DNA of 39,893 nucleotides. Source: Deltaproteobacteria bacterium (GTDB taxonomy: Bacteria; Myxococcota; XYA12-FULL-58-9). A program made the position numbers and the translations under genes. Under the pieces are notes generated by a model that worked only from the letters and a program-made list of their open reading frames with translations, did no database searches and had not been told where the DNA came from. The stretch lies in contig JACRCV010000030.1 of assembly GCA_016218825.1 (NCBI GenBank), positions 1 through 39,893 of the forward strand, given 5' to 3'. This document shows positions 1-39,893 of the stretch, piece by piece (within the stretch, counting starts at the first letter, position 1; each line of letters begins with the position of its first letter).

Positions 1-123
1 CCAACCTCGCCGTTCCGAATTCCTCGACCGCCCAGCCGTGTCCAGTTTCTTCGCCCATCCCGATGGCAAGATCCAAAAACGGTGTGGATTCAAGAGGCTG
101 CATCAACTGAGATCAATGGTGAG

Positions 124-193
124 CCACCCGGGGGCGAGGGGCTGGGGGAGTGGGGGTGGGGAGCGCCGCGGCAGCCGCGGCGCGGGAATCAAA
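124..193 (+). repeat. 70-bp G-run plus hairpin element, copy 1
   Basis: Seen directly: this 70-bp segment matches 29608-29677 in the same orientation with three substitutions. The left half has five G-runs of 4-5 bases (130-134, 138-141, 144-148, 152-156, 158-161), a G-quadruplex-type pattern. The right half is a perfect inverted repeat, GCGCCGCGGC (163-172) and GCCGCGGCGC (174-183), with a one-base loop at 173. It ends in GGGAATCAAA. It lies 13 bp past the stop codon of the minus-strand gene at 207-956. In that transcript the element reads as a hairpin followed by C-rich, G-poor RNA, which could also serve as a Rho-type terminator. Bases 1-123 hold no gene I can support. Confidence 0.8.
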
Positions 194-206
194 AGTTCGG
201 AGGGCC

Positions 207-956
207 TTAGTGGCGCCGGCCCTTCTTCTTCTTGCCGTCTTTGCCCTTGGCGTCGTCGCTTGCCGGCGGGCTGGCGCTGTCGTCGGGGAGCGGCGGCGGC
301 GGCGCGGTGACCGCGGGTGCCGGGGTCGGTGTCAGGGGCTCGTAGATCATCTGTTGGGGCTTCGGGCGCAGCATGATCACCGCGGCGAGGGTGCCGACGA
401 GCAGCAGGGTCTGCACCAGGGCGACCACGGTGAGGATCGCCTGCCGCTTGCCGGCGTTCACGAGCTGGTCCTCGATGCTCTCGATGTGCTGCGCCGAGGT
501 CGACTCGCCGCCCTTGATCTCGGTGCCGCGCTTGCCGATCGCGTTGGCGATGCTGGTCTCGACCGCCGCTCTGACCTCGGCGAAGCCGGCGTGCATCTCG
601 TCTCCGAAGTCGGTGAGGGTCTGGTTGAGGGCGCCGAGCACGTCCTCGAGGTGCGACAGCTTCAGCGTCTGCTCCGAGGCCTGTTGCAGCACCTCCTCGA
701 CCGACCCTTGCACCTCGCTCGGGGGCAGCACGTCGTCACCGGGGGGCGCGGGGGGAGCGGGACGCTTGATCGGTGCAGGCACGGCGCGGGGGCCGGCGGC
801 CGCCTCGGCGATCTCGGGGCGGTGGCTCGGATCCATCGGCATCGTCGGCGTGCGCGAGCGCGGCGTCGGGCCGGCCGGGGTCGCCGGTTCGGCGGCTGGG
901 GCCGGCGACGGCGGCGCGTTCGGATCGAGGTTGGGGATGTCAGGCAGTCCGGGCAT
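207..956 (-). CDS. single-pass membrane protein with Pro-rich ends, function unknown
   Basis: I do not recognise this 249-residue protein. Residues 1-80 are rich in Pro and Ala. Residues 84-170 look helical, probably coiled coil. One strong membrane segment spans about 173-196, followed by a short Pro-rich stretch and a basic, Lys-rich tail ending in GRRH. There is no signal peptide, so the long N-terminal part is probably cytoplasmic. I chose the ATG at 956 because AGGA lies 6 bases upstream and the family-like sequence MPGLPDIPNL begins there; a longer reading frame upstream is low complexity. It diverges from the FHA gene at 1048 across 91 bp. The 70-bp repeat follows its stop codon. Confidence 0.7.
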   Translation of the reverse strand: MPGLPDIPNLDPNAPPSPAPAAEPATPAGPTPRSRTPTMPMDPSHRPEIAEAAAGPRAVPAPIKRPAPPAPPGDDVLPPSEVQGSVEEVLQQASEQTLKLSHLEDVLGALNQTLTDFGDEMHAGFAEVRAAVETSIANAIGKRGTEIKGGESTSAQHIESIEDQLVNAGKRQAILTVVALVQTLLLVGTLAAVIMLRPKPQQMIYEPLTPTPAPAVTAPPPPLPDDSASPPASDDAKGKDGKKKKGRRH

Positions 957-1047
957 GACCCATCCTATCCGGCGGCCCGGTCGACAAACAAGCGGCTCGG
1001 CATCGGCTCTGGCCAGGGACGGACCAGTTTGTGTACTCTGGCGGTGC

Positions 1048-1485
1048 ATGGTGGCGACCGACCCCAAAGGTGACGGCCCGGATTTTGCGATCGACACGCG
1101 GGTCGTCGACTTCGGTCAGAACCTGCCGAAGCCCGAGGGCGGCGCGGCGGTGACCAGCGGCGACCCGATCCCCGCCGGCCTGCGGGTCGGGTTCCGCACC
1201 CTCAAGGGTCCAGGCGACAGCCGCGTCACGCCGATGCGGAAGCCGATCGTGATCCTCGGCCGGGTGGAGGACGTGGCCGACGTGGTGGTGGACGACGAGG
1301 CCGCGAGCCGTTACCACGCCAGCGTCAGCTATCGGGGCGGAAAGTTCGTGCTGACCGACATGGGCTCGACGAACGGCACCTTCGTGAACCGCAAACCGGT
1401 GCGCGAGGTCGAGCTGAAGCACGGCGACCAGATCCGCATCGGCATCACGGTGCTGGCCTTCGAGATCGAGAAGCTCGCGCCCTGA
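1048..1485 (+). CDS. FHA domain protein
   Basis: A 145-residue protein with a forkhead-associated domain at about residues 66-142. FHA domains bind phosphothreonine and usually partner Ser/Thr kinases. The canonical residues are present: Gly71-Arg72 at the first strand, Ser87-Arg88-x-His90, and the GSTNGTF motif at 106-112, followed by HGDQIRIG. The first 60 residues have no recognised domain. ATG 1048 is the first start consistent with the divergent gene upstream; the Shine-Dalgarno sequence is weak and a TACTCT box (1034-1039) lies close by, so the mRNA could have little or no leader. It ends one base before the stop codon of convergent tnaA. A kinase partner is plausible, but the kinase in this window is 36 kb away. 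Confidence 0.85.
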   Translation: MVATDPKGDGPDFAIDTRVVDFGQNLPKPEGGAAVTSGDPIPAGLRVGFRTLKGPGDSRVTPMRKPIVILGRVEDVADVVVDDEAASRYHASVSYRGGKFVLTDMGSTNGTFVNRKPVREVELKHGDQIRIGITVLAFEIEKLAP

Positions 1486-1486
1486 G

Positions 1487-2863
1487 CTATTGCGGCCGAT
1501 AGCGGCCGGTGAAGTGGCGCAAGAACGGCGCCTGCTCGACGAAGCGGTAGGGGCGGAGCTCGGCGCGGCGGCGGTGCACCTCGGTGACGACCTCGATGAC
1601 GTAGTCGATGTGGCTCTGAGTGTAGACCCGACGCGGGATGGCGAGGCGCACCAGCTCCTTGGGGCCGGGGTGCTCGTCGCCGGTCTTCGGGTCACGGTGG
1701 CCGAACATCGCGGTGCCGATCTCGACGGCGCGCAGGCCCCCGGTGACGTACAGCGCCACGGTCAGCGCGATCCCCGGCAGATCGAGCGGTCCCAGGTGCG
1801 GCGCGAAGCGCGCCGCGTCGAGGTAGATCGCGTGGCCGCCCGGGGGCTGCAGGATCGGCACGCCGTTCGCGGTCAGGTGCTCGCCGAGGTAGCCGGTCGA
1901 GACGATGCGGTAGTGCAGGTAGTCCTCCTCGACGACCTCCTTCAGCCCCTGGGCGATCGCGTCCAGATCGCGCCCGGCCAGGCCGCCGTAGGTCGGGAAA
2001 CCCTCGGTGAGGATCAGTAGATCCTTCTCCTGGCGCGCGACCTCCTTGTCGCGGGTGGCGAGGAAGCCGCCGATGTTGGCGAGGCCGTCCTTCTTCGCCG
2101 ACATCGTGCAGCCGTCGGCGAGGCTGCAGATCTCGGCGACGATCGTCTTCACGCTCTTCGATTTGTGCTCGGCCTCGCGCTGCTTGATGAAGTAGGCGTT
2201 CTCGGCGATGCGACAGGCGTCGATGTAGAACGGCGTCCGCTGCTCGCGGCAGATCTGGGCGACCTCGCGGATGTTATGCAGCGACGCCGGTTGGCCGCCA
2301 CCGGAGTTGTTGGTGAGCGTCATCATCACCAGCGGGATGCGCTCCCGGCCGTAGGTGGCGAACGCTTGCCGGAGGCCGGCCAGGTCCATGTTGCCCTTGA
2401 ACGGGTACATGCTGGCGAGGTCTCGCGACTCCGGGCACGGCAGGTCGATCGCGGTGGCGCCGGTGAACTCGACGTTGGCGCGGGTGGTGTCGAAGTGGGT
2501 GTTGTTCAAGACGACGTCACCCTGTCTGCACATCACCGCGAACAGGATGCGCTCGGCGGCCCGCCCTTGGTGGGTGGGGATGACGCACGGGAAGCCCATC
2601 AGGTCGATGACCGCCTTCTCGAAGCGGTAGAACGACGGGCTGCCGGCGTACGACTCGTCGCCGCGCATGATCGCGGCCCACTGCTCGGTGCTCATCGCGC
2701 CGGTCCCGGAGTCGGTCAGGAGATCGATCAAGACGTCGTCGGAGCGCAGCAGGAAGACGTTGTGATGCGCCTCCTCGATCTTCTGCCGGCGCTCGGCCGT
2801 GGTCGTCATGTGCAGCGGCTCCACCGACTTGATGCGAAAGGGCTCGATGATGGTCTTGAACAC
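1487..2863 (-). CDS. tnaA: tryptophanase (tryptophan indole-lyase)
   Basis: PLP enzyme splitting L-tryptophan into indole, pyruvate and ammonia. The 458-residue length fits the tryptophanase/tyrosine phenol-lyase family (about 455-475). It aligns from the N-terminal EPFRIKSVEP through LIDLLTDSGTGAMS, PTHQGR, the lysine motif SAKKD (PLP Lys258), EGFPTYGGL and the C-terminal LRHFT. Two residues that separate the enzymes point to tryptophanase: Asp125 in HFDTT (Thr in the phenol-lyase) and Ile382 in VEIG (Arg in the phenol-lyase). I chose GTG 2863: AGAGGAA lies just upstream and the family alignment begins there. ATG 2932, with AAGGA upstream, would add 23 residues. No TnaC-like leader peptide is visible. 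Confidence 0.88.
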   Translation of the reverse strand: MFKTIIEPFRIKSVEPLHMTTTAERRQKIEEAHHNVFLLRSDDVLIDLLTDSGTGAMSTEQWAAIMRGDESYAGSPSFYRFEKAVIDLMGFPCVIPTHQGRAAERILFAVMCRQGDVVLNNTHFDTTRANVEFTGATAIDLPCPESRDLASMYPFKGNMDLAGLRQAFATYGRERIPLVMMTLTNNSGGGQPASLHNIREVAQICREQRTPFYIDACRIAENAYFIKQREAEHKSKSVKTIVAEICSLADGCTMSAKKDGLANIGGFLATRDKEVARQEKDLLILTEGFPTYGGLAGRDLDAIAQGLKEVVEEDYLHYRIVSTGYLGEHLTANGVPILQPPGGHAIYLDAARFAPHLGPLDLPGIALTVALYVTGGLRAVEIGTAMFGHRDPKTGDEHPGPKELVRLAIPRRVYTQSHIDYVIEVVTEVHRRRAELRPYRFVEQAPFLRHFTGRYRPQ

Positions 2864-2927
2864 GCTGTTCCTCTGCACGGGCAGCCGTCGGCTCGGGCCG
2901 GCGAGCACGGCGCTGCACCGAGTCGCC

Positions 2928-2956
2928 GGCATATGTGGGTCCTTGAAGGGGGTCAA
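2928..2956 (-). promoter_or_regulatory. possible tnaA promoter
   Basis: On the minus strand TTGACC (2956-2951) and TATGCC (2933-2928) are separated by 17 bases. The -35 box is good and the -10 box poor. The -10 box overlaps the alternative ATG at 2932, so if this promoter is real, translation should start at GTG 2863 with a leader of about 60 bases. Confidence 0.3.
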
Positions 2957-3098
2957 GACGGCCGCGTGCCGAGCGCTCGCAAGAGGAGCATCACCGGCGG
3001 AGCACATGACAGCGAGATCGAGGTGAGATAGACCTTGAGCGACCGCCCATGGGTGGATGAATTCACCCCTTCTCGGGCGGAGGGCAGGAGAGTGGCGA

Positions 3099-4334
3099 GT
3101 GGCCGACCGTACGATCCCTGAAGACTTCTTGCGCGCCGTGCCGAAGACCGACCTGCACGTCCACTTGGATGGCTCGGTGCGCATCCCGACGCTCATTGAT
3201 CTTGCCCGCGAGTACCGTGTCGAGCTGCCGAGCTACACCGAGGCCGGCTTGCGGGAGACGGTGTTCAAGGACCGGTATCGCAACCTCAGCGAGTATCTCC
3301 AGGGCTTCACCTACACCACCGCGGTGATGCAGTCGGAGGCGGCGCTGGAGCGCGTCGCCTACGAGCTCGCGGTGGACAATCTCGAGGAGGGCGTCCGCTA
3401 CCTGGAGGTGCGCTTCGCGCCGCAGCTCCACATGCACAAGCACCTGAACGCGATCATGGTGCTCAAGGCCGTGGACCGCGGCTTGAAGCGGGCCCGCGCC
3501 GACTTCAACGGTCGCGACGCCGTCGCCCAGGGCAAGGAGCCGCCGTTCGAGTACGGCATCATCTGCTGCGCGCTGCGGATGTTCCGGGCCGGCTTCAGCG
3601 AGTACTACACCCTGCTGCTGCAGGCGCACCGCTACTCGCCGCCCAAGGAGGTGTTCTCGATGGCGTCCTTGGAGCTGGCGCGCGCCGCGGTGATCGCCCG
3701 CGACGAGCACGGCCTCGCGGTCGTGGGCTTCGACCTCGCCGGCGAGGAGGCCGGCTACCCCGCCGACGATCACGCCCCGGCGTTTCATTACGCGCACAAG
3801 AACTTCTTGAAGAAGACCGTGCACGCCGGCGAGGCCTACGGTCCGGAGAGCATCTTCCAGGCGATCACCGACCTGCACGCCGACCGCATCGGGCATGGCT
3901 CCTACCTGCTCGAACCCGACGCGATCTCCGACCCGAGCATCGAGGACCGCGAGCAGTACGTGCAGCAGCTCGGGCAGTACATCGCCGACCGGCGGATCAC
4001 GCTCGAGGTCTGCCTGTCGTCCAACATGCAGACCAACCCGCAGCTGGGCGACGTCAGTCAGCACAGCTTCCGCAGGCAGCGTCAGGCGCGGCTGTCGACG
4101 ACGATCTGCACCGACAACCGCACGGTCAGCAACACCACGGTGAGCAAGGAGCTCCGCCTCGCGGTCGAGAACCTCGGGTTGTCGCGCGGCGACCTCAAGT
4201 CGATCATCATCTACGGCTTCAAGCGCAGCTTCTTCCCCGGCACCTATCAGCGCAAGCGCGCCTACGTCCGGCAGATCATCGACTACTACCGTACCGTCGA
4301 GCAGAGCTTCTTCGGCGCCGCCAGCGAGGACTGA
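3099..4334 (+). CDS. add: adenosine deaminase
   Basis: Zinc hydrolase of the purine deaminase family, converting adenosine or deoxyadenosine to inosine. From GTG 3099 it has 411 residues, somewhat longer than the usual 330-370. Metal and catalytic residues are all visible: HVH in DLHVHLDGS (His20, His22), VHAGE (His242, Glu245), RIGHG (His266) and the aspartate in CTDNRTVSNT (Asp339), a signature of bacterial adenosine deaminases. I chose GTG 3099 because GGAG lies 8 bases upstream; ATG 3057 has no Shine-Dalgarno sequence. It diverges from tnaA. Related enzymes act on adenine or aminodeoxyfutalosine, so the substrate is inferred. The insertion around residues 136-150 is unusual. Confidence 0.85.
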   Translation: MADRTIPEDFLRAVPKTDLHVHLDGSVRIPTLIDLAREYRVELPSYTEAGLRETVFKDRYRNLSEYLQGFTYTTAVMQSEAALERVAYELAVDNLEEGVRYLEVRFAPQLHMHKHLNAIMVLKAVDRGLKRARADFNGRDAVAQGKEPPFEYGIICCALRMFRAGFSEYYTLLLQAHRYSPPKEVFSMASLELARAAVIARDEHGLAVVGFDLAGEEAGYPADDHAPAFHYAHKNFLKKTVHAGEAYGPESIFQAITDLHADRIGHGSYLLEPDAISDPSIEDREQYVQQLGQYIADRRITLEVCLSSNMQTNPQLGDVSQHSFRRQRQARLSTTICTDNRTVSNTTVSKELRLAVENLGLSRGDLKSIIIYGFKRSFFPGTYQRKRAYVRQIIDYYRTVEQSFFGAASED

Positions 4335-4377
4335 GCGTCACAGGGCGCGGAGCTCAAAGCGACACGAGCGCGGCAGG

Positions 4378-4896
4378 CTAGAACGTCAGCGCGACCGCGA
4401 GCTCGGGGTAGACCGCGTCGCAGGTGGCGGCGCAGCGCGACAGCAAACGTTCGTAGACGAGCCCGAGGCCCACGTAGCCCGGCCCGATCGAGGTCAGCGC
4501 GCCGGCGCGGGCGCCGGCGGTGTCCTGGTCGGCGGCGTGGCCGATGAAGCGGTGGCGGTAGAACGCCCCGGCGTAGGGCTGGACCGCGGGGACGAAGAAC
4601 AGCACGTAGCGCACGCCGGGGCTGAGCTGGGCGACGGCGGGGGCGCCGCCGATCCAGTAGTCGCCTTCGAGGCCGAGCTCCAGGCCGTCGATGACGAAGT
4701 AGCCGAAGCCGGCGCCGGCGACGATGTAGCGGCCCTCGAGGTAGTGGGTGCTGCCGAGCTGCAGCGTCAGGCGGATCTTGCCCTGGCCGTAGGGATTGGC
4801 GGCCGCGGCGGACGCGGCGACCGCGCTTACGAGCAGCGCCAACACGATGTGGCCGGCAACGGCTGAGCGGGGCGAGGCGACCGGCGAGCGCGACAT
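4378..4896 (-). CDS. small outer-membrane beta-barrel protein
   Basis: A 172-residue exported protein of unknown role. Residues 1-33 form a signal peptide (hydrophobic core VLALLVSAVAASAAAA, cleavage probably before NPYG). The mature part alternates polar and hydrophobic residues with many Gly and Tyr and ends in a phenylalanine (VALTF), all typical of an outer-membrane barrel. Two cysteines in RCAATCDAVY may form a disulfide. It is convergent with add, 43 bp away, and divergent from acyP. No specific family is recognised. Confidence 0.72.
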   Translation of the reverse strand: MSRSPVASPRSAVAGHIVLALLVSAVAASAAAANPYGQGKIRLTLQLGSTHYLEGRYIVAGAGFGYFVIDGLELGLEGDYWIGGAPAVAQLSPGVRYVLFFVPAVQPYAGAFYRHRFIGHAADQDTAGARAGALTSIGPGYVGLGLVYERLLSRCAATCDAVYPELAVALTF

Positions 4897-4961
4897 GGGT
4901 AGAGCTCATCAGTCGCGCCGGCACGGGTCAATGGTGCAGCCGGCTCGATCCAGGGGTCGGT

Positions 4962-4974
4962 GTGCCGCCGGCAC
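4962..4974. promoter_or_regulatory. inverted repeat in divergent intergenic region
   Basis: A perfect inverted repeat, GTGCCG-C-CGGCAC, lies in the 163-bp region between the divergent barrel-protein gene and acyP. It could be an operator, but in DNA this GC-rich such short repeats also arise by chance. Confidence 0.2.
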
Positions 4975-5059
4975 CGTCTGCCACCGCGTCGCGGGGTCCG
5001 ATCATAGCCGCCACCGGGTCGAGCGTGGCGGCCCTGGCGAAGTGTGGTAGACGTTGGCG

Positions 5060-5344
5060 ATGAGCGACGACCTGGCTCGGGTGAGCGTGATCGTGACCGG
5101 TTCGGTGCAGGGGGTGTTCTTCCGCGCTTCGACTCTGGAGCAGGCGCAGGGGCTGAATCTCACCGGCTGGGTGAAGAACCTCCCGGATTCGTCGGTGGAG
5201 GTCGTCGCCGAGGGCTCGCGCTACGCCCTCGAGCAGCTCGTGGACTGGTGCCGCCGCGGCCCGCCCGCGGCGCGCGTCGACGAGGTCCTGGTTCGCTGGG
5301 GCAAGCATTTGGCGGAGTTTCGGACCTTCATGATCGTTCGGTGA
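5060..5344 (+). CDS. acyP: acylphosphatase
   Basis: A 94-residue cytosolic enzyme that hydrolyses acyl phosphates such as acetyl phosphate or 1,3-bisphosphoglycerate. The hallmark sequences are SVQGVFFRA with catalytic Arg22, and GWVKNLPDSSVE with Asn40; the length is typical (90-100). The start is ATG 5060; two codons upstream a TTG is possible, and neither has a clear Shine-Dalgarno sequence. Its stop codon overlaps the GTG start of the next gene in a GTGA junction, so the two are probably translated together. That puts a phosphate-scavenging enzyme in an operon with a kinase-like sigma-54 regulator. The functional link is inference. Confidence 0.92.
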   Translation: MSDDLARVSVIVTGSVQGVFFRASTLEQAQGLNLTGWVKNLPDSSVEVVAEGSRYALEQLVDWCRRGPPAARVDEVLVRWGKHLAEFRTFMIVR

Positions 5345-8300
5345 CCGCGGTGTCGAGGAGCGCGACGACTGACCTCGGCGGCTCGTTGGTCGGCGGCCGC
5401 TACCAGATGAGCGCGACGCTCGGCGGCGGCGGCGAGGGCGTTACCTGGGCCGGCGTCGACACCTGGGTCGCCGGTCGTGACGTGGTCCTGAAGCGCGTGG
5501 CGCCTGACGCCGAGACGCGGCTCGCCGCCGAGTTCACGGCGCTCAAGGAGATCAGCCATCCGGCGCTGGTGCACGCCCTGGATCTCGTGCGCGAAGACGG
5601 CGCGCGCTACTTGGTGGAGGAGCGGGTGCGCGGCGTGCCGCTCGGGAGTTGGGACCGGAGGACCGACGTGCGGGCGCTGTGCGCGGCGGTGGCGCCGGTG
5701 GCACACGCGCTCGCGCACCTTCATGTCCGCGGCTACGTGCACCTGGACCCGACCCCCGCGAACGTCCTGGTCGCCGCCGCCGCCGCCCCACGGGCGGTGC
5801 TGATCGACCTGGGCCTGGCGCGCGCGATTGGCGAAAGGGGGGCCAGCGGCACCCCTGGGTACGTGGCGCCGGAGGTGCTCTCGGGCGAGCCGGTCTCCGC
5901 CGCGGCGGACGTCTTCACGTTGGCCGCCGCGCTCGTGACGTGTCTGTTGGGTGAGCGCGCCCAGAGCGGACGCCTGCCGTCTTTCGGCGGCGTCGCCGAT
6001 CCAGAGATGGCGGCGCTGCTTTGCGAGTGTCTGCGGCCGACGCCGGCGGCTCGGCCGTCGGCGATGACGATGGCGCGACGGTTGGCGACCATCGGCGGCG
6101 CCGACCTCGGAGCGCTGAGCCGGCCGCTGTCGACCTTGCCGCTGTGCGGGCGGCAGGCGGAGCTCGCCGCGTTTGCGCGCTGGTTGCAGGGCGAAGGGGG
6201 CGTCTTCGAGATCGGCGGCGCGCCCGGCGGCGGTCGGACCGCGCTCTGGGACGCGTGTCTGGATCGCGTCCGGCTCGCCGACAAGACCGTGCTCTGCGCC
6301 GCCGGCGACGCCGCCTTCGCGAGCCTTTGCCGTCAGGTCGTCGCCGGTGCCCGCGTGCACCAACGGTTGTCGCCGCTCCTGATGACCGAGATCGAGAGGC
6401 TGTCGGTCAACGGGGGTGGGGCGCCGACGGCTCCGGACTACCGAGACGCGACGGCGCGCGCCGAGCTCCTGGTGTTGGCGGTGGACCAGCTGGCCGAAGA
6501 GGGCGCCGTCGTCGTCGGTCTCGATGGTCTCGCGGGCGCCGACGCGGACATCGGGCGGGCGGTGGAGATCTGGCGCCGGCGGCCGGCGTCGCCACGAGTC
6601 CGCGTGGTGGTCACCGTCCTCGAACGATCTCAGGCGGGCGGCGTGATCGCCGGGCCGTTGACTCTTGCCGGCGTCGAGGAGGCGCTGAGCGTCGCCTACG
6701 GCGAGACCCGCCCGCGGGCGGAGGCCGCCCACCTCCTGGCGCTGACCGGCGGCGCGGTGACGCTGCTGCGCCAGGCGCTCGTCGCCCTCGCCGCGGGGAA
6801 TGTCCCGCCCACCGCGCTGACGGCCGACGTGCTCCACGCGGCCAGCGTCGGACTGCCAGGCTCGCTGGCGCAGCTGGCATACGCCCCCGGCGGGCTGCCG
6901 GATGCCGTGGTGCAGCGGATCGTGACGGTGAACGACGCGGGCGCCGCGCTTCAGGAAACCCTCGCGACCGGCCTGGTGCGCGTCGAGCAGGGCCCTGCGG
7001 GGCCGGTGTTCTACGTCAGCGGGGTCGCGCGGCGGCAAGGCGCCCCTGCGGACTACGCGCAACTGGCGACGCACTTCGAGTCGAGCGGTCACCCGGTCGC
7101 GGCGCTGTCGCTCTGGCTCCGCGGCGAGCGCCCGGCCGAGGTGCGGCGCCTGCTCAAGACCCTGGGCCCGACCGCCGGCGACTTCCGGGTGTTGGCGGCC
7201 GCCGCCCTGGCCTTGCCGGCCAGCGATCTGGACCTGGACGCCGTCGAATGGAGCGCGTCCTTGGCCAGCGCCGAGGGGGCCCTGCCCGAGACGCGCACTC
7301 TCTGCCGGGTCCTCGAGGCCGGGGGGCGGCGGATCCGGGCGGCGACGCTGACCGGCGATTGTCTGGTGCGGCTGGGCCAGTACGACCAGGCGCTCGCGTG
7401 TCTGCCGGAGAACGCGGCGCAAAGCGAGGTCGAGGCCGTCCGCGCTCGTGCCCTGTTGTTTTCGGGTCGGGCACGGGCGGCGCGGGAGGTCGCGGCCGCC
7501 GCGTGGCACGAAGCGGCGGGTGCGGCGCGCGCCGACCTGCTCGACGTGCTCGGGCACGCGACCTTCGAGTGCGGCGACGGCGCCGGGGCGATCGCGGCGC
7601 TGGAACGGGCGGTGGCCGAGGCCGAGGAAGCCGCCGATCTGCGGCGGTTGGGGCGAGCCCGGCACGCGCTGGCGATCGTGCTGCAGCGCGCCGGTCAGGG
7701 AGAGCGAGCGCTGGCGTTGTATCGGGCCGCGCTCACCGGCGCCGACACCCTTGCGACCATGGTGCGCCGGCTGAACCTGGCGACGTTGCTCCAGGAGCGC
7801 GGCGACTACCTGGAGGCACGCGAGCTGTACCGCGCGGTGCTCGCCGGGGCGACGGCGCTCGGAAACGTCCGCGAGCAGGCGCGGATCGGCGTGAACCTCG
7901 CGAACCTCGAGGTCATGCTCGGCAACGTCGGCGGCGGTGCCGAGCTCGCGGCCTCGACGTTGGCGACCGCCGACAAGGCGGGGTTGTCGGCAGCGGCGTT
8001 GATGGCGGCGCTGGTGCTCGCAGAGGCGTCGCTCGAGCGCGAGGCGACCGCGGCGGCGGGCGCGGCCCTGGCACGGGCGGGCGCGCTGCTGCGAGAGATC
8101 GAGGACCGCAACGCCGAGGGCGAGCGGCAGCTGTTGGTGGCGCGGCTGGCGGCGGCGGAAGGTGACGTCGAGGCGGCGCGGGCGGCGCTCGCGGCGGTGG
8201 CGACGGAAGGAGCGGCGCCGCACCTGGTGGCGACCTGCGCCTATTGGCGCGCTCGGTTGGGGCTCACGAACGGCCTGCTGGGCGGCGCCGAGCTGCTCGG

Positions 8301-10233
8301 CGCGGCGCACGACGCGGCGCAGGCGGCGCAAGCGCGAGGTGACGACGAGCTCTCGTGGCGGGCGCTCGCGGTGCTGGCGTGGGCGATGGAGCGCGAGGGC
8401 GATTCCGGGGCAGAGGCGGCGACGCGAGCGGCGCGGGCGGCGTTGGACCAGTTCCTCGGTCGGTTGCCGGTGGCGTTGCAGGCGAGCTACGTGGGGACGA
8501 GCTCGCGTCGCGAGCTCTGCAAGCGCCTGCGGCGCGAGGGCCCGCGGGGCGAGGCGTTCTCGGGGGTGGGCGGCGCCACCGCGTACCGGCGGCTGTTGAG
8601 CATCAACCGGCGGCTGGCGCGCGAGCATGAGGTGCAGCCGCTGTTGGAGTTGATCGTCGACGCGGCGATCGAGCTGTTGGGGGCCGAGCGTGGCTACCTG
8701 ATTCTCCGTGACCAGGACGACGTCCGGGTGGCGGTGGCGCGCAACTTCGAGCGCCGCTCGTTGGAAGACGGTCGGCAGCGGATCAGCCGGTCGATCGCCG
8801 CCGAGGTGCTGCAGAGCGGTGACGCGGTGCTGACGACCAACGCCCAAGAAGACGAGCGCTTCGCGGCCGCCAAGAGCGTCGCGGTGCTGAAGGTGCGCTC
8901 GGTGATCTGCGCGCCGCTCAAAGGCACGGCGCGCGACGAGGATCCGATCATCGGCGCGTTGTACCTCGACCATCGGTTCCAAGAGCGGGCGTTCAACGAG
9001 GGGGACGTCGAGCTCTGCGGGTCGTTCGCCGACCAGGCGGCGATCGCGGTGGAGAACGCGCGGCTCCTGGCACAGACCCGCGAGCAGGAGCGCCGCCTCG
9101 CGGCGCAAAACGAGCGTCTCGAGCGCTTGAACGCCCAGCTGCAACAGGAGGCGGCGGCCTACGCCGCGGAGGCGGAGAGCGCGCTGCGGCGCTTGCGGGA
9201 GGAGGGACCGACGGTCGGCGTCGGCCGCGGCTTCGAGAAGATGGTCGGCAAGAGCGATCGGCTGCGGGAGGCGCTCCGCCTGGTGGAGCGGTTCGCGGAG
9301 ACCGACGTCCCGGTGGCGATCTTCGGCGAGTCGGGCACCGGCAAGGAGCTGGTGGCGCGGGCGATCCACGAGCGCTCCGGGCGGCGCGCCAAGCCGTTCG
9401 TCAGCATCAACTGCGCCGCTATCCCCGAGACCCTGATCGAGAGCGAGCTCTTCGGCTACACCAAGGGGGCGTTCACCGGCGCGGTGCGCGACCGCAGCGG
9501 GCTGCTCGCGGCGGCCGAGGGCGGGACGCTGTTCTTGGACGAGATCGGCGACACCCCGGCGAGCATGCAGGTGAAGCTGCTGCGGGTGTTGCAGGAGCGC
9601 GAGTACCGGCCGGTCGGCGCGACCGCCAATCGCAAAGCCGACGTGCGCTTCGTGTGCGCCTCGCAGCGGGACCTCGGGGCCTTGGTCGCGGCCGGGCGGT
9701 TTCGCGAGGATCTGCTGTATCGGTTGCGGGTGGTCGAGATCCGGGTGCCGCCGCTCAGGGAGCGGCGCGAAGACATCGTGATGTTGGTGGACCACTTCTG
9801 CCGCCAGAGCTCCAAGGCCCCGGCCGCGGAGCGGTTCTCGAAAGAGGCGATGGCGAGGCTCGTCGGCCACGATTGGCCGGGGAACGTGCGCGAGCTCGAG
9901 AACGAGGTGCGGCGGGCGACGGCGCTCGCGGACGGCGTCGTCGGGGTCGAGGACTTGTCGGAGCGTCTACAGGGGCTGCGGGCGCAGGGGGCGGCGACCC
10001 TGGCGGACGTCAGCCGCGGATCGCTGCGCGAGATCCTGGACGGCTTCGAGCGCCAGGTGCTGCTCGCGAGCCTGCGGCGCGCCGGTTGGAACGTCAAACG
10101 GGTGGCGAAGGAGCTCGGGCTGTCGCGGGCGGCGCTCTACACCCGGCTGACGCGCTTCGGGATCACGCGCCAAGGAGAGGGCGGCGGCGACGCTCACCAG
10201 GCGGTGACCGACTCCCAGGGGCGAGACAGGTAG
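5341..10233 (+). CDS. sigma-54 activator fused to kinase-like, ATPase-like, TPR and GAF domains
   Basis: A 1,630-residue regulator starting at GTG 5341, inside the acyP stop codon. Domain order: Ser/Thr kinase fold (about 18-260); AAA_16-like ATPase (270-520); helical repeats of TPR type (600-1060); GAF (1090-1250); coiled coil; sigma-54 AAA+ (1300-1540); Fis-type HTH (1580-1612). The C-terminal machinery is intact: Walker A GESGTGKE (1329-1336), GAFTGA (1376-1381), Walker B LFLDEIGD and NWNVK-type helix sequence near RAALYTRL. The N-terminal half is degenerate. The kinase keeps Lys51 and Asp136, but its catalytic loop reads HLDPTPAN, with Thr138 where Lys is expected, and DFG is DLG (156-158). 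The ATPase P-loop reads GAPGGGRT (293-300), with Arg for Lys. The architecture fits a sensor that stimulates sigma-54 RNA polymerase; target genes are unknown. Its 3' end overlaps ctaF, on the other strand, by 40 bp. Confidence 0.9.
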   Translation: MTAVSRSATTDLGGSLVGGRYQMSATLGGGGEGVTWAGVDTWVAGRDVVLKRVAPDAETRLAAEFTALKEISHPALVHALDLVREDGARYLVEERVRGVPLGSWDRRTDVRALCAAVAPVAHALAHLHVRGYVHLDPTPANVLVAAAAAPRAVLIDLGLARAIGERGASGTPGYVAPEVLSGEPVSAAADVFTLAAALVTCLLGERAQSGRLPSFGGVADPEMAALLCECLRPTPAARPSAMTMARRLATIGGADLGALSRPLSTLPLCGRQAELAAFARWLQGEGGVFEIGGAPGGGRTALWDACLDRVRLADKTVLCAAGDAAFASLCRQVVAGARVHQRLSPLLMTEIERLSVNGGGAPTAPDYRDATARAELLVLAVDQLAEEGAVVVGLDGLAGADADIGRAVEIWRRRPASPRVRVVVTVLERSQAGGVIAGPLTLAGVEEALSVAYGETRPRAEAAHLLALTGGAVTLLRQALVALAAGNVPPTALTADVLHAASVGLPGSLAQLAYAPGGLPDAVVQRIVTVNDAGAALQETLATGLVRVEQGPAGPVFYVSGVARRQGAPADYAQLATHFESSGHPVAALSLWLRGERPAEVRRLLKTLGPTAGDFRVLAAAALALPASDLDLDAVEWSASLASAEGALPETRTLCRVLEAGGRRIRAATLTGDCLVRLGQYDQALACLPENAAQSEVEAVRARALLFSGRARAAREVAAAAWHEAAGAARADLLDVLGHATFECGDGAGAIAALERAVAEAEEAADLRRLGRARHALAIVLQRAGQGERALALYRAALTGADTLATMVRRLNLATLLQERGDYLEARELYRAVLAGATALGNVREQARIGVNLANLEVMLGNVGGGAELAASTLATADKAGLSAAALMAALVLAEASLEREATAAAGAALARAGALLREIEDRNAEGERQLLVARLAAAEGDVEAARAALAAVATEGAAPHLVATCAYWRARLGLTNGLLGGAELLGAAHDAAQAAQARGDDELSWRALAVLAWAMEREGDSGAEAATRAARAALDQFLGRLPVALQASYVGTSSRRELCKRLRREGPRGEAFSGVGGATAYRRLLSINRRLAREHEVQPLLELIVDAAIELLGAERGYLILRDQDDVRVAVARNFERRSLEDGRQRISRSIAAEVLQSGDAVLTTNAQEDERFAAAKSVAVLKVRSVICAPLKGTARDEDPIIGALYLDHRFQERAFNEGDVELCGSFADQAAIAVENARLLAQTREQERRLAAQNERLERLNAQLQQEAAAYAAEAESALRRLREEGPTVGVGRGFEKMVGKSDRLREALRLVERFAETDVPVAIFGESGTGKELVARAIHERSGRRAKPFVSINCAAIPETLIESELFGYTKGAFTGAVRDRSGLLAAAEGGTLFLDEIGDTPASMQVKLLRVLQEREYRPVGATANRKADVRFVCASQRDLGALVAAGRFREDLLYRLRVVEIRVPPLRERREDIVMLVDHFCRQSSKAPAAERFSKEAMARLVGHDWPGNVRELENEVRRATALADGVVGVEDLSERLQGLRAQGAATLADVSRGSLREILDGFERQVLLASLRRAGWNVKRVAKELGLSRAALYTRLTRFGITRQGEGGGDAHQAVTDSQGRDR

Positions 10234-10493
10234 TCGCCGAAGGTGAAGACCAAGAGCAGCACCAGCCAGAGGAAGCCGGCGCCGGCAAAGACCCAGGTCA
10301 GGCGGCTGCCGTAGCGCACGTGCATGAAGTAGAGGACCACGAGCGCGCTCTTGAAGGCGGCGATGCTCAGGGCGACGACGATGTTGACCCGCCCGAAGTC
10401 GAAGTACGCGACCGCGACGGTGGTGGCGGTGAGCGCGAGGAGCATGACGAAGATCGTCAACAGCAGGCGAACAGAGGCGACGTGGGTGCTCAT
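10194..10493 (-). CDS. ctaF: cytochrome c oxidase subunit IV
   Basis: A 99-residue membrane protein with three hydrophobic segments (about 8-31, 38-58 and 68-86) and the subunit IV pattern of a lysine and YFMH after the second helix ([13 protein letters not shown]). It is the last gene of the respiratory operon and a small structural subunit of the caa3-type oxidase in the cytoplasmic membrane. Its ATG overlaps the subunit III stop codon (ATGA). The last 13 codons of the convergent sigma-54 regulator overlap its 3' end, and no terminator stem is visible there. Confidence 0.88.
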
Positions 10494-11137
10494 CCGTGTC
10501 TCCCGATCAGATAGAGCAACGGAAACAGGAAGATCCAGACGACGTCGACGAAGTGCCAGTAGAGGCCGGTCAGCTCCACCGGCTTGTAGAAGTCACCGAG
10601 CAGGCGACCCTTGAGGGTCATCACGACCAGCACCGCGAGGACCACGAGGCCGACGACCATGTGGAACGCGTGCATCCCGGTCATGATGAAGTAGAACAGG
10701 AAGAACAGCTGCAAGTGGTCGAGGTCGGGGCCGACGTAGGTGAAGAAACGACCCGGGACCAGGCCGGCCTCGAGCTTGTGGTGGTACTCGATGGCCTTGA
10801 TGCCGAGGAACACGGCGCCGAAGGCGATGGTCAGCGCCAGGTTGGCGAGGAGCGCGGTCTTCTTGGAGAGCTGCGCGGCACGCACCGCGAGGGCCATCGT
10901 CAGGCTGCTGCTGATGAGCACCGCGGTGTTGATGCCGCCCATGACCACGTCGAGGTGGCGGCTGCCGTTGTGCCAGGCCTCGGGGTGGGTGGAGCGGTAG
11001 ACCGCGTAGGCCGCGAACAGGCCGCCGAAGAACATGATCTCGGTGATCAAGAACAGCCACATGCCGAGCGTCGCCGACTCGTGCTGCTGCTCCAGATCCT
11101 CGAACTGCTGCGCCAACGCGCCGTGCGGCTCGGGCAT
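10490..11137 (-). CDS. ctaE: cytochrome c oxidase subunit III
   Basis: A 215-residue membrane subunit of the haem-copper oxidase. The N-terminus is amphipathic; about five membrane helices follow, with the family sequences [35 protein letters not shown] and the C-terminal [18 protein letters not shown]. Subunit III helps stability and proton uptake but carries no haem. The start is ATG 11137, with GGGAGG upstream. It overlaps the subunit I stop codon by one base (TGATG), so translation is probably coupled. Confidence 0.93.
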
Positions 11138-12744
11138 CACGAGCCTCCCTTGTCGGCCGGGGCGTAGGCGTAGGCCTCCTCGGTCACCGTGGGCACCTGG
11201 TCGAAGTTGTGGACCGGGGGCGGCGACGAGACCTGCCACTCGAGCCCCTTGGCGTTCCACGGGTTGCTGTCGGCCTTGGCGCCGGAGCGCAGCGACCAGA
11301 GCAGGTAGATGAGCGGCATCAGGTAGCCGATCCCCAACACCGACGCGCCGGCGGTGGAGAAGACGTTCAGCACCTGAAACTCCTCGGGGTAGACGTGGTA
11401 GCGGCGCGGCATGCCGAGGTAGCCGAGCAGGAATTGGGGGAAGAAGGTGAGGTTGAAGCCGAGGAAGATGATCGCCGCCGCGAGGCGTGCCCAGGTGTGC
11501 GGGTAGAGCCGGCCGGTGAGCTTCGGCCACCAATAGTGCAGGCCGCCGAGATAGCCGAACAGCGCGCCGCCGACCATGATGTAGTGGAAGTGGGCGACGA
11601 CGAAGTAGGTGTCGTGGACGTGGACATCGACGCCCAGGGTGGCGAGGAACAGGCCGGTGAGGCCGCCGATGGTGAACAGGCCGATGAAGCCCAACGCGTA
11701 GAGCATCGGCGCGTCGAACGAGATCGAGCCGCGGTACAAGGTCGCGGTCCAGTTGAACACCTTGACCGCGGACGGCACCGCCACCAGGAACGACAGCACC
11801 GAGAACACCAGCCCGGCGTACATCGACTGGCCGGAGACGAACATGTGGTGGCCCCACACCAGGAAGCCGAGGAGAGCGATCGCCAGGCTGGAGAACGCCA
11901 CGAAGTCGTAGCCGAAGATCCGCTTGCGGCTGAACGCGGCGATGATCTCGCTGACCACACCCATGCTCGGCAAGATCATGATGTAGACCGCGGGGTGGCT
12001 GTAAAACCAGAACAGGTGCTGGAACAAGAGCGGATCGCCGCCGAGCTTGGGGTCGAAGATGCCGACCCCGAAGCCGCGCTCCAGCATCACCAACAAGAGC
12101 GCGATCGCGACGACCGGCGTCGCCAACACCTGAATCAACGCGGTCGCGTAGTGCGCCCAGATGAAGAGCGGCAGTCGGAACCAGGTGAGGCCGGGGGCCC
12201 GCATCTTGTGGATCGTGACGATGAAGTTCAGGCCGGTGAGGATCGACGAGAAGCCGGCGATGAAGGCGCCGGCCGCGGTCGCCATCACGTTGGTGTTGGA
12301 GTAGGTGCTCGAGTACGGGGTGTAGAAGGTCCAGCCGGTGTCGACGCCGCCGGTCACCGCGACGGTCACCGCGAGCAGCGCGCCGGCCATGTACAGGTAC
12401 CACGACAACAGGTTCAGCTTCGGAAACGCGAGGTCGCGGGCGCCGATCATCAGCGGCACCAGGAAGTTGCCGAGCACCGCCGGCACCGACGGGATCAAGA
12501 AGAAGAAGATCATCACCACGCCGTGCAGCGTGAACATCTTGTTGTAGGTGGCGTCGCTCATCAGGTTGCCCTTCGGCGTCAACAGCTCCAGCCGAATGGC
12601 CCCGGCGAACATGCCGCCGAGCGCGAAGAACAACGACAGCGAGATGAGGTAGAGCAGGGCGATGCGCTTGTGGTCGCGGGTGAACAGCCACGAGGCGATG
12701 CCGTGGCTGGCGTTCAGGTAGCTCGCGGCACTGTGGGTGCTCAT
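11137..12744 (-). CDS. ctaD: cytochrome c oxidase subunit I, A2 type
   Basis: The catalytic subunit: it reduces oxygen to water at haem a3-CuB and pumps protons. It has 535 residues and twelve membrane helices. Visible ligands are His74 (FTLHGV, low-spin haem), His250 and Tyr254 (CuB and its cross-linked tyrosine), His299-His300 (WGHH) and the HFHY pair in the penultimate helices. Helix VI reads YSHPAVY (248-254). The usual HPEV glutamate is replaced and a Tyr-Ser pair precedes the histidine, the signature of A2-family oxidases such as the Rhodothermus caa3 enzyme. Its ATG overlaps the subunit II stop codon (ATGA). Confidence 0.96.
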
Positions 12745-13700
12745 GGTTGCCTCGGCGCGGGCGCTGGCGGCAGGGCGAGCGAGCGAATGTAGGCGATGAG
12801 ATCGAGGAGCTTCTCCTCGTCTACCTGGCCGGTGAAGGTCGGCATGATCCCCTCGTAGCCGGCGACGAGCTTGGCCTGCGGGCTCAGGACCGACTCGCGG
12901 AGGTAGGTCTCGTCGGCGACGACCTTGCCGCCGCCCTGCAGCTGCACCTTGCTGCCGAAGACACCCAAGAGCGACGGGCCGCGGCCGCTCGCGTCCTGCT
13001 GGTGGCAGGTGGCGCAGCCGAGCTTGTCGAACAGCTTCTTGCCCGCGACCGCCGGGGGCTCGGCGCTCCGGCCGCTCAACCACGCCGAGTAGTCGGCCGG
13101 CTCCAAGACGACGATCTTGCCGGTCATCTGCGAGTGCGCGGTGCCGCAGTACTGGGAGCAGAACAGGTGATACTCGCCGACCTTGGTCGCCATGAACCAC
13201 GCGGTCACGAAGCGCCCGGGGACGACGTCGCGTTTGACCCGAAACGCCGGCACGAAGAAGCTGTGAATGACGTCCTCCGACGTCATCGTGACCTTGACCG
13301 GGATGCCGCGCGGCACGTGCATCTCGTTGATCTCGCGCTGTCCGGTGGGGTGCTGCACCTTCCACATCCACTGTTTGCCGACGACGTAGAAGTCCAGCCC
13401 CTCCTTTGGCGGTCGGAAGACCTCGAAGTAGAGCTTCGCGCCCCAACCGAAGATGAACATCGCCAGCACCAGCGGGACGCCGGTCCACAACAGCTCCAAG
13501 CCGAGGTGGCCGTGGATGGCGGCCGGCGCGTCGCTCGGGCTTCGGCGGCGGTAGCGCCACACGAAGTAGGCGATCAGGCCGAAGATCAGGAGGACGAAGA
13601 ACACGGAGACCGCCACCAGGAAGTAGAACAGGGCGTCGACGTCGCCGGCGACGCTCGAGGCGCGCTCGGGGAAGAGCTGCAGGCCGGTCTCGGTGTCCAT
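12741..13700 (-). CDS. ctaC: cytochrome c oxidase subunit II with fused cytochrome c (caa3 type)
   Basis: A 319-residue subunit. Two N-terminal membrane helices (about 24-48 and 69-91) are followed by a periplasmic cupredoxin domain with the CuA ligands His146, Cys181, Cys185, His189 and Met192 ([12 protein letters not shown]), then a mono-haem cytochrome c domain with CATCH at 229-233 and a distal methionine likely in GIMPTF. Fusion of cytochrome c to subunit II defines the caa3 type, which can take electrons straight from Alternative Complex III. GGAG lies 6 bases before ATG 13700. The sco gene ends 17 bp upstream. Confidence 0.96.
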
Positions 13701-13717
13701 CGCCTACTCCGTCGGCA

Positions 13718-14590
13718 TCAGGGGGTGCCCGTGGTGGGGGTGGAAACGGAGCCGGCGCGCCGCCGCCGGCGGTCGCGCGCGATCATCAACAGCACGTAGA
13801 GGGCGAGGAGCACCGCGGTCGCGGTGCCGAGCACCCGGATCACCGTCATCACCACCAGGCCGTAGCGTCCGGCCTGCGGGTCGTAGTGGAAACAATAGAG
13901 GAGGACCTTGTCGACGACGTCGCCGATCTTTTCGTCGGCGGCTTCGACCAAAGCCAGGCGCAGGTCGCGCACCGGGTACTCGACGCCGTAGAAGTAGTGC
14001 GAGACCTTCCCCGAAGGCGACAACACCATGATCGCGGTGGCGTGGGCGTATTGATCGATTGCCGGGTCGTAGCGGTAGCGAAAGCCGACGCTGTCGGTGA
14101 GGGCGCGGATCGAGGGCTCGGGGCCGGTGAGGAAGTGCCAGCCGCTTTCGGCGCCGGCGCGACCATACTCGTGCAGGTACTTGTCCTTCTTGGCGCGGGC
14201 GAGGGCCGGGGTCTCCTCGGGGTCGAAGCTGACGGTCAGCACCTCGAATTCCCGCCCGACGTCGAAGCTGAGGGCGCGCAGGCTGCGGAGCGCGCCGTTG
14301 AGCACCAGGGTGCAGAGCATCGGGCACTCGTAGTAGACCAGGGTCAAGATGACCGGCTTGTCGCGGACGTAGTCCTGGAGCCGGACCTCGCGGCCTGCTT
14401 CGTCCTTGAACGGCAGCTCGAGCGGCACTTGGCTCCCGAGCCTCTGGATGATGTCGACGCCCTCGAGCCCGGGCGGCGGTGTGTCAGCCGATTGCGCGAC
14501 TGCCGGTCGGGCGCCGGCGGCGGCGACGACGAGCAGCACCGACAGCGGCAATGATCGAGCGGCGCACAGGCGCCAACGTGTCATCGACAT
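13718..14590 (-). CDS. SCO1/SenC-type copper chaperone with C-terminal membrane anchor
   Basis: A 290-residue thioredoxin-fold protein that delivers copper to the CuA site of subunit II. Residues 1-33 are a signal peptide. The copper motif CPMLC is at 89-93 and the distal histidine is His183 (QYAHATAI). Unlike classical Sco1, which is anchored at its N-terminus, this one has a second membrane segment near the C-terminus (about 252-275) followed by a basic tail, so it is probably tail-anchored facing the periplasm. ATG 14590 overlaps the upstream stop codon (TGATG); ATG 14584 is an alternative. It lies directly before the subunit II gene it serves. Confidence 0.92.
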
Positions 14591-15009
14591 CACGGTCCCC
14601 CCGGGGCGGTGGTCGCTGTGGTCGGCTGTGGCTGCGGGAGGCCGCGCTGCAAGATGAGCGCGGCCGCCCGGGCGACCGGGAGGCGCACCACCCCGGCGCT
14701 TCGGTCGATCCAGCCGTAGGTCGTGGCGCGGCCGCTCTGTGCGGCGCGGTGGGTCGCGAGGTCGGCGGGCTCGGCGTACTGCAGGCGCGGCTCGGGCGGC
14801 AGGCGGCCGCCGGTCGCGAGCGGCGACAGGTGAACGTTGGCGTGGCGCTCGGCGTCGGCGGAGGCTCGTTCGAAGACCCGGAACAACAACAGCATCGCGG
14901 CGAACACCACGACGCACAGGACGAAGAGGCCGCCGAAGAACAACAGCAGCGGCCGCAAGGTCGCGTCCTCGGTCTCGTACGCCCGGCCGTTGTTCTGCGC
15001 CTCAGTCAT
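14590..15009 (-). CDS. small membrane protein of the ACIII-oxidase operon
   Basis: A 139-residue protein with one membrane helix (about 20-43) and a periplasmic or cytoplasmic tail. Residues 98-115 read YGWIDRSAGVVRLPVARA. From memory of similar loci, a small protein with a comparable YGW(V/I)D...G.V.(I/L)P motif often sits between actF and sco; I could not check this. Its role is unknown, and assembly or bridging of Complex III and the oxidase is plausible. It overlaps actF by 4 bases (ATGA) and sco by one base, so it is clearly part of the operon. Confidence 0.8.
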   Translation of the reverse strand: MTEAQNNGRAYETEDATLRPLLLFFGGLFVLCVVVFAAMLLLFRVFERASADAERHANVHLSPLATGGRLPPEPRLQYAEPADLATHRAAQSGRATTYGWIDRSAGVVRLPVARAAALILQRGLPQPQPTTATTAPGGP

Positions 15010-16169
15010 CGTGGGCGGTGCCTCCCGGCGTTGCCGCCTCGAGGGGGGGGGACGCTCCAGGTGCGGGCGAGGGCGCGGCTGAAGACCGCGAGCCACAGGC
15101 CGCCGAGACCACACATCAGCGCCGGGTCCAGCCAGTGGAGGCGGACGGCGTCGGCCTGGAACACCGGCGCGATGATCCAGTAGAGGTCCACCTGCCGCAT
15201 CAACAAGACGAACAGGGCGACCGCCGCCAGGCGACGACCGCGGCGCTTGATGCGCCGCGCCAACAGGACGCTGAAGGGCACCGCGAAGTGGAGCACCACG
15301 AGGATGAGTCCGACGACCTCCCAGCCGTGGTTGAAGCGGTGCAGGTACCAGGGGATCTCCTCGGGCAGGTTGCCGGACCAGATGATGATGAGCTGCGAGA
15401 ACGAGATGTACGCCCACAGCATCACGAACGCCATCAGCAGGTTGCCGAGATCGTGGAAGCGGTCGGCGAGCTCGAAGGCCGCCTCGCCCGCCAGGAGGTA
15501 GAGGGCGACGATCACCAGCGCCAGCCCCGAGAGCCCCTGGCCGACGATGAACAACAAGCCGTAGATCGTCGAGTACCACTGCGGGTCGAGGGACATGCCC
15601 CAGTCGAAGGCGGCGAAGCTCATCGACAACACGTAGAGCGCGAGCCCCGCTGCCGAGACGCGGGCGAGCCAGCGAGCGCGGCGCAGATCGCCGGTGGCGG
15701 CGACGGCCGCGCCCAGCCGCGTGACGAGCGCCGCGAGCGCGATCCAGACGACGAAGTAGAGCGCCGCCCGAGTCAGAAAGCCCGCCGGGCTCAGATAGAC
15801 CTCATGATGCACCGGGGCGTGGTGGGTCTCGGGCACGATCGGCGTCGCCCAGACATAGAGCTGTCGCAGGCCGACCGCGATCGGCACGAACAACAGCGCC
15901 AACAGCGGCAGCGTCCGGGCCGCGGCGGCGAGGATCGGGGCGGTGGCCTTACCCCAGCGGCCGCCGACCAGGTGGTGGAGCATCAACAGCGCCAGCGAGC
16001 CGAGGCCGAGGCCGAGCCAGAAGAGGAAGGCCACGAGGTAGGAGCGCAGGAACTGTTGGTTCGCGACGTAGGCGCCGACGCCGGCGAGCGCGAGGACCGC
16101 GAGGCCGACGACGTGGCTCGTCCTGCTGAGGCGCTGCAGGCGGGCGGCGACGGGCAGGGCGGCGGTCAC
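15006..16169 (-). CDS. actF: Alternative Complex III subunit ActF
   Basis: A 387-residue integral membrane protein of the NrfD-like family with about ten hydrophobic helices. It is the second polytopic quinol-side subunit of Alternative Complex III, paired with ActC. Recognisable family sequences are [20 protein letters not shown], the [20 protein letters not shown] stretch with its conserved acidic pair, and a late [10 protein letters not shown] segment. It starts with GTG 16169 inside the actE stop codon (GTGA) and ends overlapping the next ATG. Confidence 0.93.
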
Positions 16170-16756
16170 GGTGCCTCCCGCTCGAGCGCGGCGCGCTCCG
16201 ACTGCGGTACGTCCTCGAGGCGCGCGTGTTGGCTGAGCTGCAAGACGCGAACATGCGCGGCCACGGCAAGGCGGTCTTCCGGCGCCAAGCGCGAGGCGTA
16301 CGAGTACATCACGCCGAAGCCGCGCGTCATGACGTCGACGAAGTGTTCGAGGGGCGCCTGCCGCAGGCGGTCGCTGTGGTAGGTCGGGGGTTGGCGGAAG
16401 CCGCGCTTGACGACCATCCCCTGGCCGTCGCCGAGGGTCCCGTGGCACGGCGCGCAGAAGATCTCGAAGCGCTCTTGGCCGCGGGCGAGGAGGGCGGCGG
16501 ACAGCGGCGGCGACGCGCGCTCGATAGGTTGGCGGTCGGGGCCGGCGGCGCTCGAGACGTCGGCGGTCGCGGCGGCAAACGGCACCGTGCCGCCGACCGG
16601 CAGGCGGGCGCTCTTGCCGTCGGCGAACAGGCGGGAGGCGGCGAGCGGCTTGTACCGCGGTTGGTCGTGCATGTCCTGGCGGCAGCCGAGAGTCGGCAGC
16701 ACGACGGCGACGGCGCCGCACAGGGCCATCAGCCTATCGGCAGCTCTAGCGCGCAA
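16166..16756 (-). CDS. actE: Alternative Complex III cytochrome c subunit ActE
   Basis: A mono-haem cytochrome c on the periplasmic face of Alternative Complex III, passing electrons towards the oxidase. With a TTG start at 16756 it has 196 residues. Haem motif CAPCH is at 101-105 and a candidate Met ligand lies in GVMYSYA. The N-terminus has arginines, then a hydrophobic stretch and a lipobox-like TLGC with Cys25, followed by [10 protein letters not shown], typical of ActE lipoproteins. I chose TTG because GGAGG lies 9 bases upstream and it supplies the positive charges of a signal peptide; ATG 16729 has neither. The start overlaps the end of actD by 11 bp. Confidence 0.9.
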
Positions 16757-17291
16757 CGTCTTGGACCTCCTCGGCGCCGGCGGTCTCGAGGAAGCGGCGG
16801 GTGGCGGCGGCATCGAACCTCGGGTCGGTCGCCTCGATGCAGAGGAAGAAGCGGTCGGTGCTGGCGCGCTCGAAGCCCGGGGCGTTGAAGATCGGGTGGT
16901 GCGGCTCGGGCAGGCCGTTCCTCCAGATCATGCCGCCGACCGCGACCAACGCCGCGCACAAGATCGTCAGCTCGAAGGTGACCGGGACGAAGGACGGCCA
17001 GGAGAACAGCGGCCGGCCGCCGACGTTCATCGGGTACAGGACGATCGTGGTGTAGGACTGCAAGCCGATGCCGACGAGCATCCCGGTGATGCCGCCGCCG
17101 AGCACGCCCCACGGCAGGCGCGACGGCGGCAGGTCGAGCGCCTCCGCGAGGCCGTGGACCGGCATCGGCGTATAGGCGTCCATCTGCCGATAGCCGGCGG
17201 CGCGCGCCAGGCGCACGACCCGCACCAAGTCGTCGGGGCTCGAGAAGCTCGCCGCGAGGCCGTAGGTGGGGGGTGTCGAAGGTGTCGCCAT
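16746..17291 (-). CDS. actD: Alternative Complex III subunit ActD
   Basis: A 181-residue protein of the DUF3341 family. A cytoplasmic N-terminal part ([20 protein letters not shown], then the conserved YTPMPVHGL) is followed by two membrane helices (about 62-83 and 99-120) and a soluble tail. ActD is a structural membrane subunit without cofactors. It starts two bases after the actC stop codon and ends inside the start of actE. Confidence 0.93.
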
Positions 17292-17293
17292 GT

Positions 17294-18679
<1,386 letters not shown>

Positions 18680-18681
18680 GG

Positions 18682-21594
18682 TCAACCCTTCTCGAGGTTG
18701 GGGTTCGGGTTGTTGACCGCGGCCAGGTAGCGGGTGCGCGGCCGGGTGCCGAGGATGTCGAGGAGCTCGTAGGAGAGCGGGCTCGCCTGCAGGCCGGTGA
18801 CCTCGGCGGCGGCGTCGTTCTGGTTGCCGAAGGTGAACGCGGCCGTCGGGCAGGCCGCCTGACACGCGGTCTGCACCTCGCCGTCCAGGACGCCGCGGCC
18901 CTCCAGCTTCGCGGCGATCCGGGCGAGGTTCAAACGCTGCACGCAGTAGGTGCACTTCTCCATCACGCCGCGGGCGCGGACGGTGACGTTGGGGTTACGC
19001 AGCGCCTTGAGGCTCTCGGTGCCCTGATCGGCGAACCCGAAGAAGTTGAAGCGTCGCACCTTGTACGGACAGTTGTTGGAGCAGTAGCGCGTGCCGACGC
19101 AGCGGTTGTAGACCATCTCGTTCAGGCCTTCGCTGGAGTGCACCGTCGCGCCCACCGGACACACCGGCTCGCAGGGCGCGTTCTCGCAGTGCATGCACAT
19201 CACCGGCTGGAAGCTGACCACCGGGGCGTCGGCCGAGCCCTCGAAGTAGCGGTCGACGCGCAGCCACGCCATCTCCCGGCCCCTGGCGACCTGGTCTTTG
19301 CCGACCACCGGCACGTTGTTCTCCGCCTGGCAGGCGACGACGCAGGCGTTGCAGCCGATGCAGGCCGAGAGGTCGATGCTGAGCGCCCAGGCGTTGCCGT
19401 CGCCCTGCGGCCGCTCGGGGTACAGGCTCTGCGGCGGGCCGGCCTTGTCGTTCAGGGTCTTGGCGAAGCGCGGCGCGGCGCGATACTGCGCGGCCGAGGC
19501 GCGGCGGACGAGGTCTCGCCCCTCCATGCTGTGGTGGCTCTGGGTCGTGGCGATGAGGTGCTGGCGGCCGGTCTTCGTCAGCCGCAGGCCGTCTCTTGTC
19601 CACAGCTGCTCCGCGGTGCGCAGCCGATAGGCGTCGAAGCCGACCTGATCGCCCACCCGTCCCGCGAACCGGCGGCCGAAGCCCAGGTGCACGGTGACAC
19701 AGTCGGGCGCCTGCCCCGGCAGGATCCACACCGGCGCCTCGACGCGGCGCGCCCCGACCTCGAGGGTGACGACGTCGCCGTTCTCGAGGCCGTGGGCGAG
19801 GGCGGTCTGCGGCGCCAAGTGCGCCACGTTGTCCCAGACGATCTTGGTGAGCGGCTTGGCGAGCTCCTGCAGCCAGCCGTTGTTGGCGAAGGTCCCGTCC
19901 TTGATCGACGGGTCGGCGGCGATGAGCAGGGTCAGGCCGGTCGCGGCCGGCGCCAGCGGCGCGAGCGGCGCGGCGGGGCGCGGCAGGGCCGCGATGCTCA
20001 GCGGCGGGGCGGCGCTGCCGGCGACGAAGCCGTCGGCGAGCGCCTTGGCGAAGCGCCGGTCGCTGTCGTCCTTCCACGTCTTCTGCCAGTAGTCCTTGAC
20101 GATGTCGTGGTCGCTGCGGCCCGGAAGGTCGAGCAGCGCCGCCAGGAAGCGGTAGGCGGACTTGCCGTCGTAGAGCGGCGCGATGAGGGGCTGGAGGATG
20201 GTGACGGTGCCGTCAACGGCGCGCGCGTCGCCGAAGCTCTCGAGGGGGTGCGCCGCCGGCACGTGCCAGTGGCAGAGCGCCGAGGTCTCGTCCTCGTAGC
20301 TGCCGAGGCGGGCGCGAAACGCGACCTTCGCGAGGCGCTCGGCGAAGCGCAGATCGGCGGGGGCGGTGTAGACCGGGTTGGCCTCGATGATGAAGAGCTG
20401 ATCGACGAGGCCGGCGTCGATGTCGTGACACAGGGCGGCGAGGGACAGGGCGTCCGCCGCGGCGCGGACCTCCACGGGCTCGGTGTAGACCACGGTCTTG
20501 CCGACGTTCCTGAGGGCGCGATTCATCACGTGGCACAGGGCGTGGATCTCGGGCGGCGCGCTGCTCCCCGCCACCACCAGCGCGGCGCCGGCGTTCTGCA
20601 GCAGATCTTCGGCGACCGCGTCCACCTGCGCTTGGAGCGCGGCGGCGAGCGGCGGCGCCCGGCGGCAGAAAGGCATCGCGGCGGCGCCCGCGGTGGCGGT
20701 CGCCAGCGCCTCGGCGAGCGACGGCATGAGGGCGCGGTGCACGACGAAGCGATGGTCGGCGGCGGCGCCGGTGATCGAGGGCGTGCTCTCGAAGACGTAG
20801 AGGCGGTTGGGGGCGCGGGCGACGCCGCCGTTCTTGCGCCGCAAAGCGAAGTCGCGGGCGTGGCGGGGTGCGGCCGGGCCGTCGGCGAACAGGTCGGCGT
20901 CGAGGCTGACGATGACGCGCGCCAGGTCGAGGTGGTACTGGCTGTCGGCGTCCTGTCCGAGCGCGAGGCGGGCGCCGGCGCGGATCGAGTCAAGGGTGAG
21001 CGGCTCCCATTGATGCCAGCGCGCCGCCGGGTAGCGGGCGAGGAGCTCTTTGATCTGGTCCCCGAGAGTGGGCGAGGTGGTAGCCCCGGTGAGCAGGCGC
21101 ATCCCGGCGCCGCGCCGGAGCTTCTTGACCGCGAGCTCGGGGGCGATGGCGGTGATGAACGCCGGCCACGAGCTCGGCCAACCCGCGTGGCGAACGCTCT
21201 GCGAGCGGTCCGGGTCGTAGAGGTTGAGGATCTCGGCTTGCACCTGGGCGCTGGTGGTGCCGCGGGTCGCCGGGTGCGTCGGGTTGCCCTCGATCTTGGT
21301 GGGGCGACCCTCGTGACTCGTCACCAGCACCCCGGCCGCGTAGCCTTCGACGAGCACCGCGGTGGCGTAGGTCGTCGCCTTGCCGGGCGTCTGGCCCTCC
21401 GGGGCGTCGATGTACGGCACGATCTTCTCGACCGGTTGCCTGGTGCAGGCGGTGACCCCCGCGAGCGCCAACGACGCGCCCATCAGCTCCAGGAACGCCC
21501 GGCGCCCGACGGCGTCCTGGGTCTGCGGCGCGCACTCTGGAAACTCGGCGCCGGCGGGCGGCCGTGGCGGCGGCGGGAAAGGCGGGCGGCTCAT
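18682..21594 (-). CDS. actB: Alternative Complex III iron-sulfur subunit ActB
   Basis: A 970-residue periplasmic subunit. A twin-arginine type signal (GRRAFLELMG, residues 30-39, then TAC at 48-50) suggests Tat export. The N-terminal two thirds resemble molybdopterin oxidoreductases but, as in other ActB proteins, are not expected to bind the cofactor. The C-terminal third (about 741-916) carries the cysteine groups for four Fe-S clusters: CIGCNACVVAC, CMHCENAPCEPVCP, CVGTRYCSNNCP and CTYC...CQAACP. It relays electrons from ActC to the haems of ActA and ActE. ATG 21594 overlaps the actA stop codon (ATGA). Confidence 0.95.
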   Translation of the reverse strand: MSRPPFPPPPRPPAGAEFPECAPQTQDAVGRRAFLELMGASLALAGVTACTRQPVEKIVPYIDAPEGQTPGKATTYATAVLVEGYAAGVLVTSHEGRPTKIEGNPTHPATRGTTSAQVQAEILNLYDPDRSQSVRHAGWPSSWPAFITAIAPELAVKKLRRGAGMRLLTGATTSPTLGDQIKELLARYPAARWHQWEPLTLDSIRAGARLALGQDADSQYHLDLARVIVSLDADLFADGPAAPRHARDFALRRKNGGVARAPNRLYVFESTPSITGAAADHRFVVHRALMPSLAEALATATAGAAAMPFCRRAPPLAAALQAQVDAVAEDLLQNAGAALVVAGSSAPPEIHALCHVMNRALRNVGKTVVYTEPVEVRAAADALSLAALCHDIDAGLVDQLFIIEANPVYTAPADLRFAERLAKVAFRARLGSYEDETSALCHWHVPAAHPLESFGDARAVDGTVTILQPLIAPLYDGKSAYRFLAALLDLPGRSDHDIVKDYWQKTWKDDSDRRFAKALADGFVAGSAAPPLSIAALPRPAAPLAPLAPAATGLTLLIAADPSIKDGTFANNGWLQELAKPLTKIVWDNVAHLAPQTALAHGLENGDVVTLEVGARRVEAPVWILPGQAPDCVTVHLGFGRRFAGRVGDQVGFDAYRLRTAEQLWTRDGLRLTKTGRQHLIATTQSHHSMEGRDLVRRASAAQYRAAPRFAKTLNDKAGPPQSLYPERPQGDGNAWALSIDLSACIGCNACVVACQAENNVPVVGKDQVARGREMAWLRVDRYFEGSADAPVVSFQPVMCMHCENAPCEPVCPVGATVHSSEGLNEMVYNRCVGTRYCSNNCPYKVRRFNFFGFADQGTESLKALRNPNVTVRARGVMEKCTYCVQRLNLARIAAKLEGRGVLDGEVQTACQAACPTAAFTFGNQNDAAAEVTGLQASPLSYELLDILGTRPRTRYLAAVNNPNPNLEKG

Positions 21595-22244
21595 CGGTGA
21601 CACACCGAGCAGTCGGTGAGCTGCTCCTTGCGGATGCCGTAGAGGGCGACCAGCGCGGCGCCTCGGGTCTCTTGGTCGGCGGGTGACTGCCACCCGACGT
21701 CGAACACCGCGGCGCGGGGTCGGACGAAGCGCTCCGGCCGGCGGTGACATTCGAGGCACCACGACATCTGTAGCGAGCTCTCCTGCCACACGAGCGGCAT
21801 CTTGTCGATCGGGCCGTGGCAGGTCGTGCAGCCGATCCCCTGGCGCACGTGGATGCTGTGGTTGAAGTAGACGAAGTCCGGCAGGTCGTGGACCCGCACC
21901 CAGGCGATGCCGCGGTCGGTGGCGAAGCTCCGGCGCAGCGGCTCGAGGAGGCCGGCCTCCGACCACAGCTGGGAGTGGCAGGTCATGCAGGTCTGAACCG
22001 GCGGCAGGCCGGCGAAGGGCGAGGTCTCCACCGAGGTGTGGCAGTAGCGGCAGTCCAGGCCGACGCCGCCGACGTGGTGTTTGTGGCTGAACGGGATCGG
22101 CTGCTCGCGCGCGTCGCCGACGCGCGTCAGCCAGGCCGAGCGCGCCAGGCGATCGACGGCGACCAAGACGAAGACCACCGCCAACGCCGCGCCGACGAGC
22201 GTCGCCCGGGCAAGGGTGTTGGCGCCGGCTGGAAAGAGTTGCAT
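21591..22244 (-). CDS. actA: Alternative Complex III pentahaem cytochrome c ActA
   Basis: First gene of the respiratory operon. The 217-residue protein has an N-terminal membrane anchor (about 12-31) and five CxxCH haem sites: Cys65-His69, Cys86-His90, Cys139-His143, Cys163-His167 and Cys212-His216, the number expected for ActA. It is the periplasmic electron-carrying subunit. The stop codon overlaps actB. A promoter-like sequence and a perfect palindrome lie within 100 bp upstream. Confidence 0.95.
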   Translation of the reverse strand: MQLFPAGANTLARATLVGAALAVVFVLVAVDRLARSAWLTRVGDAREQPIPFSHKHHVGGVGLDCRYCHTSVETSPFAGLPPVQTCMTCHSQLWSEAGLLEPLRRSFATDRGIAWVRVHDLPDFVYFNHSIHVRQGIGCTTCHGPIDKMPLVWQESSLQMSWCLECHRRPERFVRPRAAVFDVGWQSPADQETRGAALVALYGIRKEQLTDCSVCHR

Positions 22245-22289
22245 CGAGCTCGCGGGCCTTCGCCGTTACGGAGCGGCAATCGTCTATCG

Positions 22290-22303
22290 TTACGACGTCG
22301 TAA
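22290..22303. promoter_or_regulatory. 14-bp perfect palindrome, candidate operator of the act-cta operon
   Basis: TTACGACGTCGTAA is identical on both strands. It lies 46 bp upstream of the actA start and, relative to the predicted minus-strand promoter, at about +4 to +17, a typical position for a repressor site. The surrounding bases are less GC-rich than the rest of the window. Confidence 0.5.
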
Positions 22304-22313
22304 GTCGGAGTGA

Positions 22314-22341
22314 AATATGAGCAGTCACGCCGGCTTGTCAA
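22314..22341 (-). promoter_or_regulatory. candidate housekeeping promoter of the act-cta operon
   Basis: On the minus strand a consensus -35 box TTGACA (22341-22336) is followed after 16 bases by CATATT (22319-22314), a 4/6 match to the -10 box. The predicted transcript starts near 22307, giving a leader of about 60 bases before actA. This is the best sigma-70 type promoter I can see in the window. Confidence 0.55.
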
Positions 22342-22362
22342 CCGCGGCGGTAATGTCGTCGC

Positions 22363-24303
22363 TCAGGCGCCGAGCTCATGGGCGATGCTCGCCGGGTCGC
22401 GGCCGGGTGCCATCGGCGTCAGTCCGAACGCCGCCTCGAGGGCTTCCGCCAACCCCGGCCACGGTCGCTCTTCGGCCAGCAGGATCACCGCCTTCAGGCC
22501 GGCGGCGGGCACCTGGTGCTCCTGGAGGAGCTCGTCGGCCGCGAGCACCAGGCGCTCGGAGAGCTCGGCGCACCACGCGGCCACGGTCAGGGCGTCCACC
22601 GTGATCTCGCCACCACCGGCGAGCACGGTCCACTCGGCGCCGACCGCCGCGCCGACGCGGGCGGCGTGGATCTGCTCCAGGAGCGCCTGGTACAACGGCG
22701 GCGCCTCGGCGACGTCGACGCCCTTTTCGCGCAGCAGGTTGACCGCGGCGCGATCGGTGAGCAGCAGGTCGGCGTCCGTGAGGCTCGCGTCCGGCCGAAA
22801 GCGGGTGCCGACCACGGTCGCCGGACCCTTGACCAACGCCACCTGGGCGTCGGCCGGACCGACCTGGACCGTGAGCCCGAAGTCCGCCGGGGTGAGGGCG
22901 ACGTCGACGCTGGCGAAGAGCGCCGCCGCCTGCGACACGGTCTCGACCGCGTCGACCCCCAACGAGCTGAGGATGTTGGTCACGGTCGGTGCGAGAGCGG
23001 GCGATGCGTGCGGCGGTAGCACCAGGGTCGCGCTCGAGGGCGGCGCGCCGGCGTAGGGCTCGAAGGCCTCGCGGATCGCCGCGGCCAACAGGTCGAGCGC
23101 GTCGATCGGGTTGCCGCCGATCTCGATGACGAGGTTATTCCCGGTGCCGCTGACGTCGAGCTGCAGCCGGCGCGCGATCGCCGCGACGTAGGGCGACGGC
23201 CAACCGCGCCCCGCCCACTGCGGCAGGCCGGAGAGCATCAGGCCCTGGTCGGCGAGGCGCAGCGCGCCCTCGTCCATCGCCAGGCACAGCGGGACGGCGC
23301 GGGTCGTCACCGCGCGTGCGCCGTCGACGAGGCCGAGGTGCAGCGCCGGCCGGCTGAGGTCCAGGATCACGTGCTCGAGGGTCGGGCCCGCAATAGGAGA
23401 CGGTGCGCTGCTGACCGGCTCCTCCTCGGTCTGGATCGCAGGCTCTGCTGCGGCCTCCAGCGCGGCTTCGATGCCCGGCTCGAGCACCTGCTCTGCGGTG
23501 AGTGCCGGCGTGGCGTCGACGGTCGGCTCGACCGTTGTTTCCACCTCGGGCGCGGTCGCCGGTGCCGGCATCTTCGGCTCGACCTCGACCTCGACGTCGA
23601 CCAGCGCGTCGGCCGCGGCGGCGGGGGAGGAGGTTCGCAGCTCCTCCGGCGCCACGTCGAGATCGACCTCGTTCTTGGCGGCGGTCGCCGGCGGCGCCTT
23701 GTCCTCGAGGTCGAGCAGCAGGTCGAGCTCGGCGTCCGCCCGGAGAGCCGCCGACGCCGCTGCCTGCGGGCTCGCGGGTGCGGGGCTCGAGGCGGGGGTG
23801 GGCGCCTTGGCGGCCGAGACCGGCTTGGCGCCCAACAAGGTGTCGAGGGCGTCCGCCTCCTCCGGGTCGAGGTCCAAGAGCGGCCCGGCGACTGCCGGAT
23901 TCGTTGCGGCCACCGGCGCGGTGACGGGCTTTTGGGGGCGGCGCTGCGGCGCGCGGGCGCCGTCACCGTGCTCGGCGACGATCTGGGTGATCAGCTGCTC
24001 CGACTGCGGGTCGAGGTCGATGAACTCGACGCCCATCCCCGGGGGGCGGTCCGGCTCGGCCGCCTCGGCGGGCTTGCGCGCCCAGCGCACCAGCCCGACG
24101 CCGCGCAGCACCCGGGTGCCGTCGGCGAGGGCATACTCGAAGTGGACGCGGGCGCCGACCGGCGCCGGATCGGAGGTGCGGATGAAGATCCCGGTCTTGG
24201 AGATGTTCTGTGCAAACCTCTCCACGAACGCCTTGCGATCCGGATACTTGAGATTGACCTTGATCCGGGTCTCGAGGCGCGCCTGACGTGTGACGGGACC
24301 CAT
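22363..24303 (-). CDS. PilZ domain fused to a degenerate Hsp70-like ATPase domain
   Basis: A 646-residue protein in three parts. Residues 1-110 are a PilZ domain of the myxobacterial TIGR02266 type with intact cyclic-di-GMP motifs, RxxxR at Arg9-Arg13 and NISKTG at 33-38. Residues 111-305 are an acidic, Ala/Pro-rich linker. Residues 308-646 follow the order of a DnaK nucleotide-binding domain: a VILDL strand and VDG turn, DALDLLAAAIREAFEPYAG, then VSQAAALFAS where DnaK has NEPTAAALAYG, and a final AGLKAVILLAEERPWPGLAE block followed by AAFGLTPM. The phosphate-binding sequences are lost: no DLGTTNS (it reads DLSRPAL), no DLGGGTFD, and no VGG. It probably senses cyclic-di-GMP and binds a partner rather than folding proteins. 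It lies 20 bp after the PDZ lipoprotein. ATG 24303 has a weak ribosome site. Confidence 0.75.
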   Translation of the reverse strand: MGPVTRQARLETRIKVNLKYPDRKAFVERFAQNISKTGIFIRTSDPAPVGARVHFEYALADGTRVLRGVGLVRWARKPAEAAEPDRPPGMGVEFIDLDPQSEQLITQIVAEHGDGARAPQRRPQKPVTAPVAATNPAVAGPLLDLDPEEADALDTLLGAKPVSAAKAPTPASSPAPASPQAAASAALRADAELDLLLDLEDKAPPATAAKNEVDLDVAPEELRTSSPAAAADALVDVEVEVEPKMPAPATAPEVETTVEPTVDATPALTAEQVLEPGIEAALEAAAEPAIQTEEEPVSSAPSPIAGPTLEHVILDLSRPALHLGLVDGARAVTTRAVPLCLAMDEGALRLADQGLMLSGLPQWAGRGWPSPYVAAIARRLQLDVSGTGNNLVIEIGGNPIDALDLLAAAIREAFEPYAGAPPSSATLVLPPHASPALAPTVTNILSSLGVDAVETVSQAAALFASVDVALTPADFGLTVQVGPADAQVALVKGPATVVGTRFRPDASLTDADLLLTDRAAVNLLREKGVDVAEAPPLYQALLEQIHAARVGAAVGAEWTVLAGGGEITVDALTVAAWCAELSERLVLAADELLQEHQVPAAGLKAVILLAEERPWPGLAEALEAAFGLTPMAPGRDPASIAHELGA

Positions 24304-24323
24304 GCGCTTGCGAGGGTGCGGGC

Positions 24324-24974
24324 TCAGTCCTTGAGGGTGTACTGCAGCACGGTTTCCTTCTTCTTGCGCAGGACCTTGACCGACAGCGGGCTGGCGCTTC
24401 TCTTCAGGGCCGCCGCGAGCTCGTCGACCGACGCCACCGGGGTCTCGTTGACCGTAGTGATGACGTCGCCGTTCTTGATGCCGAGCTGGTCGATGAACGA
24501 CTTCGGCTTCACGCCTTTGACCCCGACGCCGGTCGGCTTCGCGGGCGCGAGCTTCGGGCCTTTGCCCGCCGCCGCTTGCACCTGCCGCAGCAGCCAGCCG
24601 CGTCTTACCACGTAGTTGTCGCCGTCCGCCTCGACACCGACCTCCTCGACGCCCAACAGCGCGTCGACGTCGGCCCACGCGTTCTCGGCACCGGCCGAGG
24701 CCGCGGCGGGGGCGGGCTTGGCAGCGGCCTCGGCCACGCCCTTCTGCAGGAAGTCGATCATCTCCTCGATCTTCTTCAGGCGCTCGTTGGTCACCGCCTC
24801 GAAGCCGTCCATGCGGGTGGCGAGCTCTTTGTCGCCGCCCGCCGCGGCCGGGGCGGGCGTCCCCTCCTGGAGCTTCTTGACCTGCTGCTCGATGTTGCTG
24901 ACCCGCTGCTCCGAGACCCCGCCGCAGCCGGCGAGCACCACGCTGACAATGACGCCACAGACCATCCGCAACAT
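24324..24974 (-). CDS. PDZ-domain lipoprotein
   Basis: A 216-residue envelope protein. The signal peptide ends in the lipobox LAGC with Cys17. Residues 22-75 are predicted coiled coil (SEQRVSNIEQQVKKLQ, then further heptads). Residues 140-216 form a PDZ domain with the pattern LGIKNGDVITTVNETPVAS, as in the C-terminal domain of type II secretion protein GspC and other periplasmic adaptors. ATG 24974 has AAGGAGG exactly 6 bases upstream, the strongest ribosome site nearby; the frame is open for ten more codons upstream. It sits between alaS and the PilZ-Hsp70 gene, probably in one transcript. Confidence 0.85.
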   Translation of the reverse strand: MLRMVCGVIVSVVLAGCGGVSEQRVSNIEQQVKKLQEGTPAPAAAGGDKELATRMDGFEAVTNERLKKIEEMIDFLQKGVAEAAAKPAPAAASAGAENAWADVDALLGVEEVGVEADGDNYVVRRGWLLRQVQAAAGKGPKLAPAKPTGVGVKGVKPKSFIDQLGIKNGDVITTVNETPVASVDELAAALKRSASPLSVKVLRKKKETVLQYTLKD

Positions 24975-24985
24975 CAGGAACCTCC

Positions 24986-25021
24986 TTAGAAAGGACGAAG
25001 CCACCGTCGTCGTTCGGCCAT
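24986..25021 (-). other. 11-codon upstream reading frame before the PDZ lipoprotein
   Basis: ATG 25021 opens a reading frame encoding MAERRRWLRPF. Its TAA stop codon overlaps the first bases of the AAGGAGG ribosome site of the PDZ lipoprotein gene. Such overlap can couple or attenuate translation. There is no strong Shine-Dalgarno sequence before it, so it may be chance. Confidence 0.25.
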
Positions 25022-25062
25022 CGTAATCCGGCCCCCCGCGGCAAGCAAAATTTTCTCTCTGG

Positions 25063-28047
25063 TTACGGCGGGGTGGCGAGGATCTCCGCGAGCCGGTCGA
25101 AGGCGACCGCGAGGCCGTCGGGCTTGTTGCCGCCGGCCGAGGCCATCTCGGGGCGCCCGCCGCCTTTGCCGCCGATGTGGGGCGCGAGCTTCGACACCAA
25201 CGCCCCCGCCTGCAGCCGCGTTGTCAGGTCCTTGCTGACGGTCACCAAGAGGTTCGCCTTGTCGTCGACCTTGCTGCCGAGGCAGACGATGCCCGACCCG
25301 AGGCGGTCCTTGAGCTTGTCGGCGAGCTCCCGCAGCGCTTTGGCGTCGAGGCCGTCGATGCGACCGGAGAGCAGCCGCACGTCGCCGACGGTCACGACCC
25401 CGGCCAGGAGGTCGGTGGCGGCGTCCTTCAGCTTGCCCTGTCTGAGCTGATCCAAGGCCCGGAGGTTGTCGCGGTTGGCGGTGACGAGCCGCGCGAACAA
25501 CGCCAGCAGGCCGGAGGCGTCGTCCTTCTGCATCCGGGTCGCGAGCGCCTCGATGTCGGTCGCCCGGGCGTTGGTCATCTGCACCAACATCTGCCAGAGC
25601 GCGCACAGCTTGCGGGCGTCGGCGTCGCCGTCCTGGGGCTGGAGCGCCGGTGGCCTTGCGTCGCTCCTCGCGACCTCGACGATCTTGCCGCCCGCAGCCT
25701 TGAGCGCCGCCACCTGCTCGTCGTACTCGCGGACGGTCTTCGCGACCGCCTGCAGGATCGGCTGGTCGTCCCCGGCCGCCGCCGGCTCGCTGCCGTTGAT
25801 GATTCGGGCGGCGTGCACCAGGGCGTCGCGGGCCCGGGTCGCACGGGCGCGGGCGCTCGCGCCGACCTCGGCCTCGATGCGGCGCACCCCGGCGGCCACG
25901 GCCTCCTCACGGGTGATGAGCACCAGGTCGATGTCTCGGGTCCGGCGGGCGTGGGTGCCGCCGCAGAGCTCGACCGACGCGCCCAGCGTCACCATCCGCA
26001 CCCGGTCGCCGTACTTCTCGCCGAACAGCGCGATGGCGCCGCGCTCTTTCGCCTCGTCGAACGACAGCACCTCGGTCTTCATCGGCGCGTCTTCGCGCAC
26101 CCTGCGGTTGGCCTCCTCTTCGACCTTCGCCAGGTCGGCGGGGGTCGGCGCCTCGAAGTGGGAGTAGTCGAAGCGCAGGTGGTGGGGGTCGACGAGCGAG
26201 CCGGCCTGCTTGACGTGGTCGCCGAGCACCTGGCGGAGCGCGGCGTGCAGCAGGTGGGTCGCGGAGTGGTGGGCGCGGGTCTGCTTGCGGACCTCGGGGT
26301 CATAGCCCGCCCAGACCTCGTCGCCGACCGCGACCGCGCCCTGGCGCAATCGGCCGCGGCAGACGCTCAGGCCCTCCACCGGCCGGGTGGTCTTCACGAC
26401 CTCGAGCGTGAGCCCGCTGTCGCCCTCGATGATGCCGGCGTCGCCGACTTGGCCGCCCGACTCTCCGTAGAACGGCGTCGGGTCGAGCACGACCTCGATC
26501 TCGCCGCGGTCGGCGCGCGCGACCGTGGCGCCGTTTTGGATCAGGCCGACGACCTTGCAGCGGGCCTCGAGGTAGCGAGCGCCGCCGACGGTGCTCTCGC
26601 GCCAGCGGCCGGGGCGGGAGGCGAGGGGCTCGTCTTCGTGCGGATAGCCGAGGAACTCGATCTCTTTGTGGGCGCCGGCCAGGGTCTTGTAGACCGTGGC
26701 GACCGCGGCGTCGCCGACCTCGGAGCCGCGGCTGCGCTCTTGTTGCGCCGTCATGCTGGCGTCGAAGCCGGCCTCGTCGATGTGAAAGCCGCGCTCCTTG
26801 GCGATGACGTCGGTCAGGTCCTTCGGGAAGCCGTAGGTGTCGTAGAGCTTGAACACCGCCGCTCCGGACAGGATCTTGGTCCGCGCGGCCGCCGGGCTCG
26901 CGAGCTCGTCTTCGAGGATGCGCAAGCCGGTGTCGAGGGTGCGGCGAAACGCCTTCTCCTCGGTGGTCGTGACCTTGTGGATGAGCGAGCGCGACTCGAC
27001 GAGCTCGGGGAACGCCGCGCCCATGGTGTCGACGACCACGTCGCAGATCCGATGCAAGAAGAGATCGTCGAAGCCCAGGCGCTTGCCGTGGCGGATGGCG
27101 CGCCGCATGATGCGCCGCATCACGTAGCCGCGGCCGTCGTTCGCCGGTTGCAGGCCGTCGGCGGTCAAGAACGCGGCGGCGCGGGCGTGGTCGGCGATGA
27201 CTCGCATCGAGACCTCGTCCTCGGAGTCGCCGCCTTTGTAGGGCTTGTGGATCAGGTCGCTCGTACTCCGGATCAGGGGCGCGAAGAGGTCGGAGTCGTA
27301 GTTGGAGCGCTTGCCTTGCAGGATCGCCGACAGGCGCTCGAGGCCCATGCCGGTGTCGACCGACGGCTTGGGGAGCGGCAGCATCGCGCCGCCCGGCTTG
27401 CGCTCGAACTGCATGAAGACGTTGTTCCAGATCTCGACGACGCGGCCGTTCTCGAAGTCTGCCGGCGACGGGTTGCCGCCCTCGCCCTGGTCGTAGTGGA
27501 TCTCGGTGCACGGGCCGCACGGGCCGGTGTCGCCCATCGCCCAGAAGTTGTCCTTCATCCCCTTGTCGAGGATGCGGTCGTCGTTGAGGCCCGAGATCTT
27601 CTTCCACAGCGCCCGCGCCTCGGTGTCGGCGCTGACGCCGCCCTCGCCGCCGAAGATCGTCACCCACAGGCGCTTGGGGTCGAGCGCGACCTCTTTGCGG
27701 ATCAAGGTCCAGGCCAGGTGGATGGCCTCTTCTTTGAAGTAGTCGCCGAACGAGAAGTTGCCGAGCATCTCGAAGAAGGTGTGGTGGCGCGCGGTGCGGC
27801 CGACCTCCTCGAGGTCGTTGTGCTTGCCGGAGACCCGCATGCACTTCTGCGACGAGCAGGCGCGCTTGTAGGGCCTGGTCTCGGCGCCGACGAACACGTC
27901 CTTGAACTGCACCATGCCGGCGTTGGTGAACATCAACGTCGGGTCGTTCTGCGGCATCAAGGCGCTCGACTTGACCACGGTGTGGCCGTTCCGAGCGAAG
28001 TAGTCCAAGAAGAGCTGCCGAACCTGGGCGGCGCCGGTGTTTTCCAT
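25063..28047 (-). CDS. alaS: alanyl-tRNA synthetase
   Basis: Charges tRNA-Ala with alanine and hydrolyses mischarged Ser or Gly. The catalytic domain starts at once (MENTGAAQVRQLFLDYF) with motif 1 and 2 sequences such as TNAGMVQFK and RVSGKHNDL. The editing domain has HSATH (zinc His pair) and ELCGGTHA. The C-terminal C-Ala domain ends in HIGGKGGGRPEMASAGG. At 994 residues it is over 100 longer than the usual 870-890. The extra length lies in the helical linker between editing and C-Ala domains (roughly residues 800-880, around DADARKLCALWQML and TNRDNLRALDQ-like sequence). AGG lies 7 bases before ATG 28047. Confidence 0.97.
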   Translation of the reverse strand: MENTGAAQVRQLFLDYFARNGHTVVKSSALMPQNDPTLMFTNAGMVQFKDVFVGAETRPYKRACSSQKCMRVSGKHNDLEEVGRTARHHTFFEMLGNFSFGDYFKEEAIHLAWTLIRKEVALDPKRLWVTIFGGEGGVSADTEARALWKKISGLNDDRILDKGMKDNFWAMGDTGPCGPCTEIHYDQGEGGNPSPADFENGRVVEIWNNVFMQFERKPGGAMLPLPKPSVDTGMGLERLSAILQGKRSNYDSDLFAPLIRSTSDLIHKPYKGGDSEDEVSMRVIADHARAAAFLTADGLQPANDGRGYVMRRIMRRAIRHGKRLGFDDLFLHRICDVVVDTMGAAFPELVESRSLIHKVTTTEEKAFRRTLDTGLRILEDELASPAAARTKILSGAAVFKLYDTYGFPKDLTDVIAKERGFHIDEAGFDASMTAQQERSRGSEVGDAAVATVYKTLAGAHKEIEFLGYPHEDEPLASRPGRWRESTVGGARYLEARCKVVGLIQNGATVARADRGEIEVVLDPTPFYGESGGQVGDAGIIEGDSGLTLEVVKTTRPVEGLSVCRGRLRQGAVAVGDEVWAGYDPEVRKQTRAHHSATHLLHAALRQVLGDHVKQAGSLVDPHHLRFDYSHFEAPTPADLAKVEEEANRRVREDAPMKTEVLSFDEAKERGAIALFGEKYGDRVRMVTLGASVELCGGTHARRTRDIDLVLITREEAVAAGVRRIEAEVGASARARATRARDALVHAARIINGSEPAAAGDDQPILQAVAKTVREYDEQVAALKAAGGKIVEVARSDARPPALQPQDGDADARKLCALWQMLVQMTNARATDIEALATRMQKDDASGLLALFARLVTANRDNLRALDQLRQGKLKDAATDLLAGVVTVGDVRLLSGRIDGLDAKALRELADKLKDRLGSGIVCLGSKVDDKANLLVTVSKDLTTRLQAGALVSKLAPHIGGKGGGRPEMASAGGNKPDGLAVAFDRLAEILATPP

Positions 28048-28121
28048 GGCACGCCTGGTAGCACGAAGACCGCGCCATCGGCAACCGCGGGTATCGGCGA
28101 GAAGAATGGACGCCAGGCGAC

Positions 28122-28149
28122 TTGACTGCGGGCGTCACGCCCCTACGCT
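28122..28149 (+). promoter_or_regulatory. candidate promoter with a palindrome in its spacer
   Basis: TTGACT (28122-28127) and TACGCT (28144-28149) are separated by 16 bases; the second box fits the TAnnnT pattern of GC-rich bacteria. The spacer is almost filled by the perfect inverted repeat GGGCGT-C-ACGCCC (28130-28142), which looks like a repressor site. Confidence 0.4.
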
Positions 28150-28182
28150 CCTCGCACGGCCCACTGACGCGAGGGAGGCTCG

Positions 28183-28374
28183 GTGCTCACTGAATGGCGG
28201 CGAACTATTGCTCGGCTCGTCGGGTCCATCCTCACGGTCCTGACGCTCGGCCTCGTCGACGTGAACCTGACCGGCAAGCCCACTGCTACGGACGGCGACG
28301 GGCGGGGCCCGAGCAAGGGCGTCAGCTGCCTCTCAGAACCGGAAGACGCAGCCGAACACCGACGACCCTCTTGA
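28183..28374 (+). CDS. small hypothetical protein
   Basis: A 63-residue reading frame from GTG 28183. Supporting evidence is a GGGAGG ribosome site 4 bases upstream, a promoter-like sequence 35-60 bp upstream, and strong G/C preference at third codon positions in the middle of the frame. Residues 10-30 (ARLVGSILTVLTLGLVDVNL) could form a membrane segment or signal sequence; the rest is polar. I recognise no family. It lies alone between divergent alaS and the convergent metallo-beta-lactamase-fold gene. Confidence 0.42.
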   Translation: MLTEWRRTIARLVGSILTVLTLGLVDVNLTGKPTATDGDGRGPSKGVSCLSEPEDAAEHRRPS

Positions 28375-28411
28375 ACCTGCGGTCATGGATGGTGCGGCGC
28401 GCGGTGTCAGC

Positions 28412-29710
28412 CTAGTCGTTGGCGCTGTCATCGCGCTTCGGGAACGCCTCGGGCTTGAGGTCGGCGGGGTCGGGGGCGCGGCAGGTGGCCCGGGCGCCGG
28501 GGCGGGCGGCCTCTTCGGCGTCGCTTTGTGACTGGTGCGCGGCGCCGTTCACCCAGAACTGCCTGCCGTCCTTGGCGACGATGATGTCGATGTCGTCGCC
28601 GACGATCCAGGCCGCGACCTCGCTGTAGACCGAGGGATCGGCGCCGCCGGTGATGTACACCGCGCCGTAGCTCTTGAGCCGCTTCACGACCTCGACCGCG
28701 GGGTGGCCGTAGCGGTTGTCGCCGCTCGAGAACACGGTGACGAGGGGGTGCAAGACCTCGGTGAAGCAGGGGTTGGAGCTGTTCTCCGAGCCGTGGTGGT
28801 TGGCGCGGTACACCTCGACCGCGCCGACGTCGCCGGCGATCTGCGACTCGATGTCGTTGTAGCTCGAGCGCTTCGGCCCGAACTGGCGCAAGACGTTGTA
28901 GCCCGACAGGTCACCGGCGACGAGCATCTCGAAGTCGCCGAGGACGAGCTTCGCGGCGATCGAGTAGTCGTTCTCGCTCGGCGGGTTCTCCTCGACCCAG
29001 GTCGGGACCAGCGCCTTCATCCGGTCGAGGTAGCCGTTGGCGGCGGCGGCGACGATGCGGACGTCGAGCCCCGGGCCGAGCTCGAGGCGATCGCCGGCGC
29101 GGACCTCGCGGCGCTTGCCCACCACCCCCGACGCGATCCACTCCTGCACCGAGCGCTCGTAGGAGAGCTGCGAGGCGCCCTTCGCGGTGACGCTGTAGAA
29201 GCCGCGGTCGACGACGGTGTCGATCGTCAGGCCGTCGCGCTCGATGAGCGAGAACACCCCCGACGGCTCGTGCGCGTTCTTGCGCCGCCCCGGGGCGCCG
29301 AAGTGATCCTGGTGGTAGTGGGTGATGAGCAGGTAGTCGAGGTGGCGCGCCGGCAGGAGCTCGTCCAGGCGCGGCGGGATCCGCTGCGACGCCGCGAGCG
29401 GTTGCTTCAGCGGCGAGCCGCAGTCGATGAGCAGGCTCTTGCCGCCATAGAGCACCAGGGTGGCGTCCGCCTGACCGACGTCGAACGCGATGATCCGCAG
29501 CGCCCCATCCCGGACTTGCGGCAGGTGGGTGTAGCGCGGCCCGATCTTCTTCGGGCAGCCGGCCCCGAGCACGAGCCCCAGAACCAGGAGCGCGGCCGCC
29601 CCTCGCCCCACCCGGGGGCGAGGGGTCGGGGGAGTGGGGGTGGGGAGCGCCGCGGCCGCCGCGGCGCGGGAATCAAATGCAGGTGCAGATGCAGGTGCAG
29701 AGGTGCGCAT
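28412..29710 (-). CDS. secreted metallo-beta-lactamase-fold lipoprotein (ComEC C-domain-like)
   Basis: An exported hydrolase-fold protein of 432 residues from ATG 29710. The metal motif THYHQDHFG is at 130-138, preceded by IIAFDVGQADATLV and IDCGSP; later LVAGDLSG, ANHHGSENS and FSSGDNRYGHP complete the pattern of the DNA-uptake protein ComEC's C-terminal domain and related nucleases or phosphodiesterases. A lipobox-like GAGC (Cys52) follows a hydrophobic stretch. ATG 29710 has GGGAAGG upstream and follows the kinase stop codon by two bases. However, residues 13-33 are encoded by the 70-bp repeat; GTG 29611, inside the repeat, would give a normal short lipoprotein signal (MGRGAAALLVLGLVLGAGC). 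The substrate is unknown. Confidence 0.82.
   Translation of the reverse strand: MRTSAPASAPAFDSRAAAAAALPTPTPPTPRPRVGRGAAALLVLGLVLGAGCPKKIGPRYTHLPQVRDGALRIIAFDVGQADATLVLYGGKSLLIDCGSPLKQPLAASQRIPPRLDELLPARHLDYLLITHYHQDHFGAPGRRKNAHEPSGVFSLIERDGLTIDTVVDRGFYSVTAKGASQLSYERSVQEWIASGVVGKRREVRAGDRLELGPGLDVRIVAAAANGYLDRMKALVPTWVEENPPSENDYSIAAKLVLGDFEMLVAGDLSGYNVLRQFGPKRSSYNDIESQIAGDVGAVEVYRANHHGSENSSNPCFTEVLHPLVTVFSSGDNRYGHPAVEVVKRLKSYGAVYITGGADPSVYSEVAAWIVGDDIDIIVAKDGRQFWVNGAAHQSQSDAEEAARPGARATCRAPDPADLKPEAFPKRDDSAND
29608..29677 (+). repeat. 70-bp G-run plus hairpin element, copy 2
   Basis: Second copy of the element at 124-193, same orientation, same length. G-runs are at 29614-29618, 29622-29625, 29628-29632, 29636-29640 and 29642-29645. 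The hairpin arms are 29647-29656 and 29658-29667 with loop base 29657. Substitutions relative to copy 1 are TC for CT at 29626-29627 (between G-runs two and three) and C for A at 29657 (hairpin loop). It overlaps the 5' end of the metallo-beta-lactamase-fold gene. Confidence 0.8.
29677..29700 (+). repeat. 12-bp tandem duplication
   Basis: The unit ATGCAGGTGCAG occurs twice in a row (29677-29688 and 29689-29700), followed by a partial third AGGTGC. On the minus strand it encodes a repeated Ser-Ala-Pro-Ala at the extreme N-terminus of the lipoprotein, if ATG 29710 is used. It adjoins copy 2 of the 70-bp element. Confidence 0.75.
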
Positions 29711-29712
29711 GA

Positions 29713-31824
29713 TCACCTTCCCTTGTGGGTGGCGTGCGCCGAGGTCGAGGCGTCGGCGAGCGGCAGGCGCAACGTGATCGTCGTGCCGCGGCCGAGCTTC
29801 GAGCTGACCTCGATGGTGCCGCCGGAGCTGCGGACGATGCGGTTGCAGATCGCGAGCCCGAGCCCGGTGCCCTGCGGCTTGGTGGTGAAGAACGGCATGA
29901 AGATCCGCGGCAGGTCCTCGGGCTTGATCCCCTGACCGGTGTCCCGCACCCGCACGAGCGCGTGCGCCGACAGCGGCGCCGTCGGGTCACCGAGCTCGCC
30001 GGTGGTCTCCTTCGACGCCGAGGTCACGATGCTGATCTCGCCGCCCGCGGGCATCGCCTGCACCGCGTTTTGCACCAGGTTGATCAGCACCTGCTTGAGC
30101 TGCTCGGGGTCGATCGACACCTTCGAGAGCCCCTTCGCGAGCTCCGGCTTCACCGCCACCGCCGCCGGGATCCGATCGGTCGCGAGCAGCCGCAGCGTCG
30201 CCTCGACCACGGCGTTGATGTCGGTCGGCACCGGACTGGCGCGAAACGGCCGGGCGTACTCGAGGAACTGGCCGAGGACGCGATTCAAGCGGTCGGTCTC
30301 TTCGATGATGACCCGCACCAGGTCGCGGCTGTCGGCCGGCATCGACTCGGGGTCCAGACACTGCGCCGCGCCTTTGATGGCCCCGAGCGGATTGCGGATC
30401 TCGTGGGCGATGCCGGTCGCCATCTCGCCCATCACCACCAGGCGATCCCGCTCGCGCAGGCGCTCGTATTCTTGGGAGTTTTCGATGACGACCGCGCACG
30501 CCTCGGCGACCGACAACAACGACGCGATCTCGTCGAGCGAGTAGCCCTCGGTCGGGATCTCGGTGCCGAGCGTCAGGATGCCGAGGATGCGCTCCTCCTG
30601 GACAATCGGCAGCACGATGTTGGCCCCCAGGGCCCGCATGGTGGCGATGGCCTCGCCGATTCGATCCTGATCGCGCTGCGCGGTCGCGTCGCCTTCGGTC
30701 AGCGAGGTCGGCACGTCCTGGTAGCGGTCGACGAGGTTCTCGAGGAGGACCGGGCGCCGGTCACGGCGCAGCTCCGAGAGCAGCGTCGGTTGCTGCGTCA
30801 AGGACAGGCTCTGCGACGGCTTGGTGCCGCGGAAGCTCGCGAGCTCGAACGCCACCTCGCCCTCGACCGGCAGGAACAGCGACGCCTGCGACGCGCGCCC
30901 CGAGGCGTGCAGCGCGTCCAGCACCTGCGACGCCATCTCGTCGATCGAGATCGTGGTGCGCAGCGCCCGCAACAGCCGCCGCACGACGACCCGTAGCTCG
31001 TAGCGGCGCTGGAAGATGAGCTTCGCGGTGGTCTCTTCGATCCACGGCCGGACCTGGTCGTAGAGGATCAGGATCACGAAGCTCGCGACCAGGGTGTTGA
31101 ACAGCCACAGCCCCTGCTGCTCGGTGCCGACCCAGACGACCATCAGCGCGTAGACCGTGGCCAACACCAGCGTCAGCACCCCGAGCACCGCGGCCTTGCC
31201 GAGGAGCTCCACCATGTCGATCACCCGGCGCGACACCAGCGATTGGTAGAGGAAGTAGACGTAGAAGGTCGTCGCGATGTGGCCGGTCGCCGCCAGGACC
31301 TCGTGGCCGTGCGCCAGCTCGCCCATCCCCAGCGCCGTCGCCGTCAGGCCGCCGCCCATCAGGTACAACAGCCGCTTGCGCTCGGTGTCGGCCTTGGCGC
31401 CGCGATAGCGCTCGAAGAGCGTGTGCAGCACCAGGCCAAGCGCGCCGACGACGTAGAGCGTCGCGAGCCACTGGCTCGCCAAGTGATCGCCCCACGGCGA
31501 CAGGTTCAGCGCCATCAGCACCGAGCCGATGGCGAACGCCAGGCGCGCCACGGTGCGGCTCTGCGCCGAGTGGTCACGCACGATCTCGGCGAAGAACATC
31601 AGGCTCGTCGGCGCGATGATCAGCCCGGCGGCCACCTGCAGCCGACTGGTGAAGCCGCCGCCGAAACGGCTGGCGACCGCGGTCGCGTGCCAGACGAACA
31701 GCGCCAGCGTGAACCAGGCAAAGCGGGTGTAGAGCGGTCGCCGCGGGCGCCGCAACAGGATCGTCACCGCCACGGTCAACGAGACGATGCTGGCGAGGAT
31801 CGCGCTCGGAATGCCCAGCGACAT
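29713..31824 (-). CDS. membrane sensor histidine kinase with GAF domain
   Basis: A 703-residue two-component sensor. About seven N-terminal hydrophobic helices (residues 5-250) form a membrane sensor module. A GAF domain covers about 285-450. The dimerisation domain has the H-box IAHEIRNPLG with phospho-acceptor His474; the catalytic domain has NLVQNAVQAM (N box), DTGQGI (G1), FFTTKPQGTGLGLAI (F and G2). All catalytic motifs are intact. No response regulator is adjacent. The next gene starts two bases after its stop codon, so the secreted metallo-hydrolase is co-transcribed. Confidence 0.93.
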   Translation of the reverse strand: MSLGIPSAILASIVSLTVAVTILLRRPRRPLYTRFAWFTLALFVWHATAVASRFGGGFTSRLQVAAGLIIAPTSLMFFAEIVRDHSAQSRTVARLAFAIGSVLMALNLSPWGDHLASQWLATLYVVGALGLVLHTLFERYRGAKADTERKRLLYLMGGGLTATALGMGELAHGHEVLAATGHIATTFYVYFLYQSLVSRRVIDMVELLGKAAVLGVLTLVLATVYALMVVWVGTEQQGLWLFNTLVASFVILILYDQVRPWIEETTAKLIFQRRYELRVVVRRLLRALRTTISIDEMASQVLDALHASGRASQASLFLPVEGEVAFELASFRGTKPSQSLSLTQQPTLLSELRRDRRPVLLENLVDRYQDVPTSLTEGDATAQRDQDRIGEAIATMRALGANIVLPIVQEERILGILTLGTEIPTEGYSLDEIASLLSVAEACAVVIENSQEYERLRERDRLVVMGEMATGIAHEIRNPLGAIKGAAQCLDPESMPADSRDLVRVIIEETDRLNRVLGQFLEYARPFRASPVPTDINAVVEATLRLLATDRIPAAVAVKPELAKGLSKVSIDPEQLKQVLINLVQNAVQAMPAGGEISIVTSASKETTGELGDPTAPLSAHALVRVRDTGQGIKPEDLPRIFMPFFTTKPQGTGLGLAICNRIVRSSGGTIEVSSKLGRGTTITLRLPLADASTSAHATHKGR

Positions 31825-31861
31825 GCCGGCACTCTATCAGGTTGGCGTCAGTTTGCGACCG

Positions 31862-31895
31862 GGCGCCGGCGCCTGCTCAGGCCGAGGCCTCGGCC
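31862..31895. other. two adjacent perfect palindromes at the 3' end of the hicB-like gene
   Basis: GGCCGAGGCCTCGGCC (31880-31895) covers the last codons of the hicB-like gene, and GGCGCCGGCGCC (31862-31873) follows its stop codon. In the minus-strand RNA they would form consecutive stems. No T-run follows, so this is at best a weak terminator or an RNA-stabilising structure. Confidence 0.3.
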
Positions 31896-32188
31896 GCCAT
31901 GAAGCGCGCCGACAGCGGCAGCACCTGCACGGCGTCCTCGACGACCGGCGCCAACGGCAGATGGCTGTTCGGGAGCGGCACGTCGGCGCCGCCTTGCACC
32001 AGGCGCGCGATGTGGTCGCGGCGCGCGCCGTCGAGCGCCGCATAGACCGCGGTCGGATTGTCCGCGGTCACGGTGCAGCCCGGCAGGTCGGGGTGCCTGC
32101 CACAGAACCCGGCGGCGGTCAGGGTGACGAACGACGGGTAGTGCAGCCCAGCGTAATATCTTAGCTTTCTTGCAGCCAATCGATCCAT
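31877..32188 (-). CDS. orphan HicB-like protein
   Basis: A 103-residue protein with the HicB partial RNase H fold: YPSFVTLTAAGFCGRHPDLPGC (residues 17-38, with HPDLPGC the signature), a TADN turn, the helix AVYAALDGARRDHIARLV and the closing VPLPNS. HicB proteins are antitoxins that bind the RNA-cutting toxin HicA. No HicA-like gene (about 60-80 residues) is visible on either side, and no DNA-binding domain is seen in the C-terminal tail. It may be a solitary antitoxin or a repurposed HicB fold. ATG 32188 is the best start; longer frames upstream are low complexity. Confidence 0.72.
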   Translation of the reverse strand: MDRLAARKLRYYAGLHYPSFVTLTAAGFCGRHPDLPGCTVTADNPTAVYAALDGARRDHIARLVQGGADVPLPNSHLPLAPVVEDAVQVLPLSARFMAAEASA

Positions 32189-32347
32189 GCCCAAGAGCCC
32201 TCTGGTCGTTTCGTGAGCGAGCGTGGTCGGCACTTTGTGCGGCCTTCCGAGTTGCGCCCCATGATTGTCGGCGGTCGTCATCGGGGGTTGCGTCTTACCA
32301 CGAGATCGCCGCCGGCGTACAAGCCACTTGCGTCTCGGGCAGATCCT

Positions 32348-32362
32348 CGCCACGCTGTGGCG
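32348..32362 (+). promoter_or_regulatory. inverted repeat just upstream of the CpaF-like gene
   Basis: CGCCAC-GCT-GTGGCG is a perfect stem of six pairs with a three-base loop, 13 bp before ATG 32376. In RNA it would sit just ahead of the ribosome site; in DNA it could be an operator. The divergent region 32189-32375 shows no clear promoter. Confidence 0.25.
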
Positions 32363-32375
32363 GGACGGTGAACAG

Positions 32376-33695
32376 ATGACGACCTCCGGCGCCGAAGCGA
32401 TCGCGAGCCTCCTCGAGCCTCTCCTGCAAGCGCTGCGCGCCAGTCGCGACCTGCGCCTGGTCGCGCGTCCCGGCTTGGTCATCGGCGACCGGCCGGGCGC
32501 CTCCGAGCCTTTGGGCGTCGCCTGGGAGGCAGCCGCGCACGAGCGGGCGGTCACGAGCATCACCGCGTCCACGGTGCTCGCCGACGGCGTCACCGCGACC
32601 GTGGTCGGCGGCAGCGTCGTGCTCTGCCGGCCGCCGGATCCGCGGCGGCGCGTCGAAGATCTGGTGCAGGACGGCCGGGTGTCGATCCTCGCCGGTCGGC
32701 TGTTGTCCGCGAGCGTCGGCATGGGTCACAACGTCCTGGTGGCGGCGCCCTGGTGCGTCGCGGTCGAGCTGATCGCGGCGCTGCTCGCCGAAGGCCAGCG
32801 CCCCGGAGTCGTCACCGGCTCACCCGCCGACGCGGTCCCCGCGACCTGGGCGCGGCTCGATGCTCCGGCCGCCGCCGCGCTCTACGGCGCCGATCGGATC
32901 GGCGCCTGGTCGATCGACGCCGAGCGCGCCGTGGCCCTCCTCGGCAAGGTCAGCGGCGCCGCGGTGTTCATCGACGCCCGCCGGCTGGACCGCGCCCTCA
33001 TTCGACTCGAGGCCGGCGCCGAACGCAACTTCCACGGCAGCGGCAACACCGCGATGAGCATCCTCGCCGCCGTGGACCTCGTGGTCGTGGCCGACGGCTC
33101 CGCGCGGGTGCGCGAGATCGCCCAGATCACGCTCGCCGAGGACGGCTACCGCCCGCGCCTGCTGTTCGCGTCGGGGCTCCCGCCGGTGGTCTCGGCGCTG
33201 GTGCCGGTCGCCGCGCCGACCTACCTCGAGGAGCTCGCGAAGAGCGGCCACCAGGTGCTCGCCGACGAGCTCGCGCACGCGACCCCGGAGGTGGCAGGCC
33301 CCGAGCCGCGTCCGGCGCGCGCCAAGAGCCCGCCATCTACCCCGGCGCCGCGGTTGGCGCCCGCGGTCGCGGAGCTGCCACCGCCCGGCGCGCCGCCCGC
33401 GCCGCGCTTTGATCCGGCGCTCGCCGACGCCCCGCCCCCCGGATGGGAGCTGGACCGTCTGGCTGAAGACGGCGAGGCCGCGTTGTCGCCGGCGGCCCAG
33501 AACGTCGAGGACGCGACCCTGGCCGCGGCGTTCGGGTTGGCACCGCCGCCACCCCCGCCGGGAGTGACAGCGGCGAGCGTCGAGGCGATGTCGACGGGAC
33601 CGAACGGCGCCACCTTCGCCGAGGCGCTGAAGCGCGCCAAGGAGCGCGAGGCCGAGGTCGCCGCCGCCGACGAGGACGACGAGCGCGAGAGTTGA
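32376..33695 (+). CDS. CpaF/TadA-like protein lacking the P-loop
   Basis: A 439-residue protein whose central part follows the CpaF-type secretion ATPase. Residues 97-137 (LVQDGRVSILAGRLLSASVG, then HNVLVAAPWCVAV) align with the segment leading into Walker A, but the GGTGSGKTT loop is replaced by AAPWCVAVE (123-131), so ATP binding is unlikely. Residues 229-251 (ILAAVDLVVVADGSARVREI) match the late CpaF helix and strand before its C-terminus. The last 150 residues are a Pro/Ala-rich linker and an acidic, helical tail. It may be a regulator or scaffold for a secretion or pilus ATPase; no such genes are nearby. Remote similarity by eye only. Confidence 0.55.
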   Translation: MTTSGAEAIASLLEPLLQALRASRDLRLVARPGLVIGDRPGASEPLGVAWEAAAHERAVTSITASTVLADGVTATVVGGSVVLCRPPDPRRRVEDLVQDGRVSILAGRLLSASVGMGHNVLVAAPWCVAVELIAALLAEGQRPGVVTGSPADAVPATWARLDAPAAAALYGADRIGAWSIDAERAVALLGKVSGAAVFIDARRLDRALIRLEAGAERNFHGSGNTAMSILAAVDLVVVADGSARVREIAQITLAEDGYRPRLLFASGLPPVVSALVPVAAPTYLEELAKSGHQVLADELAHATPEVAGPEPRPARAKSPPSTPAPRLAPAVAELPPPGAPPAPRFDPALADAPPPGWELDRLAEDGEAALSPAAQNVEDATLAAAFGLAPPPPPPGVTAASVEAMSTGPNGATFAEALKRAKEREAEVAAADEDDERES

Positions 33696-33749
33696 CCAGG
33701 GCGGACGATCGCCGCCACTGTCGGCCGGTCGACCCGAGGAGGATGAGCG

Positions 33750-33926
33750 ATGCAGTGTCCGAGCTGCGAGTTGAGCGTCCCCGACGCCGCCCGCGTCTGT
33801 CCCCGCTGCGGCACGGTGTTCGCGCGCCAGCCGCCGCGCAAAGCCGGCGCCGCGAGCGCGATCATCGTCGCGGCCGCGGTGGTGCTCGCCGCCCTGCTCG
33901 TCGTGGTCTGGCTCTACTTCGTCTGA
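33750..33926 (+). CDS. 58-residue zinc-ribbon, tail-anchored membrane protein
   Basis: A short gene with an excellent ribosome site: GAGGAGG at 33736-33742, 7 bases before ATG 33750. The protein begins MQCPSCELSVPDAARVCPRC, two CxxC pairs (Cys3, Cys6, Cys17, Cys20) of a rubredoxin-like zinc ribbon, followed by a short basic linker and one membrane helix (about 37-56) ending in WLYFV. Such proteins sit in the membrane with the ribbon in the cytoplasm; function is unknown. It lies 54 bp after the CpaF-like gene on the same strand and overlaps the 3' end of convergent trmL by 13 bp. Confidence 0.8.
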   Translation: MQCPSCELSVPDAARVCPRCGTVFARQPPRKAGAASAIIVAAAVVLAALLVVVWLYFV

Positions 33927-34384
33927 GGGCCGTGGAGCTGCCGGAGCGCCTCGTAGGTCGCGATCCCGGCGGCGGTGGCCAGGTTCAGCGAGCGCAGGGT
34001 GTCGTTCAAGCGCGGGATCGAGACGGTCCGCGCCGCCGTCGCCCATTCGTGCAACCAAGGCGGACAACCGTCCGCCTCGCGACCGAAGAGCAAGCCGTCG
34101 TCGTCCGCGAAGCGGACGTCCCACAGCGAGCGCCGGCCCCGGGTGGAGAACAGCCAGATCCGCTTCGGTGCGCCGGGGCTCGAGAGGAACGCGTCCCAGT
34201 CGGCGTGCTGGTGCACGTCGAGCTGCTTCCAGTAGTCCATGCCGCTGCGCTTCAGGTGCCGGTCGGTGATCTTGAACCCCAGCGGATGCACGAGGTGCAG
34301 TCGGCAGCGGGTGAACGCACACAGGCGGCCGACGTTGCCGGTGTTTTGCGGGATCTCCGGCTGAAAAAGGATGAGGTGCAGCAT
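33914..34384 (-). CDS. trmL: tRNA (cytidine/uridine-34 2'-O)-methyltransferase TrmL
   Basis: A 156-residue SPOUT methyltransferase, the same size as E. coli TrmL (157). It methylates the ribose of the wobble base in certain tRNA-Leu species using S-adenosylmethionine. Motifs seen: QPEIPQNTGNVGRLCAFT (motif 1), LLFGREADGCP (motif 2) and RSLNLATAAGIATYEALRQ (motif 3, the cofactor knot). It is divergent from sixA with only 34 bp between start codons. Confidence 0.93.
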   Translation of the reverse strand: MLHLILFQPEIPQNTGNVGRLCAFTRCRLHLVHPLGFKITDRHLKRSGMDYWKQLDVHQHADWDAFLSSPGAPKRIWLFSTRGRRSLWDVRFADDDGLLFGREADGCPPWLHEWATAARTVSIPRLNDTLRSLNLATAAGIATYEALRQLHGPQTK

Positions 34385-34418
34385 CGGCTGCTGCTACACT
34401 GCCCTGCGGAGGAATCCA

Positions 34419-34934
34419 ATGTCCATAGAGCTCTACCTGCTGCGGCACGCGGCGGCCGAGACCGGCGGCACCGACGCCAGCCGCGCCCTCACCCGCGACG
34501 GCCACCGCGCCGCGAAGGACGCGGCGACGACGCTCGCGCGTCTGGGCTTCACGGTGGATCTGGTGCTCTGCAGTCCGGCGCTGCGCGCCCACCAGACCGC
34601 CCTGATCTTCCAGCTCGCGCTCTGCCGCGCCGACCTCGAGGACGATGCGGCGCTCGCCGCCGGCGCGGTGCCCGAGGTGGTGGCGCGGCTGCTCGAGACG
34701 CGGCGCGAAAAGGCGGGCGCGCTGCGGCGCGTCCTCGTCGTCGGCCACATGCCGGACTTGGCCGATCTCAGCCTGTACCTGGCCGCGGAGGCCAAAGCGG
34801 CGTCGGCGTCGTTCGCGCCGGCGCAGATGGTGCGCTTTGACTTCGATGATGCCATCGGCCGCGGTCGCGGGCGCTTGGTCTGGAGCCTTCGCGCCGAGGC
34901 GATGGCCGAGCTCGTGGAGCTGCCGAAGGGCTGA
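34419..34934 (+). CDS. sixA: SixA-type phosphohistidine phosphatase
   Basis: A 171-residue histidine phosphatase of the phosphoglycerate-mutase superfamily. The RHG-type motif is LYLLRHAAAE (catalytic His near residue 9) and the second histidine is in VVGHMPDL. SixA removes phosphate from histidine-containing phosphotransfer proteins. GGAGG lies 6 bases upstream of ATG 34419; a TACACT box at 34395-34400 could be its -10 element. A sigma-factor gene starts 9 bp downstream, so the two are probably co-transcribed. Confidence 0.88.
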   Translation: MSIELYLLRHAAAETGGTDASRALTRDGHRAAKDAATTLARLGFTVDLVLCSPALRAHQTALIFQLALCRADLEDDAALAAGAVPEVVARLLETRREKAGALRRVLVVGHMPDLADLSLYLAAEAKAASASFAPAQMVRFDFDDAIGRGRGRLVWSLRAEAMAELVELPKG

Positions 34935-34943
34935 GGGCGACCG

Positions 34944-35558
34944 ATGGCGCAGGGGACGGAATCCGCGGTCGTCGAAGACCTGGTCGCACGCGCTGCGGCC
35001 GGGGACCCCAAGGCGCAGCAGGAGGTCTTCGCGCGCTACTGGGGAGTGATCCGCCAGATCGTGCGCGGCTGTCGGGCCCGCTACGGCCGCCATCTGCAAC
35101 TGCGCGATCAGACGGATGATTTGGCGCAGGACGTGGCCCTCGAGGTGCTCGGCAATCTGCCGCGGCAGAGGTGGCAGGGGCGCGCGGCGTTTCGGGCCTG
35201 GTTACGCGCGATGGCCGAGGCGAAGGTGATCGACGCGCAGCGGCGGCACCTGGCGCAGAAACGGGATCAACGCCGTGAGACCGGCGCCAGCCGCGCCGAC
35301 CTGATGGCTTCCGCCCCGTCGCCGGAGGCCAAGATCGACCTGCGCCGCCGGCTCGAGCGGCTCGCGGCGCTCCTCGACCAGCTGAAGCCGGAGTACGCCG
35401 GGGCGGTGATGCTCCATCACCTGGGGTACAGCCACGCCGAGATCGGCGAGCTCTTGGGCTGCACCGCCGAGGCGGCCCGCAAGTTGGTGTCGCGCGCCGA
35501 GGCCAAGCTGGTGCGCCTCGAAGCCCAATTCGACGCCGGACGACACCGCGACGCCTGA
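34944..35558 (+). CDS. sigma-70 family (ECF-like) RNA polymerase sigma factor, first of two
   Basis: A 204-residue sigma factor. Region 2 includes DLAQDVALEVLGNLPRQRW (core-polymerase binding and -10 recognition) and FRAWLRAMAEAKVIDAQRRH; region 4 is the helix-turn-helix SHAEIGELLGCTAEAARKLVSRA for -35 recognition. Regions 1 and 3 are missing, as in ECF sigma factors. It sits between sixA and a second sigma gene with no anti-sigma gene of its own, unless the one at 36191 serves both. Confidence 0.85.
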   Translation: MAQGTESAVVEDLVARAAAGDPKAQQEVFARYWGVIRQIVRGCRARYGRHLQLRDQTDDLAQDVALEVLGNLPRQRWQGRAAFRAWLRAMAEAKVIDAQRRHLAQKRDQRRETGASRADLMASAPSPEAKIDLRRRLERLAALLDQLKPEYAGAVMLHHLGYSHAEIGELLGCTAEAARKLVSRAEAKLVRLEAQFDAGRHRDA

Positions 35559-35591
35559 CGCGGTAAACCGCGGCGCCCGCCGAGGCATCCA

Positions 35592-36194
35592 ATGGCCAAC
35601 GAGAGGAAAGGTGCCGTGGAGCTCGCCTCGACCCTACCGACGACGGATCTTCCGACGAGCCCCCGGCAGCAGTTTGAGCGTCTGGTCACGGACGAGCGGG
35701 AGCGCGCGGTGCGGTTGGCGTACCACATGTTGGGCGGAGATCGCGCGGCGGCCGAAGACGTGGCCCAGGAAGCGTTCCTGCGCGCTTATCACGCGTTGCC
35801 GGCGTTTCGCGGCGCGGCGCGGCTGTCGACCTGGTTCACCCGCATCCTGCTGAATCAGGTCGCGACGCACCGGCGCCGGCAGTGGGTCCGGGATCGCTTC
35901 CTGGCCTTGTGGGGCGTCGCCGGCGCGCCGCCGGCCTTGATCCGCGACCCGCCGCCGACCACGGCGGCGAGCTCGCTGCGGGACCTGGGGCTGCGCGTCC
36001 GGATGCAACGGGCGCTGTTGGGGCTGCCGCAGGGGCAACAGCGGGTCTTCGTTCTCGTCCACCTCGAAGGGCTGACCGTCGCCCAGACCGCGGAGGTGCT
36101 GGAGCTGGCGCCGGGCACGGTCAAGAGCCACCTGCATCGGGCCCTCAAGCGCCTGCGCTTGGAGCTAGACGATCTCCGGGAGGTCGAGCCATGA
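35592..36194 (+). CDS. ECF sigma factor, second of two
   Basis: A 200-residue ECF sigma factor. Region 2: RAVRLAYHMLGGDRAAAEDV and AQEAFLRAYHALPAFRG, then WFTRILLNQVATHRRRQW. Region 4: LPQGQQRVFVLVHLEGLTVA and AEVLELAPGTVKSHLHRALK. It is more canonical than the first sigma protein. ATG 35592 is used here; GTG 35616, after AGGAAAGG, is an alternative giving 192 residues. Its stop codon overlaps the ATG of a membrane protein (ATGA), the usual arrangement with an anti-sigma factor. The two sigma genes differ clearly, so this is not a recent duplication. Confidence 0.93.
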   Translation: MANERKGAVELASTLPTTDLPTSPRQQFERLVTDERERAVRLAYHMLGGDRAAAEDVAQEAFLRAYHALPAFRGAARLSTWFTRILLNQVATHRRRQWVRDRFLALWGVAGAPPALIRDPPPTTAASSLRDLGLRVRMQRALLGLPQGQQRVFVLVHLEGLTVAQTAEVLELAPGTVKSHLHRALKRLRLELDDLREVEP

Positions 36195-36646
36195 GCGTGC
36201 ATCAAGACGAGCGTCGCGACGACGCGGGCGATCGGCGCTTCGTCGACCGCTTTCGCAAGGCCTGGGGCCCGGTGGAATTCTCGCCGCGCGCGGCGACGGC
36301 CTTTTCGGCGCGGTTGCTGGCCCGGGTGGACGGCGGCGGCAGACGGCGACTTGGGCTCCCGACGTTGATCGGCGTCGCGGTCGTGGCGGCGATGGCGGTG
36401 GCGGTGTGGATCGGTCGGGTAGGTAGCCTTCCTGACGTCGACTGGCTCGCGAGCCTGGCGGACGCCGAGAGCGTTCTGTCTTCGAGCACCGTCCTCGACG
36501 CCGAGGAGGCGACCGACGACGCCGGTGTCGATGGCGACGCCACCGACGCCGACAACGAGGATCTCGAGCTCAACCACGAGTACCAGATGCTCCTGGCCTG
36601 GGTCGCGCCGAGTGACCAGGAGCTCGAAGATGGATGGACGCCATGA
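36191..36646 (+). CDS. candidate membrane anti-sigma factor
   Basis: A 151-residue protein of no recognised family. Residues 1-52 are charged and probably cytoplasmic (RRFVDRFRKAWGPVEFSPRA could bind a sigma factor), one membrane helix spans about 56-76, and the remaining 75 residues are strongly acidic and periplasmic. It lacks the zinc-binding HxxxCxxC of common anti-sigma factors. The call rests on its ATGA overlap with the sigma gene and the periplasmic protein that follows, as in the CnrYXH metal-sensing system. Confidence 0.6.
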   Translation: MSVHQDERRDDAGDRRFVDRFRKAWGPVEFSPRAATAFSARLLARVDGGGRRRLGLPTLIGVAVVAAMAVAVWIGRVGSLPDVDWLASLADAESVLSSSTVLDAEEATDDAGVDGDATDADNEDLELNHEYQMLLAWVAPSDQELEDGWTP

Positions 36647-36683
36647 TCACGGTCGCGAGGTCGGCCGCAACCAGGAGGCAACG

Positions 36684-37250
36684 ATGACGAGCAGATCTTT
36701 GAGTGCCGGGATGTTCGGGGTGCTGACGCTCTTGGCGGCGAGCTTCGCCGCGGCCCAACCCGACGAGCGCGGCGACATGGGTGCGGGCATGGGCATGGGG
36801 ATGGGGATGGGCGGCGGCCGGGGGTTCCGGCCGGAGATGATCGCGGTGATCGGCGCCGAGCTCGGGGTGGCCGACAGCGTCCTCGGTCAGATCAAGGACA
36901 AGAGCTACAAGTCCGATCAAGAGGCGATCAAGCTCCGCGCCGACTTGGACAGCGCGCGCCTCGAGATGCGTCGCCTGATGGACGAAGACAAGCCCGATCC
37001 GGCCAAGGTCATGAAGCAGATCGACGCGGTCGGCAACCTCGAGACCGAGCTGAAGAAGAACCGCGTCCGGCTGCTGCTCTCGGTGCGCGAGCTCTTGACC
37101 CCGGACCAACGCAAGAAGCTGCAGAAGGTGATGGCGGAGCGGATCGGAGCCGGCCGGCGCATGCGCGGCGGTTTCCCGGGTGACGAGCAGGGTGAGGGCG
37201 GGCCGGGCTTCGGGCCGCCCAACCGCCGTGGGCCCGGCGGTCGTTGGTAG
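36684..37250 (+). CDS. Spy/CpxP-like periplasmic protein with Met-Gly-rich N-terminus
   Basis: A 188-residue exported protein. The signal peptide ends near AAAQ (residue 25). A Met-Gly repeat follows (GAGMGMGMGMGGG, 33-45), suited to binding soft metals such as copper or silver. Residues 50-155 are helical with the Spy-family LTxxQ-type motif LLTPDQRKKL (137-146). The tail is Gly/Pro/Arg-rich. AGGAGG lies 5 bases before ATG 36684. Behind a sigma and a probable anti-sigma gene, it may be the periplasmic sensor, like CnrX or ZraP. It ends one base before the convergent kinase gene. Confidence 0.82.
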   Translation: MTSRSLSAGMFGVLTLLAASFAAAQPDERGDMGAGMGMGMGMGGGRGFRPEMIAVIGAELGVADSVLGQIKDKSYKSDQEAIKLRADLDSARLEMRRLMDEDKPDPAKVMKQIDAVGNLETELKKNRVRLLLSVRELLTPDQRKKLQKVMAERIGAGRRMRGGFPGDEQGEGGPGFGPPNRRGPGGRW

Positions 37251-37251
37251 C

Positions 37252-38856
37252 TCAGGGCGAGTGCTCGAGCGGCAGGTCGCCGATCCAGCGGAGCTCGGCG
37301 ACCAACGTCACCGGCTCGCTCATCCCCACTCCCGGCAGCTCCAGGCGGCCGAGCGCTTGCGTCAGACACTGCCGCGCCTTGGCGCCGATCCCGTGGTGGG
37401 TGGCGTTCTCGACTCCGAGCACGCTCCCTTTCGCGATCGTCAGCGTCGCCGCGAACCGGAGCGGCAGCGGCATCGGGCCGCGCGGCTTCGTCAGGTCGGG
37501 GGCGCGGTGCTCCGCGGGCAGGCACTTCTGGAAGGTCTCGCGGCCGTGCTCCAGATGCCACGCCAGCACCTCGCGGGCGATCTGGTGCTCGCGGGAGCGG
37601 GCGAGGCCGGCGGCGAGCGTGGCGCCGCCGTGCTCGTCGGCCAGGGCGAGCGCCAACAGCGCCGCGATGAAGACCGCGGCCGCGAGCGCCGCCTGGGTCT
37701 TGGTGACCGCGAACAGCGGCGTCAGGTACCGGCCCGCGAGGCGGGGCATGATGCGGGGCACGGTCAGGGCGAGCTGCAGCGCCTCCTCAATCTCCCGGCC
37801 GTCCTGAAACCGGGCTGCCGGGTCCGGCGCCAGCGCCCGCAGCACCAGGGCGTCGACCGTCGGCGACACCGCGGGGTTGTAGAACCGCGGCCCGTGCGGC
37901 AGCGGCGCACGCGCGATCGCCAGGCGGTCCGCGAAGCTCGCGCACTCGAAGGGGGTGCGCAGCGTCAGCATCTCGAAGAGCGTGGCGCCGAGCGCGTAGG
38001 TGTCGGTCCACGGCCCGATCTGGTCGACGTCGCCCACGAGCTGCTCCGGCGCGGCATAGTCAAAGGAACCGACGAACGAGCCGGCTCGGGTGACCCGGCC
38101 GTCCTTCGAGTCGGAGGCGAAAGCGATGCCGAAGTCGATGAGCTTCGGGGTGCCGTCGAAGCCGATCATGATGTTGCCCGGCTTGACGTCGCGGTGGATG
38201 ACGCCGTGCTCGTGGGCCACACCGAGCGCGTCGGCGATCTGGCGGCAGAGCCGCAGCATCGCCGGGACCGGGCCCGGGGTCACGGCCTCGGCCTCCGCGC
38301 GCGTGCCCTCGCCGAGGTGGTGCACGGCGCCGACCACCCAGTCGATGCCGGCCGAAGGCTCCACCAGATCGGCAACCTGTAAGAGCGCCGCGAGCGAGAA
38401 GCCGTGGACGTACTCGGTCGCGAGATAGGGGACGTCCGCGTGGACGCCGTAGAGATAGACCGCGGCGACGTTCTTGTGCGAGAGGCGCGCGGCCAGGTCG
38501 GCCTCGCGCGAGAACCGCGCCCGGCTCTCGGGGGTGGCGCGCGCCATCAGCTTCAAGGCGGTCAGGCGCCGGGGGTGCTCCTGCTCGGCGAGGTAGACCG
38601 ACCCCATGCCGCCGGCCCCGAGTGGTCGCAGGACTCGGAAGCCAGGCGGTGCTACGGGCGACGTGCTCTCGGGTGCGGGGGGTTGCACCAGGCGGCGGAG
38701 ATCCTGCTGCAGGCGGACGAGCGCCGCGATGCGCAGGGCGAGCGACGGGTGGTCACGGTGCTCGGCGCAGAAGCGCTCGACGTCGGGCGGGGTGCCGGCG
38801 AGACAGAGCTCGTTGTAGATCGCGAGCGGGTCGTCGGTCTGAGAGGTGGTAGACAC
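37252..38856 (-). CDS. transmembrane Ser/Thr protein kinase
   Basis: A 534-residue Hanks-type kinase. After a 70-residue helical N-terminus, the kinase domain (72-365) has an intact catalytic set: GAGGMGSV loop (80-87), Lys102, HRDVKPGN (221-228) and DFG (241-243). A 40-residue insertion lies before the catalytic loop (about 163-195). One membrane helix spans 386-406. The outer domain (407-534), with Cys445 and Cys497, has an alternating strand pattern (LRFAATLTIAKGSVLGVENA) resembling the small TonB-C/AgmX-type domains of myxobacteria; that match is by eye. The start is GTG 38856, with GAGG rather close to it. No phosphatase gene is adjacent. Confidence 0.92.
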   Translation of the reverse strand: MSTTSQTDDPLAIYNELCLAGTPPDVERFCAEHRDHPSLALRIAALVRLQQDLRRLVQPPAPESTSPVAPPGFRVLRPLGAGGMGSVYLAEQEHPRRLTALKLMARATPESRARFSREADLAARLSHKNVAAVYLYGVHADVPYLATEYVHGFSLAALLQVADLVEPSAGIDWVVGAVHHLGEGTRAEAEAVTPGPVPAMLRLCRQIADALGVAHEHGVIHRDVKPGNIMIGFDGTPKLIDFGIAFASDSKDGRVTRAGSFVGSFDYAAPEQLVGDVDQIGPWTDTYALGATLFEMLTLRTPFECASFADRLAIARAPLPHGPRFYNPAVSPTVDALVLRALAPDPAARFQDGREIEEALQLALTVPRIMPRLAGRYLTPLFAVTKTQAALAAAVFIAALLALALADEHGGATLAAGLARSREHQIAREVLAWHLEHGRETFQKCLPAEHRAPDLTKPRGPMPLPLRFAATLTIAKGSVLGVENATHHGIGAKARQCLTQALGRLELPGVGMSEPVTLVAELRWIGDLPLEHSP

Positions 38857-39136
38857 CGCCTCGGATTATGCCAGGGTTGCGGTCCGGGTGGGTACTGCGT
38901 GGCAACAGGTTGCGGAAGATCTGCGCCTCCTGACCGGGCGGCTTCGGTGGAGCCTGGTCGCGAGCCGGCGGCCGGTTCCAGTAGAAGGATTTCAGCTCGC
39001 CGTAGCTCGGCGGCGTGAGAACCGCTGGAGTGGGTTCGACGATCTGGGCGGTCGCGGTGCGTGGCGCCTCCCGCTGACAAGTGGCTGGCCCCCCCCCCGG
39101 GGCGTCGGGCGCGCGATAGGCCCCAAGGCTCAAAGA
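38857..39136. other. intergenic stretch with possible gene remnant and C10 tract
   Basis: These 280 bp hold no gene I can support. On the minus strand an open frame gives a protein-like stretch (PSYGELKSFYWNRPPARDQA and AQIFRNLLPRS) that runs on out of frame into the kinase gene. A run of ten C (39089-39098) interrupts the upstream part. A 7-bp direct repeat, GATCTTT twice on the minus strand, lies at the stop codon of the next gene. It may be a decayed gene. Confidence 0.25.
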
Positions 39137-39670
39137 TCAAAGATCGGCGCAGTCGATGGACAGACGTGCGTCCGGCGTTGCGAAGCTTTCAACGCCTGCG
39201 GTGCTCCACACCGTGAGCTCGACGACGTAGCGACCAGCCGCTGCCGTCATGAAGGTGCACAGCTGCGTGTCGGCTCCCTGGAGTTCCAGTCTCGTCGGGT
39301 CGAATCCGGAGGGATACTCCAAGACGTCCCATCGCCACGCGGTGAGGAGCGTCGGGTCGCTCGGATCACGCGGGTCGAACGATGCTCGGCCATCGAGGTG
39401 GACACCGCTCGGGCAGTTGATTTGGCTGGGGTCGGTGTACGGCGCCGAGGCATTGTCGGGGTCTGGTTGGCGAAGACCAGCGATTGCCACTGGTCGAGGG
39501 GTGGCGGGATCTGTGCCACCATCCGCCCAGGCAAGCAGCCCAGAAGAGCCGTCCGACGGGTAGCGACCACCGGGATCCCCGGTGCCACGGTTCGGGCCTG
39601 GTCCGAGGCACGCCGTTGCGAAACCGACGGCTGCGATAATGACCGACACTCTGGCGAAGCCCACGCTCAT
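39137..39670 (-). CDS. lipoprotein with Ig/PKD-like domain
   Basis: A 177-residue exported protein. The signal peptide ends in a lipobox-like ATAC with Cys21. A Gly/Pro/Asp-rich linker (25-60) leads to a beta-sandwich type domain (about 65-175): PVAIAG, HLDGRASFDPRDP, LTAWRWDVLEYPSG and YVVELTVWSTAGV, the pattern of PKD-like domains found in many myxobacterial surface lipoproteins. Three cysteines (in INCPSG, QLCTF and SIDCADL) may form a disulfide. I chose ATG 39670 because the signal peptide begins there. The partner is unknown. Confidence 0.75.
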   Translation of the reverse strand: MSVGFARVSVIIAAVGFATACLGPGPNRGTGDPGGRYPSDGSSGLLAWADGGTDPATPRPVAIAGLRQPDPDNASAPYTDPSQINCPSGVHLDGRASFDPRDPSDPTLLTAWRWDVLEYPSGFDPTRLELQGADTQLCTFMTAAAGRYVVELTVWSTAGVESFATPDARLSIDCADL

Positions 39671-39771
39671 GGCTCCATCATACCTGCGCCATCGGCGCCC
39701 CGCTACTGCTTGGTGAGGACTGACGCGCGGGGGCTCTGAAGCAACGTGATTTCGTATCCGGTGCACAGAGT

Positions 39772-39786
39772 ACGTCTTGAAGACGT
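39772..39786. promoter_or_regulatory. 15-bp palindrome over the -35 box of the last promoter
   Basis: ACGTCTT-G-AAGACGT is a perfect inverted repeat that overlaps the TTGAAG -35 box (39777-39782). It could be an operator for a repressor or an overlapping activator site. Confidence 0.4.
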
Positions 39787-39805
39787 CAATTGTGCCGCGT
39801 AGCCT
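39777..39805 (+). promoter_or_regulatory. candidate promoter of the partial gene at the window end
   Basis: TTGAAG (39777-39782) and TAGCCT (39800-39805) with a 17-base spacer fit a sigma-70 promoter with a TAnnnT -10 box. The predicted start is near 39812, just ahead of a GGAGG ribosome site. Confidence 0.45.
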
Positions 39806-39828
39806 GGCCGCCAATTTTGGAGGTGGCC

Positions 39829-39893
39829 ATGCGTGGAGTGCTGCGGACCGCATTCGAAAGGCAGAGCGTCGTGGCTGCATGCAAGGCGAGCGG
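39829..39893 (+). CDS. start of an unidentified gene, cut by the window end
   Basis: ATG 39829 is preceded by GGAGG (39819-39823) at a 5-base spacing and a plausible promoter. Only 21 codons are visible (MRGVLRTAFERQSVVAACKA), too few to name it. Codons such as GCA, GAA and AGG are less GC-rich than usual here. Confidence 0.4.
   Translation, partial: MRGVLRTAFERQSVVAACKAS

Follow-up and report, generated by a model that had tools for sequence, protein, structure and literature searches.

A PilZ domain fused to an Hsp70 nucleotide-binding fold that lacks ATP-binding motifs, encoded beside alaS in uncultured Myxococcota

Results

Gene and neighborhood

The window, meaning the whole stretch of 39,893 nucleotides analyzed here, comes from an uncultured relative of the myxobacteria. 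All features given by position below lie on its minus strand. The gene under study occupies positions 22363-24303 (ATG at 24303, TGA at 22363-22365) and encodes a protein of 646 residues that, by its open reading frame, domain matches and orthologues, runs from a PilZ domain through an acidic linker to a pseudo-Hsp70 nucleotide-binding domain (NBD). GC content at the third codon position is 0.92 over the whole frame and 0.94 over the C-terminal half. The initial annotation had described a PilZ and pseudo-Hsp70 fusion at these coordinates; the frame is real, and both parts were recovered, the PilZ domain by Pfam and TIGR02266 and the Hsp70 NBD by profile and structure.

Immediately upstream lies a lipoprotein gene with a GspC-type PDZ domain (24324-25004; GspC_delta match 8.1e-14), which adjoins the gene in five of the seven orthologous loci; farther upstream lies alaS (25063-28047), whose position is conserved across the lineage. 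The lipoprotein carries the PDZ domain without the remainder of GspC. We counted a gene as alaS-linked when it follows alaS either immediately or with a single lipoprotein gene intervening, as the window's gene does. The order alaS, PDZ lipoprotein, PilZ-pseudo-Hsp70 is found in the window and in genomes G001, G002 and G192. In G191 the PDZ gene and the PilZ-pseudo-Hsp70 gene stay together and alaS is elsewhere on the contig, and in G193 and G190 alaS is immediately upstream and no PDZ gene is present there. On the other side of the window's gene, the minus-strand genes at 14590-22341 resemble by eye an alternative complex III operon, with cytochrome c, Fe-S/molybdopterin-like and NrfD-like membrane proteins. 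In G193 (L070) and G190 (L101) the next gene is, also by eye, a large NAD-glutamate-dehydrogenase-like frame of about 1600 aa.

The PilZ domain and its c-di-GMP motif

Residues 9-112 (23968-24279) form a PilZ domain of the TIGR02266 type, which matches PF07238 at 7.4e-10 (39.5 bits, curated cut-off 22.5) and TIGR02266 at 8.6e-24 (83.5 bits, curated cut-off 68.7). The full-length model gives it strands and a C-terminal helix with a pLDDT of about 85-90. Since the window's genome has 57 PilZ matches, the domain is not unusual there.

Both halves of the c-di-GMP motif that had been noted, RxxxR and NISKTG, are present in the window's protein, as RLETR at residues 9-13 (24265-24279) and NISKTG at residues 33-38 (24190-24207). 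R9 is invariant in the seven orthologues. The second arginine position holds R in the window's protein (P0001) and in G001, K in G002 and G193, N in G191, T in G192 and E in G190, and the NxSxxG half is retained in six of the seven, having been lost in G193. Because R13 is replaced elsewhere and G193 also lacks NxSxxG, the complete motif is seen in the window's genus alone (two of seven orthologues). The second-messenger switch first proposed for the protein is therefore not supported as a general property: a c-di-GMP switch is plausible from the motif in the window's genus and unproven across the wider family. Either that genus alone has the switch, or the PilZ domain mostly works as a binding module.

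The linker

The two domains are joined by about 190 residues (119-306; 23386-23949) that are rich in Ala and Pro, acidic (18% D/E, 5% K/R) and predicted to be disordered, with pLDDT mostly below 50. The exception in the full-length model is one helix at residues 147-157, which coincides with a short conserved motif, LDPEEADALDTLL, at residues 145-157 (23833-23871). In the orthologue alignment this motif follows roughly the pattern L..EE..aLD.LL, and E149, L153 and L157 are invariant in six sequences.

The C-terminal half has the fold of an Hsp70 nucleotide-binding domain

Searches with the single sequence of the C-terminal half, including Pfam, returned no Hsp70 match. A weak Pfam E3_binding match (0.0095, below the cut-off) lies inside the Hsp70 fold and was dismissed as chance. 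Kinship with Hsp70 became detectable once the window's sequence had been combined with five orthologues of its order into a six-sequence profile. Compared with real DnaKs by hhalign, this profile scored a probability of 98.8% (E 5.9e-17), and against the PDB its best 60 matches were all members of the Hsp70 family, with DnaK at the top (E 7.9e-11).

An AlphaFold2 model of the C-terminal half (pLDDT 87, pTM 0.84) agreed with the profile. Each of the best 50 Foldseek matches in the PDB was an Hsp70 NBD, a longer Hsp70 or a complex of these (top 2.9e-18), and VIA-align superposed residues 4-340 of the model on residues 3-381 of DnaK in 1dkg_D (Z 24.5, 4.2 Å, 335 residues). From this superposition, the NBD is complete and the chain stops at its end, so that residues 307-646 (22366-23385) constitute a full-length pseudo-Hsp70 NBD with no substrate-binding domain (SBD) behind it. 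The window's protein stops at the position aligned with DnaK residue 381, and the seven orthologues stop at about the same place. The initial annotation had read this half as following the DnaK NBD and had proposed structure prediction as a check; both the profile and the predicted fold bear it out. That the SBD is missing altogether is a point it did not make.

Loss of the nucleotide-binding motifs

We aligned the C-terminal half with DnaK and with CsdK-like and alaS-linked PilZ-DnaKs, and the DLGTTNS, DLGGGTFD and VGG sequences reported missing are indeed absent. At the former phosphate-1 loop (23338-23367) ILDLSRPALH replaces GIDLGTTNS, IGIDLGTTNS having become VILDLSRPAL. The K70 block SIKRFMGR reads GLPQWAGR and connect-1 NEPTAAA reads SQAAALF. 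The former phosphate-2 loop (22837-22869) has VQVGPADAQVA in place of YDFGGGTFDIS, and in the adenosine loop LVGGQTRMP has become LLAEERPWP, where EERPWPGL (22450-22473) replaces GQTRMPMI and forms a family-specific EE..WPGL motif. The loss is common to all seven orthologues, while positional counterparts in Myxococcaceae retain most motifs.

The changes extend to the presumed co-chaperone surfaces. The residues around DnaK G32, which we take to be the GrpE contact, are deleted, and the surroundings of R167, N170 and E171, presumably the site of J-domain docking and coupling, are replaced. That the GrpE-loop and J-domain regions are replaced or deleted in every one of the seven orthologues argues against an ordinary co-chaperone cycle. 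We conclude that the C-terminal domain is an Hsp70 NBD fold that lacks both the ATP-holding loops and an SBD.

Orthologues and selection

The full-length dead, SBD-less form occurs in seven of the eight genomes of the window's order, spread over five families: G000, G001 and G002 belong to one family, and G190, G191, G192 and G193 to one family each. It was not found in the eighth genome, G194. Those bearers that have public names are uncultured Myxococcota. Identity between orthologues is low (23-28%). W615 and L618 are invariant in all seven, within EE..WPGL or a close variant, as is D315, the aspartate of the first strand. At the former phosphate-2 loop ETR is common to four orthologues, with ESR and ELR in two more; its absence from the window's own protein, which has ADAQ there, counts against the explanation that we favor below.

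G191 also holds a stand-alone pseudo-NBD frame of 391 aa without a PilZ domain on a separate contig (L073:83-1255, G191:C129), which is either a duplication or comes from a mixed-in strain. The two G191 copies are 74% identical with a dN/dS of about 0.08, a rough ratio from the sole usable pair, in which dS is 2.1 and thus near saturation and one copy lacks PilZ. Rough as this one ratio is, the pseudo-Hsp70 is kept under purifying selection and is not randomly decaying. Because EE..WPGL is conserved and dN/dS is about 0.08 in the two-copy genome, the window's gene product is probably a working protein.

A graded series at the alaS locus

Myxococcaceae and some other families carry a PilZ-DnaK with both NBD and SBD after alaS; most other families examined have none there. 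Several of these genes sit behind a lipoprotein gene different from the PDZ one. The alaS-linked PilZ-DnaKs (G104, G121, G083, G063, G105, G062, G152, G166 and G020) share with the window's protein the place, the TIGR02266-type PilZ domain, the linker and the Hsp70 fold, but they largely retain the NBD, keep SBD-beta and have a PilZ domain without RxxxR.

Their NBD motifs form a series. They are intact or nearly so in G166 and G152, carry E171A- and T199G-type changes in G104, G121 and G063, and are heavily lost together with a retained SBD in G020; the loss is total and the SBD gone in the window's order. The Myxococcaceae loci L091, L092 and L095 encode alaS-linked PilZ-DnaKs with the E171A- and T199G-type changes, and the linker at L092 exceeds 1000 residues. 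In E. coli DnaK such changes impair ATP hydrolysis, and by analogy the ATPase activity of the alaS-linked Myxococcus PilZ-DnaKs may already be weak. The G020 gene (L108:2745-7472, after alaS) is a 1576-residue PilZ-DnaK frame with DLGGRW, DLDAHDLT and AGAASRYP at the motif positions (HSP70 7.1e-40). Judging by these motifs, G020 is a second, less complete loss of an Hsp70 active site at the alaS locus.

In a PilZ tree from which long branches were left out, the alaS-linked PilZ domains formed one weak group (88/71); with all rows included the grouping does not resolve because of the long branches. The position that these genes share, together with the weak group formed by their PilZ domains, makes common descent of the alaS-linked lineage likely, though not proven. 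We read the series as states in living relatives and not as a dated path.

Discussion

Proposed role and alternatives

Our preferred explanation, which we hold to be probable, is that a member of the alaS-linked PilZ-Hsp70 lineage turned into a pseudo-ATPase that serves as a binding scaffold or adaptor, with the PilZ ligand altering what the pseudo-Hsp70 end does. The Hsp70 part would have been converted so that it no longer runs an ATP-driven chaperone cycle, and the protein would act in the cytoplasm, where partners would most likely dock at the rebuilt nucleotide cleft, with its EE..WPGL motif, and at the linker helix. The PilZ ligand, possibly c-di-GMP in the window's genus, would alter what the pseudo-Hsp70 end holds. 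This c-di-GMP switch is, going by the motifs, the weakest step of the mechanism. The narrower proposal of a c-di-GMP-gated, ATP-independent pseudo-Hsp70, its cleft rebuilt for protein docking and its ATP switch replaced by the second-messenger switch of a tethered PilZ domain, is possible but doubtful. The non-ATPase scaffold of the initial annotation is thus the reading that we judge most likely, given the loss of the ATP-binding sequences from a domain of Hsp70 fold.

The dead protein might instead be a regulatory subunit or a decoy for the intact PilZ-DnaKs of the same cell, pairing with a real NBD, much as Hsp110 and Hsp70 NBDs pair, or competing for clients, for instance PilZ proteins resembling CdbS. 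Hsp110 NBDs do pair with Hsp70, but Hsp110 retains ATP binding and its SBD; the protein studied here has lost the regions at which co-chaperones dock. Intact PilZ-DnaK paralogues do stand beside the dead form in G000, G001, G002 and G192, and G191 has a further PilZ-Hsp70 match; in addition, the DnaK part of CsdK2 binds a PilZ protein (PMC10313047). The intact paralogue is, however, encoded elsewhere in the genome, and we consider this role unlikely. It is improbable that new residues let the cleft go on binding a nucleotide or some other small ligand: D315 is invariant and the fold complete, but the phosphate, connect and adenosine loops have all been replaced.

An assembly platform like GspL or PilM, partnered with the upstream lipoprotein, has some appeal, since that neighbor matches GspC_delta in its PDZ domain and lies next to the gene in five loci, and type II secretion is known to use scaffolds with an actin fold. 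Yet a signal sequence and a lipobox, recognized by eye, suggest that the lipoprotein lies outside the cytoplasm, and with no membrane segment evident in the PilZ-pseudo-Hsp70 the two would not come into contact; the PDZ gene is missing from the locus in G193 and G190, and no other secretion genes were seen alongside. We regard such a platform as very improbable. Least probable of all is a C-terminal domain in decay, on its way to being lost, with function left to the PilZ part alone. Decay would fit the low identity among orthologues and the graded way in which the lineage loses first its motifs and then its SBD, but the frame is open at full length in seven genomes of five families, the fold is confidently predicted, new invariant residues have appeared and dN/dS is about 0.08. 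The scaffold or adaptor remains the explanation that we favor.

To our knowledge, pseudo-enzymes are well studied among kinases and hardly at all in Hsp70. One locus in living relatives holds an intact PilZ-DnaK, E171A/T199G forms, an altered form that still bears the SBD and a dead, shortened form, so that what the Hsp70 fold can do without ATP becomes directly testable.

Comparison with known systems

In type II secretion and type IV pili, respectively, GspL and PilM provide actin-like domains that serve as scaffolds. The likeness to them lies in the idea alone, an ATPase fold serving as a scaffold; there is no sequence or locus sign of kinship, and the partners differ. With the DnaK/Hsp70 family the window's protein shares the fold of the entire NBD (Z 24.5), but it lacks the phosphate-1, phosphate-2, connect-1 and adenosine motifs, the interdomain linker and the SBD.

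The initial annotation knew of no described system of this kind, but PilZ-DnaK fusions with intact NBD and SBD have been published. CsdK1 (Mxan_3778) and CsdK2 (Mxan_6605) of Myxococcus xanthus are PilZ-DnaK chaperones that stabilize CdbS and have a conserved NBD, interdomain linker and SBD; CsdK2 contacts a PilZ protein through its DnaK part, and its own PilZ arginine is dispensable for contact with CdbS (PMC10313047). Besides that paper and reviews mentioning it, we found nothing on PilZ-Hsp70 in the open literature, and no paper there on an alaS-linked PilZ-DnaK or a pseudo-Hsp70 of such a kind. Three or more PilZ-Hsp70 genes occur in G137, a genome of Myxococcus type to judge from its 24 PilZ matches and its grouping. 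We dropped the idea that the alaS-linked gene of G137, whose PilZ domain falls below the Pfam threshold, is CsdK1, for CsdK1 is fitted by another gene, with a frame of 784 aa and a PilZ match that begins at position 28, and CsdK2 by one with a frame of 1176 aa. In Myxococcus the alaS-linked gene apparently encodes a third PilZ-DnaK, distinct from both CsdK1 and CsdK2. The window's genome itself also has an intact PilZ-DnaK (G000:C40, HSP70 6.9e-133).

The window's protein thus resembles CsdK1 and CsdK2 in its N-terminal PilZ domain, linker and C-terminal Hsp70-type domain, and in coming from Myxococcota. It departs from their layout of PilZ, linker, NBD and SBD in that the SBD is absent, and where their NBD is conserved its own is dead. 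The PilZ-Hsp70 architecture is already known; the dead, SBD-less, alaS-linked form is new.
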